From IMG/VR virus record IMGVR_UViG_3300027911_000029, positions 1-41,338 of that record: DNA of 41,338 nucleotides, one strand, 5' to 3'. Shown here one piece after another: positions 1 to 41,338 of the stretch. Position numbers and translations under genes: made by a program. Numbering within the stretch: the stretch's first letter is position 1; the number at the start of each line of letters is the position of its first letter. The notes beneath the pieces are model-generated. The model did no database searches, was not told where the DNA came from, and saw nothing but the letters and a program-made list of their open reading frames with translations. The stretch comes from a virus.

Positions 1-840
1 GGCTGCAGCGGTGCTCGCTGCTTTCACTGCGACCGGTCCGGTGGTTCCATCGGTGAGGGCTTCATAGAGCGGGTTGGTCGCACCCGTGGAGGCGCCGCCG
101 ACCTGGTTCACGTTGACGCTCTGGTTCGCGGGCAGCGCGACGGAATCAGGAGTCACCAGCAGCTTCGTCATGCTGGCGATACCTTGCACCGTCACCACAT
201 TCGCATCGGCCGTCCCCGCCGTGCCGGCACCTTTCACGGGCAACGTCGATTGATTGGAAGCGACCACGACCGGCGCGGAATTGGCCATCGTGGCCTGACC
301 GTTTGCATTGCCACCGGCACAGCCGGTCTTGCAGTCCACGTTCACATAACCAGATCCGTCGACGGGAGAGGTCACGTTCACATTCGCGGCCGCGCCCGAC
401 GCAGTCGCCGGGTTCTCGGTATATCCGCGCACCGTGAACGTGACCGAACCGGTGTTGCTGAAGGTGTAGCTCAGCTGCGCGCGCACGTTCTCAGTCGCCG
501 TCGGCGTGGTGTAGGTGCCGGTGCTCGAGCAACTCTGCGAGCCGACGATCGAGCCGGTCGAAAAGCTTGCGCCGGGCAGCGTGGAGCCATCGAGCGTAAA
601 CGTGCAGCCCGAGGCCGTTCCATTCACCACCCAGTTGACGGTGAAGAACTGCAGGCCGGTGACGTTGCCGATTGCGAGTGAGGTTGTGCCGGCGGTGACG
701 GCCGGCCAGGTGATCGCGGCCTGAAACGGCTCGCCAGCGACAAATGAGAGTTGGCTCTGCGCTTCGCTGCCGGGAACGAGGCACAGCAGAAAGAACAGCA
801 AGAACCCGATGGGCAGAAAAAGGCGATCGTGTTTTTTCAT
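1..840 (-). CDS. 5' part of a large secreted repeat-containing virion-operon protein (runs off the window start)
   Basis: The frame is open from an ATG at 838-840 to base 1 (280 codons, no stop), preceded by an AAGGAAC ribosome site. Residues 1-29 form a clear sec signal peptide: two Lys, a long Leu/Phe core, then PGSEAQ. A beta-rich region with many Thr/Ser and a few Cys follows. From about residue 235 come copies of a module built on ANQSVNVNQVGG, the same module seen in the gene entering the window at 41338. It directly follows the head-tail joining gene (22-nt gap). I infer that this is the amino half of the protein encoded at 39853-41338 in a circular genome. The function is unknown; a surface, adhesion or tail-associated role is plausible. 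Confidence 0.75.
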   Translation of the reverse strand, partial: MKKHDRLFLPIGFLLFFLLCLVPGSEAQSQLSFVAGEPFQAAITWPAVTAGTTSLAIGNVTGLQFFTVNWVVNGTASGCTFTLDGSTLPGASFSTGSIVGSQSCSSTGTYTTPTATENVRAQLSYTFSNTGSVTFTVRGYTENPATASGAAANVNVTSPVDGSGYVNVDCKTGCAGGNANGQATMANSAPVVVASNQSTLPVKGAGTAGTADANVVTVQGIASMTKLLVTPDSVALPANQSVNVNQVGGASTGATNPLYEALTDGTTGPVAVKAASTAAA

Positions 841-863
841 GAGAAGTTCCTTTGCGAAAGAAG

Positions 864-1247
864 TTACGAAGCGCTGCCGGCGTTCTGGTTAATTTCGAAG
901 GCCATGATGCGCAACTCGACGTGGCGTTCGTCGGGATCCTCGATGTCCGCGATCTGAAACGTTCGCAACGTGCCGAAGTCGTACATGCCGATCGTCATGC
1001 TCTCAAGCAACCCCGGCCGATAGGGCACGGTGACCAGGTGACTGACGCGCTGCGCGATCTGCTGCGCCTTGTCGAGTTCCTGGCCGCTCAGCGCGCGCAC
1101 CGATGCCCAGGAATCGCGGTAAGGATCGCCTCCGGTTCCGGCAGTCGGATTCGCGGGGTTGTAGAACGTGATCCAGCGGAACATCGCGCCTGGGCTGGTG
1201 TACTGGCCAGGCCCAGGCGCACGCCCACTCAGTCGAGGCAGCGGCAT
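864..1247 (-). CDS. Head-tail joining (head closure) protein
   Basis: A 127-residue protein of the head-tail adaptor family (Phage_H_T_join; SPP1 gp16 / HK97 gp7-like). It shows the family pattern: an RWITFYNP strand near residue 22, DSWASVRALSGQELDKAQQI at about 43-62, a hydrophobic VPYRPGL strand, and the late DPDERHVELRIMAFE strand that ends most members. Such proteins close the portal channel after packaging and form the interface to the tail. One base separates its ATG from the upstream stop at 1249, and it lies two genes downstream of the connector, the usual position. Length matches the family. Confidence 0.85.
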   Translation of the reverse strand: MPLPRLSGRAPGPGQYTSPGAMFRWITFYNPANPTAGTGGDPYRDSWASVRALSGQELDKAQQIAQRVSHLVTVPYRPGLLESMTIGMYDFGTLRTFQIADIEDPDERHVELRIMAFEINQNAGSAS

Positions 1248-1248
1248 G

Positions 1249-1686
1249 CTAGTTGTATTGCACGATCGCGAATTTCACCGCAGCGTTGCTGCAGGTCATG
1301 TTGATGGTTTGCGTCCCGGTGATCCAGCCGGTTTGGTACTTCATCTGGACGGCAGCGATCGCACCGGCGGCGACGGAATAGTTGGTCAGCGAGGTATCGG
1401 TTCGACCGAGTTGGTCGGCGACACTGGTCACGGTGACGGTGTAGGCGCTGCCGCCGGTGTTGTTGATGAAGACGATCTCGCGGCCGGTCGACGCAAAGGA
1501 GTTGCCGTTGACCGAGTCGCAAGCCGTAAAGGTCACCGCGAGCTGGCCCGCGGTGACAGCCACGTTGTTGATCACCAGTGTCTGGGTGCTCAACAAGGTG
1601 GGGGTGGCGAATGCGGCCGTCGCGCACAGCAGCACGATCGCGAAGGCAGCGGTGAATTTACGAAAGGGCGAGTTTGTCGTCTTCAT
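1249..1686 (-). CDS. Small secreted beta-rich protein in the virion operon
   Basis: A 145-residue protein starting at an ATG with a strong AGGAG site. Residues 1-28 look like a classical signal peptide (MKTTNSPFRK, hydrophobic core, ATAAFA before TP). The mature part resembles a small phage structural family with the elements GREIVFINNTGG, YTVTVTSVAD, a Gly/Ala-rich turn and a late VKFAIVQ strand. I know relatives of this domain near head genes, where a decoration role is usually assumed, but the signal peptide is unexpected for a protein assembled in the cytoplasm. It sits between connector and head closure genes, so it is expressed with the virion. Function unproven. Confidence 0.7.
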   Translation of the reverse strand: MKTTNSPFRKFTAAFAIVLLCATAAFATPTLLSTQTLVINNVAVTAGQLAVTFTACDSVNGNSFASTGREIVFINNTGGSAYTVTVTSVADQLGRTDTSLTNYSVAAGAIAAVQMKYQTGWITGTQTINMTCSNAAVKFAIVQYN

Positions 1687-1704
1687 TGGGTGAGTTCTCC
1701 TGGC

Positions 1705-2607
1705 TTAGCCTCGAGTCGAGGCCAGAATGTTGATCTTCCAGCGATAGAGCAGCCGCTCAAGCGCGGGATTCTTTGCGATGGTTCCTGCAAACGAAACTTC
1801 GCGGTTAAAGTAAGCGTCTGAAATCAGCAGCAGCATGGCCTGGCGCATCGCCGCGGGCGTTGCCGTGCCGTCGTCGCCATAGCCGGCGACGAAGTGAATT
1901 TCCACCGCGTTGGGAACGTAGAGCACTGGCGGCCACGTCTGCCCTGGATTGGGGAAGATGCGCGGTGGGCAGGTGACGGCGTCATAGACAAAGTCGCCGG
2001 CCGGCGCGAGATCCCGATTCGTCCAGGTCAGCGCGTTATCGGCGGTGGTGCCGCCCACGGTCAGATTCCACGTGGGCACCGCCGCGCCCGAGGGGCAGGT
2101 GCCGTCCTCGTTCGCTTTCGTCTCGTCGACCGCAGTCACTTCCTCGAGGTTGCCATTCGCATCCTGAATCTGATCGCCGATCTGGTAGTTCGTGTTGGCC
2201 TGCCAGGGCACGGGCGCCGGCAGCAGCGAGAGCCGTTGCTGCGTTTGCGAGTCGACGTAGCCGATGGAGGTGACGGAGCGCAGCGGCGCGCGCAGCAGCT
2301 TGATCATCTGCGAGCTGTTCCACAGTCCAACCGAGTACCGCGGGAGCGCATCGTAGCTGGGAATGTAGGCCATCCGGCTCATCGCCGAGTCGACGAAGTA
2401 GGGGAAGAAATCGAGGGTCTGCAGATAGCCCTTGTTCACCAGCGATCGCCCGGTGTAGCCCTCAACCTCTTCACGCGCGCCCTGGATGAGCAGCTTGATC
2501 AGAGTGTCGTCAGCGCTGACGCCGGCGGGCACCTTCAGATAGTTCTTCACGTCGGCCAGCAGCAGCGGCTCCGCGTCGGGCGCGATCTCTTCGATGATGT
2601 AAGCCAT
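1705..2607 (-). CDS. Head-tail connector (gp6-like) with an inserted module
   Basis: A 300-residue protein of the HK97 gp6 / phiE125 gp8 connector type. The N-terminus (residues 10-55) has the family helices: PLLLADVKNYLKVP, then DDTLIKLLIQGAREEVEGYT. The C-terminus (about 230-290) has VEIHFVAGYGDDGTATPAAM followed by an ISDAYFNRE helix. Family members are usually 100-200 residues. The excess is an insertion at about 133-200 (DNA about 1990-2211) with W-A-N-x-x-Y, a PTWN turn and a TTADNALTWTN end, a module that recurs in three other structural positions here. Connectors form the ring below the portal. Its ATG abuts the stop of the upstream gene at 2608. Confidence 0.82.
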   Translation of the reverse strand: MAYIIEEIAPDAEPLLLADVKNYLKVPAGVSADDTLIKLLIQGAREEVEGYTGRSLVNKGYLQTLDFFPYFVDSAMSRMAYIPSYDALPRYSVGLWNSSQMIKLLRAPLRSVTSIGYVDSQTQQRLSLLPAPVPWQANTNYQIGDQIQDANGNLEEVTAVDETKANEDGTCPSGAAVPTWNLTVGGTTADNALTWTNRDLAPAGDFVYDAVTCPPRIFPNPGQTWPPVLYVPNAVEIHFVAGYGDDGTATPAAMRQAMLLLISDAYFNREVSFAGTIAKNPALERLLYRWKINILASTRG

Positions 2608-5600
2608 TTAAGGGATGACGGTGGTGACTTCGTTCGAGTACGGGCTCTGCTGCGCGCCGACCTGCGCGGTGACGACGTAGTAGTACTGACCGCCGCTGAC
2701 CGAGAGGTCCTGAAAAGTTTGTGCGTTCCCATCGAGCGTCTGAATCGCCACATAAGGCCCGCCACTCACAAGGCCGCGGTAAACAATTTGTGAGGTCACT
2801 CCGACGGTCGGAGACTTGCGCCAGATCAGTGTGGCCGCGCCTTCGGTGCCCAGCACGCTCAGGAACGTGGGCGAGGAGATGCCGGCGGCCGAAGTAGTCT
2901 GCACCTGGTTGGAATAGCCGCCTTCGGCCGTCGCACTCAGCGCGCTCACCGCATAAAAATAGGTTTGCGCCTCGATGACGCTGCAGTCGGTGTAAGTCTC
3001 AGTCGCCGATGGCAGGGGCGTGAGCAGCGTTCCCAGAAACTCGCCGCCCACTTGCGAGCGATAAAGGTTCTGCCCGACGGTGGTGGTGCTGGGCGAAACT
3101 CGCCACACCAGCACCGAGCAGCCGGCCTGCTGCGTGACGCGCAGCCAGATCGGCGGCGCCGGCAGTTTGCTGCCGGTGCGGTTCAGCGAATCAGAGGTCA
3201 CCAGGGCATCAACCAGAAAGACTGGATTGCCCGCAGGAGTCACCGCCGCCAGCGCATCGGACGTAACCAGGCTCTCGCCAAAGTTGCGTGAGCCGGTGAA
3301 CTGCCGCAGCAGCGCATCGCCGGTGATGAGTGTCTCGCTGAGCGTGGTGAAGTTGCCCAGGCCTCCGATGGATAGCGAGTCGGCCGCGGCCAGGCTTTCG
3401 CCGGCGGCGCGCATCGCAGTGAACTGCCGCGTCAGCGAGTCGCTGGTGACAAGAGTTTCCGGTAGCGCGACGTGATGCGGCGAAACGTCGACCAGGCTGT
3501 CGCCAACGCTCAGACTTTCGGCCAGCGCGAGCGAGCCGGTGTGCTGGCGAGCGAGCGCGTCGCTGGTGGTCAGGTTCTCGCTCAGGACCTGCGCATGGGT
3601 AAACTGCCGCGCGATCGCATCGCCGACCGTCAGGCTTTCAGTGAAGACTTGCTGGTGTTTCGAGTTCACGCTCAGGGCATCGCTGCTGATCACGCTGTCG
3701 GCGAGACTGCGAAAGGCAGCGAACTGGCGGCCCAGTGCGTCTGAGGAAGCGACGCTATCGGACAGTGTTCGAGTGTGCGGCGACACGGTGGTCAGCGTGT
3801 CGAGCGTGATCAGGGTTTCGGCCAGGGCTTTCGCGCCGGCATATTGCCGGGCGATCGCGTCGCTCGTTGTCAGCGTCTCGCTCAGCGCCTGGGCATGCGT
3901 GAAGTGGCGTGCGATCGCATCGCTGGCGACGAGACTTTCGGTCAGGCCGATGTAGGGCACGAAATTGATACTCACGGCGTCGCCGGTCACCAGGCTCTCA
4001 CTCGGGTTACGAAAGGCGGTGAACTGGCGCGCCAGCGCATCGCTGGTGGTCAGCACCTGGCTGAGAGATCTCGATGCCACCATCTGACGCGCCAGCGCGT
4101 CGCTGGTGGTCAGTGACTCGCTCAGCGCTCGCGAAGCTGCGAAACTGCGCGCCAGGGCGTCGCTGGTGATGACGCTCTCGTTCAGGCTGGGCGTGTGGTC
4201 CACGTAGTTGGCGACCAGAGCGTCGCTGGTGCCGAAGGTATCGAGCCGGAAGCGGGAGGCGGAATACTGGCGCACCAGCACGTCGCTCGTGCCCAAGGTG
4301 TCAGCAGGGAAAAGGAATCCCGTGAACTGCCGCGCGATGGCGTCGCTGGTGCTCAGGTTTTCGGTCATTTGCCGGTTATAGACGGAGTCGGTGTCGATGC
4401 TGTCGCTGGTGCTCAGGCTCTCAGTTAAATTCGCGGCGTGGCCGCTGGTCCGCATGGCCGTGATCACCGAAACGTAGCTGGCAGCGTAAGCCGCGCAGGG
4501 CAGGTAGTTCGGATCGAAGGCGCAGAGCCAATCCTGGTTGTAAAGCTCGAGGTGCGTCGCGCCGATCTGCTTCATCAGGGGCACAAAATTAGTAAGCGAG
4601 CCGGTCTGGCTTTGCTGCGATCCCGCGGTGCACTGCGTCTGATCGCCGAGCGTGGTTTCCTGCGGGCAGCTCGCCGCCAGCGTCTGAAATTCATGCACGC
4701 CGGCGGTAGGGAAGTGGTGAAAGAGATAGCACTCGTTGCCGTCGCAATAGTTGCCGCCAGTTGAGGCGGTTCCACCATCGGCGAACCCGAAGGCGTTGAA
4801 TGCGATGGTGTCGTTCTGGGTCAGGCCCTGGCTGCCGAAACCGCCGCCATTCCCAGCCCCCCAGAAGCCTGCGGCATAGTCTGCTTCCGCATCGGCCCAG
4901 TCGTAGCCGATGACGCAGGAGGAAACCGCGGGAACGCAGGTTCCGTCGACACCGGCCATCAGCGGATAGGTGTTCGCCTGGTGTCCCATCGTCGAAAATT
5001 CGTGAGTGTAGAGAGCTGAGGCGTAATTGGTGATCGTGGTTTTGATCTGCGCGGTGCTCTTCGAGAAGTAGGTCTTCCACAGATTGATGCAGTGCGGGAA
5101 AACTTCGCCGCCCTGAAAAACGCCGATGCGCTGATACAAAATTTGCGGGTGGTAGGGCTGCGCCGCGAGGTACTGAATCGCCTGATCCTGAAACGCTTCC
5201 CATGCGGTGCTGTAGGGAATCGAAGGCGTCCAGGGATAGCCCGTCGTGTCGGTGTTGGTGTCGGACGTGGCCACATAGACGACGTCGGTGCCGACCAATC
5301 CATCGCCGGGATAAGTCGCGCCCTCGCCCGAACTCGAGCAGAAGGCCACCGGCATCACCGTGGTCGAGAGCGAGGTCGCGTAGGTCTTCGAGAAGACGTA
5401 GCACGGCGTGTGTTTGTTCGGCCCTGGACCGGCGCTGATCCCCGAGAAAATCACTCCCACCTTCGCGGTGGCCGGAAAATTCGAGTCGCTCAGAATCCCC
5501 GTGATGGCGGTGTTCATCGACGAGAAGTCGTAAGTCGCATGCGCCGTGCAGCCGGCATTGCTTGTCTCCAGGTCGGACCAGTTGAAGAGAATGGTCACGC

Positions 5601-5976
5601 CGTCGAACTGGCCGCTGGCGTAGACGTAGAGACTCACGTCGTCCTGGCATTGCTTGATGTTCGACGTGCCCTGCTCGGTGAATGTGGCGCCGCCCCAGCT
5701 CGTCGTCGAGCCGGATCCGGTGCTGAATGTCGGCTGCGATCCCGATCCTGTCGTGCCGGCCGTCGTCGCCTTGTAGAAATGCCCGTTCGTCGGACTGGGC
5801 ACAACCCACGCTTTCAGCGGATAGAGAGTGCTGGCTGCGACTGTGGGCGTGGTGAGCCCGCAGTTGATCTGCGACGTCGGCGGACCGAAGTCGAGCGCCT
5901 TGATCTGCGCGATGCTCGCTCCTGACGAGAGCAGCACCGCGCAGAAGGCAGCGAAGATGAGCGCGAGTCGACGCAC
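2608..5976 (-). CDS. Giant secreted protein: glycosidase-like domain, 21 x 20-residue repeats, two FN3-like domains
   Basis: An 1122-residue protein starting with GTG six bases after the previous stop, so translation is probably coupled. Residues 1-23 are a signal peptide (MRRLALIFAAFCAVLLSSGA, cut near SIAQ). About residues 25-95 contain the PTNGHFYKATTAG / GGATFTEQGTS module. Residues 100-500 look like a TIM-barrel glycoside-hydrolase-like domain: FDGVTILFNWSDLE near the start and GATHLELYNQDWL near the end. Residues about 512-942 are 21 tandem copies of ESLTTSDALARQF-x(7), and 942-1122 are two fibronectin-III-like domains. The architecture suggests a cell-surface or tail-surface adhesin or enzyme acting on glycans. 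Catalytic residues were not identified with certainty. It is the largest gene in the window. Confidence 0.7.
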   Translation of the reverse strand: MRRLALIFAAFCAVLLSSGASIAQIKALDFGPPTSQINCGLTTPTVAASTLYPLKAWVVPSPTNGHFYKATTAGTTGSGSQPTFSTGSGSTTSWGGATFTEQGTSNIKQCQDDVSLYVYASGQFDGVTILFNWSDLETSNAGCTAHATYDFSSMNTAITGILSDSNFPATAKVGVIFSGISAGPGPNKHTPCYVFSKTYATSLSTTVMPVAFCSSSGEGATYPGDGLVGTDVVYVATSDTNTDTTGYPWTPSIPYSTAWEAFQDQAIQYLAAQPYHPQILYQRIGVFQGGEVFPHCINLWKTYFSKSTAQIKTTITNYASALYTHEFSTMGHQANTYPLMAGVDGTCVPAVSSCVIGYDWADAEADYAAGFWGAGNGGGFGSQGLTQNDTIAFNAFGFADGGTASTGGNYCDGNECYLFHHFPTAGVHEFQTLAASCPQETTLGDQTQCTAGSQQSQTGSLTNFVPLMKQIGATHLELYNQDWLCAFDPNYLPCAAYAASYVSVITAMRTSGHAANLTESLSTSDSIDTDSVYNRQMTENLSTSDAIARQFTGFLFPADTLGTSDVLVRQYSASRFRLDTFGTSDALVANYVDHTPSLNESVITSDALARSFAASRALSESLTTSDALARQMVASRSLSQVLTTSDALARQFTAFRNPSESLVTGDAVSINFVPYIGLTESLVASDAIARHFTHAQALSETLTTSDAIARQYAGAKALAETLITLDTLTTVSPHTRTLSDSVASSDALGRQFAAFRSLADSVISSDALSVNSKHQQVFTESLTVGDAIARQFTHAQVLSENLTTSDALARQHTGSLALAESLSVGDSLVDVSPHHVALPETLVTSDSLTRQFTAMRAAGESLAAADSLSIGGLGNFTTLSETLITGDALLRQFTGSRNFGESLVTSDALAAVTPAGNPVFLVDALVTSDSLNRTGSKLPAPPIWLRVTQQAGCSVLVWRVSPSTTTVGQNLYRSQVGGEFLGTLLTPLPSATETYTDCSVIEAQTYFYAVSALSATAEGGYSNQVQTTSAAGISSPTFLSVLGTEGAATLIWRKSPTVGVTSQIVYRGLVSGGPYVAIQTLDGNAQTFQDLSVSGGQYYYVVTAQVGAQQSPYSNEVTTVIP
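3150..4440 (-). repeat. 21 tandem 60-bp repeats encoding ESLxTSDALARQF units
   Basis: Inside the 1122-residue protein, about 1.29 kb of DNA repeats with a 60-62 bp period. Each unit encodes a ~20-residue peptide with near-invariant S/G-D-A/S-L/I and a more variable second half. Copies vary at synonymous and non-synonymous positions, so the array is not freshly expanded. Similar ESL/SDS repeats occur in large microbial surface adhesins. Their regular length suggests a beta-strand solenoid or stalk holding the N-terminal domain away from a surface. Confidence 0.85.
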
Positions 5977-5982
5977 GCGGAA

Positions 5983-6522
5983 TTAAATGCTGATGGTCCA
6001 CGTGATGGTAAGGGTGTCGGTGTTGGCCAGGTTCACCTGCGTAAACTGCGCCTCGAAGACCATGGTGCCGGAACTCGAGGCGTTGAACATGCCCGCCTTC
6101 TGCACCGACTGCGAAGCCGTCGCCGTCCAGGTATGCGAGACCGTCCAGGTGGCCGTGGCGTTCGTGTGAGCGTAGGTTCCCTGGGCGCGGGCGCAGCCGT
6201 TGGTGGTGATTTCGCTGGCCAGCGTGCAGGTGGAAGATCCAGCCGCACAATCGCCGGCAGCAGGCGCCGTCGAGTCGTTGGTCAGGGCGATGTAATTCAC
6301 CGTGGCCGGAGGCGCGGAGGTGTTACCCATGGCGCTGGCTTGCCAGTCGGCGCCGCCGGTGGTGCGCAGGTTGTGAATCTCGTTGTCGTAGAAGACCGTT
6401 CCGTCGGCATGTTGGCCGACGATGTGAACGTTGACTTCGCGCGTGAGGTGAACTTCGGCGGTTTGAGCGATTGCGCTGACTGCGAACAGCAGCGCGGCGA
6501 GCAGTCCGAATATCTTTTTCAT
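5983..6522 (-). CDS. Secreted/structural beta-protein of a phage-associated family
   Basis: A 179-residue protein with a textbook signal peptide (MKKIFGLLAALLFAVSAIA before QT). The mature part resembles a domain frequent in phage structural clusters: EIHNLRTTGGADWQASAMG at about 48-66, NYIALTNDS at about 76-84, CARAQGTYAHTNATATWTV in the middle, VQKAGMFNAS, and a final LTITWTISI strand. The order of these short conserved strands is recognisable even where function is not. Four Cys in the mature part could form disulfides outside the cytoplasm. The ATG follows AAAGGAATCGCTCCC. It lies upstream of the giant repeat protein and may share its destination. Confidence 0.7.
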   Translation of the reverse strand: MKKIFGLLAALLFAVSAIAQTAEVHLTREVNVHIVGQHADGTVFYDNEIHNLRTTGGADWQASAMGNTSAPPATVNYIALTNDSTAPAAGDCAAGSSTCTLASEITTNGCARAQGTYAHTNATATWTVSHTWTATASQSVQKAGMFNASSSGTMVFEAQFTQVNLANTDTLTITWTISI

Positions 6523-6548
6523 GGGAGCGATTCCTTTTGCTGTGAGAT

Positions 6549-6752
6549 TTACTTGCGCGAGAAGCGCGATTTTTTCTGGGGCTCTTGCGCGGGCGCGACG
6601 GCACGCTCGCCGGCCGCGGCTACGGCCATGCTTTCGACCGCATTCGATTTCACTTCTTCGGCCGTGCCGCCGAGGATCATGGCGCGCGCCACTGCGGGCA
6701 CCATGTCGGTGACCTGGCCGGTTTCCTTGATGCGGACACGCATCATCTGCAT
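6549..6752 (-). CDS. Small head-module protein (67 aa)
   Basis: The start chosen is the ATG at 6750-6752 behind AAAGGAAG. The longer open frame upstream lacks a ribosome site and crosses the intergenic space. The peptide begins MQMMRVRIKETGQVTDMVPA, continues with an Ala-rich helix containing GGTAEEV, and ends in a basic KKSRFSRK tail. Short proteins of this look occur between capsid and connector genes in many siphoviruses, but no function is established that I can name. The basic tail could contact DNA or a capsid protein. Confidence 0.7.
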   Translation of the reverse strand: MQMMRVRIKETGQVTDMVPAVARAMILGGTAEEVKSNAVESMAVAAAGERAVAPAQEPQKKSRFSRK

Positions 6753-6874
6753 AAACTGACTTCCTTTCGTGAAAGACTCGCCGAGAGCCGCGCGCACGGT
6801 TGCGCGAGTGAGGGGTTGTATTTGTGACACGCGGCCCTCAGCGCCTGGGTAGATCGGCCTAACTAAAGATCGGC
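6753..6874 (-). other. Short intergenic gap in the head operon
   Basis: These 122 bases hold the ribosome site of the 67-residue gene (AAAGGAAG just upstream of 6752). I see no convincing stem-loop with a T-run and no further gene. It may contain a processing site or weak promoter that adjusts expression of the downstream structural genes. Confidence 0.3.
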
Positions 6875-7429
6875 CTAGCTGATGGTGACGCCGCTCGACT
6901 GGATCGGCAGCCACTTGCCATTGCGGGCGACAAACGTGACGAAGCTGCCCTGCGTGCCGTTGAAAGTTGCCAGGTGATGCGAGGGCGTGATCACGTTGGC
7001 CGCGGTGGTCACGGTGTGAGCGTGGCCGCCGTTGTCGACGATCGTGATCTCGAGGCCATCGTTGCCGCCAGCCGACGGTGCGCCCGCCACCGGAGTGGCC
7101 AGAGTGGTGGCGTCGACGCCGGCAGTCTCAATAAAGCTGGTGCCGCAGATCGGAGTGCTGGTCGCAGCCGAGAGCCCTGGCGGAAGATTCAGTACGCCGC
7201 CGCCTCCGGTGATGACGTCGGTGGTTCCGGTGAGCACTTCGAACTGGAACGGCAGATTGCTGCTCTGCCCGACGATGGTGTCGAAATCGGGCGAAGCAGC
7301 CGCCACCATCGGACCGGGCGATTGCGCGGTGATGGTGGTACCAAAGAGCGCGAAGCCGGCGGCCAGCGCGGCTATCGCAAGAAAGCCGAGGGCGTGCCCT
7401 CCGCTGAGAAGTAACAAAGCGATGTGCAT
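6875..7429 (-). CDS. Probable capsid decoration-type protein with hydrophobic N-terminus
   Basis: A 184-residue protein encoded just after the major capsid gene, the usual site of a head decoration or cement gene. Residues 1-36 are a hydrophobic leader (MHIALLLLSGGHALGFLAIA, then an Ala/Gly-rich stretch ending TTITAQS) that looks like a signal peptide or membrane anchor. The C-terminal half (about 125-184) has DGLEITIVDNGGHAHTVTTA, FNGTQGSFVTFVARNGKW and a short final strand, a motif set seen in many phage coat-associated proteins. A GGAG site precedes the ATG. If the leader is functional, the protein would leave the cytoplasm, which conflicts with capsid decoration. Confidence 0.65.
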   Translation of the reverse strand: MHIALLLLSGGHALGFLAIAALAAGFALFGTTITAQSPGPMVAAASPDFDTIVGQSSNLPFQFEVLTGTTDVITGGGGVLNLPPGLSAATSTPICGTSFIETAGVDATTLATPVAGAPSAGGNDGLEITIVDNGGHAHTVTTAANVITPSHHLATFNGTQGSFVTFVARNGKWLPIQSSGVTIS

Positions 7430-7519
7430 GGGATTCTCCTTCGGAAATTGGGGTGTGCGGAAATCTTCGGAAAGCGTGCCCGCCGCGGCATTCCAGCCGC
7501 GGCGAGCGCGCCGGGTTAA

Positions 7520-9085
7520 CTAGCTGGTCGCCTGGATCAGGTAGCAGATCGGGTGCGTGCCGGCGTCGAGCAACTGGCCGTCAGCGCGGCTGAAGCCGAT
7601 CAGGGCGATTTGCCCGTAATCGGCGAAGCGCTCGCGCAGGGTGATGATGCCCAGCTCTTTCACACGGCGGATGGTGTACTTGTCGAGTTGGCCGAAGAGC
7701 ACCGTCACCGCCGCCGGGTTGGCAGCAGTGGCCGGGCAGATCGCCATGTCGTTGTTCACGTGGTACGGATAGTCGTTGATGCGATCGGGCTCAGCGGTCG
7801 CCACCGAGGGCTTCCACAGCGGCCGGCCGTACTTGTCGAGCAGCACTTTCACACGGCGCAGCGTCTGGTCATGAAACATGTAGGCAGCGCCGCGACGGTA
7901 GAGCGGATCGACCGTGTGCTCGAGGTTGTCGAGGTCAGCCGAGCCGATGGAGGTGCCGCCGGTTTCAGCGCCGCCGGTGTTGCCGGATGAGCCGGAGGCG
8001 ATCAGCGGGATGCCGTAGCCGTTATTAGCTCCGCTCCAGGGCGTGGTCGACGGGGTTCCGCAAGCCGCCACGGTCGCAGGCACAATGCCGTAGGGCGCGC
8101 TGGTTCCCGTGCCCACGGTGAACTGCGTGTTGTAAGCGCGGCCGATGCGGATGGCGAGCTTCTTTTTCGCGTAGCTCTCCATATCGAAGGCCGAATCCTG
8201 CAGCAGTTCGAGCGAGAGTTTGATCATCTTGCTCGAAAACTTCCAGGCGCCGAAGAGCACCTGGCCGATCAGGACGTCTTTCTCGCTGACCTGCTGACCT
8301 TCACCCACCAGTTCGCCGGCGACGGTGGTGTCGTTATCCGTCGGATAGGGCAGGGGCTGGCCGGTGGCTGTGTCCATAATTTCGGACGTGACCAGCATCG
8401 GGCCGTAATACTTCAGGGCTTCTTCGACGTCATAGACGAAGCCCTTGGGCACAAAGTAGCCGCCAAGAGACAGCGTGCCGATGCCCATGTCGCGCTTTTC
8501 CTTGTCGTTGACCTCGGGGCCGCCGAGCAGGAAGCCGCGGAAGTCTTCGTGCTGGCCGAAGACGATTGAGCGATCGTCGGCGGCGCAACGGCTGGAATCG
8601 CCCATGCAGGCCGCGATCAGGTAACGCTTGAACGCCCCGAAATAGCGGTCGTTGAGCCCTTCGATGGTCTGGCGCACGTCGGAGTGAACGTTCTTGAGGG
8701 CCAGGTTGTCAAATTCGAGCTGGCCACCGCGCTTGGTGACCTTCACGCCATGACGCCGCAGAGCCGCGTCATAGAGCTGGATGTGCGTGGCGCGATCGGC
8801 TCCGGCTCCGTTGCCCAGCTGATCTTCGGGCAGGCGCTTGCCGCCGGCGCGAACTTCGCTGTCGAGTTTGTTAGCGCGGGCTTCGCGCTCGTTGTCGGCG
8901 ACGATCTCATCGATCTGCGTGGTGAGCAGGTCGACGTCGTCCATTGCCTTGTCGAATGCGGCACGGGCCTCTTTGACCTCAGCCGCAGGAGTTTTCTTGT
9001 CGGCGATTTTCTTACGGAACTCGGTCACCTGCTCGTTGATCTGAGCGCGCTTCTCACGGAGTTCGCGGAGCTTGCTGGTGCTCAT
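7520..9085 (-). CDS. Major capsid protein, HK97 fold
   Basis: A 521-residue protein. Residues 1-75 are a charged coiled coil (SKLRELREKRAQINEQVTEF onward) typical of the delta/scaffolding domain removed by the prohead protease encoded next upstream. After a linker the capsid fold starts near KRYLIAACMG. GYFVPKGFVYDVEEALKYY and the late RRGAAYMFHDQTLRRVKVLL followed by GRPLWKPS are hallmark HK97-family segments, and the C-terminus has a DYGQIALIGFSRADGQLLD strand. The gene order portal-protease-capsid is the classic one. The cleavage site cannot be fixed from sequence alone. Cys residues at about 168 and 174 are not known features of the family. Confidence 0.93.
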   Translation of the reverse strand: MSTSKLRELREKRAQINEQVTEFRKKIADKKTPAAEVKEARAAFDKAMDDVDLLTTQIDEIVADNEREARANKLDSEVRAGGKRLPEDQLGNGAGADRATHIQLYDAALRRHGVKVTKRGGQLEFDNLALKNVHSDVRQTIEGLNDRYFGAFKRYLIAACMGDSSRCAADDRSIVFGQHEDFRGFLLGGPEVNDKEKRDMGIGTLSLGGYFVPKGFVYDVEEALKYYGPMLVTSEIMDTATGQPLPYPTDNDTTVAGELVGEGQQVSEKDVLIGQVLFGAWKFSSKMIKLSLELLQDSAFDMESYAKKKLAIRIGRAYNTQFTVGTGTSAPYGIVPATVAACGTPSTTPWSGANNGYGIPLIASGSSGNTGGAETGGTSIGSADLDNLEHTVDPLYRRGAAYMFHDQTLRRVKVLLDKYGRPLWKPSVATAEPDRINDYPYHVNNDMAICPATAANPAAVTVLFGQLDKYTIRRVKELGIITLRERFADYGQIALIGFSRADGQLLDAGTHPICYLIQATS

Positions 9086-9218
9086 AGTCGTGTGTCCTTG
9101 GGATTGAATTCGGCCCGCCCGCAGGCACCGCCCGCAGGTTGCACGTTGATGGGGTCCACGCTTCGGCTATCACGCCGAGCCGCATCCGGCACGTGTTCCC
9201 GATTTGAACTTGTTGTTT

Positions 9219-10139
9219 TTAGTTGGGGGGCTTCAGTCCGGCCCGGCGCAGGCGTGCGTCGATCTCATCGAGTGCAGCCGCGCGATCGCCTTCTTCGTCT
9301 TCCTGCCCGGTGTGATCGCAATTCGGATCCTGGCAATCGGGCTCGCTGCAGTGCTGGCAATCGCCCACCAGGCACTCAGGGCAGTCGCACTCGCAATCCT
9401 TGCCGCCGCCGATGGTGGCGCGGGCGCTGCGGGAATCCATGCAGCGGCAGTTCTTTTCGTCACCGCAGTCGACCATGTGGTCGGCGCACTTCTCGCATTT
9501 GTTGTCGCGAGCGCAGGCCACGCAGCGGCAGTTGCACTCTGCGTCGGCTTTCTTTCCACGTTCGTTTTTCGCAGACTCGATCGCGCTGCGAACTTCCGCC
9601 GGCAGGCTCTCGATCGCCAGGACCTGGCTGCGCATTTCAGCGCGCGCGCTCACGTCGGTGCCGGTGTAGGCCGGATAGGTCACGGGGCTGGCGTCGAACA
9701 GATCCACGTCTTCGATCTCGCGCGTCGAAGTGGTCACGCCATCTTTCTTTGCCTCGCGCCAGGTCTGCGCAGTTACGGTGAAGGCGAAGCTGGCGCCGGA
9801 GACGTCGCCGCGCTTGATCAGCGTGACCAGGTCGCGGCCGAGTTGGGTGTCGGGAGGCGCACAGTCGAAGTAGAGCCCCTGATCGTCCTGCTTTAGCTTC
9901 AGCGTGCCGGCGACGGTACGCCCCAGCACGTGGTTCGGATCGTGATTCATCAGACAGCGCACATCCTGCTTTTCCTTGAGCGCGCGGGTGAATGCCCCAG
10001 GCTTCACGGTTTCGACGACGCGGTAGCTGCCGCCTTCATAAAGCACGTATTCCTGATTGAAAACGGCCGCATGGCCTTCGATGTGGCCGTCTTCTTTCGC
10101 GCGGAGTTCCGCGCCCTTCAAAAATCGGCGTTCGATCAT
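9219..10139 (-). CDS. Prohead protease (U35 family) with a 17-cysteine C-terminal tail
   Basis: A 306-residue serine protease that matures the prohead by removing the capsid delta domain. The core spans about residues 1-190, with IEGHAAVFNQ at 20-29, VKPGAFTRAL at 46-55, the catalytic His in the NHDPNHVLGR segment (H66) and the catalytic Ser in GDVSGASFAF (S114 or S117). The family normally ends near here. This protein continues with a Cys-rich tail carrying 17 Cys between residues 202 and 274 (CxCxCxxC, CxxC, CxC and CxxC groups) plus acidic residues, and a final short helix. The tail is presumably metal-binding. Its ATG overlaps the portal stop (ATGA). Confidence 0.9.
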   Translation of the reverse strand: MIERRFLKGAELRAKEDGHIEGHAAVFNQEYVLYEGGSYRVVETVKPGAFTRALKEKQDVRCLMNHDPNHVLGRTVAGTLKLKQDDQGLYFDCAPPDTQLGRDLVTLIKRGDVSGASFAFTVTAQTWREAKKDGVTTSTREIEDVDLFDASPVTYPAYTGTDVSARAEMRSQVLAIESLPAEVRSAIESAKNERGKKADAECNCRCVACARDNKCEKCADHMVDCGDEKNCRCMDSRSARATIGGGKDCECDCPECLVGDCQHCSEPDCQDPNCDHTGQEDEEGDRAAALDEIDARLRRAGLKPPN

Positions 10140-11941
10140 GGTTCCACCTCGGTTTCTTGTTTTGCCGCGGAGGTCGCGGCTGTGCGGTAGGCTTCGACCG
10201 CGATCGCTTTGACAGCACGCATCAGCTCGCGCTCGCAGATCGCGTCGGCATCGCCGTTGGCTGTTGCCCAGGACTCGTTCTGCGCGCGGTGATGCATGGT
10301 TTCCAGGTAGCCGGAGAGGAATCTCGAGGCTTCGAAGCCGTCAGGATTCGGGGCCGTGCCAAGAAGCTGCGCGGCGTGCTGCTCGAGTTCCTCTCCGATG
10401 CTCACCAGAACCGGCAAAAATACCTGCCGGAAAGTCTTCAGATCCGCGTGCGATCGCGCGGAAATGCGCCCAAAAGCATCGCGGAACAGGCGCGAATAGG
10501 CCCGACTCACGCGATGAACCAGGCGGTCACGTTTACCCTTGTTCTTTAATTTGCCCTCGACGCCCTCATTGCTGTCGTCGGGCTCGGCCTGGTTGCCACT
10601 GGGATCACCGGGCAGCGCCGGCGTTTCGAAGAGCTGGCCGACTGGCGCCATGTTGATCTGCATCCAGGTCGAATCCGCGGCTTCGCTGGCGATCGGATTG
10701 TCCTGCAGGCGCGCACGCGCATCATTCGGCGCCCACACGCCCCACTGCACCATCGCCTGAATGAACGCGCGGAGATCCGCGGCCGCGGGCGTGACCAGTG
10801 GCCAGGTGTCAAAAAACACGCCAAACTTCTTGCCGGCGTTGCGGCCGATGGTCGGGTGAGGAAAGAGCTTGCGACGGAATTCCTGTTCCCAGCAGAGCAG
10901 ATCCGGACGCAGCGAGAACGTCAGAAACTCCTGGCCGATCTGCTCGACGTTGGCGCGGCTGGTTTTTTCCGTCACGCCGACCATGTGCGGTGGAACGTTG
11001 CCCATGACGCGGCAGACTTCAGAAATCTGGAAGTTGCGCGACTCGATGAACTGGCCCTCATTTGGCTTCGTGGATGTCGGCGTATAGTCCTGGCCGCCCT
11101 GCAGGATCAGTGGCCGCTGCATGTTCTCGCCGCCCCATGCTTCATTCACTTCGCTCTTGAATATGGCAAAATCTTCCGGACTGAGCTGGCCTGGCAGCTT
11201 GAAAATGCCGTAGCCCAGAGCGCCGTTGCCGAAGAACTTACCACCGAACTTCTCAGTCGCGAGCGCCAGGCCGATCGCATTGCGGCCGAGTTGCACCACA
11301 TCCTGGCCAATGCGGCCGTCGAGCGTGAGGCCGGGAATGTGGAGCATGTCGGCCGGCAGGATGGCGCGCTCCGTGGCGTGGCCTTCGTTCATGGCCTCGT
11401 CGACGAGGACCGGCGACATCTCCTGGCCTTCAGTGGTGGCATAGAACAGGTCGCCTGGCCGCACCAGCTCTCCGTTGACGATAAACTTCTCAGTCGCACG
11501 CCGAACCTTCATGCGCGCGGGATTGCGTGGCCAGAGCGCGACCGGACTGTTGCCGCCGTCGCGCTGAATTTCGATGTACCCGTTTCCCCACAGCATCCGG
11601 TGCGCCTGCACCGTCTTGCGCAGGGTGAAGCTGGTCATCTCGCCATTCGGTTCGTCGTGCAACAGATCCCACAGATCGTGATCGTGGGCGATGCGGCGAT
11701 TCATTCGGCCGTCGGAGTTGACTGTCTTCTCGAAAATCTTCAGATCGAGCGAGCCGACGGCGCCCGCCTTCAGCTCCACGCACGCCAGGACCGTGGTCAC
11801 CTGTAGCGCGATCAGCTCCGAGACGCGGATGCCGGAGTCGGTGCGGCCGCCGTTGAAAATATCGAGCAGCCACTCCGCGGGGAACGACAGCGGGGTCTGC
11901 GGATTCTCAAGCGAGCTGCGGAATTCGGAGATCAGGCCCAT
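10136..11941 (-). CDS. Portal protein, HK97 family
   Basis: A 601-residue portal protein, the dodecameric ring at the capsid vertex through which DNA is packaged. Recognisable segments are the N-terminal SLENPQTPLSFPAEWLLDIF, the VLACVELKAGAVGSLDLKIF strand-helix at about 52-71, the HDLWDLLHDEPNGEMTSF segment at about 85-102, GNGYIEIQRDGG near 120, and the C-terminal helices after LSPEDFAIFKSEVNEAWGG. The family is usually 400-500 residues; the extra C-terminal ~100 residues are helical and basic (VHRVSRAYSRLFRDAFGRIS). The start ATG abuts the stop of the small membrane gene at 11942, and the stop overlaps the protease ATG. Confidence 0.93.
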   Translation of the reverse strand: MGLISEFRSSLENPQTPLSFPAEWLLDIFNGGRTDSGIRVSELIALQVTTVLACVELKAGAVGSLDLKIFEKTVNSDGRMNRRIAHDHDLWDLLHDEPNGEMTSFTLRKTVQAHRMLWGNGYIEIQRDGGNSPVALWPRNPARMKVRRATEKFIVNGELVRPGDLFYATTEGQEMSPVLVDEAMNEGHATERAILPADMLHIPGLTLDGRIGQDVVQLGRNAIGLALATEKFGGKFFGNGALGYGIFKLPGQLSPEDFAIFKSEVNEAWGGENMQRPLILQGGQDYTPTSTKPNEGQFIESRNFQISEVCRVMGNVPPHMVGVTEKTSRANVEQIGQEFLTFSLRPDLLCWEQEFRRKLFPHPTIGRNAGKKFGVFFDTWPLVTPAAADLRAFIQAMVQWGVWAPNDARARLQDNPIASEAADSTWMQINMAPVGQLFETPALPGDPSGNQAEPDDSNEGVEGKLKNKGKRDRLVHRVSRAYSRLFRDAFGRISARSHADLKTFRQVFLPVLVSIGEELEQHAAQLLGTAPNPDGFEASRFLSGYLETMHHRAQNESWATANGDADAICERELMRAVKAIAVEAYRTAATSAAKQETEVEP

Positions 11942-12187
11942 TTATCGTTTGGTTCGCAAGCCGCGGATAAAACTGCCGAGCAGCTCGAGCACAGGCAACA
12001 ACAGCAGGAACACTCCGCCGGCGATGAGGCCGTCATGGATCGAGTGCATCAAGCAGCCCGCGGTGACCAGGACGGCGCCGGCACAGTACATCGCATCAGC
12101 GCGCTGCGAGTGCTTCTCGCGTTCTTCGGCCTGCTGCGCCGCTGGCTTCGCGGGTGGCTGTGGAACTTTGACAGGACCGGTGTTCAT
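11942..12187 (-). CDS. Small membrane protein between terminase and portal
   Basis: An 81-residue protein with an N-terminal Pro/Ala/Glu-rich cytoplasmic-looking segment (1-32), two hydrophobic segments (about 33-48, YCAGAVLVTAGCLMHS, and 53-74, LIAGGVFLLLLPVLELLGSF), and a basic end (RGLRTKR). The positive-inside rule suggests both ends are in the cytoplasm. Its ATG overlaps the large terminase stop (ATGA), so it is translated with the packaging genes. No family recognised. Candidates include an accessory packaging or superinfection-related membrane peptide. Confidence 0.7.
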   Translation of the reverse strand: MNTGPVKVPQPPAKPAAQQAEEREKHSQRADAMYCAGAVLVTAGCLMHSIHDGLIAGGVFLLLLPVLELLGSFIRGLRTKR

Positions 12188-13959
12188 AGGCGGAAGATTC
12201 TGGGTCGCGTGCTAACGGGGTTCGCGTTGGCGCGGCTGATGCACATGATCAGCGCGACGATGCCGTCGATCTTTTCGCGGGCGCGGCCCTTGTCGGGTTT
12301 CAGGTTGCCGGCGGGATCCTCAGAGACGACCAGGTTGTCGGCCATCCAGTTGAGCACGGGATTATTGCCGTGCTCGAATTCCTGAGCCGCGATCATCTTC
12401 AGCAGCTCCTTCGTCGGATCCGACATCGAGCGATAGCCCTGCTGGTGCTCGACCAGGAGAAGCCCGTCGGCTTGCAGCTGTGTTGAAATCTGGGTTGCGT
12501 TCCAGGGATCGAAGGCGGTTTCGCGGATCCGGAATTCACGCGCCATCTTGCGGTGCAGCTCGCGGATGAAGTCGTAGTCGACGACGTTGCCCGGCGTGGG
12601 CATCACGAAACCCATGCGCGCCCAGAGGTCGTAAGGCACGCGATCCTTCTTCGCGCGGTCGAGCATCGTGGCCTCGGGCACGAAGAAAAACGGCAGCACG
12701 CGCGCCTTCTCGACGCCGCTTTGCTTGGGGAAAAAGAAAACGTCGGCCGACATGTCGAGCTTGCTCGAGAGATCGAGCGCAGCAAAGCATTCCTTGCCCT
12801 TCAGTTCAGCGAGCCAGCGGCCGCGAACGATCGTGGGATCTTCGGTCGTGCCGGCGCAGGCTGCCCACTGGTGCGGGAGAATCACGCGCTCATCCTGCTG
12901 CGTCCAGGCATTCAGATGCAGCCGCAGAAAAGAGTTCAGCGCCGCAGGATCATTCTTCGCGCGCTGCGCCTGCTCGCGCAGGTAGTCGATCTTCACCGAC
13001 TTGCCGAAGTTGGGATTGCACTTCGCCCACTCGATTTCGCTTTCCCAGTCGGCGCCGTCATCGAGCATGGCCACAAATGCAAAGAAACGATCGTCCTGAA
13101 TCACATTTTCGAGAACTCTGCGCGCGTACTCATATTGCGCGTAGCAGAACGACTGCCGATCCCAGCCGTGCGTGGTGATGCCCAGCATGAGCGGCTGGCG
13201 CCGGGCGGCCTGCGAGGTGGCAATGACGTCCCAGAGATCGCGGGAAGGGTGCACGTGCAGCTCATCGGCCAGGCCGGCTGAGGCGTTGAGGCCATGGTGG
13301 GTCTCGTCGTCGGACGAGAGCGGCATGAAGCGAGAGTTCGTCGGCAGGACGTGAAGATTGTTTTTGACCAGGCCGATGCGCTGCGTTAGCTTCGGCGAGG
13401 CGTTGCGCATCTGCACCGCTTCGTCGAAGATCAGCTTCGCCTGGTCTTTGGTCGAGGCGAAAGTGTAGACCTCGGCGCCAGCTTCGCCATCGGCGGCCAG
13501 CAGCTTCAGGCCTTCGCCCGAAAGCAGCGTGGTCTTGCCGTTCTTGCGCGGCACTGCAATGTAGGCTTCACGAAAGCGGCGCGTACCATCGGCGCGCTTC
13601 CAGCCGAAGATCATCGCGTCGATGAACGACTGCCAAAGTTCGAGATTGAAGGGCTGTCCGGCCCACTCGCCTTTCGAGTGCTGCAGCACCTTGAAGAACA
13701 GATTGGACCGCCCAGCCGCGACAACGTCGAAGTAAAGCCCTCGCGCGGCGCCGTGCGCGAGATCGTCCAAGTGGCGCTGGCAAGCGAGACGAATCAGCTT
13801 GTTCGCGGGGATCTCGCCGGCGATGACGCCGGAGACGTAGAGATCCCACGCGCGCTGCTCGGGCTGCTGCACCGCGGCGCGGTTAGTTCGGCTTGCGGAC
13901 TGAGGTCGCCGGCGCGTCGAAGAGTTCGTCGAACGCATCGGGTGTGTCATCGCTGGCAT
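12184..13959 (-). CDS. terL: Terminase large subunit
   Basis: A 591-residue ATPase-nuclease that drives DNA into the prohead and cuts it. The Walker A-like motif is VPRKNGKTT at about residues 136-144, and the Walker B segment is GLADELHVHP at about 237-246. The C-terminal RNase-H-like nuclease starts at CFAALDLSSKLDMSADVFFF, with later acidic residues in ETAFDPWNA and in the REKIDGIVALIMC end. It matches the YmfN/HK97-like large terminase group in length and order. The listed ATG overlaps the small terminase by 77 nt. A GTG at 13870-13872 (residue 30), just after the small-subunit stop, is an alternative start; neither has a clear ribosome site. Confidence 0.93.
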   Translation of the reverse strand: MPAMTHPMRSTNSSTRRRPQSASRTNRAAVQQPEQRAWDLYVSGVIAGEIPANKLIRLACQRHLDDLAHGAARGLYFDVVAAGRSNLFFKVLQHSKGEWAGQPFNLELWQSFIDAMIFGWKRADGTRRFREAYIAVPRKNGKTTLLSGEGLKLLAADGEAGAEVYTFASTKDQAKLIFDEAVQMRNASPKLTQRIGLVKNNLHVLPTNSRFMPLSSDDETHHGLNASAGLADELHVHPSRDLWDVIATSQAARRQPLMLGITTHGWDRQSFCYAQYEYARRVLENVIQDDRFFAFVAMLDDGADWESEIEWAKCNPNFGKSVKIDYLREQAQRAKNDPAALNSFLRLHLNAWTQQDERVILPHQWAACAGTTEDPTIVRGRWLAELKGKECFAALDLSSKLDMSADVFFFPKQSGVEKARVLPFFFVPEATMLDRAKKDRVPYDLWARMGFVMPTPGNVVDYDFIRELHRKMAREFRIRETAFDPWNATQISTQLQADGLLLVEHQQGYRSMSDPTKELLKMIAAQEFEHGNNPVLNWMADNLVVSEDPAGNLKPDKGRAREKIDGIVALIMCISRANANPVSTRPRIFRL

Positions 13960-14398
13960 TGATTTTCAGTTTGGAGCGCGAGGCCGGAGTCATCCCGAAC
14001 TCGATGAGAAAGGACTTCATGTGGCGCAGCGCGTCCGACTTGATGCGCACTGCGGGATTGACTTTTAACTCAGCGACGCCGGTCGCCTGGTCGAGCGTGG
14101 CGCAGATCAGACCGTACTTGTCGATCGCCGCCTCGGCCTTGGCCAGCTGCGCATAGGCCGAACAGTAGGCGGCCAGGGCTTTTCCGTCGGCGACGGTGAG
14201 GATCTTCATCGCCGCGAGGACCGGAACGATACGCTTCCACTCAGCCCGAGCTTCCATCGTGAGGAAACGCGGCATGTCGGGGATGCCAGGCTTCGGCTTC
14301 GGTTCGCGTTCGTTCAGCTTGCGCTTGCCGGGGTTGCCGAGGAACTTTTTGAGAGCCGTCGGCTTACGATTCGATCCACCTGAGCCTTTACCTCCCAT
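13883..14398 (-). CDS. terS: Terminase small subunit, P27 family
   Basis: A 171-residue DNA-recognition subunit of the terminase. The N-terminus has the P27-family signature GGSNRKPTALKKFLGNPGKR at about residues 7-26, followed by a Pro/Lys linker (PKPKPGIPDMP), the FLTMEARAEWKRIVPVLAAM helix pair, DGKALAAYCSAYAQLAKAEA, and the conserved NPAVRIKSDALRHMKSFLIE segment. It binds the packaging start site and loads the large subunit. The start lies behind an A-run (CCTAAAAAATG) without a classical ribosome site, while the codons right after the ATG include GGAGGT. Confidence 0.92.
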   Translation of the reverse strand: MGGKGSGGSNRKPTALKKFLGNPGKRKLNEREPKPKPGIPDMPRFLTMEARAEWKRIVPVLAAMKILTVADGKALAAYCSAYAQLAKAEAAIDKYGLICATLDQATGVAELKVNPAVRIKSDALRHMKSFLIEFGMTPASRSKLKINASDDTPDAFDELFDAPATSVRKPN

Positions 14399-14483
14399 TT
14401 TTTAGGAAAAATCTTTTGCTGCGGCGGTGTGTGTGTGCCTGAACGTCGGTCGCTGGCCGTTCGCCTGGGCAAAACCGACCCCC
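14399..14483. promoter_or_regulatory. Non-coding gap between HNH and small terminase; cos-site candidate
   Basis: An 85-bp gap between the HNH gene stop and the small terminase start. It contains a GT-repeat (GTGTGTGTG), a C-run (ACCCCCCT) and no open frame. In HNH-encoding cos phages, the packaging site commonly lies in this neighbourhood. There is no direct proof in the sequence that this is where DNA is cut. Confidence 0.35.
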
Positions 14484-14816
14484 CTACCGCCCTCGGGCTG
14501 TCTTCGCGGTGTGATCGGCGTGGCAGGCGCCCTGCAGGTTGTTGAGATCAAAGAACCAGCGCCAGTCGTTGCCGTGCTGCGCGACGTACTCTGCAGCAGG
14601 GATGATGTGGTCAGCATCGGTGCTGGGCGCGCGTCCTTCGCAGAGTTCGGCGATCTTGCACATCGGATCGCGCTCAAGCACCGTCGGCCTGGTGCGCTCG
14701 CGCCACTGCTTCGAGTCGTACAGCCGACGCAGACCGCCGGCGCGACGATGACGTTCACGATCGCGCGCCTCAGTGCCAGACTTCGCTGGCTTCGCGATGG
14801 GTGCTCGCATCGGCAT
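14484..14816 (-). CDS. HNH endonuclease of the packaging module
   Basis: A 110-residue HNH nuclease. The core is LYDSKQWRERTRPTVLERDP at about 32-51, CKIAELC (one Cys pair of a structural zinc site), ADHIIP at about 68-73 giving the first catalytic His, FDLNNLQGACHADHTAKT at about 88-105 giving the Asn and the second His. HNH proteins next to terminase are known to work with the terminase in cos cleavage and are needed for packaging in several siphoviruses. The start at 14816 follows the stop of the upstream gene at 14821 by four bases. Confidence 0.9.
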   Translation of the reverse strand: MPMRAPIAKPAKSGTEARDRERHRRAGGLRRLYDSKQWRERTRPTVLERDPMCKIAELCEGRAPSTDADHIIPAAEYVAQHGNDWRWFFDLNNLQGACHADHTAKTARGR

Positions 14817-14820
14817 CGGA

Positions 14821-15087
14821 TCATTTCACCAGGTGAACCATGAAGCGATAAATCTCCGGCGCCCTGGTGACTAGCGCCGTGACCACTGCCACCACAACGG
14901 CGTTGCGCAGTCTCATGTTCATCAGCGCGCGTTGGATCCGATCCTTCTCACGCTGTTGGACCTGCAGCATGTCGAACGCTGTAACCAGGTCACGCGCCAT
15001 GCGTTCCGGATCCCGCTGGTGATACCACTCACTTCTGCGATTCGGATCGAGGCGCGGCTGCAAGTGGGGATGCAGGAAAAAGTTCAT
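14821..15087 (-). CDS. Small protein with C-terminal membrane segment
   Basis: An 88-residue protein with a charged N-terminal half (WYHQRDPERMARDL at about 21-34), an amphipathic helix (FDMLQVQQREKDRIQRALMN), then a hydrophobic segment at about 62-75 (AVVVAVVTALVTRA) and a short C-terminus. The shape suits a single-pass membrane protein or tail-anchored helix. No family recognised. It lies directly upstream of the HNH gene. Confidence 0.6.
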   Translation of the reverse strand: MNFFLHPHLQPRLDPNRRSEWYHQRDPERMARDLVTAFDMLQVQQREKDRIQRALMNMRLRNAVVVAVVTALVTRAPEIYRFMVHLVK

Positions 15088-15205
15088 AATCGTCGAACAT
15101 CACCAAGGCCAGCAGCAGCGTCATCTCCGCACTCAGTTTCCGGCCACCAGGCATAGCTCGAATGGTGGCGAGGTCCACCGCCGCAGCGATCAGCGAAAAA
15201 GCCAC
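15029..15205 (-). CDS. Possible small ORF (58 aa, GTG start)
   Basis: This frame opens with a GTG 12 bases after the stop of the 88-residue gene at 15218 and stays open to a TGA at 15029. The peptide is protein-like: an N-terminal hydrophobic helix (AFSLIAAAVDLATIRAMPGG), a second one (LSAEMTLLLALVMFDDYELF), then a Pro/Ala-rich end. It fills an otherwise empty gap and overlaps the next gene by 59 nt. The overlap and the lack of a strong ribosome site keep confidence low. It could be a two-helix membrane peptide. Confidence 0.4.
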   Translation of the reverse strand: MAFSLIAAAVDLATIRAMPGGRKLSAEMTLLLALVMFDDYELFPASPLAAAPRSESQK

Positions 15206-15217
15206 TTCGCCGCCGTC

Positions 15218-15484
15218 TCATGCTCCGCAGTAGCTGGACGAGGTGATGTAGCCGCCTTCCAGCGCCACCAGAACTTCTAGCCGCTCGCGTTCGGTGCGCG
15301 GCAGCTCCTCGATCGGCGCCTGCAGCTTCCTCTGGTAAAGATTCGACCAGATATCGGCGACCACGGAGCGCAGATAGCGTTCGTCGGCGTTCAATTGCGC
15401 CGCTGCGAGCAGGGCGAGTTCTTTCTCGCGCTGCTCCCGCAGCTCGAGACGCTTCATGCGGCAAAATTGGGCTTGCGATCGCAT
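15218..15484 (-). CDS. Small helical protein of unknown function
   Basis: An 88-residue, strongly charged helical protein: KRLELREQREKELALLAAAQ at about 10-29, ADERYLRSVVADIWSNLYQR, then PIEELPRTERERLEVLVALE. It ends in GGYITSSSYCGA. The helix-rich N-terminus could form a coiled coil. It starts at the base next to the stop of the upstream gene (15485), so the two are co-translated. I do not recognise a family. Confidence 0.6.
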   Translation of the reverse strand: MRSQAQFCRMKRLELREQREKELALLAAAQLNADERYLRSVVADIWSNLYQRKLQAPIEELPRTERERLEVLVALEGGYITSSSYCGA

Positions 15485-15814
15485 CTACGCAGAAATCGGT
15501 TCGTGATTCCAGTCCCAGCCTTCGCGCACACCTACAATCGACGGCCGCAGATCGGTCTTCGGCCGAACGAATATGCAGTTGGCAACTTCGACAGGCGGGA
15601 GCACTTCGGGTATAAACTTCGCGCGGGAAACGGGCGGTCTGAAGGCAGGAAAAACTGAATCAGGCGGAAGCATGCGGATCACTTTGCTCGAGATCCGCTC
15701 GGCAGCCATACGCTGCAACAGAAGCTCGGCCACGTCGGGCTGGATGAACGTGCCCGCGCGCGATCCGATCGGCTGATGGAAAGAGAGAACTGCTACGTTG
15801 CGATGGTTGGACAC
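15485..15814 (-). CDS. Unknown protein at the head of the packaging operon
   Basis: A 109-residue frame with a GTG start. The sequence has a Pro-rich centre (PPDSVFPAFRPPVSRAKFIP at about 50-69) and VEVANCIFVRPKTDLRPSIV after it, ending in GWDWNHEP. Codon use and the tight junction with the next gene support it being real. It is the last phage-like gene before the foreign-looking segment at 15.8-16.45 kb, so its true start may have been altered by that insertion. Confidence 0.5.
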   Translation of the reverse strand: MSNHRNVAVLSFHQPIGSRAGTFIQPDVAELLLQRMAAERISSKVIRMLPPDSVFPAFRPPVSRAKFIPEVLPPVEVANCIFVRPKTDLRPSIVGVREGWDWNHEPISA

Positions 15815-16098
15815 ACGAATGCTTTCGGCTGTTATTCACCGCATGGCGCGGCGCGTGCCGTGAAACCTGGGGAACGACGTTTATTCTGCCTGCCAAAGTG
15901 GGGAATCGCAGCATTACCGAAGTGTGCGGGACTTCTGCGGGAAAGCGAGGGCTGATCATACCCATTCCCCGAAGGAGGAAAACCAAACGAGTACGAGAGA
16001 CTTTGAAGCATCCGGCCCCGTGGCGTCCAACACCACAGGGCCGAGTCGTACCGCCTTGGGCTGTGGCGTCCAACCCCACGGCTCAAGGGCCTCAATGC
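15815..16098. other. Non-coding, foreign-looking segment upstream of the tRNA
   Basis: About 285 bases with no credible gene on either strand; open frames here change composition and carry no ribosome site except an isolated GAAGGAGG at about 15971. It holds the twin hairpins at 16014-16088. Together with the tRNA and the transposase remnant it looks like a piece of bacterial chromosome rather than phage operon. Confidence 0.5.
16014..16088 (+). repeat. Two look-alike hairpins with identical GTGG-loop-CCAC cores
   Basis: Hairpin 1 is 16014-16042: GGCCC, one mismatch, GTGG, 9-nt loop CGTCCAACA, CCAC, mismatch, GGGCC. Hairpin 2 is 16054-16088: CCTTG, then GGCU paired with GGCU by G-C and G-U pairs, then GTGG, loop CGTCCAACC, CCAC and CAAGG. 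The cores GTGGCGTCCAAC(A/C)CCAC differ by one base, while the outer stems differ completely but still pair. That pattern points to selection for RNA (or cruciform) structure. Hairpin 2 ends 10 bases before the tRNA. Confidence 0.75.
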
Positions 16099-16201
16099 GC
16101 GGGCGTGGCGGAATTGGCATACGCGCTAGCTTTGGAAGCTAGTGGGGTTCTCTCTTGGCAGGGAGGCTAACCCCTTGAGGGTTCGATCCCCTCCGCCCGC
16201 A
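16099..16201 (+). tRNA. Class II tRNA with Leu-like body and UGG anticodon
   Basis: All arms can be drawn. The acceptor is GCGGGCG (16099-16105) with CGCCCGC (16194-16200) and discriminator A at 16201. The D-arm is GCG/CGC with a GG in the loop. The anticodon stem is CTAGC (16126-16130) with GCTAG (16138-16142), loop TTTGGAA, so the anticodon is TGG (16133-16135). The variable arm is 34 nt (16143-16176): GGGGTT/AACCCC plus an inner CTCTC/GGGAG helix. The T-arm is GAGGG-TTCGATC-CCCTC. The body and A73 fit tRNA-Leu, but UGG reads proline codons. No CCA is encoded. It stands on the strand opposite to its phage neighbours. Confidence 0.88.
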
Positions 16202-16216
16202 TTTCCAAAACCGAGC

Positions 16217-16450
16217 CTATTGTATCCCCAGTGGCTTGCGGAGTGTCAAACGCTTTCCGTCACAAGCCCTCAGTGCTGACTCTGCGCGTTCCGCGTCCGT
16301 CACCTTCCGATGGTTGTACCGAAAGTCGAATTCATTCAGATATTGCTGCAAGTACGGCACTCCGACGTGATGGTAGGTGCCATAGAGCCCGCGCTTTAAG
16401 AGCCCGAAATAGCCTTCCTTCGTCGCCCTCACGCAAAGCTGCCGCCCGAT
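16217..16450 (-). pseudogene. 3' remnant of an IS1595-like (ISXO2-type) transposase
   Basis: The frame ending at a TAG at 16217 encodes EGYFGLLKRGLYGTYHHVG, then YLQQYLNEFDFRYNHRKVTD and AERA...CDGKRLTLRKP. This is the C-terminal end of IS1595-family DDE transposases, including the last part of the catalytic region. The N-terminal two thirds, with the zinc ribbon and the first Asp residues, are missing: upstream of about 16435 the same frame no longer resembles transposase. No inverted repeats are visible. It is a dead fragment brought in with the tRNA segment, not an active element. Confidence 0.75.
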
Positions 16451-16503
16451 CCAAGATCTCGCCCCAGATTGTCTCCGAGTTCGGTTTGCGTGCGCTTTTC
16501 TTC
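16430..16503 (-). pseudogene. Truncated start of a small phage gene cut by the foreign segment
   Basis: Just after the DUF6745-like stop, a different frame reads KKSARKPNSETIWGEILDRA then AALREGDE before running into the transposase remnant out of frame. This short stretch looks like the N-terminus of a small helical phage protein. It has only a CTG (overlapping the TGA as CTGA) as possible start. I infer that a phage gene stood here and lost its 3' part when the host-like segment arrived. Confidence 0.35.
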
Positions 16504-18016
16504 AGCTCTGTTCCACCAGGCGTTTCAGATACTGCTCGCCGGTCATGCCGAACGTCGAAGCTACAGCGTTCAGCGGGGTCACAGCTTGGGGATCGCCGAG
16601 GCCGTCCTTCGCCAGCAGGCGCATCTCGGGATGCACTCGCAGAAAGTAAGGCTTCTTCGACCCATCGGGCTCGGGCGTGGAGTTGATGACCTTCACCATC
16701 ACCAGCGGTTCGTCGCCCGGCAACTCGGTGCGGTAGACCTCGCCGAATTCGTCTTCGGCGATCTTCTGCGCGCCGCTGTCGAGTAAATAGCGGGTGAGCC
16801 CGTAGCGCTCGATGAGAACGCGCCGCACTTCCGCATTCTCTTCGTCGGCAATATGCTTCACCGTGATCCATTCCGGCTTCACCACGGCGAAGGCCGGCAC
16901 CATCACGCCGTGCCAGAAGTAGAGATTCTCGACGTCGGACCGAAGCGCCGGGCCATCGACGCAGTGCAGGCGGCGAGTGCCAGCTAGGGTCTGCGCCACG
17001 CTCATGCCCGCACCACCGCGTTCGACGTGGACGTCAGGCTTCGCCACCCAGAAGAGCGTGTCCTCGGTGAAATGCAGGAACCACGCGCCCGCGACGAAGG
17101 CCTCGAAGATCGGCTTCGACCAGGCATGCACGGGCTCGGGAGATTGCAGTTGTAGCGCGCCGAGGTACGTGGTCGCGATCCAGGACAATTCCCAACGCCA
17201 CGACGACCATCCATAGGCCTGGACGCACCAAGCTGCGAATCGATGCAGCGAAGCTGCATCGATTCGCCCACCGTCGAGTGCGGCGAGTGCGTCGCGTGCG
17301 TCGAGTGCGGCGAGTGCGTCGCGTGCGTCGAGTGCGGCGAGTGCGTCGCGTGCGGCGAGTGCGGCGAGTGCGTCGCGTGCGTCGAGTGCGGCGAGTGCGG
17401 CGCGTGCGTCGCGTGCGGCGCGTGCGTCGCGTGCGTCGCGTGCGTCGAGTGCGTCGCGTGCGGCGCGTGCGTCGCGTGCGTCGAGTGCGTCGAGTGCGGC
17501 GCGTGCGTCGCGTGCGTCGAGTGCGTCGCGTGCGTCGAGTGCGGCGAGTGCGGCGCGTGCGTCGCGTGCGTCGAGTGCGTCGCGTGCGGCGCGTGCGTCG
17601 CGTGCGTCGCGTGCGTCGAGTGCGGCGCGTGCGGCGAGTGCGTCGAGTGCGTCGCGTGCGTCGAGTGCGTCGAGTGCGGCGCGTGCGGCGCGTGCGTCGA
17701 GTGCGTCGAGTGCGTCGCGTGCGGCGAGTGCGCGTGCGTCGATTGCGTCGATTGCGGCGAGTGCGGCGCGTGCGGCGCGTGCGGCGCGTGCGTCGCGTGG
17801 AATCACCTTATCGAGGACTTCCAACGCGTACTTCGCGAGCGATGGATGTTCGGCCAGGCTCCAGCCCTCGCGCAGGCGCACGACGTTGCGCTTCATGCCG
17901 AGCGCGCCCAGATAAACCCGCAGCGAGGCTTCAACTACGGGTTCATCGAGCGTGGCCGGATAATCGCAGGCCGCACTGAAGCGCTCAAGCAGCAGCGCGG
18001 GGCTAGTCGGCGACAT
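16502..18016 (-). CDS. DUF6745-like protein with a 58-unit (D/A)A(R/L) array
   Basis: A 504-residue protein. The start chosen is the ATG at 18014-18016 behind GGAGGCG; the longer frame overlaps the partner gene entirely. Residues 1-74 are an N-terminal helical part. Residues 75-247 are a three-residue repeat array (see separate entry). The C-terminal part resembles DUF6745: WSSWRWELSWIATTYLGA, then RLHCVDGPALRSDVENLYFW, ITVKHIADEENAEVRRVLIE, RYGLTRYLLDSGAQ, and VMVKVINSTPEPDGSKKPYF. The domain's function is unknown. Relatives I recall also carry Ala-rich short-period repeats before it. The gene overlaps its upstream partner by 14 nt. It may be a surface-independent cytoplasmic factor, as no signal peptide is present. 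Confidence 0.8.
   Translation of the reverse strand: MSPTSPALLLERFSAACDYPATLDEPVVEASLRVYLGALGMKRNVVRLREGWSLAEHPSLAKYALEVLDKVIPRDARAARAARAALAAIDAIDARALAARDALDALDARAARAALDALDARDALDALAARAALDARDARDARAARDALDARDARAALAALDARDALDARDARAALDALDARDARAARDALDARDARDARAARDARAALAALDARDALAALAARDALAALDARDALAALDARDALAALDGGRIDAASLHRFAAWCVQAYGWSSWRWELSWIATTYLGALQLQSPEPVHAWSKPIFEAFVAGAWFLHFTEDTLFWVAKPDVHVERGGAGMSVAQTLAGTRRLHCVDGPALRSDVENLYFWHGVMVPAFAVVKPEWITVKHIADEENAEVRRVLIERYGLTRYLLDSGAQKIAEDEFGEVYRTELPGDEPLVMVKVINSTPEPDGSKKPYFLRVHPEMRLLAKDGLGDPQAVTPLNAVASTFGMTGEQYLKRLVEQS
17276..17794 (-). repeat. 9-bp tandem array, 58 units, two variable positions per unit
   Basis: Minus-strand units follow G(A/C)C GCA C(G/T)C, encoding DAR, DAL, AAR or AAL. 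Apart from two ATC variants (AAI, DAI) and one 6-bp unit near the 5' end, every change is at these two positions. At the 3' end a 27-bp super-unit (DAR-DAL-AAL) is repeated. The array maintains frame throughout. The complementary frames are also stop-free, which produces long artificial ORFs such as poly-RRV. Confidence 0.95.
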
Positions 18017-18314
18017 TGCGAATCGCCTCCGGCGTGTACTCGCGCTGGATCTCGACTTCGTAATTGCCCGCCAGCAGCGTGATGGGCGCATGCTCTTCGT
18101 GCACCACGCGCACGCCCTCTTCGCCGACGCGCAGGTAGAGGCCGTTCTCGATTTCGAGAACTTCGGTGTGTGTGAGGTCTTCGACCTTATGAGCATGGCC
18201 GGTCACTTCGCCGTAGGCGAGAATGCCGTTGAGTCGTGGCTGAGCTGCCTGCTTCGGCAGGCTCTGGATGCGGCGGATCAGAACATCGCCCTGACGGTAG
18301 ATCGCGTTTTTCAT
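18003..18314 (-). CDS. Small conserved partner of the DUF6745-like gene
   Basis: A 103-residue protein starting at an ATG behind CTAGGAGTGAAACC. It shows the recognisable small-family pattern YRQGDVLIRRI at the N-terminus, LAYGEVTGHAHKVEDL in the middle, HEEHAPITLLAGNYEVEIQR and EYTPEAIRNVAD at the end. The conserved GHAH and HEEH histidines could bind a metal. I recall this family next to DUF6745-type genes in bacteria, suggesting the two act together. Its stop overlaps the start of the DUF6745-like gene. Function unknown. Confidence 0.8.
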   Translation of the reverse strand: MKNAIYRQGDVLIRRIQSLPKQAAQPRLNGILAYGEVTGHAHKVEDLTHTEVLEIENGLYLRVGEEGVRVVHEEHAPITLLAGNYEVEIQREYTPEAIRNVAD

Positions 18315-18527
18315 TGGTTTCACTCCTAGAGTTAGGGTGGCAGCGGTCGCCTGCAATCCGGCGACAGATCGAACAGCGGAGAAAAAGCATTTCGAACAGA
18401 AAGGCTTGCGCATTCCCGTGCGCAGATCAGTCAGGAACGCAGACGTCGACGCGCGGCAGTTGCGGCAGGCGCGCTCCCGCACGCGCGTTGAAAACGTCCA
18501 CTCAAAATAAGTGCGCCTTGACTTCAT
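18315..18527 (-). other. In-frame zinc-finger-like extension upstream of the partner gene
   Basis: The frame of the 103-residue gene stays open upstream to an ATG at 18527. It encodes FEWTFSTRVRERACRNCRAS, then an FCSKCFF pair, i.e. two CxxC knuckles about 25 residues apart. The stretch before the internal ATG (TAATLTLGVKP) is encoded by the ribosome site region and looks non-protein. Either a 174-residue longer form is made, or a former separate zinc-finger gene has lost its stop codon. Confidence 0.45.
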
Positions 18528-18556
18528 AGCTTCTCACACGCCCTTCAGGAAAAAAG

Positions 18557-18787
18557 TTACGCGGCTCGCCCGCCGCTGTCGCGCAGCTTCTGGCGCGCCT
18601 GGTCGGCTTCGTCTTCAACGCCGATCCACCAGTCGTCGACCTCTTTGCGGCCGCGCTCATAGCCGGCATCGCAGCCACGCGTGTATCCGGTGCGGTCGCC
18701 TTCTTTCTCGCCAACCTTGTAGCCAGCTCGCCATGCGGCCAGCGCCACCAGCAGGATTACGATCGCTTCGATCCAGATGTCACTCAT
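18557..18787 (-). CDS. Small membrane-anchored protein
   Basis: A 76-residue protein starting at the ATG inside ATGA overlap with the upstream stop (18784-18787), behind AAGGTGACAGC. An N-terminal hydrophobic segment (WIEAIVILLVALAAWRAGYK, residues 4-23) is followed by a charged, Gly-rich, helical cytoplasmic part (GEKEGDRTGYTRGCDAGYER). The GY/GR periodicity resembles small phage membrane proteins, but I cannot assign a function. Confidence 0.65.
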   Translation of the reverse strand: MSDIWIEAIVILLVALAAWRAGYKVGEKEGDRTGYTRGCDAGYERGRKEVDDWWIGVEDEADQARQKLRDSGGRAA

Positions 18788-19197
18788 GCTGTCACCTTCG
18801 ATTCGCACTTGCAAAACTTTCCTTCGCCGAGATATTTCGAGCACTCGGCTCGGCCTTCGTGCACGTGATTGCAATCAGGGCAAACAGGGTCCGATTTCCA
18901 TCGCGGTTGTTCCTCGCGATCCTGGCGCCGAACCCCACAGCCGGTTACCGAAAGCCTTGTACTCAGTTCTGCCCTCAATGGAACTTCGGTGCTTTCCGAT
19001 TTTCGCGCTTCCTCCGACAGCTCGCACAAAAATCGCTGCGCACGCTCCGTCGTCACCGATCGCAGGACAACGTTGCCATCGGCCGTCTCGCAACCGAATA
19101 GATGCTCGCCGAGGTAAGCGAAGATCACACAGAGATCCTGCGGCCCCATCAGGCGAAGGTCAGAAATTACTTCCTTGGCGGTCATGCGGTCGGTCAT
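18784..19197 (-). CDS. Early protein with C-terminal zinc motif
   Basis: A 137-residue protein whose ATG at 19197 overlaps the upstream stop (ATGA). The N-terminal half is helical (MTAKEVISDLRLMGPQDLCV), with an LGEHLFGCETADGNVVLRSV strand segment. The C-terminus has CPDCNHVHEGRAECSKYL and FCKCES, six Cys and two His fitting one or two zinc sites. It is one of a run of small coupled genes with Cys pairs. No family recognised. Confidence 0.65.
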   Translation of the reverse strand: MTDRMTAKEVISDLRLMGPQDLCVIFAYLGEHLFGCETADGNVVLRSVTTERAQRFLCELSEEARKSESTEVPLRAELSTRLSVTGCGVRRQDREEQPRWKSDPVCPDCNHVHEGRAECSKYLGEGKFCKCESKVTA

Positions 19198-19376
19198 GCC
19201 ATCACCTCGAGCCGAAACGGCGTCATCAGCGTGCAGTTGGGGCACCGGGCGAGGATCCAGGTGCTGGCCTGCGTCGGATAGGTTTCGACGGCCGTTGAGC
19301 CGGGAATGATCGCGCTGCAGGTGGAGCAGCGTGGATTCGCGACGTTGTAATCTGCAAGTGTGAGTTCTTGGCTCAT
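19194..19376 (-). CDS. Small zinc-ribbon protein (60 aa)
   Basis: The start chosen is the ATG at 19376, behind GAGGAAAGAAAC. The upstream Met in the same frame has no site. RCSTCSAIIPG at about 16-26 and ARCPNCTLMTPFRL at about 44-57 form a CxxC-x(26)-CxxC zinc ribbon. Such ribbons bind nucleic acid or protein. Part of the coupled small-gene run; its stop overlaps the next ATG. Confidence 0.65.
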   Translation of the reverse strand: MSQELTLADYNVANPRCSTCSAIIPGSTAVETYPTQASTWILARCPNCTLMTPFRLEVMA

Positions 19377-19386
19377 GTTTCTTTCC

Positions 19387-19671
19387 TCATGCGGCATCCT
19401 CAAACAGGCTGCGTTGCGGCGCCGGGTGGCGTCGCTTCCACTCGTCGAACTTCACCTGGTGCTCGGGGCAGAGGTGTTTGCCGGGCGCGACCTGCTTCGC
19501 GTGCTGTGCGCAGCAGGGCGCATCGCACGTTCCAGACTTCCGCGCCGCGACCTTCCAGTCGCAGAGCGCGACCGATGGCCGGCCGCAGCTCGCGCAGTGT
19601 TGCTTATGCGATCGCGGTCCGCCGCAGATGATGGCGACGTCGCCATTCTCGAATCGGATGTGCTCACACAT
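19387..19671 (-). CDS. Cys/His-rich protein with a clamp-binding-like C-terminus
   Basis: A 94-residue protein with about eight Cys and several His spread over MCEHIRF, CASCGRPSVALCDW, CDAPCCAQH and HLCPEHQVKF, enough for two zinc sites. The C-terminus ends PQRSLFEDAA, where QRSLF fits the QxxLF peptide by which proteins dock on the bacterial sliding clamp. The family resembles small phage zinc proteins of unknown role. It overlaps its upstream neighbour by 8 nt. Confidence 0.65.
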   Translation of the reverse strand: MCEHIRFENGDVAIICGGPRSHKQHCASCGRPSVALCDWKVAARKSGTCDAPCCAQHAKQVAPGKHLCPEHQVKFDEWKRRHPAPQRSLFEDAA

Positions 19672-19909
19672 CGGCTTTCCCTGGCTCTGCCGCGTCTCGC
19701 AGCGTCGACTGCGTCGCCGGCAGGAAGATCATTCCCTCCGCGTAGATCTCGCGATTTACGGGCTGCTTGGTGCGGAACTTCAGCAGCCGCACAATTTCGG
19801 GTTGTGTCGCCGGCATCGGCACCAGCGGGAAGCCGTGGAAGTTGTCTACCGGGAATCCCGCGGCCTTCAGCTCTGCGCTGATTGCAGCACTCCATTCCTC
19901 GAACGTCAT
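19664..19909 (-). CDS. Small early protein, no known domain
   Basis: An 81-residue protein, ATG at 19909 overlapping the upstream stop (ATGA). It begins MTFEEWSAAISAELKAAGFP, then a Pro-rich FHGFPLVPMPATQPEIVRLL stretch and NREIYAEGMIFLP. It could be an alpha/beta domain. Unlike its neighbours it has no Cys. No function can be proposed. Confidence 0.6.
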   Translation of the reverse strand: MTFEEWSAAISAELKAAGFPVDNFHGFPLVPMPATQPEIVRLLKFRTKQPVNREIYAEGMIFLPATQSTLRDAAEPGKADV

Positions 19910-20127
19910 ACGAATAGCTCCTGCTGCTGTGCCGGCTCCGCGGCCGGCTTAGATTTGTGTTCCGCAGCTTTGTGCTGAGAATCGAGTCGCGCGATGCACT
20001 CGAGGCATGGACCTTTGCGGCCACCGCCTTTTTCGCTGTGGTCGACGCGGTGCTGCGTGAAGCGCGAGCACTTGGTGCACCAGGCAGCGGCGGAGACGGT
20101 GTTGCGAGGGAAGTGTTCGCCGCTCAT
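19906..20127 (-). CDS. Small zinc protein ending in QQELF
   Basis: A 73-residue protein with WCTKCSRFTQHRVDH at about 16-30 and GPCLECIARLD at about 38-48: a CxxC-H-H-CxxC arrangement typical of small phage zinc-finger proteins. After a charged Ala/Lys/Pro-rich linker the last residues are AQQQELFV, again a QxxLF-type peptide. It overlaps both neighbours by four bases. A clamp- or polymerase-directed role is inference. Confidence 0.65.
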   Translation of the reverse strand: MSGEHFPRNTVSAAAWCTKCSRFTQHRVDHSEKGGGRKGPCLECIARLDSQHKAAEHKSKPAAEPAQQQELFV

Positions 20128-20363
20128 GCTTTGGCTTCCTCGTCGATCCGAACCAGTCGCCTAACCTTGCCGTAGAGGTGATCAGCGCAGTAGCCCCACC
20201 ACGCGAATCCTGAGAGGAAACGAGAGTGCCTGCGACGCAGCAGGGCGATCGCAGAATTCAGGCAGCCGGCCCTTGAACATTTCCTGCCATCGGGCGGCAT
20301 TTGCCAGCGATCATCGATCACCCACTCATACCGAAAACCTTCAGGCGCGATCTCGTTGCTCAT
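20124..20363 (-). CDS. Small early protein with Cys motif
   Basis: A 79-residue protein; the ATG at 20363 overlaps the upstream stop (ATGA) and follows GGAAAGCG. It opens MSNEIAPEGFRYEWVIDDRW, then RKCSRAGCLNSAIALLRRRH, and FAWWGYCADHLYGKVRRL near the end. C-x(4)-C and CxxH could form a treble-clef-like zinc site. The pattern resembles small phage proteins that carry one Cys4/Cys3His finger. Function unknown. Confidence 0.6.
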   Translation of the reverse strand: MSNEIAPEGFRYEWVIDDRWQMPPDGRKCSRAGCLNSAIALLRRRHSRFLSGFAWWGYCADHLYGKVRRLVRIDEEAKA

Positions 20364-20875
20364 GCGGTTTTCGCTTTCCGCGGCGAGCGGCTTGTTGCCC
20401 AGGCCGGCTCCAGTTGCGTGATGCACCTCCCGCTGCCGACCTGTTGGGTGGCTAACTGCCGCTCGCCTTCGGAAACTCGATCAGCGATCGGGATCCACTT
20501 CGCCGATCGCCACGGGATCTCGATCACGGCGCCTTCGCGCACGCGCATGAATTCGTGGTCGCCCTGGTGAAAGTCTTCGCGCACGCACGCCGGGAACGCG
20601 CAGCGGTTGCGAACGCGCGGCATCGGCCGCATCGGGTCGGTCACGCGGATCCGCGCCAGGTCGCGATCGACTGAGAGCACCTCGCCGGCGAAGTCTCCGG
20701 TGTGGTAGCCCTCCACGCGGTAATGCCGTCCGATGCTCAGCTCGCACCGAAACTTCGCCACGCGCGGGCCGAAGAACGCGAGGAGCGCGCCGGGCACAAA
20801 GCCGCAGAGCAGCGCGGTCTTCGCGATCGCCCGGGCAAAGAGCGCCACGTTGAGAAGTTCGTTGTGCGCTGTCAT
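20360..20875 (-). CDS. Early protein, possible membrane segment and SH3-like fold
   Basis: A 171-residue protein from the ATG at 20875 (ATGA overlap with the upstream gene); the longer frame upstream is a shadow of that gene. Residues 8-33 are hydrophobic (VALFARAIAKTALLCGFVPG then ALLAFFGP), suggesting a membrane helix. The remainder has HYRVEGYHTGDFAGEVLSVD and VREGAVIEIPWRSAKWIPIA, short strands as in SH3-like barrels. A FPACVREDFHQGDHEF stretch holds a Cys and three His. No family recognised. Confidence 0.55.
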   Translation of the reverse strand: MTAHNELLNVALFARAIAKTALLCGFVPGALLAFFGPRVAKFRCELSIGRHYRVEGYHTGDFAGEVLSVDRDLARIRVTDPMRPMPRVRNRCAFPACVREDFHQGDHEFMRVREGAVIEIPWRSAKWIPIADRVSEGERQLATQQVGSGRCITQLEPAWATSRSPRKAKTA

Positions 20876-21078
20876 GCGGCCTCCGTCATCGTGCGCGTGA
20901 AGGGCGCGACGCGCGGCGTTCCGCAGCCCAGGCAGCAGCCGACCAGGCCGGTGAGGCATTCCCAGCCGGCGATGAATTGTTGATCGCAATCGCAGACGCG
21001 GCAGTAGGTGGTGAATTCGACGCGCGTCTCGAGCGGTGGAACGGGCGAGCAGGGAAGTGGGGCCGCGGCGCAGCTCAT
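20872..21078 (-). CDS. Small zinc-ribbon protein (68 aa)
   Basis: Contains TTYCRVCDCDQQFIAG at about 23-38 and GLVGCCLGCGTPRVAP at about 44-59, a CxxC-x(20)-CxxC ribbon with an additional Cys on each side. It overlaps both neighbours by four bases, which supports real translation. Function unknown. Confidence 0.6.
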   Translation of the reverse strand: MSCAAAPLPCSPVPPLETRVEFTTYCRVCDCDQQFIAGWECLTGLVGCCLGCGTPRVAPFTRTMTEAA

Positions 21079-21296
21079 CGCATGCGCTCCGTTCGCTTGA
21101 GCGTCTCAAGCGCCCCGGCGACTTCGAGGATGATGTCGGTGGCCAGGTCCAGCGCGTCGATCTCTTGCTGTTCCTGGTGCTGGCGCAGTCTGCGGTCGAG
21201 GAATTCTGCCGACCAGATCGCGGGCCGAGGTGTGAGTGTGGACGTTGCCGGCGATGCCGGTGCTGCGCTGATTCGACGACATGGTACCGAGGCCAT
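21075..21296 (-). CDS. First gene of the coupled small-gene run
   Basis: A 73-residue protein behind a strong ribosome site (GGAGGAAAACAC before the ATG), in keeping with its position at the 5' end of the run of overlapping genes. The C-terminal two thirds is a charged helix: FLDRRLRQHQEQQEIDALDL then ATDIILEVAGALETLKRTER. No family recognised. The strong site here and the four-base overlaps downstream suggest ribosomes enter mainly at this gene. Confidence 0.65.
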   Translation of the reverse strand: MASVPCRRISAAPASPATSTLTPRPAIWSAEFLDRRLRQHQEQQEIDALDLATDIILEVAGALETLKRTERMR

Positions 21297-21368
21297 GTGT
21301 TTTCCTCCGAGTTGTGGGCGGTGCCTACTTCTTCAACAAAAAACTTTTTACGAGCGCGCCTGCGCCTC

Positions 21369-21447
21369 TGCTATCCTGTGGGCGATCAAACAAGAAGCAA
21401 TTCAGGCGGCGCGTGGAAACCGAGGCCACGCGCCGCTTTAATGTTTT
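21369..21447 (+). ncRNA. Possible plus-strand short RNA: extended -10 plus terminator-like hairpin
   Basis: On the plus strand, TGCTATCCT (21369-21377) is an extended -10 element. About 30 bases on, an 11-bp perfect stem GCGGCGCGTGG/CCACGCGCCGC (21406-21416 with 21426-21436, 9-nt loop) is followed by TTTAATGTTTT. Transcription from here would give an RNA of about 60 nt, opposite to all neighbouring genes. The T-tract is interrupted, so termination may be partial. Alternatively the hairpin acts on minus-strand mRNA after the gene ending at 21453. Confidence 0.45.
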
Positions 21448-21452
21448 CGGGC

Positions 21453-22640
21453 TCACTGGCTCGCCTCCAGCTCGTAACCCCAAGCCTTCAGCGCCTCAAT
21501 CACCACTAGCGGCTCACGCTTCCAGGCCTTCGCCACCAGACGGATTGCGTCGATGCGTTTCAGTGGCGCCTGGTAGCGCGGATCCGTGGGGTCGAGATCG
21601 AAGCCGTAGCCGCCTTGCGCTTCGACGTGCCGCGTGCGTCCGCGTTCGAGCGCGGCGACCTGAGCCATGAACGTGATGCACTCGCGTTTCGTCAGCTTGG
21701 GCTGGGGAGCGCGCTCTGTGCTGCGATGCGGCGCTTCCACTGAGCGGTGTTCCGCCGCTGCCGGCCGGGTCGGCGCTGCTGGCGGTCGTTCCCGTACAGG
21801 CGAGGACGGCGCAGCGGGCGGCAGCGGTGGAGGCTCCGGCTGCGGGGACTTGCGGGGAAATTCGGTAATCGAAGCCGGCTGCGGCGCGGGCTGCTGCTTG
21901 TATTCCGAGTAGGTGCGCGCTTTGAACTGATGCAGCTCGCGGCAGCGTCGCGCCGTGCGGAAGGCGTCGATGTTGACTTCGTACATGTGCGGCCGGCAGA
22001 ACTCGTCGAAGTTCGGCTTGCCCTCCGGAGTCTTCGCGCGTCCCACGTAGCCGCACGATTCGCACGTGCCCGTCTCGCGCTGGGTTCCGCAGCGCGGACA
22101 GTTCGCCCATGAATTCGCCGTGCGCAGCTTGCGCCAGTAGCCGAGCTTCACCGCGCGCCGTGCGCGCCAGCGTGCCGTGGAGCGGCAGCACACGCCCTGA
22201 AACATCATGCCGATGAGCGAGACGCAGATCACTCCGGTCACCGCGCCATCGTCCTGGGGCCAGCGCCCGCGCGCTTTCAGCGCGGCGAGTGTGCCCTGGC
22301 GGACGGAGTGCGGCGCGCCGGAATACTCCACAATGGCGAGCATTTCGTCGTAGGAAAAGCCGCGCTTTTTTGCGCTAGAAGGAGCGTCCGAATTGGGATA
22401 TAGTGCGGCTATCGACGGGGCGGCCATAGGCTCAACTGTCGTGTTGTCGCGAAGCAACGTTTCACCGGCGCGAGAGTTGATGGCTCTCGCGCCGTTCGTT
22501 TTTTCAAACCAGAGCTTGACGGATTGCGCTGGCTTTTTCGGCGGCAGCGCTTCCAACGGCCCGAGCGCATTCCTGCGCGCCTCGATTGCGGGCCAAACTT
22601 TTTCCGGATGAAGGCCCAGAACCTCGTAGCTCGCCAGCAC
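21453..22640 (-). CDS. Putative replication/regulatory protein with zinc finger
   Basis: A 395-codon frame with a GTG at 22640. An ATG at 22425-22427 (giving 324 aa) is the more conservative start, because the codons before it cross a perfect hairpin. The central part has GFSYDEMLAIVEYSG and LKARGRWPQDD, which look like a winged-helix module, then a zinc knuckle CPRCGTQRETGTCESCGY. A long Pro-rich linker follows, and the C-terminal domain begins LTKRECITFMAQVAAL and ends VVIEALKAWGYELEASQ. The layout resembles phage replication initiators or regulators, but I see no catalytic motif. A hairpin lies after its stop. Confidence 0.55.
   Translation of the reverse strand: MLASYEVLGLHPEKVWPAIEARRNALGPLEALPPKKPAQSVKLWFEKTNGARAINSRAGETLLRDNTTVEPMAAPSIAALYPNSDAPSSAKKRGFSYDEMLAIVEYSGAPHSVRQGTLAALKARGRWPQDDGAVTGVICVSLIGMMFQGVCCRSTARWRARRAVKLGYWRKLRTANSWANCPRCGTQRETGTCESCGYVGRAKTPEGKPNFDEFCRPHMYEVNIDAFRTARRCRELHQFKARTYSEYKQQPAPQPASITEFPRKSPQPEPPPLPPAAPSSPVRERPPAAPTRPAAAEHRSVEAPHRSTERAPQPKLTKRECITFMAQVAALERGRTRHVEAQGGYGFDLDPTDPRYQAPLKRIDAIRLVAKAWKREPLVVIEALKAWGYELEASQ
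22399..22504 (+). ncRNA. Probable plus-strand short RNA ending in a strong intrinsic terminator
   Basis: A TATAGT -10-like box (22399-22404) is followed by about 60 bases containing a small GTTGT/GCAAC hairpin. Then comes a perfect 10-bp GC-rich stem GGCGCGAGAG/CTCTCGCGCC (22467-22476 with 22484-22493, 7-nt loop) and GTTCGTTTTTT (T-run 22499-22504). The terminator works only on the plus strand. No ORF is present. The RNA (about 95 nt) would be antisense to the 5' end of the minus-strand gene at 21453-22640. No good -35 is seen at the usual distance. Confidence 0.55.
22467..22504 (+). terminator. Intrinsic terminator (plus strand)
   Basis: A 10-bp uninterrupted GC-rich stem with a 7-nt loop (TTGATGG), followed within six bases by six T residues. 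This is a textbook Rho-independent terminator on the plus strand, although no plus-strand protein gene lies upstream of it. Confidence 0.8.
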
Positions 22641-22696
22641 CTGCGGGGAGCACTCTCGGGCGCGCTTGTAGCAGCCTTGTCAAGAGGCGAGGGCGA

Positions 22697-23011
22697 TTAG
22701 GCAGCAGCCGCAAGGTGCCTCCCGCTGGTCGAATCGCTAGGGGCGACGCGCACTGCAGGACGGCGGCGAGTTGACATAATACCTGCCGTCGGACCAGCCA
22801 GCGTCGCGAGAACGCGCCGATCGTCGCTACCACCGCCGCCGTCAGGCGGCGCGCCATCGGGGCTGCCGCCGTGCTTCTTTCCCCACCGTGCTTGCGCGGC
22901 GCGGCGTGCAGAGTCGCGACGTTGCTCCGGGGTTAACTTTTGAGCGCGGGCGTGACCGCCGATGTGTCCGGCTTCCGCGCAGGTGAGAAGTTTTGCTGTT
23001 CCGTCCGCCAT
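22697..23011 (-). CDS. Small basic protein of a plasmid/phage-associated family
   Basis: The start chosen is the Met at 23011; the upstream part of the frame crosses non-coding repeats. The 104-residue product begins MADGTAKLLTCAEAGHIGGH and continues ARAQKLTPEQRRDSARRAAQ and ARWGKK, resembling short GGxARAxKLTPEQR...ARWxK peptides common on mobile elements, likely DNA-contacting helices. The C-terminus is Gly/Pro/Arg-rich and disordered. The ribosome site is weak, so the start is uncertain. Confidence 0.5.
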   Translation of the reverse strand: MADGTAKLLTCAEAGHIGGHARAQKLTPEQRRDSARRAAQARWGKKHGGSPDGAPPDGGGGSDDRRVLATLAGPTAGIMSTRRRPAVRVAPSDSTSGRHLAAAA

Positions 23012-23362
23012 GGCGATGATTTTTAGCAGAATGCGTAGCCTCACGCAAGCGAAATCCTGTGCATCGCTGTGGAAAAGCTGCCTTCCGTGGTTCCCCCCCG
23101 GCAAGTGGTATGACAATTACTACCCGTACAGAGGTTGCTACCTGCTGGACCTTTCAGCACGTTCAGAACTTGCTACCTGCTGGAAGTTGCTCTCCAAAAG
23201 GGTTTGTTCTTGTCTATAGAGTAAATAAACCCATCCCTTACCCTTCCCACGCATTGCGGAGGCGCGCACACCCCGCGCGCGATTCTGAAAGGCATTTTCT
23301 GGACGAGCAACCCCAACCCCAAGAGCAAAAGCCGCCTGTCGAAGCGGCGAAGCAACTTCAAC
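23012..23362. other. Non-coding region with repeats upstream of the early operon
   Basis: About 350 bases without a credible gene. It contains a C-run (TTCCCCCCCGG at about 23091), the paired 15-bp direct repeats at 23135-23184 and an AT-rich patch (TCTATAGAGTAAATAAA at about 23213-23230) that could serve as promoter or unwinding element. Open frames on the minus strand here pass through the terminator at 23364-23395 and are not convincing. Confidence 0.5.
23135..23184. repeat. Direct repeats TTGCTACCTGCTGGA (iteron/operator-like)
   Basis: Two identical 15-bp copies at 23135-23149 and 23170-23184, 35 bp apart, with a third partial copy (GTTGCT at about 23186). Each is preceded by GA plus two bases. 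They sit beside an AT-rich patch and upstream of the minus-strand gene at 22697-23011 and the putative replication protein gene. This fits a regulator-binding region or a small iteron-type origin. Confidence 0.6.
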
Positions 23363-23363
23363 A

Positions 23364-23395
23364 CCAAAAGAAAAAGGCCCGAACGGTTCGGGCCT
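23364..23395 (-). terminator. Intrinsic terminator (minus strand)
   Basis: On the minus strand, a perfect 9-bp stem AGGCCCGAA/TTCGGGCCT (23395-23387 with 23383-23375) with a 3-nt loop is followed by TTTTTCTTTT. It lies downstream of the serine recombinase gene and would end that transcript before the early operon. Confidence 0.85.
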
Positions 23396-23639
23396 CGGGT
23401 GCTCGCGGTGTTCTCTTGGGGTGTCATCCACCCTGTTTAATTTTGACCAGACTTCCCTCTGCAGGCTCGGCCCACTCTGCGGTCCAGCAGATGGGCGATT
23501 TCGTGTTAGGACTCTTCTGGAGGGACGGCTGCGAACCGACTGTCGTGGCCATGCTGGACTATGCCCAGGCGGGGCTCTGCGGGAAAGTGGGGCTTCGAGT
23601 CAGCCCTTCTCACGATTACAAGTCCGGTGCGCAGCTCTA
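23396..23639. other. Non-coding gap downstream of the recombinase gene
   Basis: About 245 bases without a credible gene on either strand. The part nearest the recombinase (about 23565-23650, minus strand) has a faint tRNA-Thr-like string that does not fold into a cloverleaf. A recombination site for the neighbouring serine recombinase could lie here, but no clear inverted repeat marks it. Confidence 0.4.
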
Positions 23640-24155
23640 CTAGCTCGCGTGCTTACTCCGGCGCCAGAGTGTCGTCTTCGACGGCCCGCGCTCGCCGATC
23701 TTCGGCCCTGGTTTCTTCGCGCCCAGTTTCTTCATGCCGTTGCGGATCCGCTCCGCGATCAGGCTGCGCTCCAACTCCGCGACGGCGCCCAGGATGGTGA
23801 AGACCAGCTTGCCGTAGGGCGTCGAGGTGTCGATCGATTCCGTCAGGCTTACGAAGTCGATCTTCAGCGCCTGGAACTTTTCGAGCGAGTTGACCAGGTG
23901 GCGAACCGAGCGCGCGAAGCGATCGAACTTCCACACCACGATCGCTTTGAAATCGCGCCGGCCGCGTTCCGCGTCGGCCATCATCTCGTCGAGGGCTGGG
24001 CGCGATTCCTTCGCGCCGCTCCAGCCGTGGTCGACGTATTCGTGCGTGATCTCCCAGCCGCGGGTGCGGCACATCTCACGCAGGGGCTGCAGCTGGGCCT
24101 CTGGATCCTGGTGGGTGTGGGCCTTGGAAACCCGCGCGTAGAGGGCCACTTTCAT
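23640..24155 (-). CDS. Serine recombinase (resolvase/invertase type)
   Basis: A 171-residue small serine recombinase. The catalytic Ser is S10 in KVALYARVSK. The core follows with WEITHEYVDHGWSGAKESRP, then FKAIVVWKFDRFARSVRHLV carrying the conserved Arg residues, and GKLVFTILGAVAELERSLIA and ERIRNGM of the long E-helix. The C-terminal helix-turn-helix is short (ERGPSKTTLWRRSKHAS), below the usual length. It could act as a resolvase, a DNA invertase or, less likely, an integrase; the large C-terminal domain of phage serine integrases is absent. A GTTTGTTAACTAAC site lies eight bases before its ATG. Confidence 0.88.
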   Translation of the reverse strand: MKVALYARVSKAHTHQDPEAQLQPLREMCRTRGWEITHEYVDHGWSGAKESRPALDEMMADAERGRRDFKAIVVWKFDRFARSVRHLVNSLEKFQALKIDFVSLTESIDTSTPYGKLVFTILGAVAELERSLIAERIRNGMKKLGAKKPGPKIGERGPSKTTLWRRSKHAS

Positions 24156-24162
24156 GGGGTGA

Positions 24163-24176
24163 GTTTGTTAACTAAC
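24163..24176. promoter_or_regulatory. Operator-like palindrome next to the recombinase start
   Basis: GTTTGTTAACTAAC matches the perfect palindrome found at 25623-25636 in 13 of 14 positions. It overlaps the leader of the recombinase mRNA, so a bound repressor would block its expression. Confidence 0.6.
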
Positions 24177-24206
24177 TAGTAAAAAGCGCGCGTAAGTTGC
24201 TGATAG

Positions 24207-24221
24207 TTCACTTCAGGTGAA
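24207..24221. promoter_or_regulatory. Inverted repeat TTCAC-TTCAG-GTGAA
   Basis: A 5-bp inverted repeat with a 5-bp spacer in the 85-bp gap between the recombinase gene and the gene ending at 24241. The size suits a dimeric regulator site or promoter-proximal element. No other copy was noticed in the window. Confidence 0.35.
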
Positions 24222-24240
24222 TTGAAACGGCCGCTAGCCC

Positions 24241-24543
24241 TCAAAATCCGCCCGGCGCTGCGATGATGCGGTCCAGAAAGGCCTTCAGACCAGGGCGCTG
24301 CTGGGGCGGCACTGCGAAGGGATCCAGCCGGGCGAGCCAGCGGTCCAGCTTTTTCTCCTGTTGCCTGGTCGGGCCCGGCGCCGTCGCGAAGAGTTGTTTC
24401 TTCGCGGCGCCGGTTCCCACCCAGCGCGTGAACTTGCCGACGTGTTCCTTGTCGGTGTCGATTGCCAGGTCGCTTGCGTGGCCGCGGGCTTTGGTGCAGC
24501 GATCGCCGGCGAAGTGTTCCCTGCAGCGGTCAGCGGCCTTCAA
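24241..24543 (-). CDS. Small early protein, TTG start coupled to upstream gene
   Basis: A 100-residue product is obtained from the TTG at 24541-24543, which overlaps the upstream TGA (TTGA). The longer frame upstream is antisense-like shadow sequence. It begins LKAADRCREHFAGDRCTKAR with CxxH...C suggesting a metal site, then HASDLAIDTDKEHVGKFTRW, and ends with LDRWLARLDPFAVPPQQRPG and a short helix. No family recognised. Confidence 0.5.
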   Translation of the reverse strand: MKAADRCREHFAGDRCTKARGHASDLAIDTDKEHVGKFTRWVGTGAAKKQLFATAPGPTRQQEKKLDRWLARLDPFAVPPQQRPGLKAFLDRIIAAPGGF

Positions 24544-25040
24544 CGGTTGCTCCGGCGCCGATCTTCGCGCGTCGGCCGCACGTCGAGCGACGGTTTTTTG
24601 TCTTGCGTCACCTGGCACTGCAGCAGCAACGCCATCAGCTTCGGCGAGAGCTTTTCCGTCTTCACGATCTCCGCGGCGCTTGCCTTCATCGTCCAGCGCG
24701 TGCTGGCCTCAAAAATCTTTTTCAGCAGCCTGGTCTGCTTCGTCTTCACCAGCGCTTCGCGGAAGCGCTCCACGGCCGCGGCGTCCTGCGTGGTGTATTG
24801 GCTGAAGATCGCGACTATCTCCCACACGATGCCGTGCAGGATCTTCGCCTTCTGCGCGTGCGGTCCGCCGCAGGCACTGACCAGTTCGATCAGCTCAGCT
24901 TCCTTTGCGGCGATCTCTTTCCGCAACGCGCCGATCTCAGTGTTGGCTTTTTCCAGCTCGAGCTTGAGCTGGTAGAAATATTCAGCGCGGCTGTCGACCT
25001 CCATCGGCATCGGCGCCGGCGTGATGGTTGCCGCGCTCAT
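24540..25040 (-). CDS. Coiled-coil early protein
   Basis: A 166-residue protein from the ATG at 25040, overlapping the regulator's stop (ATGA). Residues 18-60 form a strong coiled coil (AEYFYQLKLELEKANTEIGA then LRKEIAAKEAELIELVSACG). The C-terminal part is helical and basic, with FREALVKTKQTRLLKKIFEA and an end rich in Arg (PTREDRRRSNR). It is co-translated with the OmpR-type protein and may be its partner. Function unknown. Confidence 0.6.
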   Translation of the reverse strand: MSAATITPAPMPMEVDSRAEYFYQLKLELEKANTEIGALRKEIAAKEAELIELVSACGGPHAQKAKILHGIVWEIVAIFSQYTTQDAAAVERFREALVKTKQTRLLKKIFEASTRWTMKASAAEIVKTEKLSPKLMALLLQCQVTQDKKPSLDVRPTREDRRRSNR

Positions 25041-25480
25041 GCGGCCTTCCGCGGATCGATCAGCCGGTAGCCGGCGCGCGCCACCGCCGTCTCGATCAAA
25101 TGGGATCCGACTTTCTTGCGCAGTTGGTTCACCAGCACTTCGAGCCGGTTGGTTCCGAAAGCGTCGTGTGCCGGCCACAGCTTCGAGCGCAGCACATCGC
25201 GCGCAACCGGGCGCGGTGCGTTGCGCGTCAGGATTTCGAGAAGACGGAATTCCATTCTGGTCAGCTCGATGTGACGACGCTGTTCCGCGCTGGGCTCGTG
25301 GGAAAGCATCGCGCCAGCCATCGAGAGCCGCGGGACGCCTGAGACGGTGACAACGTGCTCGTAGCGGTCGAGCGTGATGACGCCGAACTCGAGGAAGCGG
25401 CCGACCGGCTCTGCATCGCAGAGCGCGCGGTGCGCAAATTCGCCGGCGTCGACGGTTGCGGTTTTGGTGAGCAGCGTCAT
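25037..25480 (-). CDS. Orphan OmpR/PhoB-type winged-helix DNA-binding protein
   Basis: A 147-residue protein from the ATG at 25478-25480. Residues about 30-140 form a Trans_reg_C domain: FLEFGVITLDRYEHVVTVSG for the N-terminal strands, IELTRMEFRLLEILTRNAPR for helix 1 and its turn, ARDVLRSKLWPA, the recognition helix TNRLEVLVNQLRKKVGSHLI, and GYRLI for the wing. There is no receiver domain, and 18-20 extra residues (RLSMAGAMLSHEPSAEQRRH) are inserted between the strands and helix 1. It is therefore an unphosphorylated regulator, probably of the phage's own switch. It lies opposite to the divergent plus-strand gene at 25652. Confidence 0.85.
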   Translation of the reverse strand: MTLLTKTATVDAGEFAHRALCDAEPVGRFLEFGVITLDRYEHVVTVSGVPRLSMAGAMLSHEPSAEQRRHIELTRMEFRLLEILTRNAPRPVARDVLRSKLWPAHDAFGTNRLEVLVNQLRKKVGSHLIETAVARAGYRLIDPRKAA

Positions 25481-25651
25481 GGGGCAATGATCGTCGACCG
25501 AGTTCCTGATGGACAATGCACGTTGGTAACTGCAGCGCGGTGCCGACCTGCTATTTACTCTGCTGATTCCTGCCACTAGACCCATCGGAAGCGCTCAGGA
25601 GTTTGTTAGCAAACCCGTGCTAGTTTGTTAACAAACGCCTAGGAGGCCAAC
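25481..25651. promoter_or_regulatory. Divergent control region with paired palindromes
   Basis: These 171 bp separate the minus-strand regulator gene from the plus-strand gene at 25652. GTTTGTTAGCAAAC (25601-25614) and the perfect palindrome GTTTGTTAACAAAC (25623-25636) are centred 22 bp apart, about two helix turns, on the same face. The second overlaps TGCTAGTTT (25618-25626), an extended -10-like element for the plus-strand gene. Bound protein would block that promoter. Confidence 0.7.
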
Positions 25652-26035
25652 ATGGGACGTCCACGCCAGCCGCAGATCTGCTGTTCGTCAAAGTGCCTGC
25701 GCGAGATCCAACCGACGGAAAAGGCCGTCGCGCTGACCTGCTTCGCGCAGACGCTGGGCATGGGCAAGCGCCGATCGTCGAAGTCTGAACGGCTTTTCCT
25801 CTGCCCGCAGTGCGCTCACCGCGTCGCCGGCGTCGAGAAGGAGCCTCCGCGCACGGCGCCCTTCGATCTTGCCATTTTCAAAGTTCTGCTCGACCTGGTC
25901 GGCGCCGATCCCGATGTCGCGCAGGCCAGCTGGGAACTGCTGCAGCAACGTCGCCAGGCGCTGCTCTATGCAACTCCCCAGCTCACTGAAGGCGAGATCC
26001 TGCCGCCGCCGCGCCGACTCAAAGAAGCGAGCTAG
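25652..26035 (+). CDS. Divergent early protein with zinc pairs
   Basis: A 127-residue plus-strand protein behind a very strong ribosome site (CTAGGAGGCCAAC before ATG). Residues 1-18 contain QICCSSKCLREI and residues about 50-55 LCPQCAHR, so two Cys pairs bracket a basic stretch (GMGKRRSSKSERLF): a zinc-ribbon-type module. The C-terminal half is helical (FDLAIFKVLLDLVGADPDVA, QASWELLQQRRQAL). It is the first gene on the other side of the operator pair, so it is a candidate early regulator. No family recognised. Confidence 0.7.
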   Translation: MGRPRQPQICCSSKCLREIQPTEKAVALTCFAQTLGMGKRRSSKSERLFLCPQCAHRVAGVEKEPPRTAPFDLAIFKVLLDLVGADPDVAQASWELLQQRRQALLYATPQLTEGEILPPPRRLKEAS

Positions 26036-26042
26036 GCGCGCG

Positions 26043-26060
26043 AGCCCGTGCTAGTCTGCG
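26043..26060 (+). promoter_or_regulatory. Promoter-like element CCCGTGCTAGTCTG
   Basis: The string CCCGTGCTAGT here matches that at 25613-25625 before the other plus-strand early gene. Both contain a TGCTAGT extended -10-like core and stand 25-40 bases before an ATG with a strong ribosome site. Repetition at two starts supports a promoter. Confidence 0.45.
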
Positions 26061-26082
26061 CGGTGAAGGAGGGCACACACCC

Positions 26083-26394
26083 ATGCCTCATTACGCAGAT
26101 GGAACTCCCGCCAAGCACGGCGACCTGGTCATGCGCAAAGAAAAGCACGAGCAGGGAACTGAGATGCTCGGCATCGTCGCAACGATCTCACCGGGCACCG
26201 ACACCTGCAACGCTCAGGTTCTGCCGCTCGCCATGCGCCAGAAGGGCGCCGCGGGCTGGCTTCCCATGATGGGCTCGCCGCCAAACTGGCACGTCACTCT
26301 CTCCGAGTGCTCAAAGCTAGGAGGCGACGACGCGCGCATGCCCTCGGCCTTCGACACGCGCGCCCACGTCGAGCGTGCGCTCGCCAGTGGATGA
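26083..26394 (+). CDS. Small plus-strand early protein
   Basis: A 103-residue protein behind GAAGGAGGGCACACACCC. It begins MPHYADGTPAKHGDLVMRKE, then GTEMLGIVATISPGTDTCNA with alternating strands, LPLAMRQKGAAGWLPMMGSP, and ends in a short helix. The N-terminal Y-x-DGTPAKxGDLV pattern resembles a small phage family I have seen without known function. It lies downstream of the 25652 gene. Its 3' end overlaps the convergent gene at 26317 by 78 nt. Confidence 0.65.
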   Translation: MPHYADGTPAKHGDLVMRKEKHEQGTEMLGIVATISPGTDTCNAQVLPLAMRQKGAAGWLPMMGSPPNWHVTLSECSKLGGDDARMPSAFDTRAHVERALASG

Positions 26395-26538
26395 TTTTCG
26401 CGCTCGTTCACGCGCGGCCGCGCGTGCGAGTTGCTCGCCGAAAGGATCCTTCCGCTGTTCCATCGCATACAGCGGACAGCTTGTGGCGCGATGCCCGATC
26501 GCGCCACAAATCCTGCAGCTGGCATAGTGTCCGTTCAT
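26317..26538 (-). CDS. Small CCHC zinc-knuckle protein
   Basis: A 73-residue protein; the ATG at 26538 is placed six bases after GAAGAG, better than the Met two codons upstream. Near the N-terminus NGHYASCRICGAIGHRATSC shows exactly C-x2-C-x4-H-x4-C, the retroviral-type zinc knuckle, which binds single-stranded nucleic acid. The rest is charged and helical (QLARAAARERARKSS). Such knuckles are uncommon in phage lysis regions. The 3' half overlaps the plus-strand gene. Confidence 0.55.
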   Translation of the reverse strand: MNGHYASCRICGAIGHRATSCPLYAMEQRKDPFGEQLARAAARERARKSSTGERTLDVGARVEGRGHARVVAS

Positions 26539-26548
26539 TCCCATCTCT

Positions 26549-26767
26549 TCAAAGTTTGCCCGCGGCCTTCTGCAGCGCCGTCGAGATCTCCTGGCGGATG
26601 CCGGTTACATCGTTGCTGAAGTGAACCTTCGCCGCGTCGACTTCCGCGGTCACATGCGCCTTGATCGCCTCGGCTTCGCTGATCACGTATTTGTGGACAA
26701 CCACGCCGAGCGTGAAGGCGGCGATAGCGAGAACGGTGACGGTGATGGCAATGGTGAGTGGGTCCAT
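26549..26767 (-). CDS. Membrane-anchored coiled-coil protein of the lysis cluster
   Basis: A 72-residue protein with an N-terminal membrane helix (PLTIAITVTVLAIAAFTLGV, residues 3-22) and a helical periplasmic or cytoplasmic rest (ISEAEAIKAHVTAEVDAAKV, then IRQEISTALQKAAGKL). The position after the holin and the N-terminal anchor with a coiled coil suit an i-spanin-like protein, although it is shorter than most. No o-spanin lipoprotein was found beside it. Confidence 0.55.
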   Translation of the reverse strand: MDPLTIAITVTVLAIAAFTLGVVVHKYVISEAEAIKAHVTAEVDAAKVHFSNDVTGIRQEISTALQKAAGKL

Positions 26768-26799
26768 GTTTCTTTTTTCTCCTTCGAAGAGTTGAAGTT

Positions 26800-27345
26800 C
26801 TATTTCTGGATCGCCGGCGCCTGCGCCAGAAGTTCGGTCTTGCGATCGCTGCCGGCCGAGCTGCCGAAGTAGTAAGAGATCACCGCCGTCCAGGCCGTTG
26901 AGAGCGAGCCCAGCAGCAGCAGCAACGCGTCGTGAGCAGCCGAGGGCACGGAGCGGAACATCATGAAGGCCAGCACTCCGAAGAATCCCAGCGTCACCAG
27001 GAAGGCCAGCAAGGCCGGCACGCGGTCCTTCAGCTTGACCTCGCGATCGCGAGCATTCGCACGATCCGCCTCAGCCGTTGCTGCCAGAGTCTCGGCGTCT
27101 TTGTAGCCGAGTTCGGCCATCTGCGCCTGGAAGTCTTGCTCGGCTTTGATCAGCGCGGCGCGTTGCGTGGGATCCGCCAGCGCAGTTGCGATCGCCGTCG
27201 AGATCCCGTCGCTCGTCGGCGCAATCGTGCCCACGTTCAGCGCTTTGCCTAACAGTGAAGCAGCCATTGAGCCGATCGGACCGCCCAGAGAAGCCGCGGC
27301 CGAGATGAAAGGAAACGATTTTTTCACAACATCGTTGAAGCTCAT
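26800..27345 (-). CDS. Holin, 3-TM type
   Basis: A 181-residue holin resembling the GTA_holin_3TM family. The N-terminus has FPFISAAASLGGPIGSMAAS. An amphipathic middle (AEQDFQAQMAELGYKDAETL, DRANARDREVKLKDR) precedes two close membrane helices (VPALLAFLVTLGFFGVLAFM, then ALLLLLGSLSTAWTAVISYY), and it ends with the typical FGSSAGSDRKTELLAQA. Holins open the inner membrane so that lysozyme reaches the cell wall. It starts behind AGAGGAGCAACGTAT, 13 bases after the lysozyme stop. Confidence 0.85.
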   Translation of the reverse strand: MSFNDVVKKSFPFISAAASLGGPIGSMAASLLGKALNVGTIAPTSDGISTAIATALADPTQRAALIKAEQDFQAQMAELGYKDAETLAATAEADRANARDREVKLKDRVPALLAFLVTLGFFGVLAFMMFRSVPSAAHDALLLLLGSLSTAWTAVISYYFGSSAGSDRKTELLAQAPAIQK

Positions 27346-27358
27346 ATACGTTGCTCCT

Positions 27359-27769
27359 CTATTGCCAGAATCCGGTTTCGATCTGCAGCGCCAGGCGTTG
27401 CGCGCGAATGCCGACCTGCTTTGCCCAAAGTGAATCGAGCATTTCCGCGGCCGCGGTTTTGTAGTCGCCGGCCTGCAGCGCCGCCAGGAATTTGTGGAAG
27501 TTCATCAGCGCGCCGATGCCCATGTTGAAACACATGTTCACTAGCGCCGCCTCGCGCACCTCATCGAGCCCGCCTGCCCAGGGCAGGTACTGCTCGAGGT
27601 GAGAGCGTGCGTTCTGGATGTCGTTGGCCAGCAGCGCGAGCGCTTCGGCTTGCGTGACGCCGACGTCATCGAGGTTGCGGCCGACGCCGATCGTCAGCTT
27701 GCCCACGGAGTCGCGATAGGGCTTCAGCCGCAGCTCTTCGTCGCGCACCAGTTGTTCGACCAGGCTCAT
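27359..27769 (-). CDS. T4-type lysozyme (GH24 endolysin)
   Basis: A 136-residue muramidase that cuts peptidoglycan at lysis. The catalytic triad falls at the same positions as in T4 lysozyme: E11, D20 and T26 in VRDEELRLKPYRDSVGKLTI. The GVGRNLDD loop, ALVNMCFNMGIGALMNFHKF and a late WAKQVGIRAQRLALQIETG are typical of the family. There is no signal peptide, so release depends on the holin encoded 13 bases downstream. Its ATG overlaps the tail-tip stop by one base (TGATG). Confidence 0.95.
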   Translation of the reverse strand: MSLVEQLVRDEELRLKPYRDSVGKLTIGVGRNLDDVGVTQAEALALLANDIQNARSHLEQYLPWAGGLDEVREAALVNMCFNMGIGALMNFHKFLAALQAGDYKTAAAEMLDSLWAKQVGIRAQRLALQIETGFWQ

Positions 27770-29898
27770 CACTCCACTCCCGTCATCACGCCCGTGATCC
27801 CGAAAGGCGAGTACTCTCCGTAGTTCGACGAGCTCGTCGGCGCGGTGAAGGTGTAGACCGTCGGATCGGTTTGGCGCGCGATGATGTCGACGCCGAGCGC
27901 AGGCGCCGGGTGCTGGCCGCCGCCAGCCTCGAGGCTGATCGAGCACTGCGTGACTTCGAAGATGGCCGCGTTCAAATTCCAGCGAGGATGCGAGAAGCCG
28001 AAAGTGTCGCCGGCCTCGAGCAGAAACGCGGTCAGTTTGCAGGGAAGAGTCAGCGTCTGCTGGAAGCGCAGCCGCATCAGCGCGATCTTCGCCAGGCGTT
28101 GCGCGGTCCACAGTGACGTCGTGAAGTCGAGCTGGATCTCCTGCCAGATCACCTGGCCACCGTCTTCGGTGTTCAGGTAGTTCGGCTTGCCGCTCATGCC
28201 GTTCGCCTGGTACGCGGGGAAATTTTGCGGCTGCCAGGTGCCGGGGATCTGCGTCAGGCTCAGCGCGGCGCCAGGGTTGGTCGGCAGGAACGCGGGAATA
28301 AATCGGCCCTTGATGCTGTTGGCCACGTCGCGCTTTGAGAGCCGGAAGTCGCCCTTGATCGGCCCGCGCATGTCGCTGTCGGTGAGCGTCTGCACGGGCG
28401 TGAGGTAGGCGCCGGCGAACACATGCCACAGATCGCCGGGTGGAACTACCCAGCCCGCCATCGAGCTGCACAGCGAGGTGAGCACGTCGCCGCGATTCGA
28501 CGAGTGGTCGAACATCCCATTGCAGGAATAAAGATTTTCGTAGACCACGGTGTTGTCGGCATTCCAGATGATGAGCGCCTGCTCTTCGCACACGTTGGCC
28601 GCGGCGATCACGCTCGCGATGTCCATCGTGGCGGCCGGCGCGGCCATGCCGGCATCGGGGTCCTGCAGGTAGTCGTAAACCGCGAGCGCGGAGTTTGACG
28701 GATTAATGGCGTGAGGCGAGCGGCCCATGCACGTCCACCCGGCGGTGTTGTCGGTGGTCGTCGCACCCAGGGTGGTCGCGAAATTCGGCCGCGTAGTTCC
28801 GGTCGTGCCCGCGGTGGTGAGCAACTGCAGGTAGCCAACCGGCGCCTCGATCACGAGTTGCAGGGCGCTCAGGCCCAGGCTTGCTCCCAGCGGCCAGGTG
28901 TCGTTGATCAGGATCCCTGAGTTCAAGCTCGAGGAGGAGTAAGCGATCTGCGGCGCCGTGCCTGGGAACAAACCGCTGTTCATGAAATAGGCGAGCGACG
29001 TTCCCACCGAGTACCAGGTGCAGGCATTGTCGGTGAGCGTGGTGCCGGCGGAATCGTTGGCTTCAAAATTCGGCCGCGAGGTTCCGCTGACGGGCGCGCC
29101 GGCATTCTGCTGAAACCAGATCACGCCCAAGTTGTCGACGATGTAGCTGTATTGCGAGATGTGCGTCGAGGCCTGCCACACGGTCGAGACGCGTGGATCT
29201 GTCAGCTTCTTTCCCGTGATCAGAAATTGGATGTTGGGAATCGAGCCGCTGGGGAAGACGTAAGGCCAGCCCTGCGAATAAGAAAGCACCACGTGCACCT
29301 TGGCGCAGCCGCGCTGCTGGAAGGCGCTGGTCCAGCTGGAGTCGACGGTGCCGAGTTCAGAAAAGGCTTGCGAGGTATTCGCCGCGCGGCCGGCGTCGAA
29401 GGTGAACTCGAGCGAGAGCCAGTAAAAATCGCTCAGCGTCGAGCTGTTGCCTGGCTTCAGCACCCAGTAGGTGCCATTCCAGATCAGGTCGCTGCCGAAG
29501 TTGTAAACCGAGCCGTTGATCGCGATCGCATCGAAGCTCGAGATCTCATGCGCGGTGAGGGTGTAGACCAGGTGAAGCCGTTGCTGGTCGACGTTCAGAT
29601 TTTCTGACGGCGGAAAGCTGGCATAGGTGAGCACGCCCGCCGGTTGATGTTGGCCATACACCACGCGGCGCTGCGTCGGGCCTTGCGTGAAGCTCACAGA
29701 GCTGGCCGTGCCGACCGGCTTTGCCGGCGCCGGCCGCAATGCGAGTCCCACGCCCGCGATCGAGGTGGTGACGCCGATGCCGATCATGGCCTGGGTCAGC
29801 GCGAGACTTGAGAAGACGCTGATGCCGATCGGCCCGGAGAGCAGCGCCAGCGCCAGGCCTCCGACGATCATTCCGATTTCGGTGAGGGTTTTGCTCAT
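27769..29898 (-). CDS. Tail tip / central tail protein
   Basis: A 709-residue protein from the ATG at 29898 (the longer frame overlaps the upstream gene). The N-terminus has two hydrophobic helices (IVGGLALALLSGPIGISVFS, then ALTQAMIGIGVTTSIAG) like lambda-J-type or central tip proteins. It continues VSFTQGPTQRRVVYGQHQPA and LHLVYTLTAHEISSFDAIAI, the usual tip start, and later TSLWTAQRLAKIALMRLRFQ with a beta-rich C-terminus. Two inserted modules with RPNF...TTLTDNACTW and RPNF...TTTDNTAGW (about 29010-29145 and 28720-28835) recur elsewhere. It would contact the receptor and start DNA release. Confidence 0.85.
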   Translation of the reverse strand: MSKTLTEIGMIVGGLALALLSGPIGISVFSSLALTQAMIGIGVTTSIAGVGLALRPAPAKPVGTASSVSFTQGPTQRRVVYGQHQPAGVLTYASFPPSENLNVDQQRLHLVYTLTAHEISSFDAIAINGSVYNFGSDLIWNGTYWVLKPGNSSTLSDFYWLSLEFTFDAGRAANTSQAFSELGTVDSSWTSAFQQRGCAKVHVVLSYSQGWPYVFPSGSIPNIQFLITGKKLTDPRVSTVWQASTHISQYSYIVDNLGVIWFQQNAGAPVSGTSRPNFEANDSAGTTLTDNACTWYSVGTSLAYFMNSGLFPGTAPQIAYSSSSLNSGILINDTWPLGASLGLSALQLVIEAPVGYLQLLTTAGTTGTTRPNFATTLGATTTDNTAGWTCMGRSPHAINPSNSALAVYDYLQDPDAGMAAPAATMDIASVIAAANVCEEQALIIWNADNTVVYENLYSCNGMFDHSSNRGDVLTSLCSSMAGWVVPPGDLWHVFAGAYLTPVQTLTDSDMRGPIKGDFRLSKRDVANSIKGRFIPAFLPTNPGAALSLTQIPGTWQPQNFPAYQANGMSGKPNYLNTEDGGQVIWQEIQLDFTTSLWTAQRLAKIALMRLRFQQTLTLPCKLTAFLLEAGDTFGFSHPRWNLNAAIFEVTQCSISLEAGGGQHPAPALGVDIIARQTDPTVYTFTAPTSSSNYGEYSPFGITGVMTGVE

Positions 29899-29908
29899 CG
29901 AGTTTTGC

Positions 29909-30337
29909 TCAGCCCACTTTCCACGCGCGCTTCCAGCGATCGAGGCGCACCAGCGCCAGACCACCCTCCGCGGCGCAAGCCACGAAGCGGCCGTCGAGAC
30001 TGACAATGCCCACCGCGCCCTGCGGTGTGTCGTTATCGATGAAAACGACGTCGCCGCGCTGGGCCACCGTCACAGGAATCTCAGGGCAGCCCAGGGCCGC
30101 GGCCTGGCTGGCGATGAAGTCTTCAAAGCTGGTTCCGAAAATAGCCGCGGCACCGGTTTCGTCGGAATATGCTCCGCGGTAGGCGGCCGCCGGATCCGCG
30201 CAGCCGGTAATGGCACGCACGCAGTTAGCGACGTGCAGGGCGCAGTCAAACACTCCCCACTCGAAGCTGAGTTCGCGCGCGCTCTCGATCATGCGGCCGA
30301 GCCGCTCGCGCCAGTCTGGAAGTCTGGTCAGTGGCAT
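29909..30337 (-). CDS. Tail assembly protein, NlpC/P60-like (DUF6950)
   Basis: A 142-residue protein with WGVFDCALHVANCVRAITGC at about 27-46, where Cys31 in FDC sits at the position of the catalytic Cys of NlpC/P60-type proteins, then YRGAYSDETGAAAIFGTSFE and RGDVVFIDNDTPQGAVGIVS. The family occurs between minor tail and tail-tip genes, and may act as a peptidoglycan hydrolase at DNA entry or as assembly factor. The catalytic His is not certain. Confidence 0.75.
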   Translation of the reverse strand: MPLTRLPDWRERLGRMIESARELSFEWGVFDCALHVANCVRAITGCADPAAAYRGAYSDETGAAAIFGTSFEDFIASQAAALGCPEIPVTVAQRGDVVFIDNDTPQGAVGIVSLDGRFVACAAEGGLALVRLDRWKRAWKVG

Positions 30338-30375
30338 TGGTTCACGAATGCAGCTTTTTACAAATGGCAGCTTTT

Positions 30376-31314
30376 TTACGAATGAACGATCAGCGCGCCG
30401 GCCGCACGATCGGATTGCGCGGCTCCGCTTGAACTGACGCTGCCCGGCGGAAGGCAGCGCGCAATGATGGAGCAGGTGCCGGGCGCGAGGCCGCTGATCA
30501 GACCGGTGGTGTAGGAAAAGGTTGCGACCTTCGGATTGCTCGAGGCGAGCGCAACAGTGAAGAACGGGCCAGATCCGGAGCGCGTCAGCCCGCTGAGCGT
30601 GTTGGTGCTTCCATCGGAGTAGTGCATGGTAACGGCGACGGTGGTGGTGCCGCCGACAGCAATGTCCGCGGATGCTGGCACCACGGTCATGTAGAGCGGA
30701 TAAGGCGTCGAGAGCGCGTTGGGCGCAGGCCAGAACAGCGCCATGTTCGTCAACCGGTCGACGAAGCTGAAGCCGAGATCGCCGGGATAGTAGATCTGCT
30801 GGTCGGCGTCGTCGAACAGCCGGTTGGGCGCCAGGTTCAAACGCAGCAGCGGATTCTCGCAGGTGATGGAGATGTTGCAGGTCTGCCCTGAATCGTCGAC
30901 CGTGGGCACGTCGAGGCTGCCCGCGAAAATCTGCACGGGATCCTGCAGCAGATTGTTATTGGTATCGAAGAGACCGAGCCACAGCGTCGCTGTGCCGGTG
31001 ATGCGGACCTGGCCGATAGCTTCACCGATCAGCGCAGAGGGGACTCCGCTCAGCGAAAGCGTGATGTTCTGTGCCTGGATCTTCGTGGTCTGCGGGATGG
31101 CCGAGATCTTGCCCAGCCAGCCCATGCCCAGAAACGTCTGCCCGTAGGGAAACGTCGAGGCGGGATTGGAAGGCGGTCCGGCCGGAGTGAGCGAGCCGAT
31201 GCCGGTGAAGAGGTAATAGGTCGCGTCGGCGAATGCGATCTGCGCGAAGATGGCCAGCGTCAGCTGGCTCGCGGCGATCGCCGAGATCATCGCGGCTGAA
31301 AGTGTGCGGGGCAT
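30376..31314 (-). CDS. Minor tail protein with BIG2-like C-terminus
   Basis: A 312-residue protein from the ATG at 31314, five nt after the small upstream gene. The N-terminal part (SAAMISAIAASQLTLAIFAQ, then ADATYYLFTGIGSLTP) resembles the start of a phage minor tail family and is probably not a true signal peptide. DDADQQIYYPGDLGFSFVDR closes the core. The C-terminal 90 residues form an Ig-like BIG2 domain: YMTVVPASADIAVGGTTTVA and VATFSYTTGLISGLAPGTCS. Such domains bind surface sugars weakly. Confidence 0.7.
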   Translation of the reverse strand: MPRTLSAAMISAIAASQLTLAIFAQIAFADATYYLFTGIGSLTPAGPPSNPASTFPYGQTFLGMGWLGKISAIPQTTKIQAQNITLSLSGVPSALIGEAIGQVRITGTATLWLGLFDTNNNLLQDPVQIFAGSLDVPTVDDSGQTCNISITCENPLLRLNLAPNRLFDDADQQIYYPGDLGFSFVDRLTNMALFWPAPNALSTPYPLYMTVVPASADIAVGGTTTVAVTMHYSDGSTNTLSGLTRSGSGPFFTVALASSNPKVATFSYTTGLISGLAPGTCSIIARCLPPGSVSSSGAAQSDRAAGALIVHS

Positions 31315-31316
31315 TT

Positions 31317-31490
31317 TTATTTTCTTACGGACGTAACGGCTGCCTTCCATGCCGTCTTCACCACTTCCGGCAACAGCGACCAGTCCGGCACATAGGCTGG
31401 CAGAAACGATTGCGCCGACTCGCAGAAGGCCTGGTAAGCGCGCGCGGCCCGTTCCTCGAGCTGCAGCGCTTCGCTGATCGGATCGCTCAC
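31317..31490 (-). CDS. Small tail-module protein (57 aa)
   Basis: A GTG at 31488-31490 overlaps the upstream TAG (TAGTG), and the frame closes at a TAA at 31317. The peptide is helical and acidic at first (SDPISEALQLEERAARAYQA), then FLPAYVPDWSLLPEVVKTAW and a basic end. It fits the gap between two minor tail genes exactly. Function unknown. Confidence 0.65.
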   Translation of the reverse strand: MSDPISEALQLEERAARAYQAFCESAQSFLPAYVPDWSLLPEVVKTAWKAAVTSVRK

Positions 31491-32293
31491 TAGAGCGCTT
31501 CCTTGGCTTTGAAGCTGATGTGGTACATCTTGTCCTTGTCGACCTTCCAGGTCAGCGTGTTCTCCTGCAGCCGGAAGGTGCCAGCGGGGTTTACGGTGAC
31601 GATGGTGTTGCCGTCAGAAAGGGTTTCGCGGAGGTTAGGGAAAATGGCGAGCGCCACGTTGCCGGCAATCGTGCTGGGGGCATTCTGCAAAACTTTGTAG
31701 AGCCGCTGCGGTCCGCCGGGTGCGGTGATCTGCACATAGTCGCCAGCCACCGCCCAGTTCGTGATGCTCGCGGTGGCCGCGCGCAGGTTCAGCACATTGG
31801 AGCCGTTGGTGTTGGTGCCAGAGACGACTGGAGCTCCGCTCCACGGGCCTTGCGGCGTCAGCCGCAGGTAGTCGCCCATCAGAAATGTTCCGTACTTACC
31901 GAAGAGCGCGCCCAGCACGGCGAGCCACTGTTCGGCTTGCGCCATGGTCAGCGGTGGCAGGCTCACTTCGGCTTCGAAGCGTTGCCCTGGCCACTGTTGT
32001 TCCTGCTGTCCCAGCGTGAAGGGCGACTCGGTTTCGCCGACGACGTTAATTTCCATCATCGTGAAATCTTGCGGACCGATCCCTGCGATCGCCGGCAGCG
32101 TGAGTGGATAGTTAATTCCCAAGATCGGCACCGTCACTGAAATCTGCAGAACTTCCTGCGTAGAGAGCACACCGGCGACCGCTGCCGGCACGACGGCGGA
32201 GATCTGCAGAACTTCCTGCGTCGACTCCACGGCGCCAGAGTTCAGCGCCGAGATCTCGATAACTTCCTGCGTCGACTGCAGGCCAGTCGCCAT
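31490..32293 (-). CDS. Minor tail protein with three STQEV repeats
   Basis: A 267-residue protein. Residues 1-52 hold three near-identical peptides (LQSTQEVIEISA, VESTQEVLQISA, VLSTQEVLQIS) joined by short linkers, reminiscent of VTQxVVEVL repeats seen in other phage tail proteins. The main domain has QWPGQRFEAEVSLPPLTMAQ, FGKYGTFLMGDYLRLTPQGP, then a beta-rich region and a late FRLQENTLTWKVDKDKMYHI. This is a common minor tail family. The start overlaps the upstream stop. Confidence 0.75.
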   Translation of the reverse strand: MATGLQSTQEVIEISALNSGAVESTQEVLQISAVVPAAVAGVLSTQEVLQISVTVPILGINYPLTLPAIAGIGPQDFTMMEINVVGETESPFTLGQQEQQWPGQRFEAEVSLPPLTMAQAEQWLAVLGALFGKYGTFLMGDYLRLTPQGPWSGAPVVSGTNTNGSNVLNLRAATASITNWAVAGDYVQITAPGGPQRLYKVLQNAPSTIAGNVALAIFPNLRETLSDGNTIVTVNPAGTFRLQENTLTWKVDKDKMYHISFKAKEAL

Positions 32294-33354
32294 TAACTTG
32301 CCTCATAAATGCTCAGCGAGGCCGCGTCGGCGCCGGAGGCTCCCCAGGCCGCGGAAGTGTTCGGGTCAGTGGCGCTGAAGACATCGAAATAAGCGAAGCT
32401 CGAAGGCACGGTCACGGCCGCGCCGAGCTGGTCGACGCCGCCAGAGCGCACTCCTGCCTGGAAGGTGTGCGTCCCTGCGTCGTTCTTTGAAATGCGCGAC
32501 CGCCGCACCAACCCGTTCACCGTGCCGGTGAAGCCCGCGGCGCCGACACCATAGTTGTCTTCCACTGTGGTGGTCGACGACACATAGGTCGTGTTGTCGT
32601 CCGGTGGAGTTTCATCGACGCACTGCCAATTCGCGGATGCGCCGTTCGGCGTCCAGTTGGTCAAGGCGCCGGCGCCATTCGGCAGTTTGGTGTAAATGCG
32701 CGAGCCCTCGCCGACGATGGCATTGGGAGCTGATCCGGCGGCGTCGTGCGCATGGAAGTCATCGAAGCGCAGCGCGTTGCCCGAGTTCGCGGTGCTGCCG
32801 ATGAGCACCTGGTTGGCATAGGCGTTGCCGGTGTTGCTGGTGTTGGCGCCACTGATCGTAAGCACCGCCGAACCGCCCTTCGGAGTGTTGAGGTAAACCG
32901 AACAGGCGCCGCCCGTTCCGGTAGCGATCGTCGCTGTGATGTCGATGAAGTACCACACTCCAGCCGTGACCAGCCCTGGCGAAGTCTGCCCTAGCAGTGT
33001 TCCGCCGCCCTGCGGGTTGCCGCGGTAAACCAGAAGAGCGCCGGCCGAGTTGAAAGCCAGGCCGAGCTGGTAGTTGCTGTTGTCGGTGAAGGCAAAAAAT
33101 CCCTGGACGCCGGATCCGGAAATTCCTTCGAAGTAGACCGCGAAAGAAGCCATGGGGCCGGCCACGTTCGAGGAATAATTCTTGATTTTGTAGGTGATGC
33201 CTGCGGTTAGGCGAACGCCTTGGCCCACGCAGTGCGCGGCCGCTGCGAAGCGGGCATAGCTCGTGCTGTATTGAATGGTCCCGCTCACCAGATCCCAGCG
33301 TTCGCCGGTGGTCGCGTAGTGGTCGAAGCCGTCCCAGATATTTGAGTAGGACAT
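32293..33354 (-). CDS. Tail protein with concanavalin/LamG-like fold
   Basis: A 353-residue protein behind GGAGAAAAAAGACCCCT. It begins MSYSNIWDGFDHYATTGERW and carries the strand pattern of a jelly-roll carbohydrate-binding domain: MASFAVYFEGISGSG, AGVWYFIDITATIATGTGGA, SVYLNTPK and ANQVLIGSTANSGNALRFDD. The C-terminal part (FTGTVNGLVRRSRISKNDAG, TVPSSFAYFDVF) is typical of phage minor tail proteins. It probably helps bind the cell surface. It is the first minus-strand gene after the plus-strand cargo gene. Confidence 0.75.
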   Translation of the reverse strand: MSYSNIWDGFDHYATTGERWDLVSGTIQYSTSYARFAAAAHCVGQGVRLTAGITYKIKNYSSNVAGPMASFAVYFEGISGSGVQGFFAFTDNSNYQLGLAFNSAGALLVYRGNPQGGGTLLGQTSPGLVTAGVWYFIDITATIATGTGGACSVYLNTPKGGSAVLTISGANTSNTGNAYANQVLIGSTANSGNALRFDDFHAHDAAGSAPNAIVGEGSRIYTKLPNGAGALTNWTPNGASANWQCVDETPPDDNTTYVSSTTTVEDNYGVGAAGFTGTVNGLVRRSRISKNDAGTHTFQAGVRSGGVDQLGAAVTVPSSFAYFDVFSATDPNTSAAWGASGADAASLSIYEAS

Positions 33355-33424
33355 AGGGGTCTTTTTTCTCCGGCCCGGTTGGGCCGCTTGTCAGAAGGTC
33401 AGCCGCGTGGCATCATGCTCGGCC

Positions 33425-33859
33425 ATGAAGTGCTGTGCCGTTTTTTTTGCTTTCACTCTCAGCGCGATCGCACAAGGAACTCCGCGATCGAAAGGCCCGT
33501 TGGTTTACATCAATGGCAATGGCGCGACCTACGTGAGCCAGGGAACAGTCGCCAAGCACGATGAGACGATGGAGATGGCACGCGATCTCATCAAGTTCTG
33601 TCCAGAAGTCACCGTCACGGTCAAAGATTCAGATCCAGCTCCCGACTACGTGCTCGCGCTGAACCGCGGCGAGGAACACATGGGCGCTGCCATCAGCCAG
33701 ATCATGCTGCTGCGCGGCTCGGACAAAGTTGTTCTCTGGTCCGACAAGCAGGGAACGGTCGCAAAGGCGGTGAAGGCCGGCTGCCATGCTCTGCAAGAGG
33801 ATTGGAGACGCGGCTCTGGCGACTGGTGGCAGAACCAGAAAAAGGGAAGCAAGCCATGA
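33425..33859 (+). CDS. Secreted cargo (moron-like) protein on the opposite strand
   Basis: A plus-strand gene placed between two minus-strand tail genes. From the ATG at 33425 the product has 144 residues; a GTG at 33407 is also possible. A signal peptide (MKCCAVFFAFTLSAIAQG) precedes a small domain with LVYINGNGATYVSQGTVAKH, then MEMARDLIKFCPEVTVTVKD and PDYVLALN, ending AVKAGCHALQEDW. This looks like a bacterial periplasmic family. Position and orientation fit a moron that alters the lysogen. The ribosome site is weak. The gene ends seven bases from the convergent tape measure gene. Confidence 0.65.
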   Translation: MKCCAVFFAFTLSAIAQGTPRSKGPLVYINGNGATYVSQGTVAKHDETMEMARDLIKFCPEVTVTVKDSDPAPDYVLALNRGEEHMGAAISQIMLLRGSDKVVLWSDKQGTVAKAVKAGCHALQEDWRRGSGDWWQNQKKGSKP

Positions 33860-33866
33860 TCAGCCG

Positions 33867-36140
33867 TTAGCGGCTCACGCTCCGTCGCTGCAGGTCGCTC
33901 GCTTCCATCACGGCGCGCGCCACGAAGCGCGGCATTGCGGCCGAGAGCGCGCGCGAGATCTTCTCATCCACTCCCAACTCCGCGCCCTTGGCATCGATTG
34001 AAATTGGCATGTGAATGCTCGATCCTCCGCGCCCAGCAGAGTTCGGTGTGATCGATGCGCCTGTGGGAACGTTCATCAGCTCCGGGCCGTTTTCTCCTAC
34101 CCACGAGAGTCCACCTGGCGCTGAGTCGGTGCCGCCAGCAAAACCGGGAATCGGGAAGAGGCTGAGAATTCCCGCGCCGCCGCCGGCCCCACCAGCGCCA
34201 CCAGCACCCATCACACCGGTAAGTGCAGAAACCGCCGCCGTATTGGCCGCGATCGCGGTGGTGTTAGCAGTCTCAGCAGCGACCTGCCCACCGTTTCCGT
34301 TGCCCAGGAGCTTATCCAGCCCGAGCGATTTTCCGAAGTCGCTGTTGGCTGCGCCCTTGAACAGGGCGGCGAATTCTTTATTGAGCAGGAACTTCAGCGC
34401 CATCTGATCGAGCGACTCGAAATATTGCAGCCATGCGGTCTTGCCGCCAGTCAACGCCTTGACTGTCTCGTCCTCAAAGCCCTGCAGCCCTTTGTTCAAA
34501 AAGTCGAAAGCAAACTTTCCCCCCTGGCCGGAGTCGCCCTGCCACTGCAGGAAAAAAGCTTTCACGCCGGCGCTCACATCGCCGGTCTTCTCGAGCAATT
34601 TCTGCAACTGGTCCGTCGCCTTCACGGCCTGCTCATGAAGTTTTTGCATCTCCGCGTCGAATGCGAGCATGGCCTGTTGTGAGTTCTTCAGCGGCGCTGG
34701 CAGGCCCTCGAACGCCAGCTTTAGCTCCTTTACCTTGAGATCAAATTCCTGCGTCGGGGTGAGCGCATCCTGAAATGCTTGCGCGACCAGTTTGAACTGC
34801 GCGGCTTTGTCTGCCGAGAACACGTCGAACTGCGCGCCCGCAGTGCCGCCGGCTCCGAGCTGTGGCAACGCAGCAGCCGGAGAAGATGCCGGCAGAGCCG
34901 GCGGCGTGAGCGATTGTTTTCCAGGAAGGCCCTTCGAGAATAGAGCATCGGTTTGCAGAGCAGCCTGCTGGCGGACGTCGAGATCGACAAAGTCTTGGAT
35001 TACACGGGAAATCGTTTCGTGGAACTTCAGATAAAAACTGGTCGCGCCGATCGTGTTGTTTAGATTGGTGAAGGAGATGATTTCCTTCACCAGCTCGGCG
35101 TCGAGTTGCGCGCTGGCATCGATAGCGGGGCGGGTTGCAGCAAAAGTTTTCTGCAGCGTTTCGGCGTGCTTCTCAATCGCCGCAGCGGCAGCTTGGGCCG
35201 CCGCACGCAATTCGTCCATCTGTTTCTTCGCCTCTGTAGCATGGACGTCGCCGGTGATCTGGCCCCAAAGAGTCTTAATTTGGCTCAGTTGCTCAGCGTA
35301 GGCTTTCGCCGCAGCAACTTCCGCAGGGGTCACCTGTGGAGCCGAGTAATTGGCGACGGCTCCGTAAGGCGTTTCGGTGAAAGTCTGCGGGGGCGCTGTC
35401 TCTGCCTTGTGCTTCAGGTCCTCATAATTTTTACCCGCAGCGGTGATCTCGTCGTTCAGCAGCTTCATCGCGGTCTGCGTGCGGTGCACTGAATCCTGGA
35501 GCGCCGCCATATCGAAATTTTTCTTGAACTCCGCGAGTTGCTTGTCGATTTCCTCAATCTTCAGAGTGCTTTGCAGCGACGTGATGTTATGAACAAAATC
35601 TCCGACTCCGGCGAGTAACTGGCCCCACGGACTCGCCGCTTCCTGCGCCGCCTTCGTCTCCCGCTCCTGCGCCTCAACCAGCTTGTTCACTGCGCCCGTG
35701 GCAGCAGTGACTGCTTTGTCTTTCTCTTTGTACGACGCCATCTCCTCGGCAAAAACGGCCGTAAGGTTATCCGACGAGATCTTCAGCGCCTCCTGCGCCT
35801 TCTGCGCTTTCTCAATCGACTTGCCGATCTTGTCGAAAAGCTCGAAGCCGGCCACAGCGAGCGCGCCAACCACGCCGGCGCCGAGAATGGATTGCAGACC
35901 TTTCGCCAGGCCGGGGAATTCCTGCGTGAGGATGCGCGTCAGCGGCCGCGAAAGATGAATGCCCAGCGCCTCATCGATCAGCCGCAGCGACTCCGCGCCT
36001 TCACGCGAGCTGCGCTTCATCTCGGCCGACATGCCGAGCGTTTGCTGGTTCACCAGGCGGAAAGCTTCCGGCGCGCCCTTTTCGAGCGCGCTGAGGTCAT
36101 AGCCCAGGCCGACCAGAATTGTCGCGAGGTTAGTGGACAT
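33867..36140 (-). CDS. Tail tape measure protein
   Basis: A 757-residue protein from the ATG at 36140 (behind GGAAGGTG). It is helical and Ala/Lys/Glu-rich through most of its length. A hydrophobic segment GAGVVGALAVAGFELFDKIG lies near residue 90 and another Ala/Gly-rich one near 650 (GVMGAGGAGGAGGGAG). It has the C-terminal signature FAGGTDSAPGGLSWVGENGP followed by ELMNVPTGASITPNSAG. Its length would set a tail of about 110 nm at 0.15 nm per residue. It follows the tail chaperone group as expected. Confidence 0.92.
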   Translation of the reverse strand: MSTNLATILVGLGYDLSALEKGAPEAFRLVNQQTLGMSAEMKRSSREGAESLRLIDEALGIHLSRPLTRILTQEFPGLAKGLQSILGAGVVGALAVAGFELFDKIGKSIEKAQKAQEALKISSDNLTAVFAEEMASYKEKDKAVTAATGAVNKLVEAQERETKAAQEAASPWGQLLAGVGDFVHNITSLQSTLKIEEIDKQLAEFKKNFDMAALQDSVHRTQTAMKLLNDEITAAGKNYEDLKHKAETAPPQTFTETPYGAVANYSAPQVTPAEVAAAKAYAEQLSQIKTLWGQITGDVHATEAKKQMDELRAAAQAAAAAIEKHAETLQKTFAATRPAIDASAQLDAELVKEIISFTNLNNTIGATSFYLKFHETISRVIQDFVDLDVRQQAALQTDALFSKGLPGKQSLTPPALPASSPAAALPQLGAGGTAGAQFDVFSADKAAQFKLVAQAFQDALTPTQEFDLKVKELKLAFEGLPAPLKNSQQAMLAFDAEMQKLHEQAVKATDQLQKLLEKTGDVSAGVKAFFLQWQGDSGQGGKFAFDFLNKGLQGFEDETVKALTGGKTAWLQYFESLDQMALKFLLNKEFAALFKGAANSDFGKSLGLDKLLGNGNGGQVAAETANTTAIAANTAAVSALTGVMGAGGAGGAGGGAGILSLFPIPGFAGGTDSAPGGLSWVGENGPELMNVPTGASITPNSAGRGGSSIHMPISIDAKGAELGVDEKISRALSAAMPRFVARAVMEASDLQRRSVSR

Positions 36141-36255
36141 GATGGAAAAACACCTTCCAGAAGAGAGCCCACGCGAGCGCCGGCACAGCAGCGATGCTGC
36201 CATAGAAGCAGCCGGTCAGAAATCCCTGGACGAATGCGGGGAGTTTGTAATTCAT
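36130..36255 (-). CDS. Single-pass membrane peptide (41 aa)
   Basis: An ATG at 36253-36255 overlaps the upstream stop (ATGA), and the frame ends in a TAA at 36130, inside the tape measure gene start. The peptide is mostly one hydrophobic helix (FVQGFLTGCFYGSIAAVPAL then AWALFWKVFFHH). Its overlap on both sides supports translation. It may assist tail-tape or membrane contact. Function unknown. Confidence 0.55.
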   Translation of the reverse strand: MNYKLPAFVQGFLTGCFYGSIAAVPALAWALFWKVFFHHVH

Positions 36256-36815
36256 GAGATCAGTGTATCGATGCGATCGAGCGCTTCGCGCGTGCGTTCA
36301 GTCAGGACTTCGACCGCCGCTTCAGCCGACACATCAAAGGCCGGCTTCAGCCAAGGATGCGGTGGCACGTCGTGCGAGCCCAGCTCCACTTCGCGGCCGG
36401 TGCGCCGCCGTTGCTTGGCTGAGCCGAAACGCGAGCGCCAGCTGTAGCCAGCCATGCCGTGACCACTCTCCACAAATTCCGCGTAGATGCCGGGCGAGGT
36501 GGTGCGGTCCTGCTGGCCGGCATAGCGGCCGCGCTTGCGCGTCTTCACGCCAGGGCCGGGATAGCCAGGGCCGACCAACACACGGCTTTTTCGCAGGTCG
36601 CTTGAGACCTGGACCTCGACATCGATGTCTTCCTCGAGGTTGCCGCTCACGCGATGCTCCGCGGCGTTGGTTTCGGCCGCGGCCTGGATCACTTCGCCGG
36701 CTTCCTGCAATCCGTCGCGCGCCACTTCGCGGCTCAGGACCAGGGGAACCTGGTCCAGCCGGCGCAGCAGCGTCTCAAGACCTGAAACCTGCGTTACTGT
36801 GATTCCGTCCGCCAT
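36252..36815 (-). CDS. HK97 gp10-like protein (tail completion)
   Basis: A 187-residue protein with VSGLETLLRRLDQVPLVLSR at about 10-29, ARDGLQEAGEVIQAAAETNA following, a strand (DIDVEVQVSSDLRKSRVLVG), YAEFVESGHGMAGYS and a late PHPWLKPAFDVSAEAAVEVL. These segments are those of the HK97 gp10 / minor capsid-tail completion family. Unusually it lies after the tail tube and chaperone genes instead of between head closure and tail terminator. Confidence 0.8.
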   Translation of the reverse strand: MADGITVTQVSGLETLLRRLDQVPLVLSREVARDGLQEAGEVIQAAAETNAAEHRVSGNLEEDIDVEVQVSSDLRKSRVLVGPGYPGPGVKTRKRGRYAGQQDRTTSPGIYAEFVESGHGMAGYSWRSRFGSAKQRRRTGREVELGSHDVPPHPWLKPAFDVSAEAAVEVLTERTREALDRIDTLIS

Positions 36816-36872
36816 AAGCTCGTCTACGAGGCAAAACAGGGCCGTTTCCTTGCCCGTACAGGGCCGACCGGC

Positions 36873-37136
36873 CTATTCGAAGGCCTCCAGGGCCATGCCT
36901 TCGGCCGCCGCCTCTACGCGGGCTTCCTCTGCTTCGTCGGGTGCTTCCACGAAGGCCGTCAGCTCCGAGTCGGCGACCAGGCCGCCCAGCGGTTCGTCCA
37001 CCCTGGCGCCCACCAGCACCTCTATGTCGGAGTTCAGAAGACGGACGAGGACACCCTGGTCGTCGACCTCGAGGATCTCGCAGAGGATCTGGGCCAGCTT
37101 GCCCTGGCGCAGCGGCTGGCCGTTAATGTCGAGCAT
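36873..37136 (-). CDS. Small acidic tail-module protein
   Basis: An 87-residue acidic protein. MLDINGQPLRQGKLAQILCE begins a strand-rich domain with VDDQGVLVRLLNSDIEVLVG, like a small SH3-type barrel. The C-terminal 30 residues are Glu/Ala-rich and probably helical. The gene sits between the duplicated-domain protein and gp10-like gene. No family recognised. Confidence 0.55.
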   Translation of the reverse strand: MLDINGQPLRQGKLAQILCEILEVDDQGVLVRLLNSDIEVLVGARVDEPLGGLVADSELTAFVEAPDEAEEARVEAAAEGMALEAFE

Positions 37137-37146
37137 CTCGGTGGGG

Positions 37147-37554
37147 TTACGCGGCCGGGGTTGGCTCAGCTTCCAGCTGTTCCGGCTCTGCCCAGAGCGA
37201 CGTCTTGATGCGTCCCTTCAGCGGGCCGGGCGCGTTCACGTTTTCGCGGCCGTAAGCCTCCACGGCTTCGAGCTGCACCAGCGGCGCGCGGTGGCCGCCG
37301 AGTTTGCTCACGCGAAATGCCAGCGTCACCACGTCATCGACCTTCGGATCCTTGAGGCCGATTTGTTCCGGCTTCGCCCAGAGCGCCGTTTTGGTGCGGC
37401 CCTTCAGTTCACTCTGCACTTGCGGGTTTTCGTGGCCATAGGCTTCGACAGTTTCCAGGCGGACGAGCGGCGAGCGCTGCTCGAGCACTTCGATCACACG
37501 AAAGGGCAGCGAGACCACGCTGCCGAGCGCTAATTTCTGTTTTTCATTGCTCAC
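37147..37554 (-). CDS. Tail-module protein made of two copies of one domain
   Basis: A 135-residue protein composed of two copies of a ~55-residue unit. The first is VVSLPFRVIEVLEQRSPLVR...VEAYGHENPQVQSELKGRTK. The second is VVTLAFRVSKLGGHRAPLVQ...VEAYGRENVNAPGPLKGRIK. Each ends in T(A/S)LWA(K/E)PEQ(I/L). The unit is beta-rich, like an SH3-type barrel. I do not know its function. The position after the tail chaperone suggests a tail-assembly factor. Confidence 0.65.
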   Translation of the reverse strand: MSNEKQKLALGSVVSLPFRVIEVLEQRSPLVRLETVEAYGHENPQVQSELKGRTKTALWAKPEQIGLKDPKVDDVVTLAFRVSKLGGHRAPLVQLEAVEAYGRENVNAPGPLKGRIKTSLWAEPEQLEAEPTPAA

Positions 37555-37563
37555 GGGATTCTC

Positions 37564-37953
37564 CTAAGTTGCGATATTGCTGAAGGTCGACTCCAGCTGT
37601 TGTTTAAACACGGCCATCTCTCCGGGGTCAACATCAAAAGTTTCGCCGGCCTCGATCGCTTCGACGAAGGCGAGCATTTCGTCGCGATCGCTGCTGGCAC
37701 CAGGCATGAAGTCGCTGGGCTTCCACGGGGCGTCATCCTCGCCGCGGTTGATGTTGGCCAGCACCGAGCAAATCATTGCGGCCGGCGCGAACTGTTCCTG
37801 CGCCTGGCACTGTTCTTCCTGCAGCAGCAGGTCCAACTCGCGCGGCGAGCAGCTCAGGAATTCGCCGCGGGTAAATCTGTACCGGATGCGGGCGTGAGCC
37901 CAGACGCGATCGAGATCGGGAGGGTCGGCTCGCTTCCTGGCGTCTTGTTTTCC
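37564..37953 (-). CDS. Tail assembly chaperone, -1 frameshift extension (T part)
   Basis: In the -1 frame relative to the chaperone gene, an open stretch runs from the slip candidate GGAAAAC (37953-37947) to the stop at 37564, exactly 127 codons. It reads RADPPDLDRVWAHARIRYRF, then TRGEFLSCSPRELDLLLQEE and DEMLAFVEAIEAGETFDVDP, clearly protein-like and without its own well-placed start upstream of a TTG. The fusion with the first 185 residues of the upstream gene gives about 312 residues, like lambda gpGT. The slip heptamer is not the perfect X-XXY-YYZ form. Confidence 0.65.
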   Translation of the reverse strand, partial: GKQDARKRADPPDLDRVWAHARIRYRFTRGEFLSCSPRELDLLLQEEQCQAQEQFAPAAMICSVLANINRGEDDAPWKPSDFMPGASSDRDEMLAFVEAIEAGETFDVDPGEMAVFKQQLESTFSNIAT

Positions 37954-38501
37954 GCCGGCTCGCCCGGCGGTGCCACGTTTGGGTCAGGCTTCGCCTTCGG
38001 CATCCAGGCGACCAGCGCTTCAAACATTCTCTCGTTGATCGCGCGGGGCTCGAGTCCGACGCCCAGCTTCGCCTCGAGTTCGGCGAGCGTGAAGGGCGCG
38101 CGCCAGCTGCCATCGGCCTGCTGTTGATGCAGCCCGCACCACAGGCACGCCAGCCAGCGCTCCGGGTCCACGTTCAGCTCGATTTTGCGCCAGGTTTCAA
38201 AAACAAAAAGGCTGTCGCCGAGTAGCTGATCTTCCGCGCGGAATCCGGGACAGAGCAGTTTCTCCTCATCGCCCAGGCGAATGAGCGAGACGCCGGTGTG
38301 ACCGGAACGAAGCACGCCGCAGATGCAGCGCGGATCCGGATCTTCCTGGCGCGGCCGGCTGCGTTCGATGCGCGCCGTCTCTCGCTGGTAGGCGATGACG
38401 GCGCGCATCGGATAGGAGAGTGCCACCACGCGCCCTGCGATCGTGACTTCGACCGGAGGTGGAACGAGGAATTCTTCGCTTGCTTTCACTGCGCGCTCCA
38501 T
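37854..38501 (-). CDS. Tail assembly chaperone (G-like)
   Basis: A 215-residue protein encoded between tail tube and tape measure, the canonical place. The N-terminus contains VEVTIAGRVVALSYPMRAVI, and the middle FETWRKIELNVDPERWLACL and LAELEAKLGVGLEPRAINER, typical of Gp13/G-like chaperones. A CICGVL motif and further Cys are present. The last 30 residues after the slip site are low-complexity, as in other G proteins. It binds the tape measure and tail tube during assembly. The ATG overlaps the tail tube stop (TAATG). Confidence 0.75.
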   Translation of the reverse strand: MERAVKASEEFLVPPPVEVTIAGRVVALSYPMRAVIAYQRETARIERSRPRQEDPDPRCICGVLRSGHTGVSLIRLGDEEKLLCPGFRAEDQLLGDSLFVFETWRKIELNVDPERWLACLWCGLHQQQADGSWRAPFTLAELEAKLGVGLEPRAINERMFEALVAWMPKAKPDPNVAPPGEPAENKTPGSEPTLPISIASGLTPASGTDLPAANS

Positions 38502-38947
38502 TACGACCAGGTCACGGTGACCGGGCCGGAGATCTTCACCGATCCCTTGCCCGTGATGGCCTTGTCAAAAGTCACATCGATGTCGAAGCTGGCCGAGTAG
38601 CCCTGGAAAATCAGCACCGAGCCGTCGGTGGTGGTGAGCCGCCAGTATTGAAACGAAGCCGACGGGCTCGCCTGCAGGCCGCTCAGCAGGTTCTCCGTGG
38701 TGGGATCCGCGGGGTTGATCACGAAGTCGAAGGTGCAGGTGTCAGCCTCGACCATCGTCTTCAGGATCTCCTGGTAGACGGCGCCGCCGCCAATGGCCGG
38801 GCTGTCGAGGTTGGTGATGTCGTCGGTTTTGATTTTGCCGGCCGACAGCTTCACGTTCTTGCACTGCGCAACGTTCGTATAGCTCGATCCGGAAGTTCCT
38901 CCGTTGGCGAGCTTCGAACCGAAGCCAGGAAAGGCGATGGTTGACAT
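38501..38947 (-). CDS. Tail tube protein (copy 1)
   Basis: A 148-residue protein that begins STIAFPGFGSKLANGG and has strands AQCKNVKLSAGKIKTDDITN, DTCTFDFVINPADPTTENLL, FQYWRLTTTDGSVLIFQGYS and a final VKISGPVTVTWS. This is the pattern of the phage tail tube / major tail protein fold (gpV-like). A second, diverged copy lies just upstream (38972-39400). One of the two is likely the main tube subunit. Confidence 0.8.
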   Translation of the reverse strand: MSTIAFPGFGSKLANGGTSGSSYTNVAQCKNVKLSAGKIKTDDITNLDSPAIGGGAVYQEILKTMVEADTCTFDFVINPADPTTENLLSGLQASPSASFQYWRLTTTDGSVLIFQGYSASFDIDVTFDKAITGKGSVKISGPVTVTWS

Positions 38948-38971
38948 GGTGGTTCTCCTTTGAAGTTTTGT

Positions 38972-39400
38972 TTAGGCGTTGCCGGCAGGACCGGTGAGCG
39001 CACCCGACACGCGGATCTTTGCGCTGAAAGCGATGAACTTGTTGAACTCCACTTCCCACGGCACGTATTCGGAGACGTAGCCGGAAAAGCTGTACTGCGT
39101 TCCGTCGGTGAGGATCACCTGGCAGTTGACCAGCGCGAGCTGCGCGTGGGCCTGGCCGAGCTGCAGAATCTGCGTGTTGGCCGGATCCAGCACGCCATCC
39201 ATGTCGATCTCACCCGAGGTGATGCGGACCGCCAGCGGCCGGTCAAAGTTATCGGGCGTCGACACGTTGGTCTGGTCGACGATGGTGGCCTTCGATCCTG
39301 CGGGCTTGAAGCGCCGCAACTGCGCAACCGCGGTCATCACACCGCCCGGCAGCTGCAGATAAAACTTCGAGCCGAATCCAGGTTGTGCTTTCGTCGTCAT
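38972..39400 (-). CDS. Tail tube-like protein (copy 2)
   Basis: A 142-residue protein sharing the opening PGFGSKF, a central PLAVRITSGEIDMDGVLDPA, TDGTQYSFSGYVSEYVPWEV and a final strand (AFSAKIRVSGALTGP) with its neighbour. Low identity outside the ends suggests an old duplication. Tandem tail tube genes are known in some siphoviruses, where one forms the tube and the other caps or decorates it. Here the assignment is open. Confidence 0.7.
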   Translation of the reverse strand: MTTKAQPGFGSKFYLQLPGGVMTAVAQLRRFKPAGSKATIVDQTNVSTPDNFDRPLAVRITSGEIDMDGVLDPANTQILQLGQAHAQLALVNCQVILTDGTQYSFSGYVSEYVPWEVEFNKFIAFSAKIRVSGALTGPAGNA

Positions 39401-39409
39401 TCCGGAAGG

Positions 39410-39835
39410 TCAGGCGGCTTCGGTGTAGAAGGCCTTGAGCCGCAGCAGCGAGCGAAAAATGTAGCCGGCGCCGCCCTGCTCGTAAGGCTCGTCATGGTCC
39501 ATGGGCACATCGACAAATTGAATCGTGGTTCCGTCCGGCAGTGCCCCCGCGTTGAACGTGTTCATCAGGTAGTCGCGCACCGCGTGCGCGAGAGCGTTCG
39601 CGGCGTCCTGCGAGTCGGCGTAAGCGTCGAACTGAATTTCGCCGTCGATCAGCGCGCTGATGCCATCGAGCGTCGATTCCGCCGGCGGCGCCGCCACGCG
39701 ATTCAACACCAGGTACGGCCGCGCTGCCTGCTTCACCGCAACGTTCTTGAAAATGCTTTGCGCCGGCGGCGCTGCCAGTTGCGCAGTGACGGCCGTCGAG
39801 AGCAGCAACTGCTTATAGATTCCGGTCAGGATCAT
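39410..39835 (-). CDS. Tail terminator (DUF3168-like)
   Basis: A 141-residue protein from the ATG at 39835; the longer frame upstream overlaps the preceding gene. MILTGIYKQLLLSTAVTAQL matches the start of the DUF3168/gp17-like tail completion family. RPYLVLNRVAAPP, ISALIDGEIQFDAYADSQDA then ANALAHAVRDYLMNTFNAGA, and a late RSLLRLKAFYTEA complete the pattern. It caps the tail and joins it to the head. Its neighbours are the tail tube genes, and its distance to head closure is explained by the circular join. Confidence 0.78.
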   Translation of the reverse strand: MILTGIYKQLLLSTAVTAQLAAPPAQSIFKNVAVKQAARPYLVLNRVAAPPAESTLDGISALIDGEIQFDAYADSQDAANALAHAVRDYLMNTFNAGALPDGTTIQFVDVPMDHDEPYEQGGAGYIFRSLLRLKAFYTEAA

Positions 39836-39852
39836 TGAACGTTGAGCGTTGA

Positions 39853-41338
39853 CTACTGCACGTAACTGATCCAGCCGACCGCGGTCGGGCTGGTGCCGGT
39901 GAGGACGTAGCAAAGCGCGTTGGCCGAAGGGACGACCGGGCCAGGGCCTGGCCATGAAATCCCCGGCGCAGCGGTGGTCAGCGCCACCGCCTGCGTGAGC
40001 ACCGTGGTGCCGGTCGCACAATTGGTGCCCGTGCCGTATTCGAGAGAGAGAGTTGGAGTCGTGCCACCGCCCTGAATGTAAGCGGCGCAAATATAGATTT
40101 TCTTTCCGGCAGAGAGCGCCACGATCTGGGTCAGCGAAGTGGTCGAAGCGTTGAGTGCAACTGAGTTCAGCGCCCCGTTGTTCGAGCTGCAGCCGTTGGT
40201 CGTCGATCGAAATGCGGTGTAGAGGTTGCCCGCGTTGTCTTGCTGCAGCGGCAGCGTCTGCCCCGTCGAAGGCCCTGGTGCGGCCGAGTTGTACATGCCG
40301 CCGATCACGTCGGTATAGTTCGGCGCCGTGCCGGGCACAGTGCCGGCCATCGCCGTCGCCGGCAGGTTGGAGAGCGGAGACGCGGGCAGCGTGGCCCAGT
40401 AAGGCGTGACGGTGGCCGTTCCGGTGATCGCCGTCGAGAGATCAGCGCGCACGTTCACAAAGCCCTGGGTGAGAATCAAAAAGGGCTGGTTCGTGGTCGC
40501 GACCAGCGTGTACGGATTCGTGAGCTGCGCCAGCGTGTTCGGGTTGAGGACCTGCGCGACCGGGATGGTCACCCAGTTCACGTTGTCATAAGTGCCTTGC
40601 CAGGTGACCACGCCGCCGGTGACGGTCGACGTCTGATCGAGTTGCGCCAGCACCGCGGGTGCGCCGGCGAGCTGCCCTTGCGTCGTGGTGCCGGTCGGAT
40701 ATTGAAACGTTCCGGCGCCGGTCGCGCTGGTCCAGGCTGCACCCGTCTTGAATTGGATCCCAGGAAAGTTGAGCTGATTGCCGGCCTGATCGAGCTGCTC
40801 GGCCACGGTCTGCGCAGTTGTCGGTGCCGGCTGCGAGGCATTGTATTGCCCGAGGATCGCGACGCCGTTGGTGGGCGCGGATCCCGCGGCCACCGTGGAA
40901 TCGAGAGAGGCGCCGGTGTTGCCGACAACGCCGACCTTTTGCACGCCGCTCGCGGCCGTCGCAGCCGAAGAACCGCCGATCTGCGCCACGTTGACGGATT
41001 GGTTCGCAGCCAGCGCGACGTTCAGCGCTGCCGTGGTGTTGGGCTGGTTGGGGCTGATCTGAACCACAATCGATTTGTCGGCCGCGGCCGCAGCGGTGCT
41101 CGCAGCCTTCACTGCGACCGGTCCGTTGGTGCCGTCGGTGAGCGCCTCATAGAGCGGATTGGTCGCGCCCGTGGAAGCGCCGCCGACCTGGTTCACGTTG
41201 ACGCTCTGATTCGCGGCGAGAGAGGAATCGTTGGAGACGGTGACGCGCGGAATTCCAGCGCCGCCCGCGCCTGTGCCGGTTACGGGGCTGCTGCCGCCGA
41301 TCTGGGCCACGTTGACCGACTGATTCGCAGCCAGCGCG
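39853..41338 (-). CDS. 3' part of the large repeat-containing virion-operon protein (enters at the window end)
   Basis: The frame is open to base 41338, so the start lies outside. The first residues (ALAANQSVNVAQIGGSSPVT) continue the module seen at 1-150. Copies of ANQSVNV(N/A)Q(V/I)GG are visible at about 41305, 41200 and 40990. A beta-rich region follows (VVTWQGTYDNVNWVTIPVAQ then FVNVRADLSTAITGTATVTP), and a C-terminal domain has ALSAGKKIYICAAYIQGGGT with four Cys. This resembles secreted or surface beta-domains. With the 280 residues at 1-840 and about 22 missing, the protein would have about 797 residues. Confidence 0.75.
   Translation of the reverse strand, partial: ALAANQSVNVAQIGGSSPVTGTGAGGAGIPRVTVSNDSSLAANQSVNVNQVGGASTGATNPLYEALTDGTNGPVAVKAASTAAAAADKSIVVQISPNQPNTTAALNVALAANQSVNVAQIGGSSAATAASGVQKVGVVGNTGASLDSTVAAGSAPTNGVAILGQYNASQPAPTTAQTVAEQLDQAGNQLNFPGIQFKTGAAWTSATGAGTFQYPTGTTTQGQLAGAPAVLAQLDQTSTVTGGVVTWQGTYDNVNWVTIPVAQVLNPNTLAQLTNPYTLVATTNQPFLILTQGFVNVRADLSTAITGTATVTPYWATLPASPLSNLPATAMAGTVPGTAPNYTDVIGGMYNSAAPGPSTGQTLPLQQDNAGNLYTAFRSTTNGCSSNNGALNSVALNASTTSLTQIVALSAGKKIYICAAYIQGGGTTPTLSLEYGTGTNCATGTTVLTQAVALTTAAPGISWPGPGPVVPSANALCYVLTGTSPTAVGWISYVQ
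40975..41338 (-). repeat. Module repeat shared with window start (1-150)
   Basis: A segment of about 150 bp starting with the ANQSVNVNQVGGASTGATNP codons (about 41220 downward) is close to 88% identical to bases 1-150, by eye. It includes the strings AGCGGTGCTCGC, CACTGCGACCGGTCCG and CCGCCGACCTGGTTCACGTT. This repeat is the probable reason why assembly ended here. Confidence 0.8.

Follow-up and report, generated by a model that had tools for sequence, protein, structure and literature searches.

Natural tRNAs that join the body of one amino acid's tRNA to the anticodon of another are rare, and the phage locus described here contains one. The window, that is, the whole stretch of DNA analysed, is a 41,338-base virus record whose minus strand codes for terminase, portal, prohead protease, major capsid and tail genes. 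The locus comprises:

16014 to 16088, plus strand: tandem pair of hairpins immediately 5' of the tRNA (repeat pair 16020-16036 / 16063-16079), each loop with GTCCAAC, complementary to TTGGA of the anticodon loop
16099 to 16201, plus strand: class II tRNA with a Leu-type body and anticodon TGG at 16133-16135 (Rfam match, cloverleaf parse, isotype profile)

An earlier note on this DNA had described an intact cloverleaf with a 7-bp acceptor, a 5-bp T-stem with loop TTCGATC, a 34-nt variable arm and TGG as anticodon. The Rfam tRNA model (RF00005) matched 16099-16201 on the plus strand at 54.6 bits (E = 3.6e-9), the sole tRNA found in the window, and parsing bore out the described structure: acceptor stem GCGGGCG/CGCCCGC (7 bp), T-stem GAGGG/CCCTC (5 bp, loop TTCGATC), and anticodon stem CTAGC/GCTAG closing the loop TTTGGAA, in which TGG at 16133-16135 is followed by A37. 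The cloverleaf is 7/5, with only Watson-Crick pairs in the acceptor, anticodon and T stems; the variable arm occupies 34 nt (16143-16176), and the 3' end reads C72 and then A73, with CCA not encoded. ARAGORN at default settings did not detect this tRNA, which fits a variable arm longer than the program's usual range. A second metagenome yielded a 13-kb contig with the same tRNA, 99.6-99.7% identical to the window over the shared 13 kb; the gene is therefore not a single-read sequencing error, and the worry that it might be absent from independent reads is removed. No DNA similarity to the window tRNA region was found in annotated phage records. The complementarity of the upstream hairpin loops to the anticodon loop may be due to chance.

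To assign the body, anticodon-masked profiles were built from 28 Leu, 28 Ser and 28 Pro tRNAs of Acidobacteriota genomes; leave-one-out assignment was correct for 84/84. The masked window tRNA scored 70.5 bits as Leu, 7.1 as Ser and 0.1 as Pro, in agreement with the earlier claim of a Leu-type body with A73 beneath a proline anticodon. The D arm, the acceptor and T-arm profile, A73 and the V-stem layout are those of tRNA-Leu. The anticodon (TGG, where tRNA-Leu has NAG or YAA) and the size of the variable arm are not; at 34 nt the arm is twice the normal Leu length (11-17 nt in 28 ordinary Acidobacteriota tRNA-Leu). An ordinary tRNA-Pro, with its short variable loop and with G72 and G37 (28/28 Acidobacteriota Pro tRNAs), was ruled out by the 34-nt arm, C72, A37 and the Pro score of 0.1, and an ordinary tRNA-Ser, with G73 and a Ser-type D arm, by A73 (0/28 Acidobacteriota Ser tRNAs) and the Ser score of 7.1. 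Neither a best score as tRNA-Pro nor homologues with a normal Leu anticodon, the remaining doubts attached to the earlier claim, were encountered. Bacterial LeuRS recognises its tRNA by A73 and the core, without reading the anticodon, and bacterial ProRS relies on G72 and the anticodon. Leucine is for this reason the expected charge, and the window tRNA would probably receive it from the host LeuRS. A37 and the 34-nt variable arm might hinder its use by the ribosome.

The surroundings of the tRNA suggested where it came from. Three further features were mapped:

15861 to 18584, no strand: stretch absent from the relatives L079 and L081 (tblastx synteny)
16217 to 16465, minus strand: remnant of an IS1595/ISXO2-family transposase, C-terminal part only (PF12762, E = 2.8e-10 on 16217-16432; tblastn)
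16502 to 18196, minus strand: gene for a DUF6745 protein, possible cargo, inside the inserted stretch (PF20530, E = 9.2e-36)

Transposases of the tRNA-carrying elements described below matched the window at ~16226-16465 with 44-48% identity (tblastn). The remnant lies 16-25 nt beyond the 3' end of the tRNA, and the two 3' ends face each other. In L079 and L081, the segments matching the window up to 15,861 and from 18,584 onward lie ~0.43 kb apart versus 2.7 kb in the window, which places the tRNA, the transposase remnant and the DUF6745 gene in an acquired stretch. We read 15861-18584 as a putative acquired, degraded tRNA transposon together with other cargo. A search of the window for terminal repeats gave none that was convincing and none that scored near the known ones; because no terminal repeat was found in the inserted stretch, the element appears degraded, and its presence is deduced from the transposase remnant and the insertion rather than from intact ends. 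Of the marks of an IS1595 element, the window copy thus has the transposase, as a remnant, with terminal repeats not detected. A search of the insert for the winged-helix gene that accompanies the tRNA in other elements (see below) also found none. Six related phage contigs (terminase 73-85% identical; several are fragments) showed no tRNA. The search for the same gene in related phages and hosts, as earlier proposed, thus came out negative in six phage relatives and positive in IS1595-family transposons, which carry similar tRNAs. The Leu body and Pro anticodon of the earlier account stand; what it missed is the transposon context, namely the adjoining IS1595 remnant and the relatives that are IS1595 passengers. 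The window tRNA likely derives from a transposon rather than from a phage tRNA set.

Several other features of the window were recorded. The DUF6745 reading frame (16502-18196, minus strand) contains a long tandem array of 9-nt units at 17164-17700; the alignment of the sister contig L017 breaks here into two pieces that overlap, suggesting a change in copy number. A protein of 1122 aa without a PHROG match (2608-5976, minus strand) has a 60-nt periodic repeat at ~3241-4425. The window ends (1-131 and 41086-41216) form a 131-nt direct repeat of 91% identity in a region of repetitive reading frames, probably protein repeats rather than terminal redundancy. The early region codes for a 171-aa serine recombinase N-terminal domain of integrase/invertase type (23640-24155, PF00239).

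The window copy may be a relic of a dead transposon with no present function, a reading compatible with the transposon origin and falling just short of an even chance: a relic is almost as likely here as a working gene. The transposase is cut down to its C-terminal part, terminal repeats and winged-helix gene were not found, and related phages manage without the tRNA. Against this, all cloverleaf stem pairs are intact in both known copies; since the copies are near-identical, the intact stems may just reflect a recent insertion.

Whether the association with IS1595 is general was examined in two kinds of search. A pattern search for Leu-type tRNAs with a TGG anticodon matched a number of genome loci as well as two viral contigs, L017 and L025. 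Among viral contigs, sequences identical to the anticodon arm mostly proved to be unrelated. An IS1595 transposase lay within 1.5 kb of 6/11 distinct pattern-found class II UGG tRNAs, compared with 1/89 ordinary Leu/Ser/Pro tRNA loci (p = 2.6e-6). The other 5/11 had no IS1595 nearby. Class II UGG tRNAs at the loci L054, L059/L065, L063 and L068 (Omnitrophota, Prevotella, Latescibacterota and Bacteroidales) likewise have no IS1595 close by, so this mismatch also occurs outside these transposons. Anticodon-blind searches were made by transposase in Acidobacteriota, Hydrogenedentota, Pseudomonadota and viral contigs, and by terminal repeat, and the resulting loci were scanned for tRNAs with ARAGORN, Rfam and a custom scanner. 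Twenty elements with a class II tRNA nearby were recovered:

UGG (13 elements): L090, L106, L110, L175, L177, L278, L279, L280, L285, L295, L296, L299, L303
AGG (1): L083
UGC (4): L107, L108, L286, L287
CGC (1): L171
GGA (1): L300

A Leu anticodon was found in 0/20, the elements being related by terminal-repeat or transposase ancestry and not independent draws. Where scored, the tRNA bodies were Leu-type except in L110, which is Ser-type with G73 and UGG, and L300 has a Ser anticodon (GGA) on a Leu body; Leu identity is thus not universal across the element tRNAs. Relatives of the window element that bear such tRNAs come from three or more bacterial phyla and from several further phages. In one Terriglobia genome an element is present in two copies that have diverged (84% over 2 kb, a stretch that includes the tRNA). 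At L064 a similar tRNA and an NYN-domain gene were found with no transposase detected adjoining them.

Some element tRNAs and nearby tRNA-like genes are unusual in other ways. All UGC carriers (L107, L108, L286, L287) and L110 have the T-loop TCCGA, with C for the near-universal T55. A second odd tRNA stands beside the UGG one at L060 (6873-6946; class I body, anticodon GCU, C33) and at L280 (4755-4841; class II body, apparently CGC), pairs reminiscent of the 'polycistrons of irregular tRNAs' of PMC7609411. In L142, from a Hydrogenedentota genome, two irregular tRNA-like genes of class I (1834-1904 and 2833-2905) lie close to a fragment of an IS1595 transposase; their apparent anticodons are UUA and UGC, the UGC one with C33. 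On the viral contig L330, a class II tRNA of Ser-like type with the Ile anticodon UAU lies at 5078-5170, ~1.7 kb from an IS1595 transposase, and recalls allo-tRNA(UAU).

Ten elements have terminal inverted repeats (consensus near CGGAAGTATGTACTTTACGCAA) that enclose the tRNA and are themselves flanked by exact 8-bp target duplications. These are 8 of the 20 anticodon-blind elements plus L028 and L043, which were found by anticodon pattern. Their target duplications are:

L106: TTTGCTAA
L110: TCTGCTCA
L108: GTTTAGTT
L084/L028: TTTCGGGA
L043: GAATCCGC
L277/L177: CAGATTTG
L279: TAATTTTC
L296: TAAGCAAA
L278: TCTTTCCT
L285: CCATCGCC

Intact relatives accordingly have the PF12762 transposase, terminal inverted repeats and 8-bp target duplications of the IS1595 family. 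A terminal repeat of the L043 type was sought in other viral contigs and none was found.

The tRNA is inherited together with the element. When 20 of these tRNAs were aligned with the variable arm excluded, 98.8% of stem cells in the alignment were paired and compensatory changes were present at 19/20 pairs, which shows a cloverleaf maintained across the family; Leu tRNA ancestry contributes to this pairing. On a tree of 115 transposases, 20/21 tRNA carriers fell within one 49-row clade, and 14/18 rows of an inner clade with 100/100 support were tRNA-positive (15 with the tRNA of L285 counted). The Ala-anticodon carriers of this inner clade form their own subclade. Ten changes were counted on the tree, compared with 19.6 after shuffling (0/500). 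Because the tRNA carriers cluster and the Ala-anticodon carriers form a subclade, the anticodon travels with the transposase; the two are co-inherited.

Cargo genes beside the tRNA vary. A coiled-coil and winged-helix protein, encoded on the tRNA's strand, was found by HMM in seven carriers (L025, L030, L106, L107, L108, L110, L286), six of which were the model's own seeds; the model had no match in the tRNA-free loci scanned. L177 and L296 have proteins that resemble this type by eye, and the L106 and L030 proteins have a HARE-HTH match under the cut-off. An NYN-domain gene is present in L028, L090 and L064, and in L279 an XRE + ImmA/IrrE-type protein is encoded 6 nt from the tRNA. No protein family is common to all tRNA elements. 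The intact viral element L177 also has two small genes (5425-6126) that look like a HicA/HicB toxin-antitoxin pair by eye, with no Pfam match.

We consider it probable that a lineage of IS1595-family (ISXO2-like) transposons carries the tRNA as a passenger, and that the host charges it with leucine, enabling it to misread proline codons. Intact relatives are made up of terminal inverted repeats, transposase, class II tRNA and usually other cargo, and the tRNA of many elements has as its neighbour a gene for a small coiled-coil/winged-helix protein, for an XRE/ImmA-type regulator or for an NYN-domain protein. The window tRNA would have entered the phage with such an element, which then lost its ends and most of its transposase and left the tRNA intact. 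Element tRNAs would be transcribed and processed by the host, whose LeuRS would add leucine on account of the Leu body and A73, without the G72 of tRNA-Pro. With its UGG anticodon the tRNA would then decode CCA and possibly further CCN codons, so that leucine would replace proline at a low level; the adjoining regulator may control this substitution. Missense decoding of this kind, by a tRNA that carries leucine and is controlled by the element, would be the simplest remaining mechanism. More tentatively, with the odds somewhat against it, this widespread lineage may have a dedicated missense-tRNA module, a class II tRNA with a Pro or Ala anticodon that often adjoins a gene for a DNA-binding or RNase-fold protein, causing low-level Pro/Ala to Leu/Ser substitution that aids persistence of the element. 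We infer charging, transcription, decoding and benefit to the element from sequence comparison.

The main rival to missense decoding accepts the same transposon origin and gives the tRNA no decoding role: it would be a decoy or antidote for an anticodon-loop RNase, or the RNA partner of a regulator, in an arrangement like an addiction module with the adjacent RNase-like or DNA-binding protein. This fits the NYN RNase-fold neighbours, the XRE + ImmA/IrrE-type protein so close to the L279 tRNA and the winged-helix proteins on the tRNA's strand, and the very long variable arms and the TCCGA T-loops suggest weak translational selection. On the other hand, the elements lack one common protein family, and a tRNA acting purely as a decoy could do without a complete acceptor stem, A73 and fully compensated stems. 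We regard this rival as unlikely, with roughly one chance in a handful.

A phage-adapted tRNA that aids phage translation or recodes CCA as Leu is a highly improbable reading. The tRNA does belong to a viral record that also encodes terminase, portal, capsid and tail proteins, and a role in phage translation had been suggested earlier. Recoding was not supported: residues of relatives aligned with phage CCA codons are Pro in 51/58 cases (88%) and Leu in 0/58, which rules it out in the phage and already contradicts this reading; CCA is also rare in the phage (4.8 per 1000 codons), and phage relatives show no tRNA. Recoding inside the transposases was rejected as well, since their CCA codons are not systematically placed at Leu positions. 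One C-terminal site has CCA in three related transposases and Leu in many others, which we read as common descent. The phage and transposase alignments together indicate that the tRNA is not required for any gene tested. Weakest of all, and scarcely credible, is that the IS1595 link reflects a target preference for insertion next to tRNA-Leu genes: the tRNA often adjoins the transposase gene and L064 has its tRNA and NYN gene with no transposase detected, but in ten elements the tRNA is enclosed by the target duplications, Leu anticodons were not seen, IS1595 was nearby in 0/30 ordinary Leu loci, and the anticodon tracks the transposase tree.

The preferred reading, a tRNA passenger of IS1595-family transposons, turns scattered mismatched tRNAs into a defined, clonable and testable mobile element with target duplications and an anticodon inherited along the transposase tree. 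It accounts for the disagreement between anticodon and body in some genome annotations, and the elements offer natural Leu-bodied missense tRNAs for genetic-code work. If the tRNAs are charged, the elements would be natural mistranslation vectors between bacteria and phages; if the missense-module reading is true, they would be the first known case of a natural mobile element that carries and disseminates ambiguity of the genetic code.

Compared with known systems, the elements share with passenger-carrying insertion sequences of the IS1595/ISXO2 type the PF12762 transposase with its zinc ribbon (PF12760), terminal inverted repeats, 8-bp duplications and cargo, and are set apart by the tRNA passenger. 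We know of no described IS1595/ISXO2 member with a tRNA, and a search of published open-access papers did not find one; passenger-carrying insertion sequences and mismatched class II tRNAs are each known, and their combination appears undescribed. With phage-encoded tRNA genes, the window tRNA has in common its place in a tailed-phage genome; it differs in being single, anticodon-mismatched, next to a transposase remnant, absent from sister phages and unmatched to codon need. A laboratory missense tRNA-Ser with a proline anticodon causes mistranslation in yeast (PMC6827378); the proline anticodon and a synthetase that does not need the anticodon are shared, but the element tRNAs are natural, mostly Leu-based and mobile, whereas the laboratory ones are engineered and Ser-based. 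Allo-tRNAs are likewise class II tRNAs with anticodon and body mismatched, from soil bacteria including Acidobacteria; their acceptor branches are 8/4 or 9/3, their identity is mostly Ser (or Ala) and their anticodons are many; one overlaps a transposon-related reading frame, and a link to transposable elements has been suggested (review, Krahn, Fischer and Soll 2020, PMC7609411). The likeness to allo-tRNAs drawn in the earlier note does not extend to allo-tRNAs as published, the window tRNA being 7/5 and Leu-type with A73. Unlike allo-tRNAs, the element tRNAs have 7/5 branches, mostly Leu bodies and almost only Pro and Ala anticodons, and they reside inside defined IS1595 elements.
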